Made by a program: the position numbers and the translations under genes
The notes under the pieces: generated by a model
Databases searched by the model: none
What the model saw: only the letters and a program-made list of their open reading frames with translations
Told to the model about the DNA's origin: nothing
From: Akkermansiaceae bacterium
GTDB taxonomy: Bacteria; Verrucomicrobiota; Verrucomicrobiia; Verrucomicrobiales; Akkermansiaceae
Reading direction: 5' to 3'
Assembly (NCBI GenBank): GCA_025362955.1
Contig: JANYFB010000033.1
Span: 1 to 44,652 of the forward strand
DNA: 44,652 nt
Shown: positions 1-44,652 of the stretch, one piece after another
Layout: each line of letters starts with the position of its first letter
How positions within the stretch are numbered: the stretch's first letter is position 1

Positions 1-1372
1 AAGGCCGTTGCTGAGGCTGTTTTTCAGCTTTTGCTGGAGTTCGGTGATGGAAGAAGCCGGAGGGTGGCCAGTAAACAACAGATAGGTGAGCGCTCCCAGC
101 GAAAAAACGTCCAACTCAGTGCCACCGTCGGCATTTCCCGCGATGGCTTCCGGCGCGATATAAACCAGCGAGGAATCCTCAATCAATCGGCTAGCATGGA
201 GAGTCAGCGACATCCGAGTGAGGACGCGGGTGGTGCTGGTTCCTGAAATCCGCGCACCCGTCTGCCAGTTGAAAATCTGGATCAATGGGCGCCCCTTGCT
301 GTCGCGCTTCACTAGGATGCTTTGCGGCGACAAACTGCGGTGGATGATTTTCCTGCCGTGCGCGTAAGAAATCACCTCGGCAACCTGACGCAATCATATC
401 CAGACGCTGATCGACCGGAAGCGAGTCGCCTTCCTCGCGAAGGAAGTGGTCGAGGCGGACGCTTTCCGCATCTCGGCGGAAAAAGAGCACGGGGCCGTAT
501 TCGCACTCGGTGGGCGGGTCCGCTTTGAGTATGGCGGGGTGATCCAGGCGTTCGAGGATCTGGAACTCACGTGCGGCGGCTTTCTCGGTGATTTCGCGGT
601 CTTCTCCGGTGAGTTGCCGGGAGAGCATGTAGTTTCTCGCGCAGCGGCGGGTGGAAGAGTGGCTGACATGATGGGCCAGCCAATCCTGATAGAGCCCGGT
701 CGGGCTGTCGAAGACCAGATCGTCCAGGATAAAGTCCCCGACCTTGCGGGTTTTCTGAGAGGGTTTAATGCCGGCCTGCTCCATTGCCTGGGTGATTGCC
801 TTGATGAGCGGGCGATTTACCGGTGGAGCGTCGTGTTGCCTCAAGCCCGGACATTCGCGCCGACGGATGGCAGCCATGATGCCGGGACGGGTGGTTTTTT
901 CCGCTGGATTTTCCGAATCGCGGAAGGTGACGCCGAAGGTCGCGTTGCCGGTGAGGTGGGATTTCGCCTCCGCGTGGGACAAGAACACGAGGGGTTCGAT
1001 GAACAGATTGCCATCGCGGAAGGCCTTTTGGCGGCTGAGCAGGCTTTTTAGGCGCTTGCACTTGCGGTTGGCGAGGATGAGCGGGTTTTCGACGGTTTTC
1101 CGACGACCCTCGTAGTGCCAGGTCCAGTCCTGCGCGTCACCCCACAGATGCCCGGGGTTGCTCTTGATCTCGATCAGGAAAATACCCTGCGGGCAGGCGA
1201 CGAGCACATCGACCTCGTTGATGGAGCCATCGTCGGCGATAAATTCGAAATTCGCCCATGCGCGGTAGTTGTCCTGGGCAGGAAAACGCTCATGGATGAA
1301 GTCAAGGGCTTCCTGTTCCCAAGGGAATTGGGAGCGGGCCATCGTTTTCCAGTGCTTGTCTGAAGATGCCAT
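1..1372 (-). CDS. NERD-domain kinase-like protein (PglW-like), frameshifted, C-terminus outside window
   Basis: The N-terminus is a NERD nuclease-related domain (about residues 15-130) with the core NEVDVLVACPQGIFLIEIKS, giving candidate catalytic D55, E68 and K70. A protein-kinase-like domain follows. The frame that opens at 1372 is lost near 388-396: beyond that point the homologous reading continues in another frame with HRSLSPQSILV (about 315-348), IFNWQTG (about 264-282), YIAPEA (about 145-166) and DVFSLGALTYLL, and runs open to base 1. The usual HRD aspartate is Ser and the DFG motif is replaced by FNWQ, so it may be a pseudokinase. NERD plus kinase resembles PglW of type-2 BREX phage defence, but the C-terminal part needed to decide is outside the window. 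The start ATG at 1372 was chosen because the family begins just before the SQFPWE segment. The frameshift could be a real mutation or a sequencing error. Confidence 0.7.
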
Positions 1373-1678
1373 AGGGTCGGGAACCGGATCGAAGGCCGAA
1401 GCTCCAAGGAAGCAAGGCACGCACAGTCAATAGGGTTGGGTGTGCTGACACAACGGCAAAACCGGAAACCGGGAACCAGTTGATGATGGAAGCGGATGGA
1501 AAAACCAGTGCAAGCAGTCTCTGCCCCACGAACTTCGGCCTGATCGCGCCGTCCCTGATTGCCATGACGACAAACGAGGATTGAGGTGAAGAATGATTAA
1601 TCACGGGGATCGCGCACGCCGCAACGCCTTCGTGAACGACGATTTTTTTTGGGACGGTCACGTTGCTGAAAGAAACGT
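1373..1678. other. intergenic gap between integrase and NERD-kinase genes
   Basis: No convincing gene is seen. Open frames here are short or are extensions of neighbours. The gap separates the 3' end of the integrase from the 5' end of the kinase-like gene, both on the minus strand, so it should hold the promoter of the kinase-like gene, but no clear -35/-10 pair was recognised. Confidence 0.4.
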
Positions 1679-2833
1679 CTAAACCGCTGCATTCGGCCCG
1701 ATCGAGAAGAAATCAAGCGCCTCCTGCTTGCTGGCCCTTCCGACATAATGCTGGCGCAGGATGGCAGGGGAGCCGGAGTGACCGAATTCGAACAGCAGTG
1801 TCTCTAGCGGCGTGCCGGCGACCACTGCGTAAGATGCGTGCGAGTGTCGCAGCGCATTCTGAGGCCACCGGCCGCGTGTGGGATCCGGCGCTTTCTTGAG
1901 GAGACCTGCAGATACATCCCACCCCGCGAGGCGGCGGCAGGCTTTGTCCACATGGGGCCAATTCGGGCAGGGCTCAAATGGATGCGCCTCCAGCCAAGCC
2001 TTGAGGGTAGCGGAGGGGGTGATGTGGCGACGTCGTCCCTTCTTGGTGACCATCGCCGAAAGCTCGATGCCATCAGCAGTGACATGCCCCGCCTCCAACC
2101 GGGTGAGTTCCTCCGCGCGGACTCCGGCGAAAAGCTGAATCGCATATGACGCGACAGCCTTCGGGTAGTGTTCTTCCGCAGTGCGCAGCAGGGCACGCGC
2201 CTGTTCGACCGTGAGGATTGCGATCTCGTCGCTCTCCCGGGCTGACTTGGGCATTTGCACGCTGGCGAACACATTCGCATCGCACCATCCGCGCTTGGCT
2301 GCCCAACGCCAGAATGCGCGCGCGTTGCGGATCCGCCCCCGCACTGCGGCACCATGGGTTCCCAATGGGGCAATAGCCTCTTGGAGTTCCTCGGCGCTAA
2401 TGTCGGTCAGTAGACGGTCCGCGAAAACGATTTTGAGTTTCTTCCCGCTGTGTTTGTAGGAGTGCTGCGTCCGCTCGCGGAGGCCCTCGTTGGCCTTGAG
2501 CCATGCATCGACAGCTTGATCCGTCCGGCGACTTGCGTTCGCCCGATCTTTAATCGCCACCACCATCCGGGCCGCCTCCACGAGTGAGACGTCCCATGGC
2601 GCGAGGAGCGCTTCCGCCAACGTGGCTGCTTCTGCCAGACTCGGTTTGATGATGCCGGCGGCCTCGCCATGCTGCTGCATCTTTTCGCGAAGCTTGGTGG
2701 CGTGCTCCAAGACACCGGCCTTCGTCTTGTGAAAGTGTCGCTCGCGCTTGCGTGATTCGGCGAAGCTTGCGGGCACGTTCACCATCCACCCGGAGGGCGT
2801 GGACTTGACCTGAAACTTGGCGTGGCGCGCCAT
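1679..2833 (-). CDS. tyrosine recombinase / site-specific integrase
   Basis: 384 aa, a normal length for an island or phage integrase. The N-terminal half (about 1-195) looks like arm-binding plus core-binding SAM-like domain. The catalytic half carries FAGVRAEEL (R239), the beta-strand lysine in VTKKGRRRH (K264/K265), NALRHSHASY (R329, with Asn in place of the first His of box II), FGHSG (H352) and the nucleophile in RQHYVG (Y363), so the enzyme looks intact. It lies directly beside a tRNA-Tyr 3' fragment at 2973-3028, the usual position of an integrase next to its attachment site. It is inferred to have inserted the island that continues to the left. Confidence 0.93.
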   Translation of the reverse strand: MARHAKFQVKSTPSGWMVNVPASFAESRKRERHFHKTKAGVLEHATKLREKMQQHGEAAGIIKPSLAEAATLAEALLAPWDVSLVEAARMVVAIKDRANASRRTDQAVDAWLKANEGLRERTQHSYKHSGKKLKIVFADRLLTDISAEELQEAIAPLGTHGAAVRGRIRNARAFWRWAAKRGWCDANVFASVQMPKSARESDEIAILTVEQARALLRTAEEHYPKAVASYAIQLFAGVRAEELTRLEAGHVTADGIELSAMVTKKGRRRHITPSATLKAWLEAHPFEPCPNWPHVDKACRRLAGWDVSAGLLKKAPDPTRGRWPQNALRHSHASYAVVAGTPLETLLFEFGHSGSPAILRQHYVGRASKQEALDFFSIGPNAAV

Positions 2834-2972
2834 GGGCTAACGCGAAAGATCGTAGGTTTAGTTGCAATCATTGTCATGCCCTTATTGCCTATAAAAACCA
2901 AGAAATGGTGGATTTGGACGACATGGCCGAAAATATCTTGTTAATCATCAAGCTGTTGAGATTACGATGTTC

Positions 2973-3028
2973 GACTGTAAATCTGCTAGCGTAAGCTTAC
3001 GTTGGTTCGAATCCATCTCTACCCACCA
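2973..3028 (+). other. attachment site: 3' fragment of tRNA-Tyr (anticodon GTA)
   Basis: The segment reads as the 3' part of a class-II tRNA-Tyr: anticodon loop CTGTAAA with GTA at 2977-2979, a variable arm with CGTA/TACG stem (2990-3001), T loop TTCGAAT, 3' acceptor strand TCTACCC, discriminator A and encoded CCA (3026-3028). The 5' half is missing: bases before the anticodon loop do not pair with the anticodon stem, and no GGGTAGA-like 5' acceptor strand or D arm lies upstream. The T stem also carries a mismatch. A truncated tRNA 3' end beside an integrase is the classic result of integration into a tRNA gene; the intact tRNA would be at the other island end, to the left of the window. Confidence 0.75.
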
Positions 3029-3047
3029 TTTTAAAATTGCAATTTAG

Positions 3048-3069
3048 GGAGCCGAGAGGCTCCTTTTTT
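3048..3069 (+). terminator. Rho-independent terminator of the tRNA-Tyr locus
   Basis: Perfect 6-bp stem GGAGCC/GGCTCC with GAGA tetraloop followed by six T. It lies 20 bases after the tRNA CCA end, so it is most likely the original tRNA terminator, which marks the right side as ancestral chromosome. Confidence 0.85.
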
Positions 3070-3468
3070 CTGCCCCGACCTGGAGCCGCTTCGGGATGAA
3101 ATTGGAAAATCTGGCTGACTTCGATTGACCATCACAAACTTATTACCGGACATCCTACCGACAAGTTAGTCTGCTTTTAAGAAATCGTCCCAGATTTTAT
3201 GTGGGGGCGTGGGAAACCTTGCAGGACTTTTTAAGTGCGGTTTTCTTACCAAACCAATCTCCAGAATTATACATACGAGGTTCGATGGGGAAAACTTCCT
3301 AGAAGGAACCCTTGCTTATCTGATTTTCTGATCGGTTCGTGGGAAATTCCAACGAGGTAAGCGAGAACCCAAGGAAAAAAGGCATGGAAATATTCCGCTC
3401 TCTTGCCTGCTTTTTCCATCTATTTTTTGTTAGCAAACTCGGATGAGTAGGGAAAGATATCCCATCGC
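3070..3468. other. gene-free stretch after the att site
   Basis: About 400 bases with no open frame that resembles a protein and no further tRNA-like or hairpin structure noticed. It ends at the 3' end of the alcohol dehydrogenase gene. Confidence 0.4.
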
Positions 3469-4743
3469 TCAGGCGAATACCGGAGCGGCCTCTGAAGAGA
3501 TTGTAGGAGCCGGATCATCCAACCCAGAGTCCGCATGCTCAACCGAAGAGATCGGAGCCGGGCGGTTCATCCCAGGCTTGATCACCACCTTAATGCAGCC
3601 GTCGGTCTTGGTGCGGAACTTTTCATAAGCCGCAGGCGCATCTTCTAAGGCAATCCGGTGGGTGATCACAAAGGACGGATCGATCTGGCCCGACTCGATC
3701 TTCTCCAACAGCGGCGCAAGGTAGCGCTGCACGTGGGTTTGGCCCGTTCTAACTGTGATTCCTTTGTTCATCAGCGCGCCGAAAGGGATCTTGTCGAGAA
3801 GCCCGATGTAAACACCCGGAACCGACAGCGTCCCGGCCTTACGACATGCCATGATGGCCTGCCTGAGAGCGTGGGGACGATCCATCGATAGCCCGACCGC
3901 CTGCTTGGCACGATCCATGATGGCATCCATGGATCCGGTCCCATGTGCCTCTGCTCCGACGGCGTCGATGCAGCGGTCTGGACCACGACCACCGGTCATT
4001 TCGATGAGGCGGTCATGGATCGCTTCGTCATCGAAATTGAGCGTTTCGGCCTTGCCGTGGACCCGTGCCATTTCAAGCCGCTCCGGGACTCGATCAATGG
4101 CGATGACGCGGCCCGCACCGAGCATCCAGGCACTCTGGATACAGAATTGTCCGACCGGGCCGCAGCCCCAAATCGCTACGGTGTCACCCGGCTCGATCCC
4201 GGCATTCTCCGCAGCCATGTAGCCGGTCGGAAAGATGTCTGACAGAAAGAGGACTTTGTCGTCAGGCATATCGCTCTCGATCTTGATAGGGCCCACGTCG
4301 GCATGGGGAACTCTAAGGAATTCCGCTTGACCGCCTGGATAGCGGCCCATCATCCCTGAGAAACCAAAGAGGCCAGCTGGTGCCTGCCCCATGGCCACCT
4401 TGGCGAGATCTGCTCCCGGGTTGGTAGTATCACAAGCAGAGTAGAGTTGCTTCTGACAGAAAAAACACGAGCCGCAGGCGATCACAAAAGGCACGACGAC
4501 GCGGTCGCCGATCTGGAATTTCTTCACATCGGACCCTACTTCCACGACAATTCCCATGGGCTCATGGCCGATGATGTCACCCTCCATCATGGTAGGCATG
4601 AGTCCGTCGTAAAGGTGAAGGTCGGAGCCGCAAATCCCACTTGCGGTAACCTGGATGATAATATCTTTGGGATCGAGGATGGATGGGTCTTCCACGGTGT
4701 CCACCCGAACGTCCCCCGTGCCGTGCCAGCAAAGTGCTCTCAT
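3469..4743 (-). CDS. zinc-dependent alcohol dehydrogenase (FDH-like branch of MDR family)
   Basis: 424 aa, cytosolic medium-chain dehydrogenase. The catalytic zinc site is C38 (GICGSDLH), H60 and E61 (IGHEPMG). The structural zinc lobe is C90, C93, C96 and C104. The Rossmann NAD(P)-binding motif is [10 protein letters not shown] near residue 192. The long insert and the [13 protein letters not shown] segment are typical of glutathione-independent formaldehyde dehydrogenase-like proteins; the actual substrate cannot be told. The C-terminus has about 25 extra residues after the conserved end (IKVVIKPG). It stands alone, between the att site and a stress-type operon on the same strand, which may hint at a role in aldehyde detoxification. 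Confidence 0.92.
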
Positions 4744-4812
4744 AATTATTGGTTGTTAGGTTAAATGTTTGATATATTACCTGCGTGCTTGTCGGTAGAT
4801 TGACAAATGGTC

Positions 4813-5826
4813 CTATCTCTGCACTTCGGGGTTATCGTTTGGAATGGGTTTCTGATCGGCATCCGGTGATCCAGAGGGGAGCTTTATACCGGCGTCTTCT
4901 GCAGCGTGAATGGCTTCTGCCTTTGCCTTTTGGAGGATATCGGCACCGCGATCAGCCAGTTCGGATAGTGTCTCGCCGACTTTGTCGGCTGTGAACCCTT
5001 GTTCCTGTGCTTGATCTTTAATGGTTTCCATCACCTTGACGCCCACTTCCTTTCCGGTTTCGAACAATTCGCCCGCTTTTCCCTTGGTTTCGTCAACGAG
5101 CTTGTCGGAGCGCTCACCCATCAAATCATCTTCCCGACGAGTGCGAGGAATGACTAACCCGGCCAATGCGCCCAATGCGGCGAATGCCACACCGACAGCA
5201 AGGGGATACTCATCACAAGCCTGCGTGAATTTCTTTTCCACCACATGATAACCGCCTTTCAAATCATGACCGACGTGGCGTACGGCAGACCTGCTCATGT
5301 CCATTACTCCGTGCGCGCGCTCTTCCAAGCGCTCCGTGGCGTCTTGGAGCTTGTTGCCAATCTGTTGGGACTTGTCGCGAACGCTATCAATCGCGGAGGC
5401 CGTCGTATCTTTGATACCCTCGACTGTGTTATCTACCCAATCCCCAACTGGATGGCCGTCTCCATTTCGATCGCTCGGAATCCTTGTTCCATTAGACCCG
5501 TTGGGACCATAGGAGGGTTCGTCCTTGTGATCGACGGATTCGGATATCAGCCATGCGACACCGGCACCGATCAGCACGGCGGGCATTGGATGACTTCGGG
5601 CCTGACTCGCCAAGGTAGCCACCACTTTCCGCACCGCAGTGCTTGCATGATTACCGTTGTCTGGTGAGTCCCACCAATCCAAGGCTGAATTCATCAGGGA
5701 TCGCGCGCTCAGGCGATTGCCCAATTCGTCAAGGGTGGAATCCATCCGGCCGCGGGCTTTGCGGATATCAGATTCGATTTCAGAACTCGATCTGTTATCT
5801 TCCTTTGTATTAGTTTCCAGTGTCAT
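4813..5826 (-). CDS. DUF3618 domain membrane protein
   Basis: About 337 aa from ATG 5826. Residues after the first 15 carry the DUF3618 signature (SEIESDIRKARGRMDSTLDELG). Two hydrophobic segments follow, AVLIGAGVAWLIS and PLAVGVAFAALGALAGLVIP, separated by long charged amphipathic stretches that could form coiled coil (repeats of VRDKSQQIGNKLQDATERLEE type). It is the third gene of a tightly packed minus-strand operon: the upstream stop TAA overlaps this ATG (TAATG at 5824-5828), which decides this start over the one 24 bases upstream. Proteins of this kind are common beside holin-X-like proteins and are thought to act at the envelope under stress; the function is unproven. Confidence 0.85.
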   Translation of the reverse strand: MTLETNTKEDNRSSSEIESDIRKARGRMDSTLDELGNRLSARSLMNSALDWWDSPDNGNHASTAVRKVVATLASQARSHPMPAVLIGAGVAWLISESVDHKDEPSYGPNGSNGTRIPSDRNGDGHPVGDWVDNTVEGIKDTTASAIDSVRDKSQQIGNKLQDATERLEERAHGVMDMSRSAVRHVGHDLKGGYHVVEKKFTQACDEYPLAVGVAFAALGALAGLVIPRTRREDDLMGERSDKLVDETKGKAGELFETGKEVGVKVMETIKDQAQEQGFTADKVGETLSELADRGADILQKAKAEAIHAAEDAGIKLPSGSPDADQKPIPNDNPEVQR

Positions 5827-6236
5827 TATGATAGTTTGCTTTGTGCCCATTGCTTATCTTCGCGAAGGCTTTGGACGGTTTTTTTGGGTTTGATGGAATT
5901 GTCACGCAGGTTTTTAAGGGCCTTTGAAATAAGAAAGGCACTGATGGCTCCCACCAAAACTGCGATCACGAGGAAGCCAAGGAACGCGGCCTTTCCGGGG
6001 TCGAATCCGCTGTGGGTAAACAGGTCCCCCAACAAGTAGCCGAATGCCATGAACGCCATCATCAGAGCGGATGACGCGACGAGTGCCCCAATTGCCAGGT
6101 AGCCTAGATTGCGACCCGTCTGGGACAGTTTTTCGCCGATCTCGGTTTTTGCCAAGGCCGCCTCTTCGCTGACTAGCGATAGGACGTCGTCTCTTAAATT
6201 CCTGATCAGGTCTGCGATATTTGTTTCAATATTCAT
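5826..6236 (-). CDS. phage holin family / holin-X-like membrane protein (DUF1469 type)
   Basis: 136 aa. The N-terminal amphipathic segment (NIADLIRNLRDDVLSLVSEE, then ALAKTEIGEKL) is typical of the holin-X superfamily, and is followed by two strong transmembrane segments, YLAIGALVASSALMMAFMAF and AAFLGFLVIAVLVGAISAFL, with a short charged tail. Despite the family name there is no lysis gene nearby, so a holin role is unlikely; in this operon it is better seen as an envelope stress protein. Its start overlaps the upstream gene by four bases (ATGA) and its stop overlaps the downstream start, so the three genes are probably translationally coupled. Confidence 0.85.
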   Translation of the reverse strand: MNIETNIADLIRNLRDDVLSLVSEEAALAKTEIGEKLSQTGRNLGYLAIGALVASSALMMAFMAFGYLLGDLFTHSGFDPGKAAFLGFLVIAVLVGAISAFLISKALKNLRDNSIKPKKTVQSLREDKQWAQSKLS

Positions 6237-6862
6237 TGGAATGGATTAGGTTCGAAGTTAGAGGATAGATCGGATTTATTGCCGTCCGTACGAAGCGGGA
6301 GGCGCTCTTGGTAACTGTTTGAGCCAGCTCCCTTGTCTCGCGGCGATCTGCTGTTCTCACGGGATGAGGCTTTCAAGAATCGCACAGATGCGAGGCCGGC
6401 AACAAATAATCCGCCAAACACGATTTCCGGACGTCGCCGCGCGAGGTCTCCTAGATCGTTGAGGAAATCTTTCGCATCGTGGTTTCGTAGATACTCCGCC
6501 GCGCGTTCCATTTGGCGGGACGCCCGTTGCCCGGGCGATACTAACAGGTTGGCATCCCCGTTTTGGAGCGTTTCGCACGCCGCTTTGACGGCTTCCGTGT
6601 ATCGGACGATCTGGCCGGCCAACTTTTCCTTCTGTTCGTCGATATAGTTGCTTCCCGCGTCCTTCGCGGTTTGCAAGGCTTCGCTGCCGTTCTCTTTGAG
6701 GTTTGCGGCGACTTGCGTAATTTGCTCGCCAGCCGCTTCCTTAACTTCCTGAAAGGGCGATGGCGGGTTGTTGGATGGGGCGCTTTCCTCCGGTATGGGG
6801 GACGAATCGGATTGCGGTGGCATCATTGCGGGCGAGGACCGCTCCAAGGTTTCGGTATTCAT
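6233..6862 (-). CDS. one-TM stress-type protein, first gene of the three-gene operon
   Basis: 209 aa. A Ser/Pro-rich acidic N-terminus (1-38) leads into a long amphipathic helix region with LEA/apolipoprotein-like character (EQITQVAANLKENGSEAL, then a KEKLAGQIVRYTEAV segment), then one short membrane segment (PEIVFGGLFVAGLASVRFL) and a polar tail. It resembles proteins annotated as nutrient deprivation-induced, but no firm family is recognised. It heads the operon with the holin-X-like and DUF3618 genes, sharing an ATGA overlap. The promoter should lie in 6863-7121; no clear box was identified. Confidence 0.75.
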   Translation of the reverse strand: MNTETLERSSPAMMPPQSDSSPIPEESAPSNNPPSPFQEVKEAAGEQITQVAANLKENGSEALQTAKDAGSNYIDEQKEKLAGQIVRYTEAVKAACETLQNGDANLLVSPGQRASRQMERAAEYLRNHDAKDFLNDLGDLARRRPEIVFGGLFVAGLASVRFLKASSRENSRSPRDKGAGSNSYQERLPLRTDGNKSDLSSNFEPNPFQ

Positions 6863-7121
6863 TGGGATGGGATAATTTCGGAGTTACACAGCTTAATGAT
6901 TCCAAGGCGGAATTTCATTGTTGCTGAAAACTTCTTTTCGCAGAACCCGTGCCAGCCCTTAGTAGCCTTTGAACGCGATACCTACGTAGGGTCATGAATA
7001 CATCCACCTGCAATCTGCAAGGCCAAGGTGCACATTGCGCTCAATATGGAAATGCATCTAGCAGCATTTAGTTTTCACCTTGCCTCAGTCAAAATTAGAC
7101 ACTCCTGCTTGAATTAAGCTC

Positions 7122-7400
7122 CTACAATCGACGCGCTAACTCTGTTGCGTTTCGAACCGCGTTGGTATAACGATCGTTGTTGAAATACGCCCACACACGC
7201 TTGGCACAGGACTCTTTGATCCGGCTCACCCATAATGCGAGCTCATCGTCCGAGTAGTCATGCAGATACCATTTCGCCAGTCCGTGAAAGCGGATGTAAA
7301 CATCATCGGCGGTCCTTACCAACTTGTCGGGCAATTTCGGGGTGCTGCAGGAAAAGAAGATAGTTCCGGCTTTTTTGAGATGCATTACAGACCCGGTCAT
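7122..7400 (-). pseudogene. DUF72 protein, C-terminal remnant
   Basis: 92 aa that match only the C-terminal third of DUF72 (YecE-like) proteins: TADDVYIRFHG, then WYLHDYSDDELALWVSRI and VWAYFNNDRY. The normal protein is about 240-260 aa with a TIM-barrel-like fold, so about 150 N-terminal residues are absent. Nothing resembling the missing part is seen immediately upstream. It is taken as a 5'-deleted pseudogene; a short product from the ATG at 7400 cannot be excluded. Confidence 0.65.
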
Positions 7401-7591
7401 TCCACCAACTCTTGTGCCGAAACCGGGATATTTTGAGGGCCGACCATGGCGAATCGGCTATGTAGCTTTCACAGAGTCATCTTGTGAATGCCATACGATG
7501 TAGGGTTTTGCCCCAGTTGCAGGCATAACGAAACCACCTAGACTTCCGCGGTCTTAATCGTCTATCAAAATTTTTAACCATCCAAACTCCG

Positions 7592-8536
7592 ATGTTCTAT
7601 CACTCACAAAACCTGATCAATCCAATCGTCGTTGATGAACCCGATCCGTCAGCCGCCAATGCTTTGCAAGAAGGCCTAGGCGGCCAGTTTGGCGAAATGC
7701 GGACCATGATGCAATACCTGTTTCAAAGCTTCAACTTCCGGGGAGACGGATTGCCTTACCGGGATCTCATCCAAGGCATCGCAATCGAAGAGATAAGCCA
7801 TGTCGAACTTATCTCCAAAACAATATCCCAACTGCTGGATGGAGCGCCGGGCTACTATGGAAAGAAATTCGAGGTGCCCGGCAAAGGAGGTGCTACCCCG
7901 ATGGACATGGCGAAGGAACAACAGAATCCCCATCATTTTATTGTAGGAGCCCAAGGAGCGCTGCCTGTCGATGCCGCTGGCAATCCATGGAGCGGCAGTT
8001 ATGTGCATTGCAATGGAAACCTGGTGCTTGATTTATTGGACAACCTGGTCTTGGAATCAACCGGGCGCTTGCAAAAATGCAGGATCTACCAGATGTCGGA
8101 AAATAAGACACTGCGCGCCACGGTGGCCTTCCTGATCGCGCGGGATGAAGCCCACGAAATGGCCTTTGCAAAGGCCTTGGAAACATTGGGCGTCCAATGG
8201 AACAAGCTGTTGCCCATCCCTAAATTCGACTCATCACAATATCCGGAGGTCAAGAAACTGATAGATGCCGGCGTGAACCGCGAGCAATACCATTTCCGGC
8301 TGGATGAGTCTCAAATGGCGTCGATTTTCAGCGGTTCTGCCCCGGCGAATGACGGGACTGAGCTGGTTACTCTAGCAGAGCCCAGGGAGGTCTATCCGAT
8401 CCCTGCCGCGCCTGAGCGTCCTGAGGAGTTCTCGCCTGGGCTGGATCCGGAGTTGCAGGATCTTGCTGACGCTCTTTTACAGGCAAAGGAGAAGATCCGG
8501 TCCGGCGGTAAGCAGAACCGTTCCAAGAAAAAATAA
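7592..8536 (+). CDS. manganese catalase (dimanganese, non-haem)
   Basis: 314 aa, full length for the family. It disproportionates hydrogen peroxide to water and oxygen in the cytosol with a dinuclear Mn centre in a four-helix bundle. Ligand motifs are visible: GEMRTMMQY (E35), IEEISHVE (E67, H70), VLEST (E155) and RDEAHEM (H188). The conserved start MFYHSQNLINPI agrees with the chosen ATG. The C-terminus ends in a polar lysine-rich tail (GGKQNRSKKK). It has no close operon partner but lies among other stress-related genes (PRC-barrel, DUF892, YflT-like). Confidence 0.95.
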   Translation: MFYHSQNLINPIVVDEPDPSAANALQEGLGGQFGEMRTMMQYLFQSFNFRGDGLPYRDLIQGIAIEEISHVELISKTISQLLDGAPGYYGKKFEVPGKGGATPMDMAKEQQNPHHFIVGAQGALPVDAAGNPWSGSYVHCNGNLVLDLLDNLVLESTGRLQKCRIYQMSENKTLRATVAFLIARDEAHEMAFAKALETLGVQWNKLLPIPKFDSSQYPEVKKLIDAGVNREQYHFRLDESQMASIFSGSAPANDGTELVTLAEPREVYPIPAAPERPEEFSPGLDPELQDLADALLQAKEKIRSGGKQNRSKKK

Positions 8537-9033
8537 AATCGCCGTCGATTTCGCACCCGTCCGGATTTAAATATTGCTACCTTCCGATTCTGGGAAATCT
8601 GAAGGACTGGATTCGGTCGAGCTATAGAAGAACCTCCATACTGCGCAGATCGCGCAGCTGGTCGAAGAACAATCACGGGGAGTGGTGGTTTGTTTTATCT
8701 GCCTGAAAATGCTATGCGTGACCTGCACCTGCCATGGGGTGCATTATCACTTTTCGCCCAAGCAGCTAGGATCATTTCGTCGCCATGCTTTTCTGCCAGC
8801 TTGCCCAAGCCTAGAGCCTGCGCGCGAGCTCGACGGTGATCCCCAACCGGCGGACTTGGACCTGCTTCATCAATGGCTCCAGCAGCGCCGGTAATCCACC
8901 AGATAAGGTGCTTCCTTCGTAAAAGTAGGGCATCACCCCATGGCTGCCGACGATTTCTCAGTTACGCTAATAGGGTAAATCTGCAGCAAGCATCTCTGGG
9001 ACGACCTAATAAAAAGCCACGATAAATCATACC
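8537..9033. other. gene-poor stretch with a short decayed minus-strand frame
   Basis: No convincing gene. On the minus strand about 8824-8960 a stop-bounded frame gives a coherent-looking peptide (GVMPYFYEGSTLSG, then a GGLPALLEPLMKQVQVRRLG segment) that ends at a TAG. It may be a remnant of a lost protein but its family was not recognised. The plus-strand frame at 8682-8894 is its shadow. Confidence 0.35.
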
Positions 9034-9729
9034 ATGTTGAAGAATACCAATGATATTTATGCAACTCCGGTCGCTGCCACGGATGGACTCATTGGCCACG
9101 TAGAGGACTTCTTCTTCGATGATCAAAGTTGGGTTATCCGTTACCTCTTGGTTGATACAGGTTCTTGGTTGCCAGGACGTCAAGTTTTGCTTTCCCCTCA
9201 TGCGTTTAGCGGCTTTGGGGAAGATGGAGAAATCCTGCGGGCGAATCTGACCAAGGAGGAAATTCAATACAGCCCGCCCATCGAAGCTGAACAGCCAATT
9301 ACCCGGGCGCATGAAAGGGATTATTTTTGGTATTATGGTTGGCCTCCCTACTGGGAGTTTGACAGAAGTTGGCCCATTGGGGCGCTCCCTGTTCCCACGC
9401 CCATCCCCATGAGGTCTGCAGCCCTACATGAGAAACTCGATCCTTTGGAGGATATCTATATAAAAAGCACCCACGCGGTTCGCGGTTATGACATTATTTC
9501 ACGCGATGGCGTGCTGGGTGCCATGAGTGGTTTTATGATCGATCACAAGAGTTGGGCCATCGCGGACCTCGTGGTAGAAGCCGGCCCCTGGTACTCCGAA
9601 AAGTATATCTTGGTTTCACACGCGTCTATCAAAAACTTTGGATATAGCAACCGTGAGGTATCGGTCAAACTTAACCGCAAAGAGCCGCAACGCACCGTGG
9701 CGGCTCGCAAACCCGTTCCGAATTTCTAA
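9034..9729 (+). CDS. PRC-barrel domain protein with two barrels
   Basis: 231 aa. Two copies of a PRC-barrel-like unit are seen: about 5-80 (DIYATPVAATDGLIGHVEDF, then WVIRYLLVDTG) and about 148-215 (VRGYDIISRDGVLGAMSGF, then WAIADLVVEAG). Both repeat the pattern of a 'turn' strand, a Gly-x-(V/M) strand and a hydrophobic WxI strand. The linker is rich in aromatic residues (YFWYYGWPPYW). No signal peptide or membrane segment, so probably cytosolic. PRC barrels bind partners or RNA in many contexts; in stress clusters like this one the role is unknown. The gene at 9742 follows after 12 bases, suggesting co-transcription. Confidence 0.85.
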   Translation: MLKNTNDIYATPVAATDGLIGHVEDFFFDDQSWVIRYLLVDTGSWLPGRQVLLSPHAFSGFGEDGEILRANLTKEEIQYSPPIEAEQPITRAHERDYFWYYGWPPYWEFDRSWPIGALPVPTPIPMRSAALHEKLDPLEDIYIKSTHAVRGYDIISRDGVLGAMSGFMIDHKSWAIADLVVEAGPWYSEKYILVSHASIKNFGYSNREVSVKLNRKEPQRTVAARKPVPNF

Positions 9730-9741
9730 TCCATTGTTTTT

Positions 9742-9951
9742 ATGAAAACCATCGAAGCTGCTCGTAATTTAACTCCAACCATCAAACGGCCCACTCGGAA
9801 GATGGTTTATTGGCGCACCATAGAAATCGCCTTGCTGGACGGAAGGAGCCCGCTCCAGATCAAACAATCTGATTATGAACAGGCCAAACGCGAACTGACC
9901 GGCGTTTCGGACTTGGATCTTCAGTTGGAAATTCTTGATCAAGCGGGGTAG
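9742..9951 (+). CDS. small hypothetical protein downstream of PRC-barrel gene
   Basis: 69 aa, cytosolic, no membrane segment. Basic N-terminus (PTIKRPTRKMVYWRTIEIAL) and acidic C-terminal helix (DYEQAKRELTGVSDLDLQLE). The arrangement is vaguely like DUF2934-type small proteins but this is not a firm match. Only 12 bases separate it from the PRC-barrel gene, which supports it as a real second cistron. Confidence 0.55.
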   Translation: MKTIEAARNLTPTIKRPTRKMVYWRTIEIALLDGRSPLQIKQSDYEQAKRELTGVSDLDLQLEILDQAG

Positions 9952-10466
9952 GGGTGGCGGCGGCGATGTCGCCACGAATCGCTTCTGAATCGTTAAGTTC
10001 CCGGCAAAACCCTATCGATTCGCGTTGTGCTTGCTCCCTGCCGGACAAAGAACTTTCATCCGGAATTTTACGGGGAATGGGACTATCTTCACCCACTCCG
10101 ACTCCATCGTCTTAGGGACCTGGGCAAACCTTGATATCGGATGATCTCATGAGGATTCTGGTGGTGCGCAATCAAGGGTTGAAAAGCGCCGAGGCTAAGT
10201 CGCTCCTGTACAAGTCTTCCATGGTGTGTTACCCTACTTTGAGCTAGACGCAAACTGCTAGGAATTTACACACCCTCCGGTCCCACTTTCCCGCCCCAGC
10301 TTCCCACATCGTCATATGACAAGGGCGGACGTTTGTGAATCCTTCCTCAACCAGTAGTCCGAGCAGTCCTACAAGGCCCCATTTCAACTAGGATAGCGAT
10401 TCCAACAACGACGGAATCAAAGATAACTGATTTCGCCAAAAAATTTCCCCCCAAACCATAACAACT
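9952..10466. other. gene-free stretch ending at a strong terminator
   Basis: About 500 bases with only short unconvincing open frames. Because a strong intrinsic terminator follows at 10467, part of this stretch could encode a small RNA or a long 3' UTR of the gene ending at 9951; no promoter was identified. Confidence 0.4.
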
Positions 10467-10504
10467 GCCGGGGTTTCCGCATGGTGCGGAAATCCCGGCT
10501 TTTT
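10467..10504 (+). terminator. strong stem-loop with T tract, no gene directly upstream
   Basis: 15-bp stem (GCCGGGGTTTCCGCA pairing with TGCGGAAATCCCGGC, one mismatch), TGG loop, then five T. Orientation by the T tract is plus strand. The nearest plus-strand stop codon is more than 500 bases upstream. Confidence 0.8.
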
Positions 10505-10665
10505 GGTGGAATCTGGTTTCCTGGTAATTCTGTTGCCGGAAACATGAATAAAAAAAATTGTGAGAAAGGCAGGAGATCGGAAACAGAGGCATGGAACGAG
10601 TTTCTTACTGCATTAGGTGTACACCCCATAGATTCCAGTACAGCCATGATCCAACTTGATATTTT

Positions 10666-10866
10666 ATGAAATATCCGATTTGTGACGAGGGTGAGCAATT
10701 CATCTATGCGTGTAGGCGGCTAGCGGCACGGCTTGATCTTTCCGAGACGGAGCGGGCGGTGAACCACGCCCGCATCAGCCGGGGAGAAAAAGTGTCCGTG
10801 CCCGACTATTTAATGCACTCCATGTCGGTGGCGATGGAAACGCCGCACGACATCCAAGGGGAATGA
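10666..10866 (+). CDS. small hypothetical protein
   Basis: 66 aa, no recognised family: MKYPICDEGEQFIYACRRLA start, predicted mostly helical, no membrane segment. Its ATG overlaps the stop of a 41-codon frame (10544-10669, MNKKNCEKGRRSETEAWNEF start) by four bases (ATGA), the pattern of a coupled pair, but both are so short that chance is possible. It ends about 130 bases before the methionine-rich protein. Confidence 0.35.
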   Translation: MKYPICDEGEQFIYACRRLAARLDLSETERAVNHARISRGEKVSVPDYLMHSMSVAMETPHDIQGE

Positions 10867-10994
10867 TTTGGAATCGTCCAACCCGCGCGTCGGGCGCTGT
10901 GGGTAGGGTTTTCCCCCATTGGATGGATCGATTGTCCGGCATTAGCGTTCCAATGGCTTCCCCTGAAGCGACACCAACCCCTAAAAATAAAATT

Positions 10995-11753
10995 ATGAAA
11001 CTACTGAAAAACACACTCGCTTCGGCGCTTCTTGGACTTGCACTATGTCACACTGCCCGCTCCGAGCCGGAGTCCCAAGGGGCTTCTTTGGAAGCTGACC
11101 AAACCTCGATGAAAAAGGATCACGTCATGATGAAGGATGATAAAATGATGGTCATGAAAGATGGCAAAGTCATGATGATGGAAAAGGATATGACTCTGGC
11201 AGACGGCACGAAGGTCATGATGAACGGCAAGGTGATGATGAAGGACGGAACGACGGCGATGATGTCCGAAGGCGACAAGATTTCCATGGAAGGCAAAATG
11301 ATGCCGGCCGGAATGAAGATGGATCACATCATGATGAAAAAAGGCAAGATGACGGTTAAAATGAACGGCAAAAACATGGTGATGGCCCACGACATGACCC
11401 TAACGGACGGCACCAAGGTCATGATGGATGGTAACGTGATGATGAAGGGCGGAAAGGCCATGATGATGGCCGAAGGCGACATGATCACGATGGACGGCAA
11501 AATGACGAAAGGTAAAATGGTCGGTGATCAGGTGACGATGAAAAATGGCAAGATGATGGTGATGAAGGGCGGCGAAACTATGATGATGACGAAAAACATG
11601 ACTCTGTCCGATGGCACCCAAGTCATGACGGATGGCAAGGTGATGACTGAGGGCGGGAAATCCATGATGATGTCTGAAGGGGACATGATCATGATGGATG
11701 GGACTATGAAAAAGGCCGAGGAATCTCCGAAAGAGCCTGAAAGCAAAAACTAA
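10995..11753 (+). CDS. methionine-rich secreted protein with three DUF6799-like repeats
   Basis: 252 aa from ATG 10995; the frame is open further upstream but the Sec signal peptide (KNTLASALLGLALCHTARSE, cut near residue 22) fixes this start. The mature protein is built of three repeats of about 60 residues (about 42-98, 109-168, 178-236), each with a K-M-x-V-M-x-x-G-K short strand, the motif DMTL(A/T/S)DGT(K/Q)VM and a (A/S)EGDxI end. 57 of 252 residues are Met, and it has no Cys after the signal. The units match what is called DUF6799 in Bacteroidota/Verrucomicrobiota proteins. A periplasmic metal (copper or silver) binding or oxidant-sink role is an inference from Met density only. It is followed by a clear terminator, so it is probably monocistronic. 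Confidence 0.88.
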   Translation: MKLLKNTLASALLGLALCHTARSEPESQGASLEADQTSMKKDHVMMKDDKMMVMKDGKVMMMEKDMTLADGTKVMMNGKVMMKDGTTAMMSEGDKISMEGKMMPAGMKMDHIMMKKGKMTVKMNGKNMVMAHDMTLTDGTKVMMDGNVMMKGGKAMMMAEGDMITMDGKMTKGKMVGDQVTMKNGKMMVMKGGETMMMTKNMTLSDGTQVMTDGKVMTEGGKSMMMSEGDMIMMDGTMKKAEESPKEPESKN

Positions 11754-11771
11754 AATTCTTTAACTGATTAG

Positions 11772-11805
11772 AAAAAGCCGATCGCGAGAGCGACCGGCTT
11801 TTTCG
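11772..11805 (+). terminator. Rho-independent terminator of the methionine-rich gene
   Basis: AAAAAGCCG...CGGCTTTTT outer stem with TCGC/GCGA inner stem and a GAGA loop, 18 bases after the stop codon. A-rich and T-rich arms make it potentially bidirectional, serving also the minus-strand small gene at 11838. Confidence 0.85.
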
Positions 11806-11837
11806 TGCATACAGTTGGGGGGAAATGGTGGTGGAAA

Positions 11838-12026
11838 CTATCCGGAATGCGAGTCCGCCTGATAGTCGTTGGGCTCTGCATCAACTGTGAGAGGAATGTC
11901 CGAGCCATGGGTATTCTCCTGTGTCGCTAGTGCCGCCGCGCGCTCGCGGATCAAGGCTTGGACGAGGGCGTGAATTCCGTTGTTCGGCTTATGCAGAATG
12001 ATTTCCTGATAGATGATTGGCTCCAT
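11838..12026 (-). CDS. small hypothetical protein
   Basis: 62 aa, MEPIIYQEIILHKPNNGIHA start, an Ala/Arg-rich helix (LVQALIRERAAALATQ) and an acidic tail. No family recognised. It lies between the response regulator gene and the bidirectional terminator, on the same strand as the regulator but read towards the terminator. Support is only the open frame and the plausible protein composition. Confidence 0.35.
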   Translation of the reverse strand: MEPIIYQEIILHKPNNGIHALVQALIRERAAALATQENTHGSDIPLTVDAEPNDYQADSHSG

Positions 12027-12125
12027 GGTTCCGAAGACGAGGACGAGGAAATGTAGGAAACATTTCCGGCGGCTGCCATGGGGTGAAACCCTTATCTGAC
12101 TGGTGAGTTAGGAAATCGATGATTC

Positions 12126-12797
12126 TTATAGAATCTTTACCTGCACCATGCTCTCGACGACGCCCTTGGCGATAGCGTAACGGGTAAGGCCAGCGGTATC
12201 GTGGACACCCAGTTTCTCCATCAAGCTCTGGCGATGCTTTTCTACGGTCTTGATGCTGATGTTGAGAATATCCGCAATCATCTTGTTTGCATTTCCCTCG
12301 GCGATGAGTTGGAGAACCTCCGACTCGCGACGTGTTAGCTTGAAAAGCAACGGCTTCTCCAATCCCTTTTTGTTCGGCAACTGCGTGGGATCCACGCGCG
12401 GCGCAATGGCTGGACTGAAATAGGTTTTCCCGCTATGGATCGCCCGGATTGCTTCCGGGAGCACGCGAAAGGCGCTTTGTTTGATAAGGAAGCCGGATGC
12501 GCCCAAGGCGAGCACCTTTTCGACATACGGAGTCTCACTGTAGGCGGAAAGGATGAGAATTTTGGTAGTGCCCTTATCAAGGGCGATTTGGCGGGTGGCT
12601 TCGATGCCATTAAGTATGGGCATGGCGATGTCCATGACGAGGACATCGGGCTTGAGCGTGCGAGTGAGGCTGACGGCCAGCCGCCCGTTCTCAGCCTCGC
12701 CGACGACATGGATGTCCGCCTCTTGTTTCATGAGGGCACGCAGGCCTTCGCGGACGATGGTGTGGTCATCTGCTAGGAGGACGGTAATTCGTTTCAT
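12126..12797 (-). CDS. NarL/FixJ-type response regulator
   Basis: 223 aa. The receiver domain (1-120) has the acidic pocket D10/D11, phospho-acceptor D56 (VLVMDIAMP), switch residue S84 and K106 (FLIKQSAF). The C-terminal LuxR-type helix-turn-helix (about 155-215) reads LTRRESEVLQLIAEG, then NISIKTVEKHRQSLMEKLGV. It is a cytosolic DNA-binding regulator activated by phosphorylation. Its expected partner histidine kinase lies immediately upstream (6-base gap) but is reduced to an ATPase fragment, so the regulator may now be an orphan or take phosphate from another kinase. Confidence 0.93.
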   Translation of the reverse strand: MKRITVLLADDHTIVREGLRALMKQEADIHVVGEAENGRLAVSLTRTLKPDVLVMDIAMPILNGIEATRQIALDKGTTKILILSAYSETPYVEKVLALGASGFLIKQSAFRVLPEAIRAIHSGKTYFSPAIAPRVDPTQLPNKKGLEKPLLFKLTRRESEVLQLIAEGNANKMIADILNISIKTVEKHRQSLMEKLGVHDTAGLTRYAIAKGVVESMVQVKIL

Positions 12798-12803
12798 TTT
12801 TTG

Positions 12804-13145
12804 TTAGGAGGGATTCGTAGTGGCTTGGGACTTAGTGGGAGGGATTTTGATTTGGACACGGATGACGGTATGGCGGCGGGGTCCGGAAATCATTGAGATT
12901 TTGCCGCCGATCATCTCGGCCCGTTCTTTCATGCCGATCAGGCCGAGACGACCTTGCTTCTCGGCAGCGGACTTCGTACTTGGCCCAAAGCCCTGGCCGT
13001 TATCAGAGATCTCCATAGTTCTAAATCGTAAGAAGGCGGTCGTTTGGAGGAATAGCGCAAGGGAAAACTTTTGTGGCGAATCAGCCAGAGACATTCTGGG
13101 ATCAAATGAGGACACCATTTTCCAAGCAATCTGTCGCGGTAGCAT
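12804..13145 (-). pseudogene. sensor histidine kinase, remnant of the HATPase domain
   Basis: Only the end of a NarX/DegS-type HATPase domain is recognisable: MEISDNGQGFG (G1 box), RLGLIGMKERAEMIGGKISM (G2 box region) and a final strand pair. The His phospho-acceptor region, the N box and any sensor part are not seen in this frame or in neighbouring frames up to 13300. The first 43 residues of the frame do not look like kinase sequence. Intact relatives are several hundred residues. It sits directly before the response regulator in operon order, so a kinase-regulator pair has lost its kinase by 5' deletion. Confidence 0.7.
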
Positions 13146-13255
13146 TTCACCCCATTGGCGGTGCGCCGATTTTGCCTATAAATGACGCGTCCTCGGGAGC
13201 AATCGAGAGACACTTCCCCACAAAAATCAAACTGATCGGCCCGTGGGATCCGACC

Positions 13256-13309
13256 AAGCTGTGACCGCCAAGAAACCAACCAATCAACCAACCTTGGCGG
13301 TCACAGCTT
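13256..13309. repeat. 17-bp perfect inverted repeat with A/C-rich loop
   Basis: AAGCTGTGACCGCCAAG (13256-13272) and its exact reverse complement (13293-13309) flank a 20-base loop made of repeated AACC units. There is no T tract on either side, so it is not a standard terminator. It lies between the decayed kinase and the gene at 13337. Confidence 0.85.
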
Positions 13310-13336
13310 CCTACTCATACCTAACCAAAAACGCCC

Positions 13337-13780
13337 ATGGCCATCACCCCACAACCGTCCTTTCGATTTCATCGGCGCTGTCAGGTGTCCCAGCCCAGGC
13401 TCGGCCAGAGCCAGGATGTTTGGAATATGAGGGGAGTCTGCAAACGTTCCATCCACGAAAATTTAGATCTCCTTGCAGAGCCCAAGAAGACATTGCAGCA
13501 GGCCATGGAAGAGCTGAAGGCGGAGGACGCCCGGCTGTTCAGGATGAGGCAAATCCAAATTCGTACCTGCCTGTGCTGCGTGGGTCTTCTAATGACGGCG
13601 GTGCTTATCCAGATCGCCTCACTCAATCCGGGAAATCCGCCCAAAGTCTCTGCTTCCACCGCCCCCGTGGAGGAGAAAATGAGGCCATCATCGAAGGTTG
13701 TGATAGACCTTGAGGAGGACCATTCAAACACCTCACTGACCGGACGTAACATCACTCTATCCAATTCCTCCCCCCCATGA
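13337..13780 (+). CDS. hypothetical one-TM protein upstream of YflT-like gene
   Basis: Up to 147 aa; an internal ATG at 13427 (MRGVCKRSIHENLDLLAEPK) may be the true start since the first 30 residues look non-conserved in character. A charged helix (KKTLQQAMEELKAEDARLF) precedes one transmembrane segment (CLCCVGLLMTAVLIQIASL), followed by a polar, probably periplasmic tail. The stop overlaps the next ATG by four bases (ATGA), supporting a real, coupled gene. No family recognised. Confidence 0.55.
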   Translation: MAITPQPSFRFHRRCQVSQPRLGQSQDVWNMRGVCKRSIHENLDLLAEPKKTLQQAMEELKAEDARLFRMRQIQIRTCLCCVGLLMTAVLIQIASLNPGNPPKVSASTAPVEEKMRPSSKVVIDLEEDHSNTSLTGRNITLSNSSPP

Positions 13781-14289
13781 TCACGACTTTCTGCGCCGCG
13801 ACTTCTACCGCACAAGCCCTACATGTTCTGAACCAGCTTCAGTCTCAGAGAGTCAGATTTGAGGACATCTCTATTTTGCACCGGAGCATCGCACAGGATG
13901 AGAGTGATCCAAGCAAAAAGCAGCGATTCCTGGGAAGAAATCCCACCGAAATCTCCGGTGCGGGTTTGTTCATTATTTCCGGGCCAATCCGCGAGGTGAT
14001 GACGGAGGTGAGAGTAGGTAGTATTCTAGGCGGTATCTGTGGAGGGCTGATCCGCCTGGGTGTCCCTGAGATCGAAGCGAAACGCTACGAAGGGAAAATT
14101 TTGTATGGCGATATTCTATTTTCCGTCCAAACCGCAGAGTCCAGTCATGCCAAGCAGGTGAAGGGCATTTTCGACCATGCGAAAGCCACTGACATCTATG
14201 TTGTGGATAAGAGCCGCGCCTTGCAAATTCGGGCATCGGCGATTTGGGAAGGCAGTGATCAGCCTTTAGTGGGAATGCACTCCATCTAA
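13777..14289 (+). CDS. YflT/general stress protein-like (DUF1269-type) protein
   Basis: 170 aa. Features of the family: an N-terminal ferredoxin-like half (TAQALHVLNQLQSQRVRFED), a central Gly-rich hydrophobic segment (VRVGSILGGICGGLIRLGVP) and the signature EAKRYEGKILYGDILFSVQT that leads into a second half ending in a helix-strand pair (GIFDHAKATDIYVVD). It is expected to be membrane-associated. Such proteins are induced by heat or oxidative stress in other bacteria; the molecular activity is unknown. It is translationally coupled to the one-TM gene before it. Confidence 0.75.
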   Translation: MITTFCAATSTAQALHVLNQLQSQRVRFEDISILHRSIAQDESDPSKKQRFLGRNPTEISGAGLFIISGPIREVMTEVRVGSILGGICGGLIRLGVPEIEAKRYEGKILYGDILFSVQTAESSHAKQVKGIFDHAKATDIYVVDKSRALQIRASAIWEGSDQPLVGMHSI

Positions 14290-14335
14290 TTGCGCACGCT
14301 CCAACAGGAATTTTTCAATATCGCCATTTCCCTAT

Positions 14336-14956
14336 ATGAAAAATTTTTTCCGTAACAACGGTCTTTCCCTGATTCTCGCAACGCTTTTTCTGACATTCTG
14401 GACTTGTCAGGCGGTGAGTGGTTGGCACGTCCACAACGACGAGCGGAGATTGGTTGCCCAGCAAGATCTCACGTTCGGGGATTATCTCCAAAGCGGACAT
14501 TTCTGGCAGGCAACCGGTGAAAACTGGGAGAGCGAATTCCTTCAGATGGGATTCTACGTTGTGCTCACGGTATTCCTCTATCAGAAGGGTTCGGCGGAGT
14601 CGAAAGACCCGGATGATCCCGGTGAGGAGGCGACGGCAAATACCCGCGTGAGATCGTCCTGGCTTTATCGAAATTCCCTCTCGCTAACTTTTTTGGCGCT
14701 GTTTGCCATCTCCTTCGCTATTCACGCGTCCGGGGGATTGATTCAGGAAAACGAGGAGAGACAGGACCATGGTCAACCTTCAGAGACGATGGGCGAATTC
14801 CTAACAGGATCGCAATTCTGGTTTCAATCTTTTCAAAACTGGCAGAGCGAGTTTCTGGCAGTCCTCTCCATCGTCACGCTGACGATATTTCTCCGTCAGA
14901 AAGGTTCACCGGAAAGCAAAGCGGTGGGTGATCCCGATTCAAAAACTGGCGGATAA
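14336..14956 (+). CDS. DUF6766 family membrane protein
   Basis: 206 aa with an internal duplication. Each half has a transmembrane segment (NNGLSLILATLFLTFWTCQA; NSLSLTFLALFAISFAIHAS), a polar loop with a (S)GxFW/(S)QFWF element and the motif NW(E/Q)SEFL, then a second transmembrane segment (MGFYVVLTVFLYQKGS; VLSIVTLTIFLRQKGS) ending in QKGSxESK. Four membrane spans in all. The family is known only as DUF6766; no activity is assigned. It follows the YflT-like gene by 46 bases on the same strand and may share its transcript. Confidence 0.85.
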   Translation: MKNFFRNNGLSLILATLFLTFWTCQAVSGWHVHNDERRLVAQQDLTFGDYLQSGHFWQATGENWESEFLQMGFYVVLTVFLYQKGSAESKDPDDPGEEATANTRVRSSWLYRNSLSLTFLALFAISFAIHASGGLIQENEERQDHGQPSETMGEFLTGSQFWFQSFQNWQSEFLAVLSIVTLTIFLRQKGSPESKAVGDPDSKTGG

Positions 14957-15253
14957 CATTTTCAACTCATGAAATGTATCGGCGGGATTACAAACACCAT
15001 AATCCATGCATTCATCAATCAATCACACAGCGGAGATGATGCATAATCCTTCATCTATCGAGCAATTCGCAATATTGTATCATCGAAAGGCGAACTCATG
15101 CATTATCGTTTTTCTTGTCACTACTTGATTTGATGGCCGCGCCATATCTGGAACTTCCTCTGCTAAGAAAACTAATCGGGACCGATTTTCGAGATAACTT
15201 CATTTTCGTGATCATTCCTCCATTGACACATAACACGACAACACAAGAAACAC

Positions 15254-15859
15254 ATGAAAAATACATTGCTCCTATCGCTGATCCTTGCCGTTCCAGCATA
15301 CGCTGGAACGTCGCAAACGATGGCTGAATCCACTCCGCCCCCGATGAACCAAGAGAGTACTTGGAATTGGTTTGTTGGCGGGACTGCCGGCTATCTTCTC
15401 GATTATGAAGAAGATATGTACACCTTCCAATTCGGCGCCAACTCCCCATGGGTCATGGACGGGTGGAGCGTCGCTTTATACGGAGAAGTTGGCTGGACGG
15501 AAAACCATGATGGCCAAAATACCATTTTGCCCTTCGGACCCAAGCGCGACCTCGATCTTATCCCTATTACATTCAACGCTAAATTCGAGCGTATCATCAC
15601 CGGAGGTCTAAGCGCGTATATCGGAGGCGGCCTGGGAACTACCTATCTCGATGAGGATTTCCGCAGAAGCCGTGGTAGCCGCCACGTTGAAGACTGGGTT
15701 TTTACCGCCCAGCTTTCCGCCGGACTTGCCTATCATGTCAACGATAACGTAGAACTCTTCGGAGGTGCCCGGTGGATCTATTTCGACGAACCAAACTCCA
15801 GAGGTATTTCACTCGGCGACGACGTGCTGTTTGAAGGTGGAATGCGTTTCCACTTCTGA
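15254..15859 (+). CDS. outer-membrane beta-barrel protein
   Basis: 201 aa. A Sec signal peptide (MKNTLLLSLILAVPAYAG, cut after AYA) is followed by alternating strands rich in aromatic and Gly residues (WFVGGTAGYLLDY, WSVALYGEVGW, GLSAYIGGGLGTTYL, WVFTAQLSAGLAYHVN, VELFGGARWIYF) and a C-terminal FEGGMRFHF ending in Phe, the usual mark for insertion by the BAM machinery. The size fits an eight-stranded OmpA/OmpW-like barrel. No substrate can be named. A strong terminator follows, so the gene is probably transcribed alone. Confidence 0.85.
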   Translation: MKNTLLLSLILAVPAYAGTSQTMAESTPPPMNQESTWNWFVGGTAGYLLDYEEDMYTFQFGANSPWVMDGWSVALYGEVGWTENHDGQNTILPFGPKRDLDLIPITFNAKFERIITGGLSAYIGGGLGTTYLDEDFRRSRGSRHVEDWVFTAQLSAGLAYHVNDNVELFGGARWIYFDEPNSRGISLGDDVLFEGGMRFHF

Positions 15860-15886
15860 TCCGGGTCATCCAACCAAAAATTCAAA

Positions 15887-15915
15887 GGCCGCCCGCAGCC
15901 ACGGGCGGTCTTTTT
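15887..15915 (+). terminator. Rho-independent terminator of the barrel protein gene
   Basis: GGCCGCCCG pairs with CGGGCGGTC (one G-T wobble) around a CAGCCA loop, then five T; 28 bases after the stop codon. Confidence 0.88.
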
Positions 15916-16048
15916 GCTTGGGATTAATTATAACGCACGCGGACTAAAGCTGCTTCTGATAGACAATGGTCGGTATGAGACCATCTCATAGATTGAAGTG
16001 CGACCTAGCACCTTCAAAAGGAGCTGTATTGTAGATAAACTTTCAAGT

Positions 16049-16831
16049 TTAGGCGCGTTCCGCATGTAGATGGGCGTCAAGCCAGTTTGCGATTTTTTCC
16101 GCGACTTCTTGCCAATTGGGTTCACCACAAATGAAATGTCCGCGATCTGTGAACTCTGCAAATTCGCGGTGTGATCGCATGTCGGAATAGGCGTGCGCAT
16201 TACGCTGGACCAAGCTGCTCGGGATGATTTCATCTTCTTTAGCACCGATTAACAGTAGGGGAACATGGGGCAAATCGAAGTCGATTTTGCCCGCGGTACC
16301 AAGAGCGTCCCGTAGCACTTGTCGACTTTCATTAACAGCATATCGCCCAAAGCACACACGGCTTTCGGGCTTGGTTAGCCTGTTAGCGAAGTTCTGGTGG
16401 AATCCTTCAAATGTCATCTGATAAGGCTCATCGCCGGCAAAAGGGTTGGCGATGGAGGCGGTATTCCGAAGAAAACCCCAATCTGCCGCCATCATTCCGT
16501 TCGGCGCAACGGAACAAATACCCACCCCCGCCCGGATGAGATTTTCGGCTGCGAGTTTCTGCATCAGCAACCCACCCATTGAATGTCCTATGACTATTGG
16601 TGGTTCATTCTCCCTCATGACGATTTGCTGATACTGCGTATAAACCTCAGTCAGGGACAACTTCCCAAGTCCGGGCGGCTCTTGCGTTCTCAGGAATGCC
16701 GGTACCCCTTGATGAAGAGGCCATGCCGGCGCTTCACATGGGTACCCCAAGGCCTCGAAGTAGGGTAACCAATGCTCCCAGCTCTGAGGATTCAGAAACA
16801 TACCATGGATAAAAATGATTTTCGGTTTCAT
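16049..16831 (-). CDS. alpha/beta hydrolase
   Basis: 260 aa. Oxyanion-hole motif IHGMF near the N-terminus, nucleophile elbow IGHSMGG (S84), acid candidate in GAKEDEIIP (D200) and catalytic His in DRGHFICGE (H232), so the triad looks complete. No signal peptide, so cytosolic. Substrate unknown; the wide cap region between residues 110 and 180 (NGMMAADWGFLRNTASIANP and beyond) suggests a small-ester or lactone hydrolase. It stands alone on the minus strand. Confidence 0.88.
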   Translation of the reverse strand: MKPKIIFIHGMFLNPQSWEHWLPYFEALGYPCEAPAWPLHQGVPAFLRTQEPPGLGKLSLTEVYTQYQQIVMRENEPPIVIGHSMGGLLMQKLAAENLIRAGVGICSVAPNGMMAADWGFLRNTASIANPFAGDEPYQMTFEGFHQNFANRLTKPESRVCFGRYAVNESRQVLRDALGTAGKIDFDLPHVPLLLIGAKEDEIIPSSLVQRNAHAYSDMRSHREFAEFTDRGHFICGEPNWQEVAEKIANWLDAHLHAERA

Positions 16832-17181
16832 TCATAGTTTCTTTGCGGAAAACATGCCAACGCCGCATAATGGCCTTTTCCCTTGATCGTCGGGCGTTCA
16901 CGCATCGACGCTGCCTTTCCATTCCAGGGACCACCATTGCAATGGGTAATCAAAAGAGGCGAATTGCATGGCAAGAACGCCTATATCTTCAGTCGAAATA
17001 TCACTTGGGGAAGTTGCAAATTCCGACACGCCCTATGCGTACTGCAACTCTACTACGCGGAATGCGGATGGATTGGCCCGCGCTGAACCGTAAAATTCTC
17101 TAGAGGATACTGGAAATAGCGGATTAGTCACTCTGTGGTATGCATTCTGCGGGTTGTGGTCTCTCTATCGCCTCAAAATCG
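16832..17181. other. gene-free stretch before the DUF892 gene
   Basis: About 350 bases. Short open frames on the plus strand were examined and none resembles a known protein. It contains the divergent promoter regions of the hydrolase and the DUF892 gene, but no confident promoter boxes were found. Confidence 0.4.
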
Positions 17182-17781
17182 ATGACAACAAACCCAACCC
17201 ATCGCCTAGCCGATCAGCTCTGGCACCTCCACAGTATGGAACTCCGAATGGCAACGGCATTCCCGGTTCTTGCCGGAAGCGTAATGCATCCCTATCTTCG
17301 GCAAACTCTGTCACTCCGAGCAAGACGAGCGCGGCAGCGTAGGGATCAGATAGCGGGTCTTCGCGAACCTGAGAGTCATGTTACTCATGGAGGGATGTGT
17401 CCAGCGATCAAGGGGATCTTAATGGAAGGCGGTCGAGACCTCGCACGGATTCGCCATCCTTATACACGCGATCTGGCGGTGCTAGTCCATTGGATGCGAA
17501 TTGAGCAATATGCCATCGTCGCATACGGAATCGCTGTCCCGGTGGCGAAACGTATTGGAATGCATCAAGTTGCTGATCAGATGGATGCGTTGCTGTCGGA
17601 TCTGACGGCTGCCCGCCGATTGCTTCAGTCTGTGGAAGCCGAAGTGTCGCGAATTGCCGAGACCTGTTGCGCGTGCTCAGGAGGGCAGGAATCTCAGGTC
17701 ATGTGCTCGTTCACTGACGCGGCCGCTCAAAAGGATTACCCTCGAGTGCAATTGGCTGGATGGTCTCCCCTCAGCGCATGA
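17182..17781 (+). CDS. DUF892 / YciF-like ferritin-fold protein
   Basis: About 199 aa from ATG 17182 (MTTNPTHRLADQLWHLHSME). It follows the DUF892 plan: a helix LADQLWHLHSMELRMATAFP, an inserted HPYLRQTLSLRARRARQRRD helix in place of the usual H-x4-T-x2-Q region, then GLMxEG-like GILMEGG and the RDLAVLVHWMRIEQYAIVAY helix with the conserved E-x-Y. The family forms a four-helix ferritin-like bundle with a di-iron site. Several usual Glu/His ligands seem replaced (for example LRARRARQRR), so metal binding is uncertain. The C-terminus has an unusual Cys cluster (ETCCACSGG). Likely a divergent or decaying stress protein. A start at 17140 is also possible. Confidence 0.7.
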   Translation: MTTNPTHRLADQLWHLHSMELRMATAFPVLAGSVMHPYLRQTLSLRARRARQRRDQIAGLREPESHVTHGGMCPAIKGILMEGGRDLARIRHPYTRDLAVLVHWMRIEQYAIVAYGIAVPVAKRIGMHQVADQMDALLSDLTAARRLLQSVEAEVSRIAETCCACSGGQESQVMCSFTDAAAQKDYPRVQLAGWSPLSA

Positions 17782-17845
17782 ATGTGATGACTGGATTGAG
17801 GAAATGCTGTTGGTGACCTCGCTAACCCCCGTGCCGGGCGCGTCT

Positions 17846-19017
17846 TCAAGCTAATCCACGATCATTAGTTTCATTGGCGAACTCTTGGATAACTTTTGAG
17901 TAAGCACGGTGTTTCTCGATGAGTCCGAGGTGTTTTGCTGGGGCAAGGACTACGAGCTGCGCGCCCGGAATCCTGGTAGCCATGAGAGAACTGGCTTGTG
18001 GTTTGGTGGTGCTGTCATTTTGTCCCGCAACAACCAGAACAGGCACATCAATCATAGGCAGTGTGAGGAGCTCGCTATAATTCATCATTCCGATCATCCC
18101 TCGAGCCAGCACAGCCGGTGATGCCACTAGCTGAAAACGGGCGGCAAAATCAATCTGCTGCCAGCCTTCTGAGCCACCGAATGATTGGAATTTGTTCATT
18201 AAATGAGCCGTGCCATTCTGATAGCTTAGAATGTTCATAAGGCGGACCAAGGGCGATAGTGCTATCGTGAGATACATGAGAGGGTATAGGACCGGTTTCT
18301 CCAGCGGAACCAGGATGGAAGCGCCCGATGTCGTGCGAACCGGATCGGTAGGCGTCGTGCATGTCAGCACGATTCCTTTGACACGCTCCCGAAGAATCGA
18401 GGGAAACAGTCGGCAGAAAGTGAGGATCGTCATTCCTCCGATGCTGTGGCCAACTAATAAAGTCGGTCGCTTACCCGTTAGTTGGAGCACGGCTTCCAGA
18501 TCGCTGGCGAGCTTCTCCAAACTAAAATTCTTGTTATTGGGAGCCTTTGACGCGCCCAAGCCTGCTAAGTCCCAGACGATTACGCGATGGGTTTTCACGA
18601 GGTCTGTTTTTAAATAATTCCATTCGCTGCTGTTCAGGCCCCAGCCGTGCGTGCATCTGTTGGCCCGTAGAATTCTACGTTCAATTCGCTTCCGTCAGGC
18701 CTGAGCACTTTGCAAGTGGAGTCAGGCCGCGGGCCATGTCGTAGATCACCGTCATAGCCTGAGGCACTGAACAGCCGCGAAAAACTTCTCACTAGTGTGC
18801 CTCCCTGCAAGGCTATCGAAGTTAATAACACTAAGGCGATAAATAGGTAGGTGGAGTGATTTTGACCCCATTGAGGCACGAAAATAGATGCGTGCGCCAC
18901 GGAATCCCATTGCCAACAAGATCGTTGCCATCCGTCCCCGGCCCAAACGGCCCCGCCGATAGTGATCAGTGAAAGGAGGCCGAGAAGCCACGTTAGTAAA
19001 ATAGTTGAAGGGACCAT
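17846..19017 (-). pseudogene. membrane-anchored alpha/beta hydrolase, frameshifted
   Basis: Two frames form one gene. The N-terminal part (18634-19017) has two transmembrane segments (ILLTWLLGLLSLITIGGAVW and YLFIALVLLTSIALQGG) and reads into LRPDGSELNVEFYGPTDA. The rest continues in another frame from about 18650 with THGWGLNSSEWNYL, VIVWDLAGLGAS, the nucleophile elbow VGHSIGGM, the acid segment VVAGQNDSTTKP and AKHLGL with the catalytic His. At the junction the beta strand before THGWG (normally something like APTIVL) is missing, so a short out-of-frame deletion rather than a single-base error is suggested. The catalytic residues themselves are intact. A shorter product from ATG 18598 would lack the oxyanion loop. 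Confidence 0.75.
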
Positions 19018-19399
19018 CCGTTGCCATTCCGCAGAATTTACGCCAAAGGCCAGTCAACTAATATTCTAGTCAACTTCAACAAAACGGAGCCTATGCTACT
19101 CCAGAGCCGGTGGGCATCGACAAAATTTGCAATGGGGGAATGCAGGAAGCACGAATTCCCGTCTGGCCCAAACATACATGGTTCACTTTGATGTAGTGAA
19201 TGACCTCATAATTTGCCTGCAAAATGACCCTGTCGGAATGCTTGCGGCAGATTGGCACGCACCATGCAATAGTCTGATGGCCGGCACGAATTTATTTTTC
19301 TTATAATTAGCTATGACGATACATGTCTGAAGCTTTCTCCAGCCGAGATTTATCACCCGGAAAATAAATGCCCGCAATCGCGCAAGCCCATCTACTTCC
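19018..19399. other. gene-free stretch before the 748-aa gene
   Basis: About 380 bases with no supported gene. The frame of the following gene stays open back to 19331 but offers no ATG, so its true start could lie in this stretch at a non-ATG codon. Confidence 0.35.
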
Positions 19400-21646
19400 T
19401 TGAAAGGCACTCCACCATTTTCGCGCCCCGAAGCTGAAATGTGCAGCAACTCAGCGTCTTGCTCCGGGCTGGGCAGGAATCTGCGCGAAGCAAAAAAGGC
19501 TCCCTTGCTCAGGGTCGGACCGTTCATCATTCTGAAGACCGCCACAACCGTGTGGCTAATTGCACAAGCTAACAAAGGCTTGAAAATAGGGATCCGCCTC
19601 TTTGACGCACCAAATGGCTTTTTTAAAACGACAGCCCGAGCTAGCGGAAACGGCGCCTTGTTAGTCGGCGCAGAGGGGGGCTTGGGACAATACAGTGCGG
19701 TGGTTCGCTGTGTCCAAGGCGCTAGCCTGTGCTTTCGCATTACCGTTTCGCTGCGGCCCTCGGGCTCGGTAGAATTGGGGCGACTGCCGCGCCAGGTGTG
19801 CTTGCTAGACTCGGGCTTGGAGCCGCTGGAGAGGGGGATGATTTACACGTTTCAGACTGAGGCGACGGCCGGCCATGCTTTCGTGTCAGCGCAAGACGCA
19901 TACGTGTTTTATTTTCAAAATCTAAGCGCTCTATCAGCCTACAGCGCTGTCACCGAGAGCGGATTGGGTGGAGCTGTTAGCATCGCATGGCCCGAACTCG
20001 GACTTAGTATTCCGGCAGGCAAAAAGCCTCTATTTTCGGAACATCCTGTTATTTTATCAGACGCTTTCCTCCGTGTTTGCCTCGGCGTTTCCTCCTCTGA
20101 ATCGTTCTGCGCGTGCCGCTTTATGGATGATCTCCATGCGACTTACCTACAGTTATCGTTGCCAGCAGTGGAATGGTATGATTGGGAGCTGATGGCGGCT
20201 CGCACCGTGTCAGATCTCAGTCGTTCCAAGAAATGTATGAGGACGATCCATGGGGTACCCTATTTGAATCCATACGTAGGATGCACTTCTAAGCCACCAG
20301 AAAGCATGGTGCAGGCTGCCGTCTCTGTCCCGTTGATCGAATATCAGACCTGGCTTGGTAAATCGGTGCCGCTGGTCAAGCGTTTGGACAAAACTCTTCT
20401 AACATTCTACAATGAGAAACTCGGATCAATCGTCCGCTGGTTGCCTGGAGTCCCCTTCGAGAAGGATGATCCTAGCGAAGAAGAGAACTCCAACCTTGTT
20501 GATTCTTGGTATCTGTTTCACTCGCTTCTGAATGTCGCCCGACTCGCTGGAAAAGGCAAAGAGGCCGAAATGGGAATCTTTCTGAACAGCCTCCCGTATG
20601 CGATCCGCACGGCCCATCACTTCAATTATGATTGGCCGGTCTTTTACGATCAGCGAAGCCTAAAAGCTGTTAAGGAGGAAACCGCACGCGGCGCTGGCGG
20701 GGACCAAGATACGCCGGGCCTATACACCCATCTCATGATGCAGGCGTGGCAGATCACTCGCGATCCACTTTATCTGGAAGAGGCGGAAATTGCCGCAAGA
20801 AAACTGGAAGGTTTGGGTTTCGGAGTGCTCTATCAGACCAATAACACGATGTTTACGTGTATAGCCCTCGCTTGGCTCTGGAAGGAAACCGGAAATGCCC
20901 GTTACAAAGAACTTAGTTTTGTATGTATGGGCAGCATCCTGAGCCATCTCTGGATGTGGGAAGCTGAAACACCGGACCGCCATTGGCAGACGTTTATGGG
21001 GCTGCCGCCCTTGCACGATGCTCCCTACATCGCTGCTTACGAAGAGGGAGAAGTTTATGCTGGGTCGCAAGCTTATTTGGAGGCCATGGGTTCAGAGCTG
21101 CCTGAAAGCATTACTTCGCTGCTCGTTGAATACGGAAAACGCCTGTTAAATCGCGCTCGCTTCTATTATCCATCCGAAATGCCAGCGGGGTCAGTCTGCA
21201 CTGACCCTCGGGAAGGTTGCATTGAATCGGCATTAGCGATACCGGTAGAGGATCTATATTCTGCCTCCGACAAGTGTGGGCAGGTAGGACAAGAGGTTTA
21301 CGGAGCCGCGCTAGCTCTTATATTGGCCACTCGAAGCTACCATCATTGGAGCGGCGTCCCGTTCAGGCTCTGGTGCAACGGACTCCTCTTGGACGCTGAG
21401 TTCGCAAATAAGGGGAAGTTGGGAGGCACGATTTGCTTTCGGCTCGGAGGTGTCAGCGAATGCGAGTATGAAATAAGAATTTTTCCACAGTCGATCAAGG
21501 GCCGCTCAATATCTATTAAAATGAAATATTCATACGGATCCGGGATTTTCCGACCTAAAACTCTACTAAAGAATGAACATAACCACCTTCTCTATCGAGC
21601 CAATGGAGGTGCCAAAGCCGAAATTTGTTGGCAATACACCCAGTAA
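19400..21646 (+). CDS. unrecognised large protein, probable alpha-helical toroid glycan-active enzyme
   Basis: 748 aa from a TTG at 19400; the frame has no ATG until codon 14 and is open back to 19331, so the start is uncertain or the 5' end was lost. Residues 1-300 look beta-rich. Residues about 310-640 carry helical-repeat features of (alpha/alpha) toroids: SNLVDSWYLFHSLLNVARLA, GLYTHLMMQAWQITRDPLYL, EEAEIAARKLEGLGFG, MFTCIALAWLWKETGNARYK. The C-terminal 100 residues look like a small beta domain. No family or catalytic motif was recognised. No signal peptide. Its position before glf, a glycosyltransferase and two glycosidases suggests a polysaccharide-modifying role, which is inference only. 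Confidence 0.7.
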   Translation: MKGTPPFSRPEAEMCSNSASCSGLGRNLREAKKAPLLRVGPFIILKTATTVWLIAQANKGLKIGIRLFDAPNGFFKTTARASGNGALLVGAEGGLGQYSAVVRCVQGASLCFRITVSLRPSGSVELGRLPRQVCLLDSGLEPLERGMIYTFQTEATAGHAFVSAQDAYVFYFQNLSALSAYSAVTESGLGGAVSIAWPELGLSIPAGKKPLFSEHPVILSDAFLRVCLGVSSSESFCACRFMDDLHATYLQLSLPAVEWYDWELMAARTVSDLSRSKKCMRTIHGVPYLNPYVGCTSKPPESMVQAAVSVPLIEYQTWLGKSVPLVKRLDKTLLTFYNEKLGSIVRWLPGVPFEKDDPSEEENSNLVDSWYLFHSLLNVARLAGKGKEAEMGIFLNSLPYAIRTAHHFNYDWPVFYDQRSLKAVKEETARGAGGDQDTPGLYTHLMMQAWQITRDPLYLEEAEIAARKLEGLGFGVLYQTNNTMFTCIALAWLWKETGNARYKELSFVCMGSILSHLWMWEAETPDRHWQTFMGLPPLHDAPYIAAYEEGEVYAGSQAYLEAMGSELPESITSLLVEYGKRLLNRARFYYPSEMPAGSVCTDPREGCIESALAIPVEDLYSASDKCGQVGQEVYGAALALILATRSYHHWSGVPFRLWCNGLLLDAEFANKGKLGGTICFRLGGVSECEYEIRIFPQSIKGRSISIKMKYSYGSGIFRPKTLLKNEHNHLLYRANGGAKAEICWQYTQ

Positions 21647-21676
21647 GAACATTTTTATCAACCTCATCCAAAATCC

Positions 21677-21838
21677 ATGTTTCTATTCTTTTCCAGCCGC
21701 TTGGGATGCCTGATGTCCATCTTCGCTTCGTTAGGCTCTACTATAGCCATGGTCTTTTTCCTCAAAGGTTGCCAAACCGGGACGACAGGATCGGCAGGCG
21801 GACTTACCCATCCGGAAGCCGTCCAGTCCTCTCATTGA
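21677..21838 (+). CDS. very small putative lipoprotein
   Basis: 53 aa. A hydrophobic N-terminal segment (MSIFASLGSTIAMVFFLKGC within the first 37 residues) ends in a lipobox-like FLKGC, followed by QTGTTGSAGGLTHPEAVQSS. Too short for most gene callers. If real it would be lipidated at the Cys and exposed at the inner or outer membrane. The ATG at 21677 or the internal ATG at 21713 could be used. Support is the frame, signal and lipobox only. Confidence 0.5.
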   Translation: MFLFFSSRLGCLMSIFASLGSTIAMVFFLKGCQTGTTGSAGGLTHPEAVQSSH

Positions 21839-22031
21839 GGGTAACACCCCATAGCGTGTGTACGGTGATTGAGTTATCATTTGTTATGCAACCAAATCAA
21901 TTAGTTCCGTCCTAGGTAGATGCAGCGACGATAGCGCTCCGCCCACTCATCCACCAATTTTTCACCTCACGCCATAGCTACGAATCCCGCCTCATTCACC
22001 ACTTCCTGAACGATCTAACCAATACTTCTTT

Positions 22032-23327
22032 ATGTCTTTCCTCCCGTCACAAAATGTTTTTCCTTTCACCCCGGACAGCGCCGTTTCCGAGATGACAAGT
22101 GCAGTCCCGACCATCACCAGTCCCACAAATATCCAATCAAATTTACCTATTATAGCCATTTGCCACCTGAGCTGGGACTGGGTGTGGCAACGGCCCCAAC
22201 AGTTTCTTTCTCGTCTGGCGAAAAATCATCTGGTACTATTTGTAGAAACCCACTGTACGGATACGCGCGAGAGTTTCACCCGCACGCGCGTTGCACATAA
22301 TCATCCGACCGTCACGATTTTAGAAATGCACCTGCCTGCCCATCACTGGCACGATGGCAGTTTCATCGACGGGGAGCGCCGAAGGGTTCTGCAAGATCGT
22401 TTGGTTTGTGAATTTTCAGGAATATATGATGATGCCATCCTATGGTTCAACGATCCGATGGCGGTCACGGCTTATGCCGGTCATCTCGGGGAACGCATGA
22501 TTGTGTATGACTGCATGGATGAACTAACGCAATTTCAAGGTGCGCCCCCAATGCTACATCAACGTGAAGGAGAACTGACACTTTGCGCGGATTTGATTTT
22601 CTGCGGCGGCAGAAAAATGCACGATAAGCGACTACCCTTTAATTCCAATACTCACTTTTACGGTACGGGAGTGGACTGCAGGCATTTTGGCCGTGCTGTT
22701 ACCGAACATTTAGAGGTAGATCCCGAAATCGCAGCATTGAGTGGCCCGGTTCTTGGGTATTTTGGAGTGGTGGATGAGCGCATTGATTACGGCCTTCTAG
22801 CCGCCTTGGCGGATGCTCATTCAGATTGGAACGTTGTCATGGTAGGACCCATTGCGAAAGTGGACTCGGCAACTTTGCCTCGTCGTCACAACCTGCACTG
22901 GCTAGGGGGTAGGTCGTATCAAAGCTTGCCCGCGATTACGAAGGGTTTCGCGGTCTCCCTCATGCCGTTTGCCTTGAACGCTTCCACTGAATTTATCAAT
23001 CCAACGAAGGCATTGGAATACATGGCTGCCGGACGACCGGTTGTTTCCACCGCGCTGGATGAAGTGCGAACCAACTTTAGTTCCGTCTCGCAGGTGGCTA
23101 ACACGCACGCCGAGTTCATTGAAATGTGCCGTGGGGAAGTGGATTCACCTGATCCTTTGCGGATCCAACGGGGACTGAAACTCGCAAGGGCGAACACTTG
23201 GGAGGCAATCACCGCAAAAATGGAAGGGCATATTCTGGATGTATTAAAGCCGGGTCGAAAGATGAGGACAAATCTGAAAGATTATTCATTATCCTTCCAA
23301 CCGGAGGCCCGCCGCGCGTATGTTTGA
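22032..23327 (+). CDS. glycosyltransferase, GT4-like (GT-B fold)
   Basis: 431 aa, cytosolic. After a Ser/Thr/Pro-rich N-terminal 37 residues it shows the GT-B start IIAICHLSWDWVWQRPQQFL, a middle GPVLGYFGVVDERIDYGLL segment that opens the nucleotide-binding half, and the donor-site motif EFINPTKALEYMAAGRPVVS (about 320-339; E320/E329). The HLxWDxVWQRPQ beginning is typical of glycosyltransferases that travel with UDP-galactopyranose mutase. Its stop overlaps the start of glf by eight bases, so the two are coupled; a galactofuranosyl donor is therefore an attractive guess. An internal start at 22092 (MTSAVPT) is possible. Confidence 0.9.
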   Translation: MSFLPSQNVFPFTPDSAVSEMTSAVPTITSPTNIQSNLPIIAICHLSWDWVWQRPQQFLSRLAKNHLVLFVETHCTDTRESFTRTRVAHNHPTVTILEMHLPAHHWHDGSFIDGERRRVLQDRLVCEFSGIYDDAILWFNDPMAVTAYAGHLGERMIVYDCMDELTQFQGAPPMLHQREGELTLCADLIFCGGRKMHDKRLPFNSNTHFYGTGVDCRHFGRAVTEHLEVDPEIAALSGPVLGYFGVVDERIDYGLLAALADAHSDWNVVMVGPIAKVDSATLPRRHNLHWLGGRSYQSLPAITKGFAVSLMPFALNASTEFINPTKALEYMAAGRPVVSTALDEVRTNFSSVSQVANTHAEFIEMCRGEVDSPDPLRIQRGLKLARANTWEAITAKMEGHILDVLKPGRKMRTNLKDYSLSFQPEARRAYV

Positions 23328-24444
23328 TTATCTAATCGTCGGCGCAGGTTTCGCCGGGAGCGTGCTGGCAGAGCGACTCGCCCGCCGTGCGAATAAGCGC
23401 GTTCTTATTGTGGACAAGCGCGAACACATCGGCGGCAATGCCTATGACTGCCATGACGCAGCCGGGATATTGATTCATCGCTATGGCCCGCATATTTTCC
23501 ACACCAACTCGGCGGATATATTCAATTACCTTTCCGGCTTTACCGAGTGGCGGCAATATCAGCACCGTGTCCTTGCATGTGTGGATGGAAGACTTGTTCC
23601 AATTCCTATCAATTTGGACACGATTAATGCCCTCTACGGAACCCACTTTGATGCGGATGGAATGAAAGCGTTTCTAGACAGGGTGGCAGAGAAGCGCAGC
23701 CCGGTGGTGAATTCCGAGGATGTCGTTGTCAATGGGGTGGGGCAGGAGCTTTACGAAAAATTCTTTCGAGGTTATACGCGAAAACAATGGGGGCTGGACC
23801 CATCAGAACTTGACGCGCAAGTCACCGCGCGTGTGCCATTGCGGTTCAACCGTGATGATCGTTACTTCACCGATACCTATCAGGCAATGCCAGCTCGAGG
23901 CTATACTCACCTGTTCGGCAATATGCTTGCCCACCCGAATATTAAAATCATGCTTAACACCGACTATCGAGAGATTCGGGATGAAGTGCAATTTGATCAG
24001 CTTATATTCACCGGCCCAGTGGACGAGTATTTCGATTTTAAGTTCGGAAAGCTACCCTATCGGTGTCTGGAGTTCAAACATGAGACGCACCATCGCCCGG
24101 TTTTCCAAGAAGCGCCGGTCGTAAATTATCCTAACGAGTATGCCTATACCCGCTGTACCGAATTCAAATATTTGACCGGCCAAGAACATCCACTGACCAG
24201 CGTTGTGTATGAATTCCCGTGCGCGGAGGGTGACCCTTATTACGCGATTCCCCGACCCGATAATGCGGCGCTTTATAAAAAGTATCAGGCACTCGCGGAA
24301 GCAACCCCGGACGTGCATTTCGTCGGTCGTCTTGCCACTTATCGGTATTACAACATGGATCAAGTCGTTGGCCAGGCCCTTACCTTATTTAAGAAGCTAT
24401 CCGAAGCAAATTGTCCCGCTCCCATGGTCTTGGCTGCGAAATAA
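23320..24444 (+). CDS. glf: UDP-galactopyranose mutase
   Basis: 374 aa, standard length. A flavoenzyme that converts UDP-galactopyranose to UDP-galactofuranose. The FAD-binding GAGFAGSV (8-15) and VDKREHIGGNAYD (31-43) motifs are followed by RYGPHIFHT (54-62), the mutase signature, then RKQWGLDPSEL, the substrate loop YTHLFGNML and the C-terminal FAD motif FVGRLATYRYYNMDQVVGQA. Start ATG 23320 overlaps the end of the glycosyltransferase. Products are likely used by that transferase to build a Galf-containing glycan. No other sugar-nucleotide genes (for example galE) are seen in the window. Confidence 0.96.
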   Translation: MFDYLIVGAGFAGSVLAERLARRANKRVLIVDKREHIGGNAYDCHDAAGILIHRYGPHIFHTNSADIFNYLSGFTEWRQYQHRVLACVDGRLVPIPINLDTINALYGTHFDADGMKAFLDRVAEKRSPVVNSEDVVVNGVGQELYEKFFRGYTRKQWGLDPSELDAQVTARVPLRFNRDDRYFTDTYQAMPARGYTHLFGNMLAHPNIKIMLNTDYREIRDEVQFDQLIFTGPVDEYFDFKFGKLPYRCLEFKHETHHRPVFQEAPVVNYPNEYAYTRCTEFKYLTGQEHPLTSVVYEFPCAEGDPYYAIPRPDNAALYKKYQALAEATPDVHFVGRLATYRYYNMDQVVGQALTLFKKLSEANCPAPMVLAAK

Positions 24445-24465
24445 CTTTCCTAAACCTCAGCCACC

Positions 24466-27291
24466 ATGTTTCCCGCGTGCTCTTCCATTCCACGCCATGA
24501 GTATCCGCGACCGGATCGTCAACGGGGTCGGATTGAAAGCGTGGACTGGTTAAATCTTAACGGAGCATGGCAGTTTCGTTTTGATCGCCACCGGGTTGGG
24601 GTTGTGGAAAATTGGCCTGCGCCTCTTGCCCCGGACTGGCGTGAGCAGATTATTGTTCCCTTTTGCTGGGAATCGCTGGCCGCTTGGGGAGAAGGCGACG
24701 CGGCGTGCAGTGCTCATTATTACTCCACGAGAGTATTCATCGATCCGCTCACTGTTACGAGAGAAAACCATCGTAGTGCGGAGCGCTTCGAAGTAGGTTG
24801 GTATCGGCGGCTGATCGAGGTTCCTACATCCGGGATTTGGGAAGGGAAGCGTGCCATTCTTACCATTGGAGCGGCGGATTTTTTCACCGATTGCTGGTGT
24901 AATGGAATTCATCTCGGACGCCATGAAGGTGGTTACGTTCCGTTTGAATTTGACCTAACGGACGCGCTAACAGATAGCGGGAATGGCGATCCGCAGCGTG
25001 CATTAATAGTCCTCCGAGTGGAAGATCCTATGGATAATCGGGAGCAACCAGTCGGAAAACAATGGGGCTGGTACACCACTACGAGCGGTATATGGCAGAC
25101 CGTTTTTCTAGAGCCGCGATCAATCGCGCATATCGAGTCATTTCAAATTTTTACCGACATCGACAAAAGTGAAGCTCGCTTCGAGATATTCTGTGACGGG
25201 GTCACAGACATGGCCGCCGTGGAGGTGGAAATTCTTCCTCCCGACGCGGCAGCTCACACGTTGAGCTTGACGGTGGGTGATGACATCGCGAGTGGCACAG
25301 TCCTCTTGGATCCGTTGACTCTATGGGATACGGTTAGTCCTAATCTATATGGAGTCGTATTTCAGCTAAGGGATACCGACGGATCCCTCCTTGATGAGGT
25401 GCGGGGATATTTTGGAATGCGAAAAATCAGTACCGCGCCAGCGGATGATCCTGTTGCTCCGGGAATGCTGTGTCTGAATAACCAACCGATTTATTTGCGG
25501 GGTGCACTTTATCAATCCTACCATCCCGACGGAGTATATACTGCGACTAAAGCCTCAACCCTCCGGCAGGATATTGCTTATGCACGGGAGGTGGGTTTCG
25601 ATTTCCTCCGAATCCACATCAAGCTGGATGACCCTATTCTCCTTTATTATGCGGACACCCTAGGCATTCTCCTCATGCAGGATTTCCCCAATTTCGGTGA
25701 AGGGGGTGACACTCCTCTGGGTCGTCGCAGATTCGAGGAAATGTTAAAACTTGGAATCAAGCGCGATTTCAACCATCCCGCCATCATTTCATGGTGCATT
25801 TTCAACGAGAGTTGGGGCTTCGGCGGCCAAACCGAGCTGGTCAAGAGGTTCAATGTCAATAATCCCTCCGCCGTTCAAGAAGCATCAGCAAAGATCGCCA
25901 ACGCAGCCGCTTTCAAGTGGATTCACGAAACTTGGCTGCTTGCCAAACAGCTTGACCCCACGCGCCTCATCGAAGACATGAGCGTCGTCATCTGGGACCA
26001 TCTCGATACTTACGGCCATGTGGATACGGACATCAATTCATGGCATTTTTACATTGACGACTACGAACGCGCCAAGGCCCATATCGAAAATGTGGTAGCC
26101 CGAACTTATCACGGCTCTACATTTAATTACGTTGAAGGCTTCACCCAGCGGGATGTCCCCCTGATCAACAGCGAATACGGAGGCGTGGGCGCGCTGGACG
26201 GCGACCGCGACGTTAGTTGGTCGTTCAAATTTCTCACTAACGAACTGCGTCGTCACGGACAACTTTCCGCCTACATCTACACTGAACTAACGGATGTTGA
26301 GTGGGAGTACAATGGATTTCTCAACTATGACCGGACACCGAAGGAATTCGGGTATCCACCACGGCTCGTCAATCAAGGTGACGTGCTGCCCATCAATGCT
26401 CCCCCGATCCGCCGCGTAGCCCCCGGCGATATGATCGAAGTCGAAGTGCTCTCCTCACAGTTCTCCCGCCGTCCCCACGAAGATGTTACGCTGCATTGGT
26501 TATACTCAGGCATTGATACGCTGGGCATTCGCCACACCGCACTGGAGCGCGGATGCGGGAAAATTGCCTTCCGGCATCTGCGCGTCGAACTCGCCCGCAT
26601 GCTTCAAATCACCGTGCCGGTAGAGCCCATGTTGTGCACGCTAACAGTTTCCGCTGTCACGGCTACTGGGGAAACCATTGCAGGAAACTTCGTTCAACAT
26701 TTCGTCTGTGGCGAACCACCGCCCGAACGCGAGGATCGCGGCCACACCTTAGTGCTTAGGCGTCGCGTCGAAAATTGGGAATCGTCGGAGTGGACGGGAG
26801 CCACAAGTTCACAGAATGATGCTGCCCGTGATGGTGCTTGCTACGGTCAGGGTGCGGGGTTTTTCGAATGGAATTTTTCTGACGAAGCGCTTCGTCAATT
26901 GGAGCGTGCCTGCCGCATCCGTGTAATGTTAGAGGTTTCCGCCCGTCGCGAAGGGACGCCGCAAACTGATAGTAACAGGCATCCCACCCGGTTTGAACTG
27001 CTCATCAACGGCCTGGCAGTGCACCGCGGCATCCTGCCCGACCACCCGCACGACACCCGGGGCGCATTGAGCTATTTGCGTGGCGGACGGGGCGCGTATG
27101 GATTTTTGGTCCGGGCCACCATTGAGAATGGCTTGCTGCAAAATGTCGCCGCATCCGCCGCCGCAGATGGTATTTTGCGTTTTCGCTGCGCGGTGCATGA
27201 GGCACCGCGAGGAGGACTAACCGTTTATGATTACGATGCCGGGCGCTTTCCCATTGCACCAACTGTTTGCATCGAGTGGGAAAATCGCTGA
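24466..27291 (+). CDS. glycoside hydrolase family 2 protein (beta-galactosidase/glucuronidase-like)
   Basis: 941 aa. The N-terminal jelly-roll begins IPRHEYPRPDR, then WLNLNGAWQFRFD, as in GH2 sugar-binding domains. An immunoglobulin-like domain follows (about 215-320), then the TIM barrel with acid/base E448 in SWCIFNESWGF and nucleophile E570 in PLINSEYGG. The last 250 residues are an extra beta-rich region. No signal peptide, so it should act in the cytosol, unusual for a polymer-degrading enzyme. It starts 21 bases after glf, in the same transcript, which suggests that it trims or recycles the glycan made with Galf. The exact specificity (galactosidase, glucuronidase, galactofuranosidase) cannot be told from motifs. 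Confidence 0.92.
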   Translation: MFPACSSIPRHEYPRPDRQRGRIESVDWLNLNGAWQFRFDRHRVGVVENWPAPLAPDWREQIIVPFCWESLAAWGEGDAACSAHYYSTRVFIDPLTVTRENHRSAERFEVGWYRRLIEVPTSGIWEGKRAILTIGAADFFTDCWCNGIHLGRHEGGYVPFEFDLTDALTDSGNGDPQRALIVLRVEDPMDNREQPVGKQWGWYTTTSGIWQTVFLEPRSIAHIESFQIFTDIDKSEARFEIFCDGVTDMAAVEVEILPPDAAAHTLSLTVGDDIASGTVLLDPLTLWDTVSPNLYGVVFQLRDTDGSLLDEVRGYFGMRKISTAPADDPVAPGMLCLNNQPIYLRGALYQSYHPDGVYTATKASTLRQDIAYAREVGFDFLRIHIKLDDPILLYYADTLGILLMQDFPNFGEGGDTPLGRRRFEEMLKLGIKRDFNHPAIISWCIFNESWGFGGQTELVKRFNVNNPSAVQEASAKIANAAAFKWIHETWLLAKQLDPTRLIEDMSVVIWDHLDTYGHVDTDINSWHFYIDDYERAKAHIENVVARTYHGSTFNYVEGFTQRDVPLINSEYGGVGALDGDRDVSWSFKFLTNELRRHGQLSAYIYTELTDVEWEYNGFLNYDRTPKEFGYPPRLVNQGDVLPINAPPIRRVAPGDMIEVEVLSSQFSRRPHEDVTLHWLYSGIDTLGIRHTALERGCGKIAFRHLRVELARMLQITVPVEPMLCTLTVSAVTATGETIAGNFVQHFVCGEPPPEREDRGHTLVLRRRVENWESSEWTGATSSQNDAARDGACYGQGAGFFEWNFSDEALRQLERACRIRVMLEVSARREGTPQTDSNRHPTRFELLINGLAVHRGILPDHPHDTRGALSYLRGGRGAYGFLVRATIENGLLQNVAASAAADGILRFRCAVHEAPRGGLTVYDYDAGRFPIAPTVCIEWENR

Positions 27292-27310
27292 ACTGTTGCT
27301 GGTCTATCAA

Positions 27311-28510
27311 CTATAGCTTCGCTATTCCCATTTTCCGTTTGCCAATCGCTTTTTCGAGTTGAGCTGCCACCAATGTTTGCGCCCGCAAAAACGACTGCGC
27401 AGTTGGTTCGTGTAGGCGCCGTTCTGTCCCGTCAGATCCTTCCTCTGGGCGGTCCCATAGCCCGGATTGATGCCAGATCTCCAAATGATCCCAATCAGGG
27501 CGGTCAATGATAGGATACCAACACACGCCTAACAACGGGATGCCGGCTTGAAGTGTCGCCGCACATTCTTGAGCCATTGTATCCATCCACAACGGCCTGT
27601 CTTCCTTCGGGTGGCTGGTTTCGCTCAATACCAACGGTTTCTGGTAGCGCAGATACGCCTCTTTCAACAGATGTCGCAACGGCCTCCAGCGCATGTCCTG
27701 ATTTTTCCAGATCAGATGTTCATTGGTGGCCTTCACCCATTGGTTGTTATAATAAAAATTGTATCCTAGGAGATCAAGATATTCAGGGCGTCCGCGGAGT
27801 TCCGGGCATAAGCGCCCCGCCAGAATATCAGTCACTTGATATTGGTCTTCGTGGCATTGCCGGGCGATCGCTCGCTCTGTCCGTCCTGCTCCCAGACCGT
27901 GGGTGATGTGGACTAGCGGTTCGGTCGTGAGGATGCGTACACAAGGATCAACTTCTTTCAACGCCTCAACACCCTCGATGTAGGCTTTCATCAGCATATA
28001 CTTTACTTCCCAACCCTGGCCAACGCAGTAAGGGGAAGTTCCCCGAACATCGCCTCCAAGCCATGATATGAAACTCACTTCATTTATGGGAGTAATGATG
28101 AGGGGAGAGGTTGCATCATGGGATCGGAAAAATTTTGCGAAAGCGGCGCAAACCGCCGCAAAGCGGCGTGCAAACATTGGATGTAGAGGCGTCAGATCGT
28201 CGGGGTAACCAAAATGGCAGATGTCCCACACCTGCTGAATACCATGGGAACGGGCAACTTCCATCATCCGCTCCACAGACGTCCAATCATAAACGTAGGG
28301 CTGCTGTTCGACCTGGCTCCATCTAATTCCCTCGCGGACAGTGCGTATATTAAGCAGACCCAAGTTCTGATAATCCAGATCGAGTAAATCTAAATGGCGG
28401 GTGACATTGAGAAAATCCACTCGGTTTCCGAACGCGTTCAACTGATCGGTGCATTCGAACCCAGCCATCCAAAAGGAATGGAACGGAGATGCGGTGGTGG
28501 TGGCTGGCAT
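27311..28510 (-). CDS. GH1-like (clan GH-A) beta-glycosidase
   Basis: 399 aa. TIM-barrel glycosidase with acid/base Glu in ITPINEVSF and nucleophile Glu in VLSETSHP. The N-terminal FWMAGFECTDQ, RLNIRTVREGIRWSQVE-like segment, DWTSVERMM and WDICHFGYPDD are typical of a GH1-like branch often annotated as beta-glucosidase/6-phospho-beta-glucosidase/beta-galactosidase. Shorter than classical GH1 (about 450 aa). No signal peptide. Convergent with the GH2 gene (20 bases between stops), so it shares the locus but not the transcript. It probably acts on the same glycan. Confidence 0.85.
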   Translation of the reverse strand: MPATTTASPFHSFWMAGFECTDQLNAFGNRVDFLNVTRHLDLLDLDYQNLGLLNIRTVREGIRWSQVEQQPYVYDWTSVERMMEVARSHGIQQVWDICHFGYPDDLTPLHPMFARRFAAVCAAFAKFFRSHDATSPLIITPINEVSFISWLGGDVRGTSPYCVGQGWEVKYMLMKAYIEGVEALKEVDPCVRILTTEPLVHITHGLGAGRTERAIARQCHEDQYQVTDILAGRLCPELRGRPEYLDLLGYNFYYNNQWVKATNEHLIWKNQDMRWRPLRHLLKEAYLRYQKPLVLSETSHPKEDRPLWMDTMAQECAATLQAGIPLLGVCWYPIIDRPDWDHLEIWHQSGLWDRPEEGSDGTERRLHEPTAQSFLRAQTLVAAQLEKAIGKRKMGIAKL

Positions 28511-28882
28511 CCTTTAGTTTAAATCAAGCGTGATTCAGGCTTTGTTGTTAGGTAGTGCGCGTTTGTTCAAGCAGCCTATTTCCGAAACACGGATCGTCTT
28601 CCGATGCAGCCGACATACCTCAAGGATTTGATAGGGTGACACATGATAAGATCGAACTTGGTGGGCACGGACCGAAAGGCCCAAGCTTGCTTGGATTCGA
28701 TAATTGACCAGCCGCTGTCGTCCCAGCAATGGGGTAAAACCCTCTAAGCGCTAGGCCAAACGGAATCCCCATACCGGGTTTGGAGAGTAAAACAGTATCC
28801 TTCTTGCCGCTGAAATATCACGAGTGACAAGCGGTGGTCCCCGCGCTTACGTTTCCCCAACCGCTTGAAAGTCATCAACCCG
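28511..28882. other. gene-free divergent promoter region
   Basis: About 370 bases between the divergent GH1-like and GH128-type genes. Only short frames without protein character were seen. No confident promoter boxes. Confidence 0.4.
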
Positions 28883-30496
28883 ATGAAAAACAAGATCTTG
28901 AAACCGTCCGTGAAGCACTCTCCTGAAACCCCCTGGTTTTTTCCCTCTCTTGCAGTGGCGATTTTGTTAGTTTCGGACTCCCCATTAGCTCTCGCGAGAC
29001 CATGGACGTTTACCGGCATCCCCCAACCCTTGGAAGCCGAATTCGTGGGGATGAAGGACGGGGGAGTGGTCCTGCAGGGGCCTAACGGGAAGAGTTTCGA
29101 GCTGCCCTTCGCCAATTTTACGCCTGCCGATCAGCGATATCTAACCGCCCTCGCGGCGGGAGAAACCCCACCTGCCGAAGCTCCCGGTAAACCGATCACG
29201 ACCCGCACTGGTTACAAGGTGAAGAAGGTGGAAACCTTGGCCAACGAAGTGGTGCCAGTCGATGGCGGAACGGAACTCCACATCACCGGCACTGGAGATC
29301 CTATCGTCGGCAGCACTTTTGATTTCTCATCTCCCGACGGCTGGTTGTTCTTGGACAATATCGCCCCGTCGGCAGTAGCCTCCAAGTTTCTCAATCGGAT
29401 GAGGGTGAACGGATCTCGTGCGGTTTTGAACACGAACGTCCGGGTGGTCCAGTATGGCACGGGCAGCGCGGTGATTCCACATGCCCCGGACTTTTCCGCG
29501 ATGACGATTTACGGTGGCAAGTCGCTGTCCGGAGAAGCCAAGGCATTGAAATGTTTTGTGGATTACAATGACGCGAAGCTAGGGGCGATGAAAAGTTCTA
29601 TCAGCTCATTCGTTCTCAAGCGCGGCTACATGGCGACTCTCGCGCAGCAGGAAAACGGCACGGGGGTCAGCAGGAACTATGTCGCTCAGGATCACGACAT
29701 TGAAGTCACCGCGCTGCCGAAAGGGCTGGACGCTGGAGTGCGGTTCATCCGCATTTTCCCATGGCGCTAGGTGAGTAAAAAGGGCATCGGAGGCGCGATC
29801 TGGCAGAAATTGGATGTGGGCTGGTTTTATGACTGGAACATCGGCACCAAGTCTTCGCTGGATATTGAATACGTGCCCATCCGGCAGAAACGCTGGTGGC
29901 CGGCACTCAATCAGGATTGGAAGGAAATCGGCGCTACGGAACTTCTTGGCTACAATGAGCCGGATCACAAAGACCAAGCAAACCTTGCCGTCGGGGACGC
30001 GATTTATTCATGGCCGGATCTGTTAGGAACCGGGCTTCGGCTGGGTTCGCCGGCGCCATCCGATGGGGGACTTGGTTGGCTTTATGAATTTATCGACAAG
30101 GCAGACAAGGCCAACTTGCGGGTGGATTTCGTCGCGGTGCACTACTACCGCGCTATCGGCGATCCCAATGATGCGAAGGGTGCGGCGGACCAACTTTATC
30201 GCTATCTGAAGGATGTTCACGACCATGTAAAACGACCGATCTGGGTGACAGAATGGAACAATGGTGCAAACTGGACCACCGCTCCCGATCCTAACGAAAA
30301 GCAGCAAAAAGCGGCGATTACAGCGATGACCAAGATGCTGGATGAAACGCCATTTGTGGAGCGCTATGCTCTGTACAACTGGGTCGAGGAAGTGCGCGAG
30401 TTGACGCGGAAGGACGGTTCACTCACTCCGGCTGGCGAGGCTTATCGGGATAGGGCTTCGCCGTTGTCCTATGCTCAGGCGGCAGGGGAGAGGTAA
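28883..30496 (+). pseudogene. secreted GH128-type glycosidase with SHD1-like domain, split by in-frame TAG
   Basis: One gene in one frame interrupted by a single TAG at 29768-29770. The start ATG 28883 gives a basic N-terminus and a hydrophobic signal (FFPSLAVAILLVSDSPLALA). An SHD1-like domain follows (PWTFTGIPQPLEAEFVG, then VVLQGPNGKSFELPFANFTP), then a beta-rich region, and after the stop a catalytic domain of the Glyco_hydro_cc/GH128 type with LLGYNEPDH and WVTEWNNG supplying the two catalytic Glu, plus FVAVHYYR. The junction reads FPWR-stop-VSKKG; relatives have Trp at this position, so TGG to TAG is the likely change. A GTG directly after the stop (29771) could allow restart, but without a signal peptide. 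GH128 enzymes cut beta-1,3-glucans. Confidence 0.85.
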
Positions 30497-30529
30497 TTGC
30501 TGCCATTTTGAGTAAGAATACCGCATCCC

Positions 30530-32272
30530 TCACGCTCGCCGCGTGATGCTGATGACGGCGGCCAGCTTCCGGCAGTTCTCTTCCAGCCGTGAGTCCGCCC
30601 GCATTTCCTCAAGCGTCCACGGCAGGCGGTAGCGCCAGTTTTCCCCGCCCGAAGTGCCAGGGTGGTTGAAGCGCTCGTCCAAGCCGAAGAGCTCGGTGAT
30701 CATCAGGACCGCGTAGCGCGAGTTCGACGAGAACAGCGCCTTGATGAGCCGCAGCCGGATGCCCTCGGTGAAGGATGGCCAAGGAGCCTGATAGGGAATC
30801 GGGATGCCCGCAAATTCGGAGAGAATCCGCAAGGTGTCGTGCGCGCCGCCCGCTAGCCAGGCGCTTTGGTCGCCGGGGCTTTCTTGGTGGTGCTGGATCA
30901 TCCGCAAACAACCGCGCCAGATGCCGTTGACCGGATCGTGATCGTGGGTGGAATAGGTGGCGAAGGTGTTTTCCGGGAAGGAGTTGCCGGGCGTGGGGTG
31001 GCCGTCGTTACAATCCCAATGCGGGATGCGGAAGCCGGTGATCCCGAGATCCGCCAGGTGGGGTCGGACGTATTCCGGCACCCAGCCGAGGTCTTCTGCG
31101 ATGAGTTCCGCCCCTTTCGCTGCGTGGAAAAGGGCGCGGAGGCGGACATCGCCATCGTCGCGGTTAGAGGCTTTGTTTTCCACTGTGTCGTCAGGCCGCA
31201 GGAACCATTGGGGCAGGCGACCGTCATTGATCGCGGCCGCTTGCTCGTGGTTAAGTCCGATGAATTCATGGTTCCGCTCAGGTCTCCAAGGGAAGGCATA
31301 AATCCGATAGAAACCGAGGATATGATCGAGCCGGAAAATTTGAAAAATCCGCGTCAGCCGCTCAATCCGCTTTTCCCACCAGTGAAAGCCGTTCGCCTGC
31401 ATGTGGTCCCAGCGATAGAGCGGGATACCCCAGTTCTGGCCCCATTGTTGGAAAAACGGATCGTCCTGGCCCATGCCCTCAGGAGGGGAGCCGCCGCACC
31501 AGTCGAGGTGGAATTCCTCACGGGCGAAAAACACATCGGAGGAATGCCAACTGATACCGATCGGCACGTCGCCCATGAGTTTCACCCCGCGCACTTCCGC
31601 ATGGTTCCGCAGGGTCAGCCATTGGCGGAAGCACAACCATTGGACGAAGGCGAAAAAGCCGAGCTGGGAATCCACTCCCGCCGCATCCTGCCCCCGTAAT
31701 CTCCCTACAAACTCCCGCGCCATTTCCGGCGTCTGGCAACTCGCGGGCCATTGGTCCCACGTCAGCGTCGCACCGTGAAATTCCATCAGAAACCGGAACA
31801 ACGCGTAGTCCTCCAGCCACTCGCTTTCCTGCTTTCGAAACGCCTCAAATTCCTCTGACAGGGCAGGGGCCGCGTCATGGAACCGCGCCCACGCCAGCTC
31901 TAGCAAACTCCGTTTCGCCGCTCGTACTGCGGGATAATTCACCAGTGGCGACAGGATCGCAGCTTTCAATGGATCCCTCACGGTGGAAATGTCCGACTCG
32001 CGCAATCCGGGGATTTCCGCTACCTCGCAGGCCAGATAGATCGGGTCCAGCGCCGCGGAGGAAATGCCGCTGTAAGGACTCTCCTCCGTGCCGTTCTCAT
32101 TGATCGGTAGCAGTTGAATGAAGCCCACCTGATGCTCTGCCGCCCAGTCGATCCATTCCCGCAACGCGAGTGTGTCGCCTATCCCGAGATCTCCTTCACG
32201 ACGCGGGGAAAAAGCAGGAATCAGGATACCGGCGAGGCGTTTTGCATGGGCTTGCACGCCCGATGATGTCAC
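30530..32272 (-). CDS. malQ: 4-alpha-glucanotransferase (amylomaltase, GH77)
   Basis: 580 aa, slightly longer than the about 500 aa of short amylomaltases. It transfers alpha-1,4-glucan segments in maltodextrin and glycogen metabolism in the cytosol. N-terminal GILIPAFSPRREGDLGIGD and FIQLLPINENG are family marks; catalytic residues are D316 (FRLDHILGF), E393 (LIAEDLG) and D444 (YSTHDHDPV). The usual SPY(S) motif is seen at SPYSGISS. It is divergent from the DUF255 gene with about 90 bases between starts. Long plus-strand frames inside it are shadows. Confidence 0.96.
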   Translation of the reverse strand: MTSSGVQAHAKRLAGILIPAFSPRREGDLGIGDTLALREWIDWAAEHQVGFIQLLPINENGTEESPYSGISSAALDPIYLACEVAEIPGLRESDISTVRDPLKAAILSPLVNYPAVRAAKRSLLELAWARFHDAAPALSEEFEAFRKQESEWLEDYALFRFLMEFHGATLTWDQWPASCQTPEMAREFVGRLRGQDAAGVDSQLGFFAFVQWLCFRQWLTLRNHAEVRGVKLMGDVPIGISWHSSDVFFAREEFHLDWCGGSPPEGMGQDDPFFQQWGQNWGIPLYRWDHMQANGFHWWEKRIERLTRIFQIFRLDHILGFYRIYAFPWRPERNHEFIGLNHEQAAAINDGRLPQWFLRPDDTVENKASNRDDGDVRLRALFHAAKGAELIAEDLGWVPEYVRPHLADLGITGFRIPHWDCNDGHPTPGNSFPENTFATYSTHDHDPVNGIWRGCLRMIQHHQESPGDQSAWLAGGAHDTLRILSEFAGIPIPYQAPWPSFTEGIRLRLIKALFSSNSRYAVLMITELFGLDERFNHPGTSGGENWRYRLPWTLEEMRADSRLEENCRKLAAVISITRRA

Positions 32273-32363
32273 AGGACCAGACGGCGTAAACCTTCAATCC
32301 ACCTATTCCAAATCTCTGCACGATATGAGTGTGGGATCGGCAGCAATGTGCGAGGGTTCGTCC

Positions 32364-34118
32364 ATGACAATTTCCATTCTCCCGAAAGTCGCGGCCCTCG
32401 CCATGGGAATGTCTTGGTCCAGTGCTTTGGCCGCCGAGGAAACAGGCATCGCCTGGCGGAGTTTCGATGCCGCCACGCTGGCGAAAGCACGGGAGGAAAA
32501 GAAGCTGGTCTTCCTCGATGTGGAAGCGGTGTGGTGCCATTGGTGCCATGTGATGGATGCGAAAACCTACTCCGAACCCGCTGTGCAGGCGGCGTTGAAG
32601 GAGGGGTTCATCAGCGCAAAACTGGACTCGGATTCGCGGCCCGACTTGGCACGGCGCTACGAGGAATACGGCTGGCCCGCCTTGGTCATCTTCGATCCGG
32701 TAACCTTGCAGGATCGCGCAATCGGCAGTGGATTTCAAACAAAGGAGGAATTTCTCGCTCTGCTGGAAAAGGGCCGGACCAAGACTGATGGAGACATCCA
32801 AAAATCCGTCAAGCCATCCGCACAAGGAGCACTGGACGCCGGGCAAAAAACCAGTCTGTTAGCAAAACTCCGCGACCACTACGATCCATCCGCAACGGGG
32901 TGGGGGAATGGGAGTAAATTCGTGCCTTGGGGAAACATCGAGTATTGCATCCGGCTGGATCAAACGGGCGATGGTCCGGCGCGAAAAATGGCGGAGGACA
33001 CGCTCGCGGCCGCCACAGGATTGATCGATCCAGTGTGGGGCGGAGTTTACCAATACTCGACCGATGGCGACTGGGTGCATCCGCATTTCGAGAAAATCAT
33101 GGAATACCAAGCGGAAATTTCGCGGGCCTACGCGCTGGCCTATCAGGCGTGGAAACGGCCGGAGGATTTGAAGGCTGCGGAAGACATCGCCAGATTTCTC
33201 AATGATTTCCTGCGCTCGCCTGAGGGTGCCTACTACGTCAGCCAGGATGCCGACGTGGTGCCGGGAAAACACTCGGCGGACTATTTCAAGCTGGGCGATG
33301 CAGGCCGCCGGGCCCTGGGTATGCCACGGATCGACAGACATCTCTACTCGCGGGAAAACGGCATGGCAATTAGCGCACTGGTCGCTCTCTATCAGGCGTC
33401 TGGGAGAAGTAACTACCTCCACAATGCCGAAACCGCGGCGCACTGGATCATCACCAACAGGTCGCTCGTGGGCGGCGGATTTTCCCATGGTGCACAGGAT
33501 TACCAAGGCCCTTTCCTCGCGGACCAGATTTACATGGGGCGGGCCATGCTCGCTCTCTATCAGGTAACGGCGGACAAGCAATGGCTGGATCGCTCGGCAG
33601 CTTGTGCGGACTTCTGCATCAAGAATTTCCGACGTGACGATGCCACTGGAGCAGGATTTCTATCAGGTCGGATCTTTGATGACGCCCCGCCACCCGTGGC
33701 TGATCAGGAAGAAAACACCAGGGCAGTGCGATGGTTGAATCTGCTGGGAAAAACCACTCACGAGGACAGATTTTCCAAGGCTGCGGAACATGCGATGCGC
33801 TATCTGGCAACCCATGAGGTGATCGCCGAAATTTACTCATTCACCGGTGGCCTGTTGCTCGCGGATGATGAACTTGCGACGGAGCCGGTCCACATCGCAA
33901 TCGTCGGAAAGACCGATGATCCGGCAGCGCGGGCGCTCTTCAATGCCGCGCAAAAACAGCCCTCTTCCTATAAAATTATCGAGTGGGTGACGCCGGGAGC
34001 GCCGGACTCGATCTTCCTGGAAACCGACAAACCCGCAGCCTATTTATGCACGGGAAACCGCTGCTCCACCCCGAAATTCGAGGCCGAAGAGTTGGTCAAT
34101 TCGTTTTTGAAGGAGTAA
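32364..34118 (+). CDS. secreted DUF255 thioredoxin-domain protein (YyaL/SSP411-like)
   Basis: 584 aa from ATG 32364, chosen because it gives a Sec signal peptide (MTISILPKVAALAMGMSWSS, cut near ALAA). The frame is open upstream but overlaps the malQ start. Residues about 28-150 are a thioredoxin-like domain with VWCHWCHVMD (C58, C61). Residues about 190-500 are a six-hairpin toroid-like domain (GGVYQYSTDGDWVHPHFEKI, then MAISALVALYQASGR). The C-terminus has a further thioredoxin-like segment with a CTGNRC motif. Cytosolic relatives of this family are about 680 aa; a secreted version is less usual. Function of the family is not settled. Confidence 0.88.
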   Translation: MTISILPKVAALAMGMSWSSALAAEETGIAWRSFDAATLAKAREEKKLVFLDVEAVWCHWCHVMDAKTYSEPAVQAALKEGFISAKLDSDSRPDLARRYEEYGWPALVIFDPVTLQDRAIGSGFQTKEEFLALLEKGRTKTDGDIQKSVKPSAQGALDAGQKTSLLAKLRDHYDPSATGWGNGSKFVPWGNIEYCIRLDQTGDGPARKMAEDTLAAATGLIDPVWGGVYQYSTDGDWVHPHFEKIMEYQAEISRAYALAYQAWKRPEDLKAAEDIARFLNDFLRSPEGAYYVSQDADVVPGKHSADYFKLGDAGRRALGMPRIDRHLYSRENGMAISALVALYQASGRSNYLHNAETAAHWIITNRSLVGGGFSHGAQDYQGPFLADQIYMGRAMLALYQVTADKQWLDRSAACADFCIKNFRRDDATGAGFLSGRIFDDAPPPVADQEENTRAVRWLNLLGKTTHEDRFSKAAEHAMRYLATHEVIAEIYSFTGGLLLADDELATEPVHIAIVGKTDDPAARALFNAAQKQPSSYKIIEWVTPGAPDSIFLETDKPAAYLCTGNRCSTPKFEAEELVNSFLKE

Positions 34119-34156
34119 CCAACACTCCGGTTGTCCAGAAAGAATGATGCCATCCT

Positions 34157-34798
34157 CTAACGTGTCGCTCGGTAATTGGAATAGCGATTCGCTTCCGCCT
34201 GAACCACCTTTTGCGCTATTCCAAAGCGCGCGGCAATTGCTTGTACGCGTTGATGCAGGGAACCGTGGGTGTCCGAGGTTTGATTCGGTTCGGTGAGAAC
34301 CCAGCCTAAAAAGGCGTCGAGCCGATAGCCAGCTGCCATCGCATATCGAGCACCGGCGATGTCGGCTTTCAGTTCGTCCGACGGCTTGGCAGCACCGTGG
34401 GTGCCCAAACTTTCGACTGGGTGGGCAAATTCGTGACCAAAGATGAATGCCCAAGTGTTCGGAGGAATTTTTCGGGCGGCAAGCGGGTGAATATAAATCG
34501 TACAATTTTCCAAGCCGCCATGGATTCTGGCCAGCGGGCCGGGATTGCTCCCGAGCTCAAGATGCCAATGAATGTTGTGGCCCGTCGCCTTCGCAACTTC
34601 CCCCGCGACTGCTTGGAGTTCAGCGAAATCCGCTGGCGGTCGATAGCGTGGATCCGGGCGTGAACTCTTCGTCCGGCGAGTCGGGGATGACGTTCTGGAC
34701 GCTGGCTGAGCAAAAATAGGGATGACGGTACACGCCGAGCAAACGAAGAATGCGAACAGCTTCCGTGAAACATAGCTCGGTAAGGGGATCGTCATCAA
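34157..34798 (-). CDS. M48-like secreted zinc metalloprotease
   Basis: 213 aa. A hydrophobic signal segment (LFAFFVCSACTVIPIFAQ) then a Ser/Arg/Pro-rich linker. Zinc site: HEFAH in FIFGHEFAHPVE (H122, E123, H126) and third ligand E142 in DELKADIAGARYAM, as in M48 proteases (HExxH plus ExxxD). The THGSLHQRVQAI segment towards the end is also typical. No transmembrane segments other than the signal, so it is a small soluble periplasmic form. The downstream lipoprotein gene lies on the same strand (7-base gap to its stop side), so the lipoprotein gene is upstream and the two may form an operon. Confidence 0.85.
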   Translation of the reverse strand: MMTIPLPSYVSRKLFAFFVCSACTVIPIFAQPASRTSSPTRRTKSSRPDPRYRPPADFAELQAVAGEVAKATGHNIHWHLELGSNPGPLARIHGGLENCTIYIHPLAARKIPPNTWAFIFGHEFAHPVESLGTHGAAKPSDELKADIAGARYAMAAGYRLDAFLGWVLTEPNQTSDTHGSLHQRVQAIAARFGIAQKVVQAEANRYSNYRATR

Positions 34799-34804
34799 GT
34801 GAGG

Positions 34805-35110
34805 TTACTTTTTCTCTTCGGCATCGATTCGTGCCTTGGCTGCTGCTGCTTCGGCGTCGGCTTTCTTTTTATCTGCTTCGATCTGGGCTTCACTGGATTT
34901 CATCTGGGCTTTGATATTAGCTTTTTGGATCTCGGCATTTGCTTCGACGCGATTCACTGCGGCATCTGCGGCGGGTTTGAGAGCATCTTTTTGTTGTTCG
35001 AAAGCCTCTTTCGTGGCGTCTTTTTGATCTTCTACTGCCTGCTTGCGCTCATTGCAATTTGTCAAAAGCGCTGAGGAAAGAATAATCATGGAAAAAGAAA
35101 TGAGTTTCAT
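34805..35110 (-). CDS. small Ala/Lys-rich lipoprotein
   Basis: 101 aa from ATG 35110: signal KLISFSMIILSSALLTNC with lipobox LLTNC (Cys 19), then a single long charged helix rich in Ala, Lys, Glu and Gln (KQAVEDQKDATKEAFEQQKD, ending DAEEKK). It looks like a coiled-coil periplasmic lipoprotein, similar in layout to Lpp-like or tether proteins, but no family is recognised. The frame is open upstream to 35275 but that part has no signal character. It lies just upstream of the M48-like gene on the same strand. Confidence 0.78.
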   Translation of the reverse strand: MKLISFSMIILSSALLTNCNERKQAVEDQKDATKEAFEQQKDALKPAADAAVNRVEANAEIQKANIKAQMKSSEAQIEADKKKADAEAAAAKARIDAEEKK

Positions 35111-35339
35111 GGCCGTGTGGGTTGAGTTTGGGTTCAAATAGTAGCCAACGCGTGCTGACTTGAACCATGAGTTGCACGATTGATTCCAAATAATTTCGCT
35201 GTTGATGCTAAGTGAATTACGCGTATAAATGAGGAGAAGCCGCGCTGGAAAACATGCGATTTGCAACGGCCGCATTGCAATGGCGAGCCTCTTGATCGCC
35301 TGACAGGCAACAAATTTAGATCAAGACGCCTCAGCCCAA

Positions 35340-38300
35340 TTACTGTGCTCCAACTGGAGTTGAGGCGGCTTCGTGCTTTTCCTCAGCGGCTTCGAGTTCG
35401 GCGCGTTCTTTGGCGATGACGCGGACGAGTTTGCGGGTGGTTTCTTCCCAGTTGGCGAGAAGTTTTTCCGCTTGTTTGCTGCCGGTTTTCTCAAGATGGA
35501 GTTCGATGAGCTGGCGGATCTCGGCGATGTCTTGTGGCCGCCTAACGGGAAGAGCGACGACCATCTCCGAGTTTACCCGCGAGTAGAATTTTCCGTCCAC
35601 ATCGTAAACGTAGGCAGTGCCGCCCGACATACCCGCACCGAAGTTTTTGCCGGTCTTGCCGAGAATGGCGACGCTGCCGTTGGTCATATATTCGCAACCG
35701 TGGTCGCCCACACCTTCGACGACGGTGGTGGCCCCGGAATTTCTAACGGCAAAGCGTTCGCCGGCGCGCCCGGTGGCGAAGAGCGAGCCGCCGGTGGCTC
35801 CGTACAGGCAGGTATTGCCGCAGATCGTGTTTGTGGCGGCTTCGAATTTCGCCTCGGGAGAAACACGGATCACGATTTCCCCAGCAGCCATGCCCTTGCC
35901 GACGTAGTCGTTTGCTTCTCCGATGAGTTCCAGCTTGACGCCCGCAACAAGGAAGGTGCCGAACGACTGCCCGGCGCTGCCCCGGCACGTGATGTGCACT
36001 GAACCGGGAGCGAGCTTGCGGTCACCGTGGATTTCCGCGATGCGGCCTGAGAGGCGGGTGCCGATGTTGCGGTTGGTGTTGATGACATCGTAGTCGAGCA
36101 CGACCGGTGGGCGGTCGGGGAGGAGTTTGATGGCGTCGAGGATTTCTGGAGGGACGGAGTTTGCGCCATACTCTGGGGATGGGGGGGCTGGGCGGTTGGA
36201 AACTGCCGCCACGAGATCGCCGAGGATTTGGAGATCGAGTTCGGGTTTGGTGAGGCCGTCGTTGCGTTCCTTCGCGCAGATCCGGGAAATGGAAGCGGCG
36301 GGTGTTCCAGAATGGCTGGCGAGGGTCGGGATGACGTCTTTCAGCAGTGCCGAGAGGTCGAGTGTGTTAGCCTTCGGGTGTTCCGGGATGTGACGCTGCT
36401 TGAGGAATTCGGGGCGGCCGATGAGTTCGTTTAACGTGCGGACGCCGATTTTCGCCATGTAGCGGCGGGCTTCGTCGGCAACGGCAGTGAAATAATTGAT
36501 GACCATTTCCGGCGTGCCTTTGAATTTAGCGCGATATTTTGGATCGGTGGTAGCAATGCCAACCGGGCAGGTATTCAAGTGGCACTTGCGGACATAGACG
36601 CAACCCATGGCGATCATGGCGGTGGTGCCGAAATTGAACTGCTCGGCTCCGAGAATGGCGGCGATCACAACGTCGCGGCCATTGCGGATCCCGCCGTCGG
36701 TGCGGAGAATGACACGGTCGCGGAGATTGTTGATCAGTAATGTTTGCTGGGCTTCCGCGAGGCCCAGTTCCCAAGGCGATCCCGCGTGTTTGGTGGAGGA
36801 AAGTGGAGATGCTCCGGTGCCTCCGTCATGACCGGAAATAAGGATGTTATCCGCTGATGCTTTGGCACATCCAGAGGCCACGGTGCCGACGCCAGACTCG
36901 GAAACGAGCTTCACGGTGATTCGAGCCCGCGGGTTCACTTCCTTAAGGTCGTGAATCAGCTGGGCGAGGTCTTCGATCGAATAAATATCGTGATGTGGGG
37001 GAGGGGAAATAAGCTGCACGCCGGGCTGCGTATTTCTCAAACGAGCGATTAAAGCATTCACTTTATGGCCGGGAAGCTGGCCGCCCTCGCCGGGCTTGGC
37101 CCCCTGTGCCATTTTGATTTCCAACTCGTCGGCATTGACGAGATAATAGGCAGAAACTCCAAAACGCCCAGAGGCGACTTGCTTGATGTAGGAACGAGCA
37201 AAATCGCCGTTTGGGTACGGTTTGTAGCGGGCGGGATCTTCGCCCCCTTCTCCAGAATCCGACTTGCCGCCGATGCGATTCATGGCAATGGCCAAAGTCT
37301 CGTGAGCCTCTGGAGAAAGCGCCCCAAGTGACATGGCAGCAGTGGTGAAACGCTTGCGGATCGACTGCATCGTTTCGACTTCTTCGAGAGAGATCGGGCC
37401 GCTCGCAGCAGGGACAAATTCAATTAAGTCCTTTATAGCTACTGGATTGGTTTCCAATGCAACACGCACATATTCCTCATAATCTTCGGCTTTGCCGGAT
37501 TTAACATAAGTATGGAAATTTTTGATGACTTCCGTGGTGTAAACGTGGCGCTCACCCGCCTTCCGATAGCGGTTGTAACCCGGGTCGCCGAGATCAAGGA
37601 TACCGCCGTCTGGAACAGCTGTTTCAAATGCCGCTCTATGTCTGATTATGGACTCTTGAGCGATTTCCACGAAGCCAACACCGCCAATTTTCGAGGGAAC
37701 TCCGCTGAAGGAGAAATCGACCACTTCGCGACCGACGCCAATGGCCTCGAAGGTCTGGGCTCCTTGGTAGGAATTGAGCACCGATATGCCCATTTTCGAC
37801 ATGATCTTGAGAATGCCTTTTTCGAGTGCCTTGCGGTAATTCGTCATCGCCTTCTGCGCGGTGATGTCAAGCTTGCCCTTGCCAGCATCGGCGGCGACGA
37901 GTTGGCGGACGGACGCGTAGCCGAGGTAGGGGCAAATGGCGGTCGCGCCGAAGCCGAAGCAGCACGCAATCTGGTGGACATCGCGAACTTCGCCGGATTC
38001 CACAACGATGGAGGCGCGCATCCGCTTGCGAATGCGAGTGAGGTGGTGGTGGATGGTGCCGATGGCGAGCAGCATCGGGATCGGTATGCGCTCGGCGGAG
38101 GTGGCGCGGTCGGAAAGAATCAGGATGTTCCGGTCGGCGAGAATGTTGTTTTCAACTGCGCGGCAAAGTTCGTCGAGTCGATCCCTCATCCCGGCAGCCC
38201 CGCTGGCGGCGGGCCAGGTGCAGTCCAAGGCGAACGAGGGAAATCCTTGCTCATCAAGGTGTTTGATTTTCTCCAACTGGTGCTCGAAGAGGATGGCGCT

Positions 38301-40010
38301 ATCGAGGCTGATGGTGTTGCAGTGCTCCGGCGTTTCATCTAACAAATTTCGCTCCGAGCCGAGTCCGGCACCCAGAGACATGACCGCCCACTCGCGGATG
38401 GGGTCGATGGGTGGATTGGTGACCTGGGCGAAGAGCTGTTTGAAATAGGTGTAAAGCAAGCGCGGCTGTGTCGAAAGGACGGCGAGGGGGATGTCATCGC
38501 CCATCGAGAAAACGGCTTCCTGTGCGCCCTTGATCATCGGCGGGAAAACCATGTCGAGTTCCTCTAACGAAATTCCGTGGGCGACCTGCTGGCGCGAGAG
38601 ATCGAGCGGCGTGAAGTCGATTTCCGGCATGTGAGCATCCGGCGACACGAATTTGCGGAGTTCTAACTGGTGCTCGTCGATCCAGCGACGGTAAGGCTTT
38701 TGTTTGGAAAGCTCGTCCTTGATTTCTTTGTCGTATTTAAATTCACCGGTCGCTGTATTCGCGGAAATCATTTGGCCGGGACCAAGCCGTCCCTTGCGGA
38801 CGATGGTCGCATCATCAAAGATCACCGCGCCCGCTTCCGAGCCGATGTAGAGGATGCCGTCTTCCGTGATCTTGTAACGGGACGGGCGAAGGCCGTTGCG
38901 ATCGAGCGAAGCGCAAAGCTTGGTTCCATCGGTGAAAACCAAACCCGCAGGGCCGTCCCATGGCTCGGAGAACGATCGGATGTATTGATAGAACGCACGT
39001 AATTCGTCGGAAATACCCTCGTCATTTCGGTAGGCGGGCGGCACTAACATGCACATCGCATGCTCCGGCGACCTGCCTGATAGAATGAGTAGTTCCAAAG
39101 CGTGATCGAGTGACGCGGAGTCCGATTCACCGTGGCGGATCAGGTTTTTTACCAGCTCGATGTCCTCGCCCCAGACCGGGGAGGCGAAGAACTCCTCGCG
39201 GGAGGTCATCCAATTGCGGTTGCCTTCGACGGTATTGATCTCGCCATTGTGGCACATCATTCGGAACGGCTGGCCGAGGGGCCAAGCCGGAAAGGTGTTG
39301 GTCGAGAACCGTTGGTGATAGAGCGCGATGGCGACCTGATAGTCGGGATCGGCGAAATCCAGATAGAACGCCCGCAGCGCCGCAGGCATGGCGAGCGCCT
39401 TGTAGGAAATCAGGCGGCTGGAGAACGTCGGGATGTAGAAGCCTTGGATTTCCTTGGTGCGGTGCTCGATTTCGCGACGGCAGAGATAGAGTATCCGCTC
39501 GAATTGCTCCGGCTCCATTCCCTGGGGCCGGATCATCAACAGGTGTTCGATTTTCGGCAGCGATGCGTGGGCGATTTTTCCCAATGCATCCACATCCACC
39601 GGCACATCACGCCAACCGATTTGCGCAATGCCACGCTTCTCCGTCACCTCGCTAGCGATCACCTTGAGTTTCCCGATGACTGCCGCGTCCTCGTGAGGAA
39701 AAAAGAATACTCCAACAGCTAGATCGTTTTCATTATCAATTCGATGGCCTAATTTTTCCGCCGCTTTAATAAACAAAGGGTAAGGGATCTGCGTTAGGAC
39801 GCCTGAGCCATCGCCGGTTTTCATATCCGCATCCACGGCGCCGCGATGGGTCATGCAGCACACCGAGGTGAGCGCGTAATCAAGGACTTTAAAACTCCGT
39901 TCACCCTTCAAATGGGCGATGGCACCCATGCCGCAATTATCGTGTTCTTGGGACAGCCGATGCAAAGAACCGGGAACGAGAGGGGTGCTGGGATGGTAAA
40001 ACGGATTCAT
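35340..40010 (-). CDS. gltB: glutamate synthase, large (alpha) subunit
   Basis: 1556 aa from ATG 40010, the family's normal size. The 70-residue open extension to 40220 is not conserved in character and was dropped. Class-II glutamine amidotransferase domain with nucleophile C26 (HDNCGMGAIAHL), preceded by a propeptide; then the central domain, the FMN-binding TIM barrel (PGEGGQLPGHKV, GHDGGTGASPLSS), the 3Fe-4S cysteines in CVYVRKCHLNTCPVG, and the C-terminal GXGXG beta-helix domain (GATGGSLFATGRAGERFAVR, GMSGGTAYVYD). It makes glutamate from glutamine and 2-oxoglutarate. The small subunit gltD is not in the window. Confidence 0.97.
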   Translation of the reverse strand: MNPFYHPSTPLVPGSLHRLSQEHDNCGMGAIAHLKGERSFKVLDYALTSVCCMTHRGAVDADMKTGDGSGVLTQIPYPLFIKAAEKLGHRIDNENDLAVGVFFFPHEDAAVIGKLKVIASEVTEKRGIAQIGWRDVPVDVDALGKIAHASLPKIEHLLMIRPQGMEPEQFERILYLCRREIEHRTKEIQGFYIPTFSSRLISYKALAMPAALRAFYLDFADPDYQVAIALYHQRFSTNTFPAWPLGQPFRMMCHNGEINTVEGNRNWMTSREEFFASPVWGEDIELVKNLIRHGESDSASLDHALELLILSGRSPEHAMCMLVPPAYRNDEGISDELRAFYQYIRSFSEPWDGPAGLVFTDGTKLCASLDRNGLRPSRYKITEDGILYIGSEAGAVIFDDATIVRKGRLGPGQMISANTATGEFKYDKEIKDELSKQKPYRRWIDEHQLELRKFVSPDAHMPEIDFTPLDLSRQQVAHGISLEELDMVFPPMIKGAQEAVFSMGDDIPLAVLSTQPRLLYTYFKQLFAQVTNPPIDPIREWAVMSLGAGLGSERNLLDETPEHCNTISLDSAILFEHQLEKIKHLDEQGFPSFALDCTWPAASGAAGMRDRLDELCRAVENNILADRNILILSDRATSAERIPIPMLLAIGTIHHHLTRIRKRMRASIVVESGEVRDVHQIACCFGFGATAICPYLGYASVRQLVAADAGKGKLDITAQKAMTNYRKALEKGILKIMSKMGISVLNSYQGAQTFEAIGVGREVVDFSFSGVPSKIGGVGFVEIAQESIIRHRAAFETAVPDGGILDLGDPGYNRYRKAGERHVYTTEVIKNFHTYVKSGKAEDYEEYVRVALETNPVAIKDLIEFVPAASGPISLEEVETMQSIRKRFTTAAMSLGALSPEAHETLAIAMNRIGGKSDSGEGGEDPARYKPYPNGDFARSYIKQVASGRFGVSAYYLVNADELEIKMAQGAKPGEGGQLPGHKVNALIARLRNTQPGVQLISPPPHHDIYSIEDLAQLIHDLKEVNPRARITVKLVSESGVGTVASGCAKASADNILISGHDGGTGASPLSSTKHAGSPWELGLAEAQQTLLINNLRDRVILRTDGGIRNGRDVVIAAILGAEQFNFGTTAMIAMGCVYVRKCHLNTCPVGIATTDPKYRAKFKGTPEMVINYFTAVADEARRYMAKIGVRTLNELIGRPEFLKQRHIPEHPKANTLDLSALLKDVIPTLASHSGTPAASISRICAKERNDGLTKPELDLQILGDLVAAVSNRPAPPSPEYGANSVPPEILDAIKLLPDRPPVVLDYDVINTNRNIGTRLSGRIAEIHGDRKLAPGSVHITCRGSAGQSFGTFLVAGVKLELIGEANDYVGKGMAAGEIVIRVSPEAKFEAATNTICGNTCLYGATGGSLFATGRAGERFAVRNSGATTVVEGVGDHGCEYMTNGSVAILGKTGKNFGAGMSGGTAYVYDVDGKFYSRVNSEMVVALPVRRPQDIAEIRQLIELHLEKTGSKQAEKLLANWEETTRKLVRVIAKERAELEAAEEKHEAASTPVGAQ

Positions 40011-40119
40011 TGGGAAATTGAGAAATCCCTTCACGAACCACAGCCCAGGACGGGACGCGGAATACACGGCAGGTTTCCTAAGCTGCCAAGCAGGAATTGT
40101 ACCCGCACCGTCGGCTCGG

Positions 40120-40968
40120 TTAGGAAATATCGTCGCTGCCATCGGGTGGCAGCAAACCGCGTTCGACGAGAAATTTGTCGGCCAATCCCAGGGTGAGCTC
40201 GAAGTTTTTTTGGCTGACATTGAAGTTGAAGAAACTGTGCTCCGCCCGCTCGAAAGTAATCAGCTCGCAGGAATTTCCGCGCCATCTCATGCTGCGACGG
40301 AATTTCTCCACATCATCGAATGGCGTGGTCCGATCATTCTTCCCATGGAAAAAAAGCATCGGCGGGAGCTTGCGGCGGACCAGATTCGTGGGGCTCAGGC
40401 GCTTGGCGGTCCTGGCATCAGGAAATCGATCCGCCGCAGGGCCCTTGGCGGCGGTATTAATCAACGTGCTGAAAAGAATGAGTGCCTGCGGAATGCAGTC
40501 GATGCCGTTCACCGCCGGGAGATCCTTGGGCTTCGGCAGGGTTGCTAGAAGGGCGAGGTAGGCCCCGCCGCCAGCGCCACCGATCGTGATTTTGTTAGGA
40601 TCGAGGTTGAAGGTATCGGCATTGTTTCGCAACCACCGGATGAGATCGCGCGCGTCCTCAATGGCTTCTAACGGCCCCGTGCCGTGTCTGGCCGATGTCC
40701 GCGTTTCCGCCGCCACCGCCACTGCACCACGGCCTGCGAAATGCAGACAGTGGGGGACGAACTGCGTCGGCGTGGGAGCGTCCCATAGGCCACCGTGGAA
40801 AAATAAAACCACCGGCCGAGGGGCGCCATCCGATTTTTCCGGGAAAAACAGGTGGGCCTGCACATCGCCTTCTGGCCGTTGTTCGTAAACGTAGGTCGCC
40901 GCGTCCTTTAAAATCTCTCGATCCCGCGCCTCGCCAATCGGCGCCACTCTCTGCAAAATACTGCTCAT
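40120..40968 (-). CDS. alpha/beta hydrolase (BD-FAE/lipase-like) lacking the nucleophile Ser
   Basis: 282 aa from ATG 40968. Fold marks are FFHGGLWDAPT (HGG oxyanion hole), the helix-leading elbow ITIGGAGGGAYLALLATL, the acid in FHGKNDRTTPF and the His in RAEHSFFNF. In relatives the elbow is GG-G/A-SAG; here the serine position (133) is Gly, codon GGC, one step from AGC. Acid and His are kept. So it may be a recent inactivation or a non-catalytic homologue. No signal peptide. It lies 110 bases upstream of gltB on the same strand. A longer start at 41040 overlaps the divergent gene and is less likely. Confidence 0.8.
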   Translation of the reverse strand: MSSILQRVAPIGEARDREILKDAATYVYEQRPEGDVQAHLFFPEKSDGAPRPVVLFFHGGLWDAPTPTQFVPHCLHFAGRGAVAVAAETRTSARHGTGPLEAIEDARDLIRWLRNNADTFNLDPNKITIGGAGGGAYLALLATLPKPKDLPAVNGIDCIPQALILFSTLINTAAKGPAADRFPDARTAKRLSPTNLVRRKLPPMLFFHGKNDRTTPFDDVEKFRRSMRWRGNSCELITFERAEHSFFNFNVSQKNFELTLGLADKFLVERGLLPPDGSDDIS

Positions 40969-41051
40969 AGCTAAAACACCACCGTCTCCAATCTGACCGG
41001 CCTGCGATTTGTTTGTTGTGGGATGGGCTGTCTTGTCCAATCGTTTCGCTT

Positions 41052-41930
41052 ATGAATCGACTGATTTTTGCAATTTCGCTGGTTTGCGCGACTTTGACTG
41101 CTGCCGAGGAATCCTTGCGCCCTGCCTTGGAAACAACCTACAGCGCGTGGCGGGAAGCAATGATTCGGAAAGATGCCTCGGCTTGGCAACGTGTCACCGC
41201 CGAACATCGAAGGGTAGAGGTCCGGAACCGTATTGTCTCGGAAAAACAGCCATTTCCCGCCGCGATTTTTGATTTGCCTGCCCCTCCGCCGTCCCTTCAG
41301 GGACTGAATTTTCTCGGAGCAAAGGAGAACGGTGCGACTGCGAAAGCCTCCTATTTCGGGAAAATCGACTTTGCCGTGGGTGGTGATCCTTCGGACAATT
41401 TGCTGGTTTTATCCTTCATCAAGGGCAATGCGGGTTGGCTCTACGACCGAGCGGATTTTGTCAATTTGGCGGCACTTCCGATCGTCCGCAAGGAACTGGC
41501 GGCGGGGAATTTGAAATATTTGAAGGAAACCCCGGAAGCGCAGCCCTCCGGCCAGGTTCCGCCGATCCCTATTGCCGCCCAAACGGCCAAATACGTTGCA
41601 AAGGTTTACGTCTTTTGCCCAGGGCGAGAAGTCCAGGTGCAGGTCAATAAAATTAGTCATCATCGTTTCGCGAATGCAAAAGAGGCCGAAATCGTAATCG
41701 GTGGGGCCTTGGACGGTGCCAATGAGGTCCAATATTCCGTGAAAAAGCTCGAAGGCGGAACTGGCATGGAAGTGATGACCATCCGAGTCTATCTGATGCC
41801 AGAGGTGGATGGCCAGAACCCGATCAAAGCCTTCGAATATCAGATTGGCGCAGGTGACGCCGTGAAGCCATTTGGCACAGGAACTTTCAACGTAGATCCC
41901 AGCACCGCCGCAAAATTGGCGGGGAAGTAG
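41052..41930 (+). CDS. secreted protein of unknown function
   Basis: 292 aa from ATG 41052, giving a Sec signal peptide (MNRLIFAISLVCATLTAAEE, cut after TAA). The mature part begins with a helical segment (LRPALETTYSAWREAMIRKD, like NTF2/nuclear-transport fold starts), has LVLSFIKGNAGWLYDRADFV, then a Pro-rich linker (PSGQVPPIPIAAQ) and a beta-rich C-terminal domain (VAKVYVFCPGREVQVQVNKI). No known family recognised. It starts divergently from the hydrolase gene, 83 bases apart. Confidence 0.72.
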   Translation: MNRLIFAISLVCATLTAAEESLRPALETTYSAWREAMIRKDASAWQRVTAEHRRVEVRNRIVSEKQPFPAAIFDLPAPPPSLQGLNFLGAKENGATAKASYFGKIDFAVGGDPSDNLLVLSFIKGNAGWLYDRADFVNLAALPIVRKELAAGNLKYLKETPEAQPSGQVPPIPIAAQTAKYVAKVYVFCPGREVQVQVNKISHHRFANAKEAEIVIGGALDGANEVQYSVKKLEGGTGMEVMTIRVYLMPEVDGQNPIKAFEYQIGAGDAVKPFGTGTFNVDPSTAAKLAGK

Positions 41931-42012
41931 GCAGACCCCACCACGAACAATGGGGTTCAACAAATCAAAAATTCTAATGGGTAGCGGTAACTCGACCTAG
42001 AGTGCAGCGGTT

Positions 42013-42107
42013 GAAATCCAGCGATGAAAAAGCCGGGGATTCAATATGGGGAAAAATGAAATTCAAACTGATCCACCGCCTCGCTATTGGTAGTGGGTCA
42101 GTTTGAA
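42013..42107 (+). repeat. left copy of 95-bp perfect inverted repeat
   Basis: Base-for-base identical to the reverse complement of 44558-44652. Contains TTCAAACTGATCCAC and, 16 bases on, GTGGGTCAGTTTGAA, an imperfect palindrome (one mismatch) able to form a 15-bp hairpin. Base 42012 cannot be compared because the other copy meets the window edge. Confidence 0.95.
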
Positions 42108-42162
42108 ATCCCCTCGAAATTCTTTGATTGAAGCGGTCCCGCGATGGTGCGAAGCTGCAAGC

Positions 42163-42342
42163 ATGATCAGCCCCGAGCAACCCGGCCCGCCGAAGGATGA
42201 GAAGAAAGCGCCACCTCCAGACAAGCAAGATCGCGCCAAGGGTGAATGCGCGTGCGGTCACGACCACGACTCCGCCGAGGAGCAAGGCGTGGATTCCGCC
42301 AACGACTTCATGCGGAAGTTTTTGAAGAAGTCCGAGGAATGA
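42163..42342 (+). CDS. small Cys/His-motif hypothetical protein
   Basis: 59 aa from ATG 42163 (MISPEQPGPPKDEKKAPPPD): a Pro/Lys-rich acidic-basic N-terminus, then GECACGHDHDSAEE with a C-x-C-x-H-x-H cluster that could hold a metal ion, and a helical FMRKFLKKSEE end. No family recognised. The stop abuts the end of the convergent HTH-P63C gene. An upstream ATG at 42103 lies inside the left repeat and is less likely. Confidence 0.5.
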   Translation: MISPEQPGPPKDEKKAPPPDKQDRAKGECACGHDHDSAEEQGVDSANDFMRKFLKKSEE

Positions 42343-43485
42343 TTACTTCATGAATCTCGAATCATAATCCCCAAGAAGGAGCTGCTCCGCCGATCCCTTT
42401 TTCGGAAATGTGAGGTTGATAAGGTGGTAATAGGACTCCCATTCCTGAAAGCCGTCCATCATTTTGGTAACGGCAAAGAGGTGGCGATCCAAATCAGGTT
42501 GTCCCACCTCATCTGAGAGCCATTGATGGTGCTTAACGGCCCGCCTTCCACCATCGAGCACCGGATTGATATCTTCCAATTTATCCAGCACGCCCGGTTC
42601 TAGTCGCTGATAAACGATGTCCTTCGTGATTTTCCCAAATACTGGAGGTCTTTTCCATACTGGAGAGTCCCAAGACCAATGCTTTAGACGCATTATTCCG
42701 GTATAAAAATCATCCGGGAATCGCTTGGTCCATCGAGCATAGGCGTCTCGAAAGTAAGCATCAAACAACCGTTGGAGAGCATCCCGGCGTTTTTTGGTTT
42801 CGTATCCTGTCGCCTCATAAATGAGGGCCGTAATCCCGACCTTGGCCAAGCTCTCCACCAGCAATTCTGCTTGCTGAGCATAGCGGGCCCCTTGGCTGTT
42901 GGGGCTGAATTCCTTGGTTCGCCGCGCCTCCAAGAGTCCCTTGCAGTAGTCAACGATGAGCGTCCCCTCATAGCCGTTGGACAAACAATTATTCGAATTT
43001 ATGTATTTTACAGGATTGCTTACAGCATGGCGTAAGTCCCTAAACCACTTGGAGTTAAGGTTGTCGGATTCAATGATATTGGCCAAGCGTTCACCAGTCG
43101 CGTAAGCACCTTTGGTGATGCCAAAAAAGTCTAAAAATGAGGCAGTTGTGACGACCGCGACTTCGTTATCTAAGACCGCGGCATGAAACTTATACTTCCC
43201 GAGTGTGAGCGGCGCACTGGTGATCTCTCTTCGCTCGATCCCGTTGGGGTCTTTCCATTCTAGGTCATAATCGGCCTGAAGCTCCACCCAAAAGGCGACG
43301 GGGGTTTTAAAAAACTGCGCCAAGACCGCCGCAGTCTCAGAGGTGATTCGTCGTTTTCCGTTGAGAATCTCGCTGACGCGAGATTGGGCAAGCCCTGTCT
43401 CTTTGCACATCTCATAGGCAGTCACATTTCTGATTTTCAGCATTCGCTTCAAAACGTCTGATGGTCGTGGTGTTTCTTCCTTCAT
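42343..43485 (-). CDS. HigA-like HTH protein fused to a P63C domain
   Basis: 380 aa from ATG 43485. Residues about 8-75 are an XRE/HigA-type helix-turn-helix (VTAYEMCKETGLAQSRVSEI, then LNGKRRITSE and FFKTPVAFWVELQADYDLE). From about 98 to the end it follows the P63C domain: KYKFHAAVLDNEVAVVTTAS, FLDFFGI, then ALIYEATGYE, KRFPDDFYTGIMRLKHW, RPPVFGKITKDIVYQRL, KHHQWLSDEVG. P63C is a phage- and plasmid-associated domain of unknown activity. HigA proteins are antitoxins, but no HigB-like toxin gene is adjacent. Its own promoter and palindrome suggest autoregulation. It is divergent from the transposase (about 90 bases) and lies within the inverted repeats, so it is inferred to be cargo. Confidence 0.85.
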   Translation of the reverse strand: MKEETPRPSDVLKRMLKIRNVTAYEMCKETGLAQSRVSEILNGKRRITSETAAVLAQFFKTPVAFWVELQADYDLEWKDPNGIERREITSAPLTLGKYKFHAAVLDNEVAVVTTASFLDFFGITKGAYATGERLANIIESDNLNSKWFRDLRHAVSNPVKYINSNNCLSNGYEGTLIVDYCKGLLEARRTKEFSPNSQGARYAQQAELLVESLAKVGITALIYEATGYETKKRRDALQRLFDAYFRDAYARWTKRFPDDFYTGIMRLKHWSWDSPVWKRPPVFGKITKDIVYQRLEPGVLDKLEDINPVLDGGRRAVKHHQWLSDEVGQPDLDRHLFAVTKMMDGFQEWESYYHLINLTFPKKGSAEQLLLGDYDSRFMK

Positions 43486-43493
43486 CGAGAAGC

Positions 43494-43536
43494 AGAATAA
43501 CAACCGATGTTTATCCGTCAAGCGTAATTACTTACG
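43494..43536 (-). promoter_or_regulatory. sigma-70-like promoter and palindromic operator candidate for the HTH-P63C gene
   Basis: On the minus strand TTGACG (43516-43521) and TATTCT (43494-43499) are 16 bases apart, with the ATG only 8 bases past the -10 box, so the transcript would be nearly leaderless. Just upstream of the -35 box lies CGTAA-N4-TTACG (43523-43536), a good site for a HigA-type dimer. The same site sits about 40 bases before the transposase ATG and could also affect it. Confidence 0.5.
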
Positions 43537-43577
43537 TTTTATCTTGCGGTAGCTCAGTTGGTCGCCATGATCTCCAC

Positions 43578-44555
43578 ATGAACCGCACCGCAACCGAGAA
43601 AAGAGCGATGATCATCCGCTGCCTTACCGAAGGAAACTCGATTCGTTCAACGGTCCGGATGACTGGAGCTGCCAAGAACACGGTGACCAAGCTGGTCGTT
43701 GAGTTCGGAGAATTTGCAGCATGGTATCAGGACAAGATGCTTCGTGACCTCAAATGCACGGACTTGCAACTTGATGAGATTTGGGCGTTCTGCGGTTGCA
43801 AGGAGAAAAACAAGGGGACTTCCAGCCACCCGCAGGGCGGCGACATCTGGACTTGGACGGCACTCTGCCGGGACACAAAGCTCGTTCCTTCGTGGTTGGT
43901 CGGGGATCGCGGCATGAACTCCGCCCGTGAGATTGTCGATGACCTTGCCTCCCGCCTCGCCAATCGCGTCCAAATCAGCACAGACGGGCACCGGGCATAC
44001 GTTCACGCCATCAAGGGAGCTTTTGGCCATGACGTTGACTATGGCCGTCTTATCAAGGTTTACGGAACAGACAACCAAGGCCGGGAAATCGTAGTTCGTG
44101 CCGACAAGGTTCCTACCATTGGAAATCCTGAAATGGACAATGTTTGCACAAGCCACGTTGAACGCCAGAATCTCACGATGAGAATGCAGATGCGTCGATT
44201 CACTCGGCTGACCAATGGATTTTCTAAAAAGGCTGAGAACCATGCCGCCATGGTTTCCATTCATTTCTTGAACTACAATTTCATCCGCAAGCATCAGACG
44301 CTCAAAACAGCGCCTGCTGTTGCAGCCGGGGTAATCAGCAAGCCGATGACGCTGGAAGAACTTCTGGACCTCTTTGACGAGTTCCGCTCAGACCTGTATC
44401 CGGTGAACCGTCCGCTACGCTACCGTCCACGCTCCAACCGTGAAACCTACGAGCCGCAGACACCACTTACGCCGTGGTATCTCGATCCTGAGAGCGGAGG
44501 CCGATGCCCGCCGATGGATCAGCGGAAACCGGGGATTGCGTATGGTGACGAATAA
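43578..44555 (+). CDS. IS1-type DDE transposase
   Basis: 325 aa from ATG 43578. N-terminal helix-turn-helix (TEGNSIRSTVRMTGAAKNTV), then the catalytic core aligned with IS1 InsB: LDEIWAFCG (D66), ISTDGHRAYVHAI (D136) and SHVERQNLTMRMQMRRFTRL (E195), with the FSKKAENHAAMVSIHFLNYN segment after it. All three acidic residues are present and the frame is intact, so it is probably active. The protein is longer than E. coli InsB' (about 232 aa) and needs no frameshift. The stop lies 2 bases before the right inverted repeat. It carries an extra C-terminal tail of about 60 residues rich in Pro and Arg. Confidence 0.88.
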   Translation: MNRTATEKRAMIIRCLTEGNSIRSTVRMTGAAKNTVTKLVVEFGEFAAWYQDKMLRDLKCTDLQLDEIWAFCGCKEKNKGTSSHPQGGDIWTWTALCRDTKLVPSWLVGDRGMNSAREIVDDLASRLANRVQISTDGHRAYVHAIKGAFGHDVDYGRLIKVYGTDNQGREIVVRADKVPTIGNPEMDNVCTSHVERQNLTMRMQMRRFTRLTNGFSKKAENHAAMVSIHFLNYNFIRKHQTLKTAPAVAAGVISKPMTLEELLDLFDEFRSDLYPVNRPLRYRPRSNRETYEPQTPLTPWYLDPESGGRCPPMDQRKPGIAYGDE

Positions 44556-44557
44556 AA

Positions 44558-44652
44558 TTCAAACTGACCCACTACCAATAGCGAGGCGGTGGATCAGTTT
44601 GAATTTCATTTTTCCCCATATTGAATCCCCGGCTTTTTCATCGCTGGATTTC
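44558..44652 (-). repeat. right copy of the 95-bp perfect inverted repeat, cut by window end
   Basis: Exact reverse complement of 42013-42107. It begins two bases after the transposase stop codon, where an IS end is expected (TTCAAACTGACCCACTACC). The match reaches the last base of the window, so its full length is unknown. Confidence 0.95.

Follow-up and report, generated by a model that had tools for sequence, protein, structure and literature searches.

The left end of a contig from an Akkermansiaceae genome carries an integrase gene beside a partial tRNA gene, which raises the question of whether this is the edge of an integrative island and, if so, in which direction the island runs and what it carries. 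The window analysed here (44,652 nucleotides) is the entire contig C54 of G000, a draft genome split into 352 contigs and about 90% complete. The locus is, with high confidence, the attR end of an integrative island, which its own integrase inserted into a tRNA-Tyr(GUA) gene, which carries BREX and Shedu-like cargo and which extends leftward out of the contig. It is a real element but of an ordinary kind; the notable part is the family-wide switching of the target tRNA.

Two features describe the remains of the tRNA gene:
2973..3028, + strand: displaced tRNA-Tyr(GUA) 3' fragment (attR), 100% identical to positions 31-86 of an intact tRNA-Tyr
2975-2981, + strand: anticodon loop CTGTAAA, 7 nt, where strand exchange would be expected

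The tRNA-Tyr(gta) of G003, a relative of the same genus, is 86 nt long, and the fragment aligns with its positions 31-86 with zero mismatches. The fragment runs from the anticodon stem-loop to CCA, in the same orientation, and reaches the tRNA 3' end. When the window is aligned with 31 other tRNA-Tyr sites, similarity among the intact genes extends to either side of the anticodon loop; in the window and at four sites (in G004, G018, G027 and G029) it starts only at about the loop, and left of 2973 the window ceases to resemble intact tRNA-Tyr genes. No complete tRNA was found in the window by ARAGORN, nor by Rfam at the gathering threshold, and thus none at 2940-3028, where a complete tRNA-Tyr would have spoken against an island edge. 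An earlier note on this DNA had placed a tRNA-Tyr 3' fragment without its 5' half beside the integrase, and the exact match, together with the loss of similarity upstream of 2973, bears this out.

The neighbouring gene is the following:
1679..2833, - strand: intact tyrosine-recombinase integrase, 384 aa, recognised by profile match and catalytic residues

Its start lies 140 bp from the fragment and the gene points left. The protein matches phrog_1 (integrase) with an E value of 5.6e-25 and has a XerC-like match (E 1e-11) that is far under the curated cut-off. The catalytic residues R239, K264, R329, H352 and Y363 are present; box II reads N326-x-x-R329, and this N-x-x-R form occurs in 31 of 34 homologues, the other three having D-x-x-R (counts made without L008, which lies at a contig edge). 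The description of the gene as an intact tyrosine integrase therefore holds by phrog_1 and by conserved catalytic residues, yet a Pfam scan gave no match at 0.001. Since PF00589 was not reached at that threshold, a pipeline based on PF00589 could miss this integrase. The enzyme is presumably active.

Comparison with homologous integrases shows that the arrangement is not peculiar to the window. Close homologues came from three sets: 59 searched genomes; 260 genomes of the family, among which 33 matched at E ≤ 1e-60; and named genomes, which gave two loci (uncultured Verrucomicrobiales and Akkermansiaceae). In each of the 36 close homologues whose upstream side was checked, the integrase start adjoins a tRNA 3' fragment truncated at the anticodon loop. 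These homologues comprise 35 loci and L014, which had first been omitted because its match begins at residue 83 and which on checking proved to have a Leu(AAG) fragment. The first tRNA position retained is 20-33 (mostly 27-33) in the 35 fragments and, by a weaker alignment, 36 in that of L014. A tRNA match at E ≤ 1e-6 is present in the upstream regions of 35/35 loci and in 0/700 block-shuffled copies; on the downstream side of the integrase there is none in 33 loci, two of the 35 having too little sequence to be included. When each is named after the tRNA of G004 or of another locus that it matches best, the fragments of the 35 loci represent 14 isoacceptors: Tyr, Leu(UAA, AAG, CAG), Ser(CGA), Thr(CGU, UGU), His, Asn, Arg(ACG, UCU), Pro(UGG), Lys(CUU) and Phe. 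The anticodon loop lies 107-201 bp from the integrase start across the family (median 115; some starts were estimated from the match) and 141 bp from it in the window. In these counts L098 apparently duplicates L006, and several further matches among the 260 genomes stand outside them, except for a second integrase of G182 and G018:C45. Integrase sublocation was reportedly treated by Williams in 2002. Among 14 more distant homologues (L019-L032), nine have a tRNA or tRNA fragment within the flanks covered and five have none. At one of these, L021 (922-3667), an intact tRNA-Arg(CCU) stands only about 2.7 kb from a 3' fragment of the same tRNA; this locus is either a very small element or a remnant.

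The direction of the island can be read from relatives in which both ends are visible. In five of the six islands with adequate coverage, an intact tRNA stands at the far end, past the integrase, giving islands of about 7 to 66 kb:
G016:C75, Ser(CGA): fragment within 2294-2365, intact copy at 11220-11307, about 8.9 kb
G191:C12, Leu(UAA): copies at 44417-44470 and 52178-52260, 7.8 kb
G269:C23, Pro(UGG): copies at 209447-209503 and 202732-202808, 6.8 kb
G182, Lys(UUU): copies at 2797205-2797252 and 2731361-2731433, 65.9 kb
G004:C1 (closed genome), tRNA-Tyr tandem array, loci L062-L069, 495909-625499: fragments at 495909 and 555380, intact tRNA-Tyr at 625.4 kb

The G004 array consists of islands of about 59 and 70 kb. 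Each fragment has an integrase next to it, and the two integrases come from different subfamilies; the one adjoining the fragment at 495.9 kb is the homologue of the window integrase. For the sixth island, Thr(CGU) of G182, no intact partner was found within about 100 kb. Other stretches, in which no intact partner was seen, were too short to reveal one, namely those of G170 (20 kb), G139 (15 kb) and G215, G246, G256, G175 and G018:C45 (2.6-6.4 kb). In all five bounded islands the order is fragment, integrase, intact tRNA, which in the orientation of the window means leftward. The extension of the island to the left from 2972, which had been proposed from the usual geometry, thus has direct parallels in five islands with homologous integrases; together with the family-wide layout, these identify the locus as the attR edge of a left-running, tRNA-targeted island. 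Furthermore, the upstream neighbours of tRNA-Tyr are common to many relatives and its downstream neighbours are hardly shared, which fits an integration hotspot at tRNA-Tyr.

Three of the bounded elements with this integrase family are small, at 7-9 kb (L178 400-8270, L175 12730-19520 and L071 2290-11307), and carry primase/AAA or Mu-like and DUF5681 genes; they are possibly phage satellites of the lineage.

In the favoured reading, the integrase, encoded at the attR end, recombined the chromosomal tRNA-Tyr with an attP that itself bore the 3' half of such a tRNA gene. Strand exchange would have taken place within the 7-bp anticodon loop, which the anticodon stem flanks with inverted arms (5'-GA-CTGTAAA-TC-3'). 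The 3'-half copy of the element would then complete a working tRNA-Tyr at the far left end, the presumed attL, while the 3' half belonging to the chromosome would have been displaced to 2973-3028. The island runs left off the contig, with a type-2 BREX module and a Shedu-like gene as its cargo. We infer its attL, its length and the exact cleavage points.

Between the integrase start and the core lie three features, to which no strand is assigned:
2834..2972: element-borne P arm, from integrase start to core, with a comparable layout in 35 homologous loci at 14 different tRNAs
2877..2889: arm-type motif TGCC-CTTA-TTGCC, a putative integrase arm site of the pattern GCC-n4-7-YRCC
2901..2930: repeats AGAAATGGTGG, GATTTGGACG and ACATGGCCGA, spaced by about 10 bp, a putative second group of arm sites according to the P-arm comparison

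The pattern GCC-n4-7-YRCC, which was picked after inspection of the data, occurs in 24/35 loci as against 2.6% of mononucleotide shuffles. The 9-bp inverted copy of the tRNA end that the earlier note had pointed out (AAATGGTGG) is indeed present at 2903-2911, inside the 10-bp-spaced repeats; a 9-mer of such kind arises in 2.7% of shuffles of the 139-bp stretch. Its meaning as a functional tRNA-end signal was rejected, as it sits among the arm repeats and as ATGGTG takes its place in L004 and L148, whose neighbouring fragments are of tRNA-Leu. The 9-mer is probably part of the arm-site region of the integrase and not a tRNA feature.

The cargo begins on the far side of the integrase, where two reading frames of one gene are found:
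191..1420, - strand: 5' part of pglW, NERD-domain serine/threonine kinase of BREX type 2 (NF033442), with a frame shift near 393
1..393, - strand: continuation of pglW, kinase domain, in another frame, running off the contig, with the 3' part on contig C205

The first frame matches the BREX PglW profile NF033442 over positions 1-319 (E 2e-102) and the second covers profile positions 318-440. The NERD-kinase gene previously taken as island cargo is therefore the PglW of a type-2 BREX system, and it continues on C205 (L095, G000:C205, 1-8421; 8,421 bp), which begins inside pglW. Measured on the intact 1,424-aa PglW of G025, the window encodes residues 7-450, changing frame once at 325. The pglW part of C205 (L095 2-647) encodes residues 589-685 and, after a change of frame, 1295-1421. 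The gap between C54 and C205 thus amounts to about 140 residues, and about 610 codons are missing inside C205. As pglW is split between the two contigs, C205 would adjoin C54, the two having no overlapping bases, and C205 very probably continues the island. The other genes of C205 are an HNH gene, an AbiEii-like gene, a homologue of SduA (Shedu; E 1.2e-58) and a frameshifted pglX that ends at profile position 839 of 1189. An ORF after pglX, at the end of C205, is presumably the start of an IS110 transposase, to judge by its appearance. The markers of BREX type 2 are thus PglW, in pieces on C54 and C205, and PglX on C205, of which only PglX scores over the curated cut-off. The damage to pglW and pglX could reflect either decay or assembly error. 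PglW at E ≤ 1e-100 was found in 3 of 73 genomes of the genus, the own genome included.

The other end of the island was sought in the same draft genome. Neither a DNA search nor a tRNA-Tyr pattern found an intact tRNA-Tyr there, only the window fragment, and no tRNA-Tyr 5' half was found with up to three mismatches. The second tRNA-Tyr copy expected to the left is therefore absent from this fragmented assembly, and the attL is unseen for that reason. The aminotransferase-CPBP gene pair, which precedes tRNA-Tyr in many relatives, lies on G000:C44, with no tRNA-Tyr in the roughly 680 bp to the contig end.

On the right, the fragment is followed by one further feature:
3042..3070, + strand: rho-independent terminator of tRNA-Tyr type, seen in the sequence, with the same hairpin 3' of intact tRNA-Tyr genes of relatives

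This hairpin (GGGAGCC-GAGA-GGCTCC-T6) stands directly 3' of the fragment and also after the intact tRNA-Tyr of several relatives, so that the tRNA terminator does remain on the right, as had been claimed. Elements can carry a copy of it. In G029 an exact 92-bp repeat, from CTGTAAATC through most of the terminator, is shared by the contig with the intact tRNA-Tyr and the contig with the fragment, and in G004 the usual terminator stands at the intact tRNA-Tyr copy, not at the last fragment. Since these copies adjoin an intact tRNA, the terminator at 3042-3070 cannot by itself tell chromosome from element.

Further right, the window holds a stress-type cluster at 3469-8536 (alcohol dehydrogenase, DUF3618, holin-X-like and Mn-catalase genes). 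Close homologues of the alcohol dehydrogenase (E ≤ 1e-120) occur in only 3 of 72 other genomes of the genus, none with a tRNA within the 1.5-kb flanks, so that the right flank may be accessory too. Of the proposed comparison with relatives lacking the island, one part stands, as intact tRNA-Tyr sites do exist among them; none of these carries the right flank of the window, and a search via right-flank genes found no empty site with that flank among relatives.

The fragment could also be an attR within a tandem array, the DNA to its right being not the ancestral chromosome but accessory or island DNA that came to this hotspot earlier. Tandem tRNA-Tyr islands are known in G004, and the right flank of the window (alcohol dehydrogenase, Mn-catalase and others) looks accessory, the few dehydrogenase homologues included. 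However, no second integrase or tRNA fragment was noticed rightward (ORFs to 8000; beyond, 10 proteins scanned), the window has no complete tRNA, the genome has a single tRNA-Tyr fragment, and a terminator of tRNA-Tyr type follows the fragment directly; we consider such an array unlikely. A chimeric assembly, in which a mobile element was joined to an unrelated chromosomal segment at the tRNA, would fit a draft of 352 contigs with frameshifts in pglW and pglX, but is very improbable in view of a fragment-terminator junction that resembles those of intact relatives and a spacing of 141 bp from integrase start to loop, inside the family range. That the tRNA-Tyr 5' half was lost by ordinary deletion or rearrangement, with an integrase nearby by chance, is hardly credible: the assembly does lack an intact tRNA-Tyr copy, but this account is already contradicted by the family-wide layout, with an identically placed and oriented tRNA 3' fragment in 36/36 homologues, at 14 isoacceptors, and on the other side in 0/33.

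With the locus read as the attR edge of a tRNA-Tyr island, the change of target within the integrase family can be considered. A tree of 35 integrases, which between them use 14 targets, requires no fewer than 17 changes of target. The window integrase groups with Leu(UAA)-targeting ones (68% identity to L145; support 88, not starred). The Leu(UAA) core of these nearest relatives (CTTAAAA-TC) and the Tyr core (CTGTAAA-TC) have loops that differ only around the anticodon, which suggests that the anticodon, placed in the overlap, is exchangeable without loss of the protein contacts. The two bases before the 7-nt loop, on the element-derived side, are GA in 13/15 loci of the window clade as against 5/20 of the others. 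Moreover, an A31-T39 closing pair is found in 12/15 targeted tRNAs versus 5/23 other isoacceptors of G004 (Fisher p 7e-4), and GA-N7-TC in 11/15 targeted versus 4/23 other G004 isoacceptors (p 9e-4); these enrichments were chosen post hoc, with G004 sequences standing in for all genomes, and are only a lead. Over all pairs with different targets, related integrases did not have significantly more similar anticodon stems (correlation 0.10, p about 0.2), nor did the same test on the anticodon itself give a significant result (correlation 0.07, p about 0.24).

Tentatively, and with somewhat less than even confidence, we propose that for this Verrucomicrobiales integrase clade the anticodon may be an exchangeable address. 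Anchoring would be provided by conserved arm sites next to the integrase gene and by short GA-N7-TC core arms that fit the closing pairs of the anticodon stem, and the anticodon would lie in an overlap that needs only to match between the partners, which would have allowed the clade to move across at least 15 isoacceptors. The window integrase would have switched to tRNA-Tyr(GUA) beside users of tRNA-Leu(UAA). It is the general test of stem similarity (p about 0.2) that keeps this idea a hypothesis.

The available portions of the literature on verrucomicrobial tRNA islands, on BREX on tRNA islands and on Akkermansiaceae satellites include no description of this integrase family, which is no proof of absence. 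The locus gives a firm edge and a cargo for a defence island in an environmental lineage, for which the same portions of the literature offered no such mapped island. Furthermore, the related integrases form a natural series, with fixed geometry at no fewer than 15 tRNA genes, that provides a way to study target change; it could separate the bases read by the integrase from those that merely match between the partners.

Among known systems, the closest are islands of the Islander type at the anticodon subsite 'A', as described in PMC4383910, where anticodon-centred sites account for 2083 of 3919 islands. The window island is like these in its displaced tDNA 3' fragment, its internal tyrosine integrase and an anticodon-loop crossover, and the tandem arrays and frequent switching of target tRNA reported there recur in its integrase family. 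A review notes that the 7-bp anticodon loop and the palindromic stem resemble a canonical overlap and core (PMC8371274). The window differs from the Islander type in coming from a draft genome in which the regenerated tRNA is unseen, and in an integrase below PF00589 detection at E 0.001. The cargo resembles BREX type 2 (Pgl) and Shedu (NF033442, NF033451, PADLOC SduA), C54 and C205 between them matching the PglW, PglX and SduA profiles; it departs from intact BREX type 2 in a pglW with frame changes and about 610 internal codons missing, and in a frameshifted pglX that stops at 839/1189. Finally, the small satellite-like elements of G191, G269 and G016 have the integrase family and the attachment geometry of the window, but are 7-9 kb long with primase or AAA, or Mu-like and DUF5681 genes, whereas the window island carries defence cargo.

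Follow-up and report, generated by a model that had tools for sequence, protein, structure and literature searches.

The window analysed here, the whole 44,652-bp contig C54 of genome G000 (352 contigs, 3.92 Mb, 90% complete), ends in a cargo-bearing IS1-type transposon whose clade very probably inserts at a fixed spot 6 bp from the XerC arm of dif, in either orientation, and leaves dif intact. The dif site is the site at which bacteria separate joined chromosomes. The original prediction of a long perfect inverted repeat in the contig was confirmed: the arms at 42013-42107 and 44558-44652 are 95 nt long and 100% complementary, with 0 mismatches and a 2,450-nt spacer, and the last base of the right arm is the end of the window. 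Complementarity over 95 bp far exceeds chance. The 95-bp repeat is not itself the end of a mobile element, as each arm consists of an inner 19 bp, the terminal inverted repeat (TIR), and an outer 76 bp that is either the left host flank (42013-42088) or the same flank reversed. Only the inner 19 bp is the element end, which we conclude because the sequences of the two ends diverge beyond it. Since the outer 76 bp of the arms is host flank, the element itself spans 42089-44576 (2,488 bp) and contains a small ORF, an HTH-P63C gene and an IS1-type transposase. The features of the region are:

42030..42080, forward strand: decayed right end of an earlier, related element, lying within the host flank
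42081..42088, forward strand: 8-bp spacer TCGCTATT, from the old tip to the new tip
42089..42107, forward strand: left TIR GGTAGTGGGTCAGTTTGAA, matching the right end at 19/19 positions
42103..42342, forward strand: small left-end ORF with a TTG start and an ATG at 42163, ending in VDSANDFMRKFLKKSEE
42343..43521, reverse strand: cargo gene, HigA-like HTH fused to P63C, 392 aa
43578..44555, forward strand: IS1-type DDE transposase, single ORF, 325 aa
44379..44552, forward strand: C-terminal extension of the transposase, approximately aa 268-325
44558..44576, reverse strand: right TIR, the right end of the element
44577..44652, reverse strand: reverse complement of left flank 42013-42088, reaching the contig end

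The prediction that a transposase and two further ORFs lie between the arms holds as well, with the IS1-type assignment resting on profile matches to Pfam DDE_Tnp_IS1 (PF03400; 1.2e-8, 35.8 bits against a cut-off of 24.1) and to the NCBIfam IS1 equivalog (3.3e-17), the latter at 63 bits and thus under its cut-off of 100. Residues D66, D136 and E195 are invariant in an alignment of the transposases and are candidate catalytic residues. The cargo protein matches Pfam P63C (1.6e-27) and HTH_3 (2.1e-7), TIGR02607 antidote_HigA (1.1e-13) and phrog_2384 (6.4e-71); going by these domains, it probably acts as a module of antitoxin or defence type and so promotes persistence of the element. The small ORF at 42103-42342 has no match in Pfam, NCBIfam or PADLOC. 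Position 43548 (GGTAGCTCAGTTGG) was considered as an internal left end and rejected, since the relatives lack a tip at this place and cargo lies within their TIR pairs.

These relatives were found by scanning for inverted ends and 8-9 bp duplications around IS1-type transposases. The scan returned seven elements in the same bacterial family, 2.27-3.21 kb in length with GGTAGTG tips, all of which have a perfect 8-bp duplication; their TIRs are perfect over 16 bp in six cases and carry one mismatch in G085. The same scan at random placements gave perfect results in 0 of 60 cases. The original suggestion of a cargo-bearing IS1 relative is therefore correct, as the relatives carry cargo between the same tips and are bordered by 8-bp target duplications.

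One relative, at locus L027 (genome G127, Akkermansiaceae MAG JANXMQ010000083.1), shares the left ORF with the window's element (256 bp at 88-89% DNA identity) and has a transposase of the same type that has decayed through an internal deletion. Its cargo differs from that of the window and is identified by PADLOC as RmrA and RmrT (4.9e-143 and 4.5e-53). Genome G025 carries a complete 2,281-bp element with target duplication GGTTTTGT, another P63C gene and a broken transposase frame. The small ORF is retained in G127, and its C-terminal part in G025, with a dN/dS of ~0.28 between the window and L027. The transposases are broken in both L027 and G025, so current activity is no more than a possibility. 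Members on alphaproteobacterial plasmids, of Mesorhizobium loti (CP050295.1; 3,370 bp, CGCTGGTG) and Hoeflea (NZ_CP011481.1; 4,224 bp, GATGATTG) likewise have cargo and a perfect 8-bp duplication. Across the family, cargo includes an XRE antitoxin-like gene, a PD-Lambda-2 component and a SocA-Panacea antitoxin; the relatives' cargo thus varies and, as annotated, appears toxin-antitoxin or defence-like.

The window's own genome holds one of the seven scanned elements, a 2,592-bp wider-family member with target duplication GATAGTTT (contig C65; L085 7029-9620). Its transposase is 42% identical, and it has further small ORFs, with no Pfam match in the two scanned. Another family member, of 2,273 bp with target duplication GTGAACTC (L077 8038-10310, on G114:C355), lies ~510 bp from dif and belongs to a clade that shows no exact dif targeting.

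The sequence beyond the tip, SGCATTACATNTATTGTNAC, was searched for in 254 family genomes and is single copy in 75 of the 76 that contain it, while a reversed control gave about no matches in the same 254. In the complete genome G082, SGCATTACATNTATTGTNAC lies at 1,577,027, where GC skew goes from positive to negative, and the opposite switch occurs at ~4.2-4.6 Mb of 5.32 Mb. We identify SGCATTACATNTATTGTNAC as dif because it has one copy per genome and is located at a GC-skew switch. It also aligns with the XerC and XerD arms and 6-bp centre of E. coli dif.

Among 260 family genomes searched, the tip occurs exactly or with one mismatch in the window's genome and four others; the same tip is present in G127, G025, G117 and G237, and an extra tip match in G172 does not resemble an element end. 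The distance from the tip to the 11-bp XerC arm is exactly 6 bp at all five loci with a readable neighbouring sequence, namely the remnant on contig C268 of the window's assembly and the loci in G127, G117, G237 and G025. The end that faces dif is the left one in G025 and the right one in G127, G117 and the C268 remnant, so both orientations occur, and dif lies on one side only of these elements. As the loci in G117 and C268 are orthologous, both may descend from a single old insertion, in which case the independent events would number fewer than five. A broader search of 388 phylum genomes with the pattern CACTACC-N9-SGCATTAC, allowing one mismatch, gave chance-level matches only.

The left flank of the window records an earlier visit to the same spot. 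Over 47 bp, the remnant there shares 81% identity with the intact element's right end, and its tip TTCAAACTGATCCACCGCC has 3 mismatches relative to the intact TIR. The two head-to-head tips of the original prediction are thus real, with a decayed tip at 42062-42080, an intact tip at 42089-42107 and 8 bp between them, and their arrangement is explained by two successive insertions at one spot: old remnant, 8 bp, new element. The remnant followed by dif is present in C268 too, and an orthologous solo end is found in G117. C268 shares this flank at 98% identity over 236 bp, with the match reaching exactly to 42088, beyond which it has CCGCATTACATATATTGTCACAAGTT in place of the element; here TCGCTATT runs straight into CCGCATTACATATATTG, which is dif. 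C268 is an unoccupied dif allele at the exact insertion point of the window's element, although the 2% difference means that it may be another strain. An older element would have inserted first and decayed to an end remnant, and the newer one would then have entered between the TCGCTATT spacer and dif; TCGCTATT at 42081-42088 is expected to be the left target-site duplication of the new element. Solo transposon ends lie beside dif in three genomes (L034 in G117, L030 in G237 and window 42030-42080), and in each case it is the dif-proximal end that persists. It seems that decay proceeds from the end away from dif and that dif itself is retained.

The right flank departs from this arrangement. 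After the right TIR the contig continues for 76 bp in the reversed left flank and then stops; the expected TCGCTATT-dif is absent, so that the window's right junction with dif is not assembled, and we infer that the right end of the element abuts TCGCTATT-dif. It had been proposed that the contig breaks at a multicopy repeat, and this is wrong, as the 95-bp repeat occurs in full nowhere else in the genome. The copy count suggested as a check found that, outside its own contig, 42013-42107 is matched well only by C268, over 76 of 95 bp; a dispersed intergenic repeat is likewise rejected by this search, since the repeat is not multicopy. Nor is the 95-bp repeat the assembler's final k-mer, because contig overlaps, examined on a sample of the assembly's contigs, are 141 bp. 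A terminal self-inverted repeat was found in 0 of 21 other contigs tested.

The reversed copy of the flank at the right end probably arose either because the sampled population contained the element in both orientations or through an assembly effect. The first is allowed by the orientation freedom of the transposon family, but if both orientations were present, the junction of element and dif should also assemble, and none was found. The original caveat that the right copy might be an assembly artefact may be right about the outer 76 bp on that side, where an assembly effect competes with mixed orientations. In its specific form, an assembly or amplification chimera in which the 76 bp arose when the template was switched at the 19-bp inverted tips while the element exists in one orientation only, this explanation merits serious though less than even weight. 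Template switching fits with two perfect inverted tips of 19 bp separated by 2.45 kb, the dif junction expected in the assembly is missing, and the 141-bp overlaps point to a k=141 short-read assembly, whereas an assembled junction normally requires repeated read support. We consider it unlikely that flank, element and reversed flank form a true chromosomal inverted duplication, or that the element inverts between its 19-bp tips in the manner of a switch. The assembly does contain a path leading from the right end into the reversed flank, and no other sampled contig ends in this way; against this, the right copy stops exactly at the contig edge, the ORFs within the element include no recombinase apart from the DDE transposase, and the relatives have normal target duplications. 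Both of these readings concern the right flank only.

For the element as a whole, the dif loci of G000, G127 and G117 have right-hand genes in common and other members of the wider family lie away from dif, as would be seen if an ordinary IS1-type transposon with random targets owed its proximity to dif to shared ancestry of one old terminus insertion. This is improbable, as the left flanks, 8-bp spacers, orientations and genera (g1 and g13) all differ, the window has a second insertion atop an older remnant, and a remnant in another family (G820, described below) lies at that family's own dif. Less probable still, and contradicted by the data, is the composite with one decayed IS copy that had been offered initially, two inverse IS1-type copies, one cut to a tip, bracketing captured genes: the left arm does have two tips, and its flank resembles the IS right end at 81%, but the cargo lies within a single TIR-to-TIR element, the relatives have one transposase in one TIR pair with cargo inside and 8-bp duplications outside, the left ORF is retained at the left end in G127 and G025, and the decayed tip, an older insertion in the flank, is present in C268 without the element.

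The best reading is insertion at dif by a cargo-bearing transposon. The DDE transposase would make 8-bp staggered cuts beside dif, guided by recognition of dif or of XerC bound there, and dif would be regenerated upon insertion so that the host is unharmed. A cargo gene of antitoxin or defence type, as the domain matches suggest, would stabilise the element. We infer that the transposase recognises dif or dif-bound XerC, perhaps through its C-terminal extension. This extension of ~55 aa is conserved and common to the window, G127 and G025, is absent from non-dif relatives, and is under strong purifying selection (dN/dS ~0.03, window versus L027). A search for the extension in 384 class genomes gave four matches, in G000, G025, G663 and G820. 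In G820, which belongs to a different bacterial family, a remnant ends ~40 bp before TTTCATATGACATATATTGTATGAAGTT. Of 40 genomes from that family, 12 contain TTTCATATGACATATATTGTATGAAGTT, each exactly once. Judged by the single copy expected of dif, TTTCATATGACATATATTGTATGAAGTT is the dif of this family. G663 carries the extension, with no dif recognised nearby. The fuller proposal, to which we give even chances, is that an IS1-type lineage independently evolved dif hunting, that the extension is a module for recognising dif or XerC, and that the chromosome terminus provides a landing pad where toxin-antitoxin or defence cargo can be exchanged.

Tn7, which uses attTn7, and the res-site hunters Tn402/Tn5053 share with the present elements the logic of a safe, conserved target site, and differ in both transposase and target. 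IMEX elements and Xer-integrating phages of the CTX type integrate by XerC/D recombination and yield two dif copies, and IMEX have no transposase of their own. Like these, the present elements occupy dif and benefit from its conservation; unlike them, they have TIRs, a DDE transposase, target duplications (in relatives) and a single dif. Classical IS1 elements are ~0.7-1.2 kb long, carry no cargo, express insA/insB by frameshift and show low target specificity, and the IS1 family also includes single-ORF and long subgroups (ISMhu11-type lengths). The present elements share with the IS1 family the DDE_Tnp_IS1 domain, TIRs (19 bp in the window) and 8-bp duplications (seen in relatives), and depart from classical IS1 in their cargo, single ORF and length (2,488 bp). 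They are IS1 in the broad sense by transposase, and not classical IS1 by size, ORF layout or cargo. A composite transposon has two complete IS copies at its ends, whereas here there is one transposase gene, one TIR pair and no second genomic copy.

A literature search for IS1-family elements with cargo or at dif found only work on the IS1202 family to be relevant, and no other dif-targeting DDE element. Members of that family (ISAjo2, ISAba32 and others) are termed 'dif hunters' and lie 5 bp away from pdif or chromosomal dif, on its XerC side, without disrupting the site (PMC10132070). They have a TnsB-like transposase of 441-457 aa, target duplications of ~5 bp, 5'-TGT ends, a fixed orientation, a length of 1.5 kb and no cargo (PMC10132070). 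Both groups thus consist of DDE elements whose distance from the XerC side is short and fixed, 6 bp here versus 5 bp, and the elements described here differ in their IS1-type transposase (325 aa), GGTAGTG ends, 8-bp duplications (in relatives), either orientation and cargo. The two transposases are unrelated.

Almost all circular bacterial chromosomes have a single dif site, which is intergenic and has to be retained, and a transposon that reads dif therefore has a near-universal safe harbour. If our interpretation is correct, IS1-type transposases, usually deemed unspecific, can acquire precise targeting, perhaps via one short C-terminal segment, and small defence or addiction modules have a route by which to swap at one fixed locus.

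Some further observations concern the surroundings of dif. To the right of dif, a gene that we named by eye as a WYL/YafY-like regulator is present in G127 (L027) and G117 (L078), with an apparent broken copy in C268 (L082). Locus L078 (G117:C102:60000-79000) also has two dif-like sites in the same orientation ~8.2 kb apart (~5470-13690), between which lie Zot-like, secretin-like and replication-initiator-like ORFs; this segment, which adjoins the solo transposon end, is probably a filamentous phage that entered dif through Xer integration. Finally, CACTACAGAAGACTGACGCATTAC is present with small variations in about nine copies in one distant genome (G434), where it is probably an unrelated dispersed repeat.
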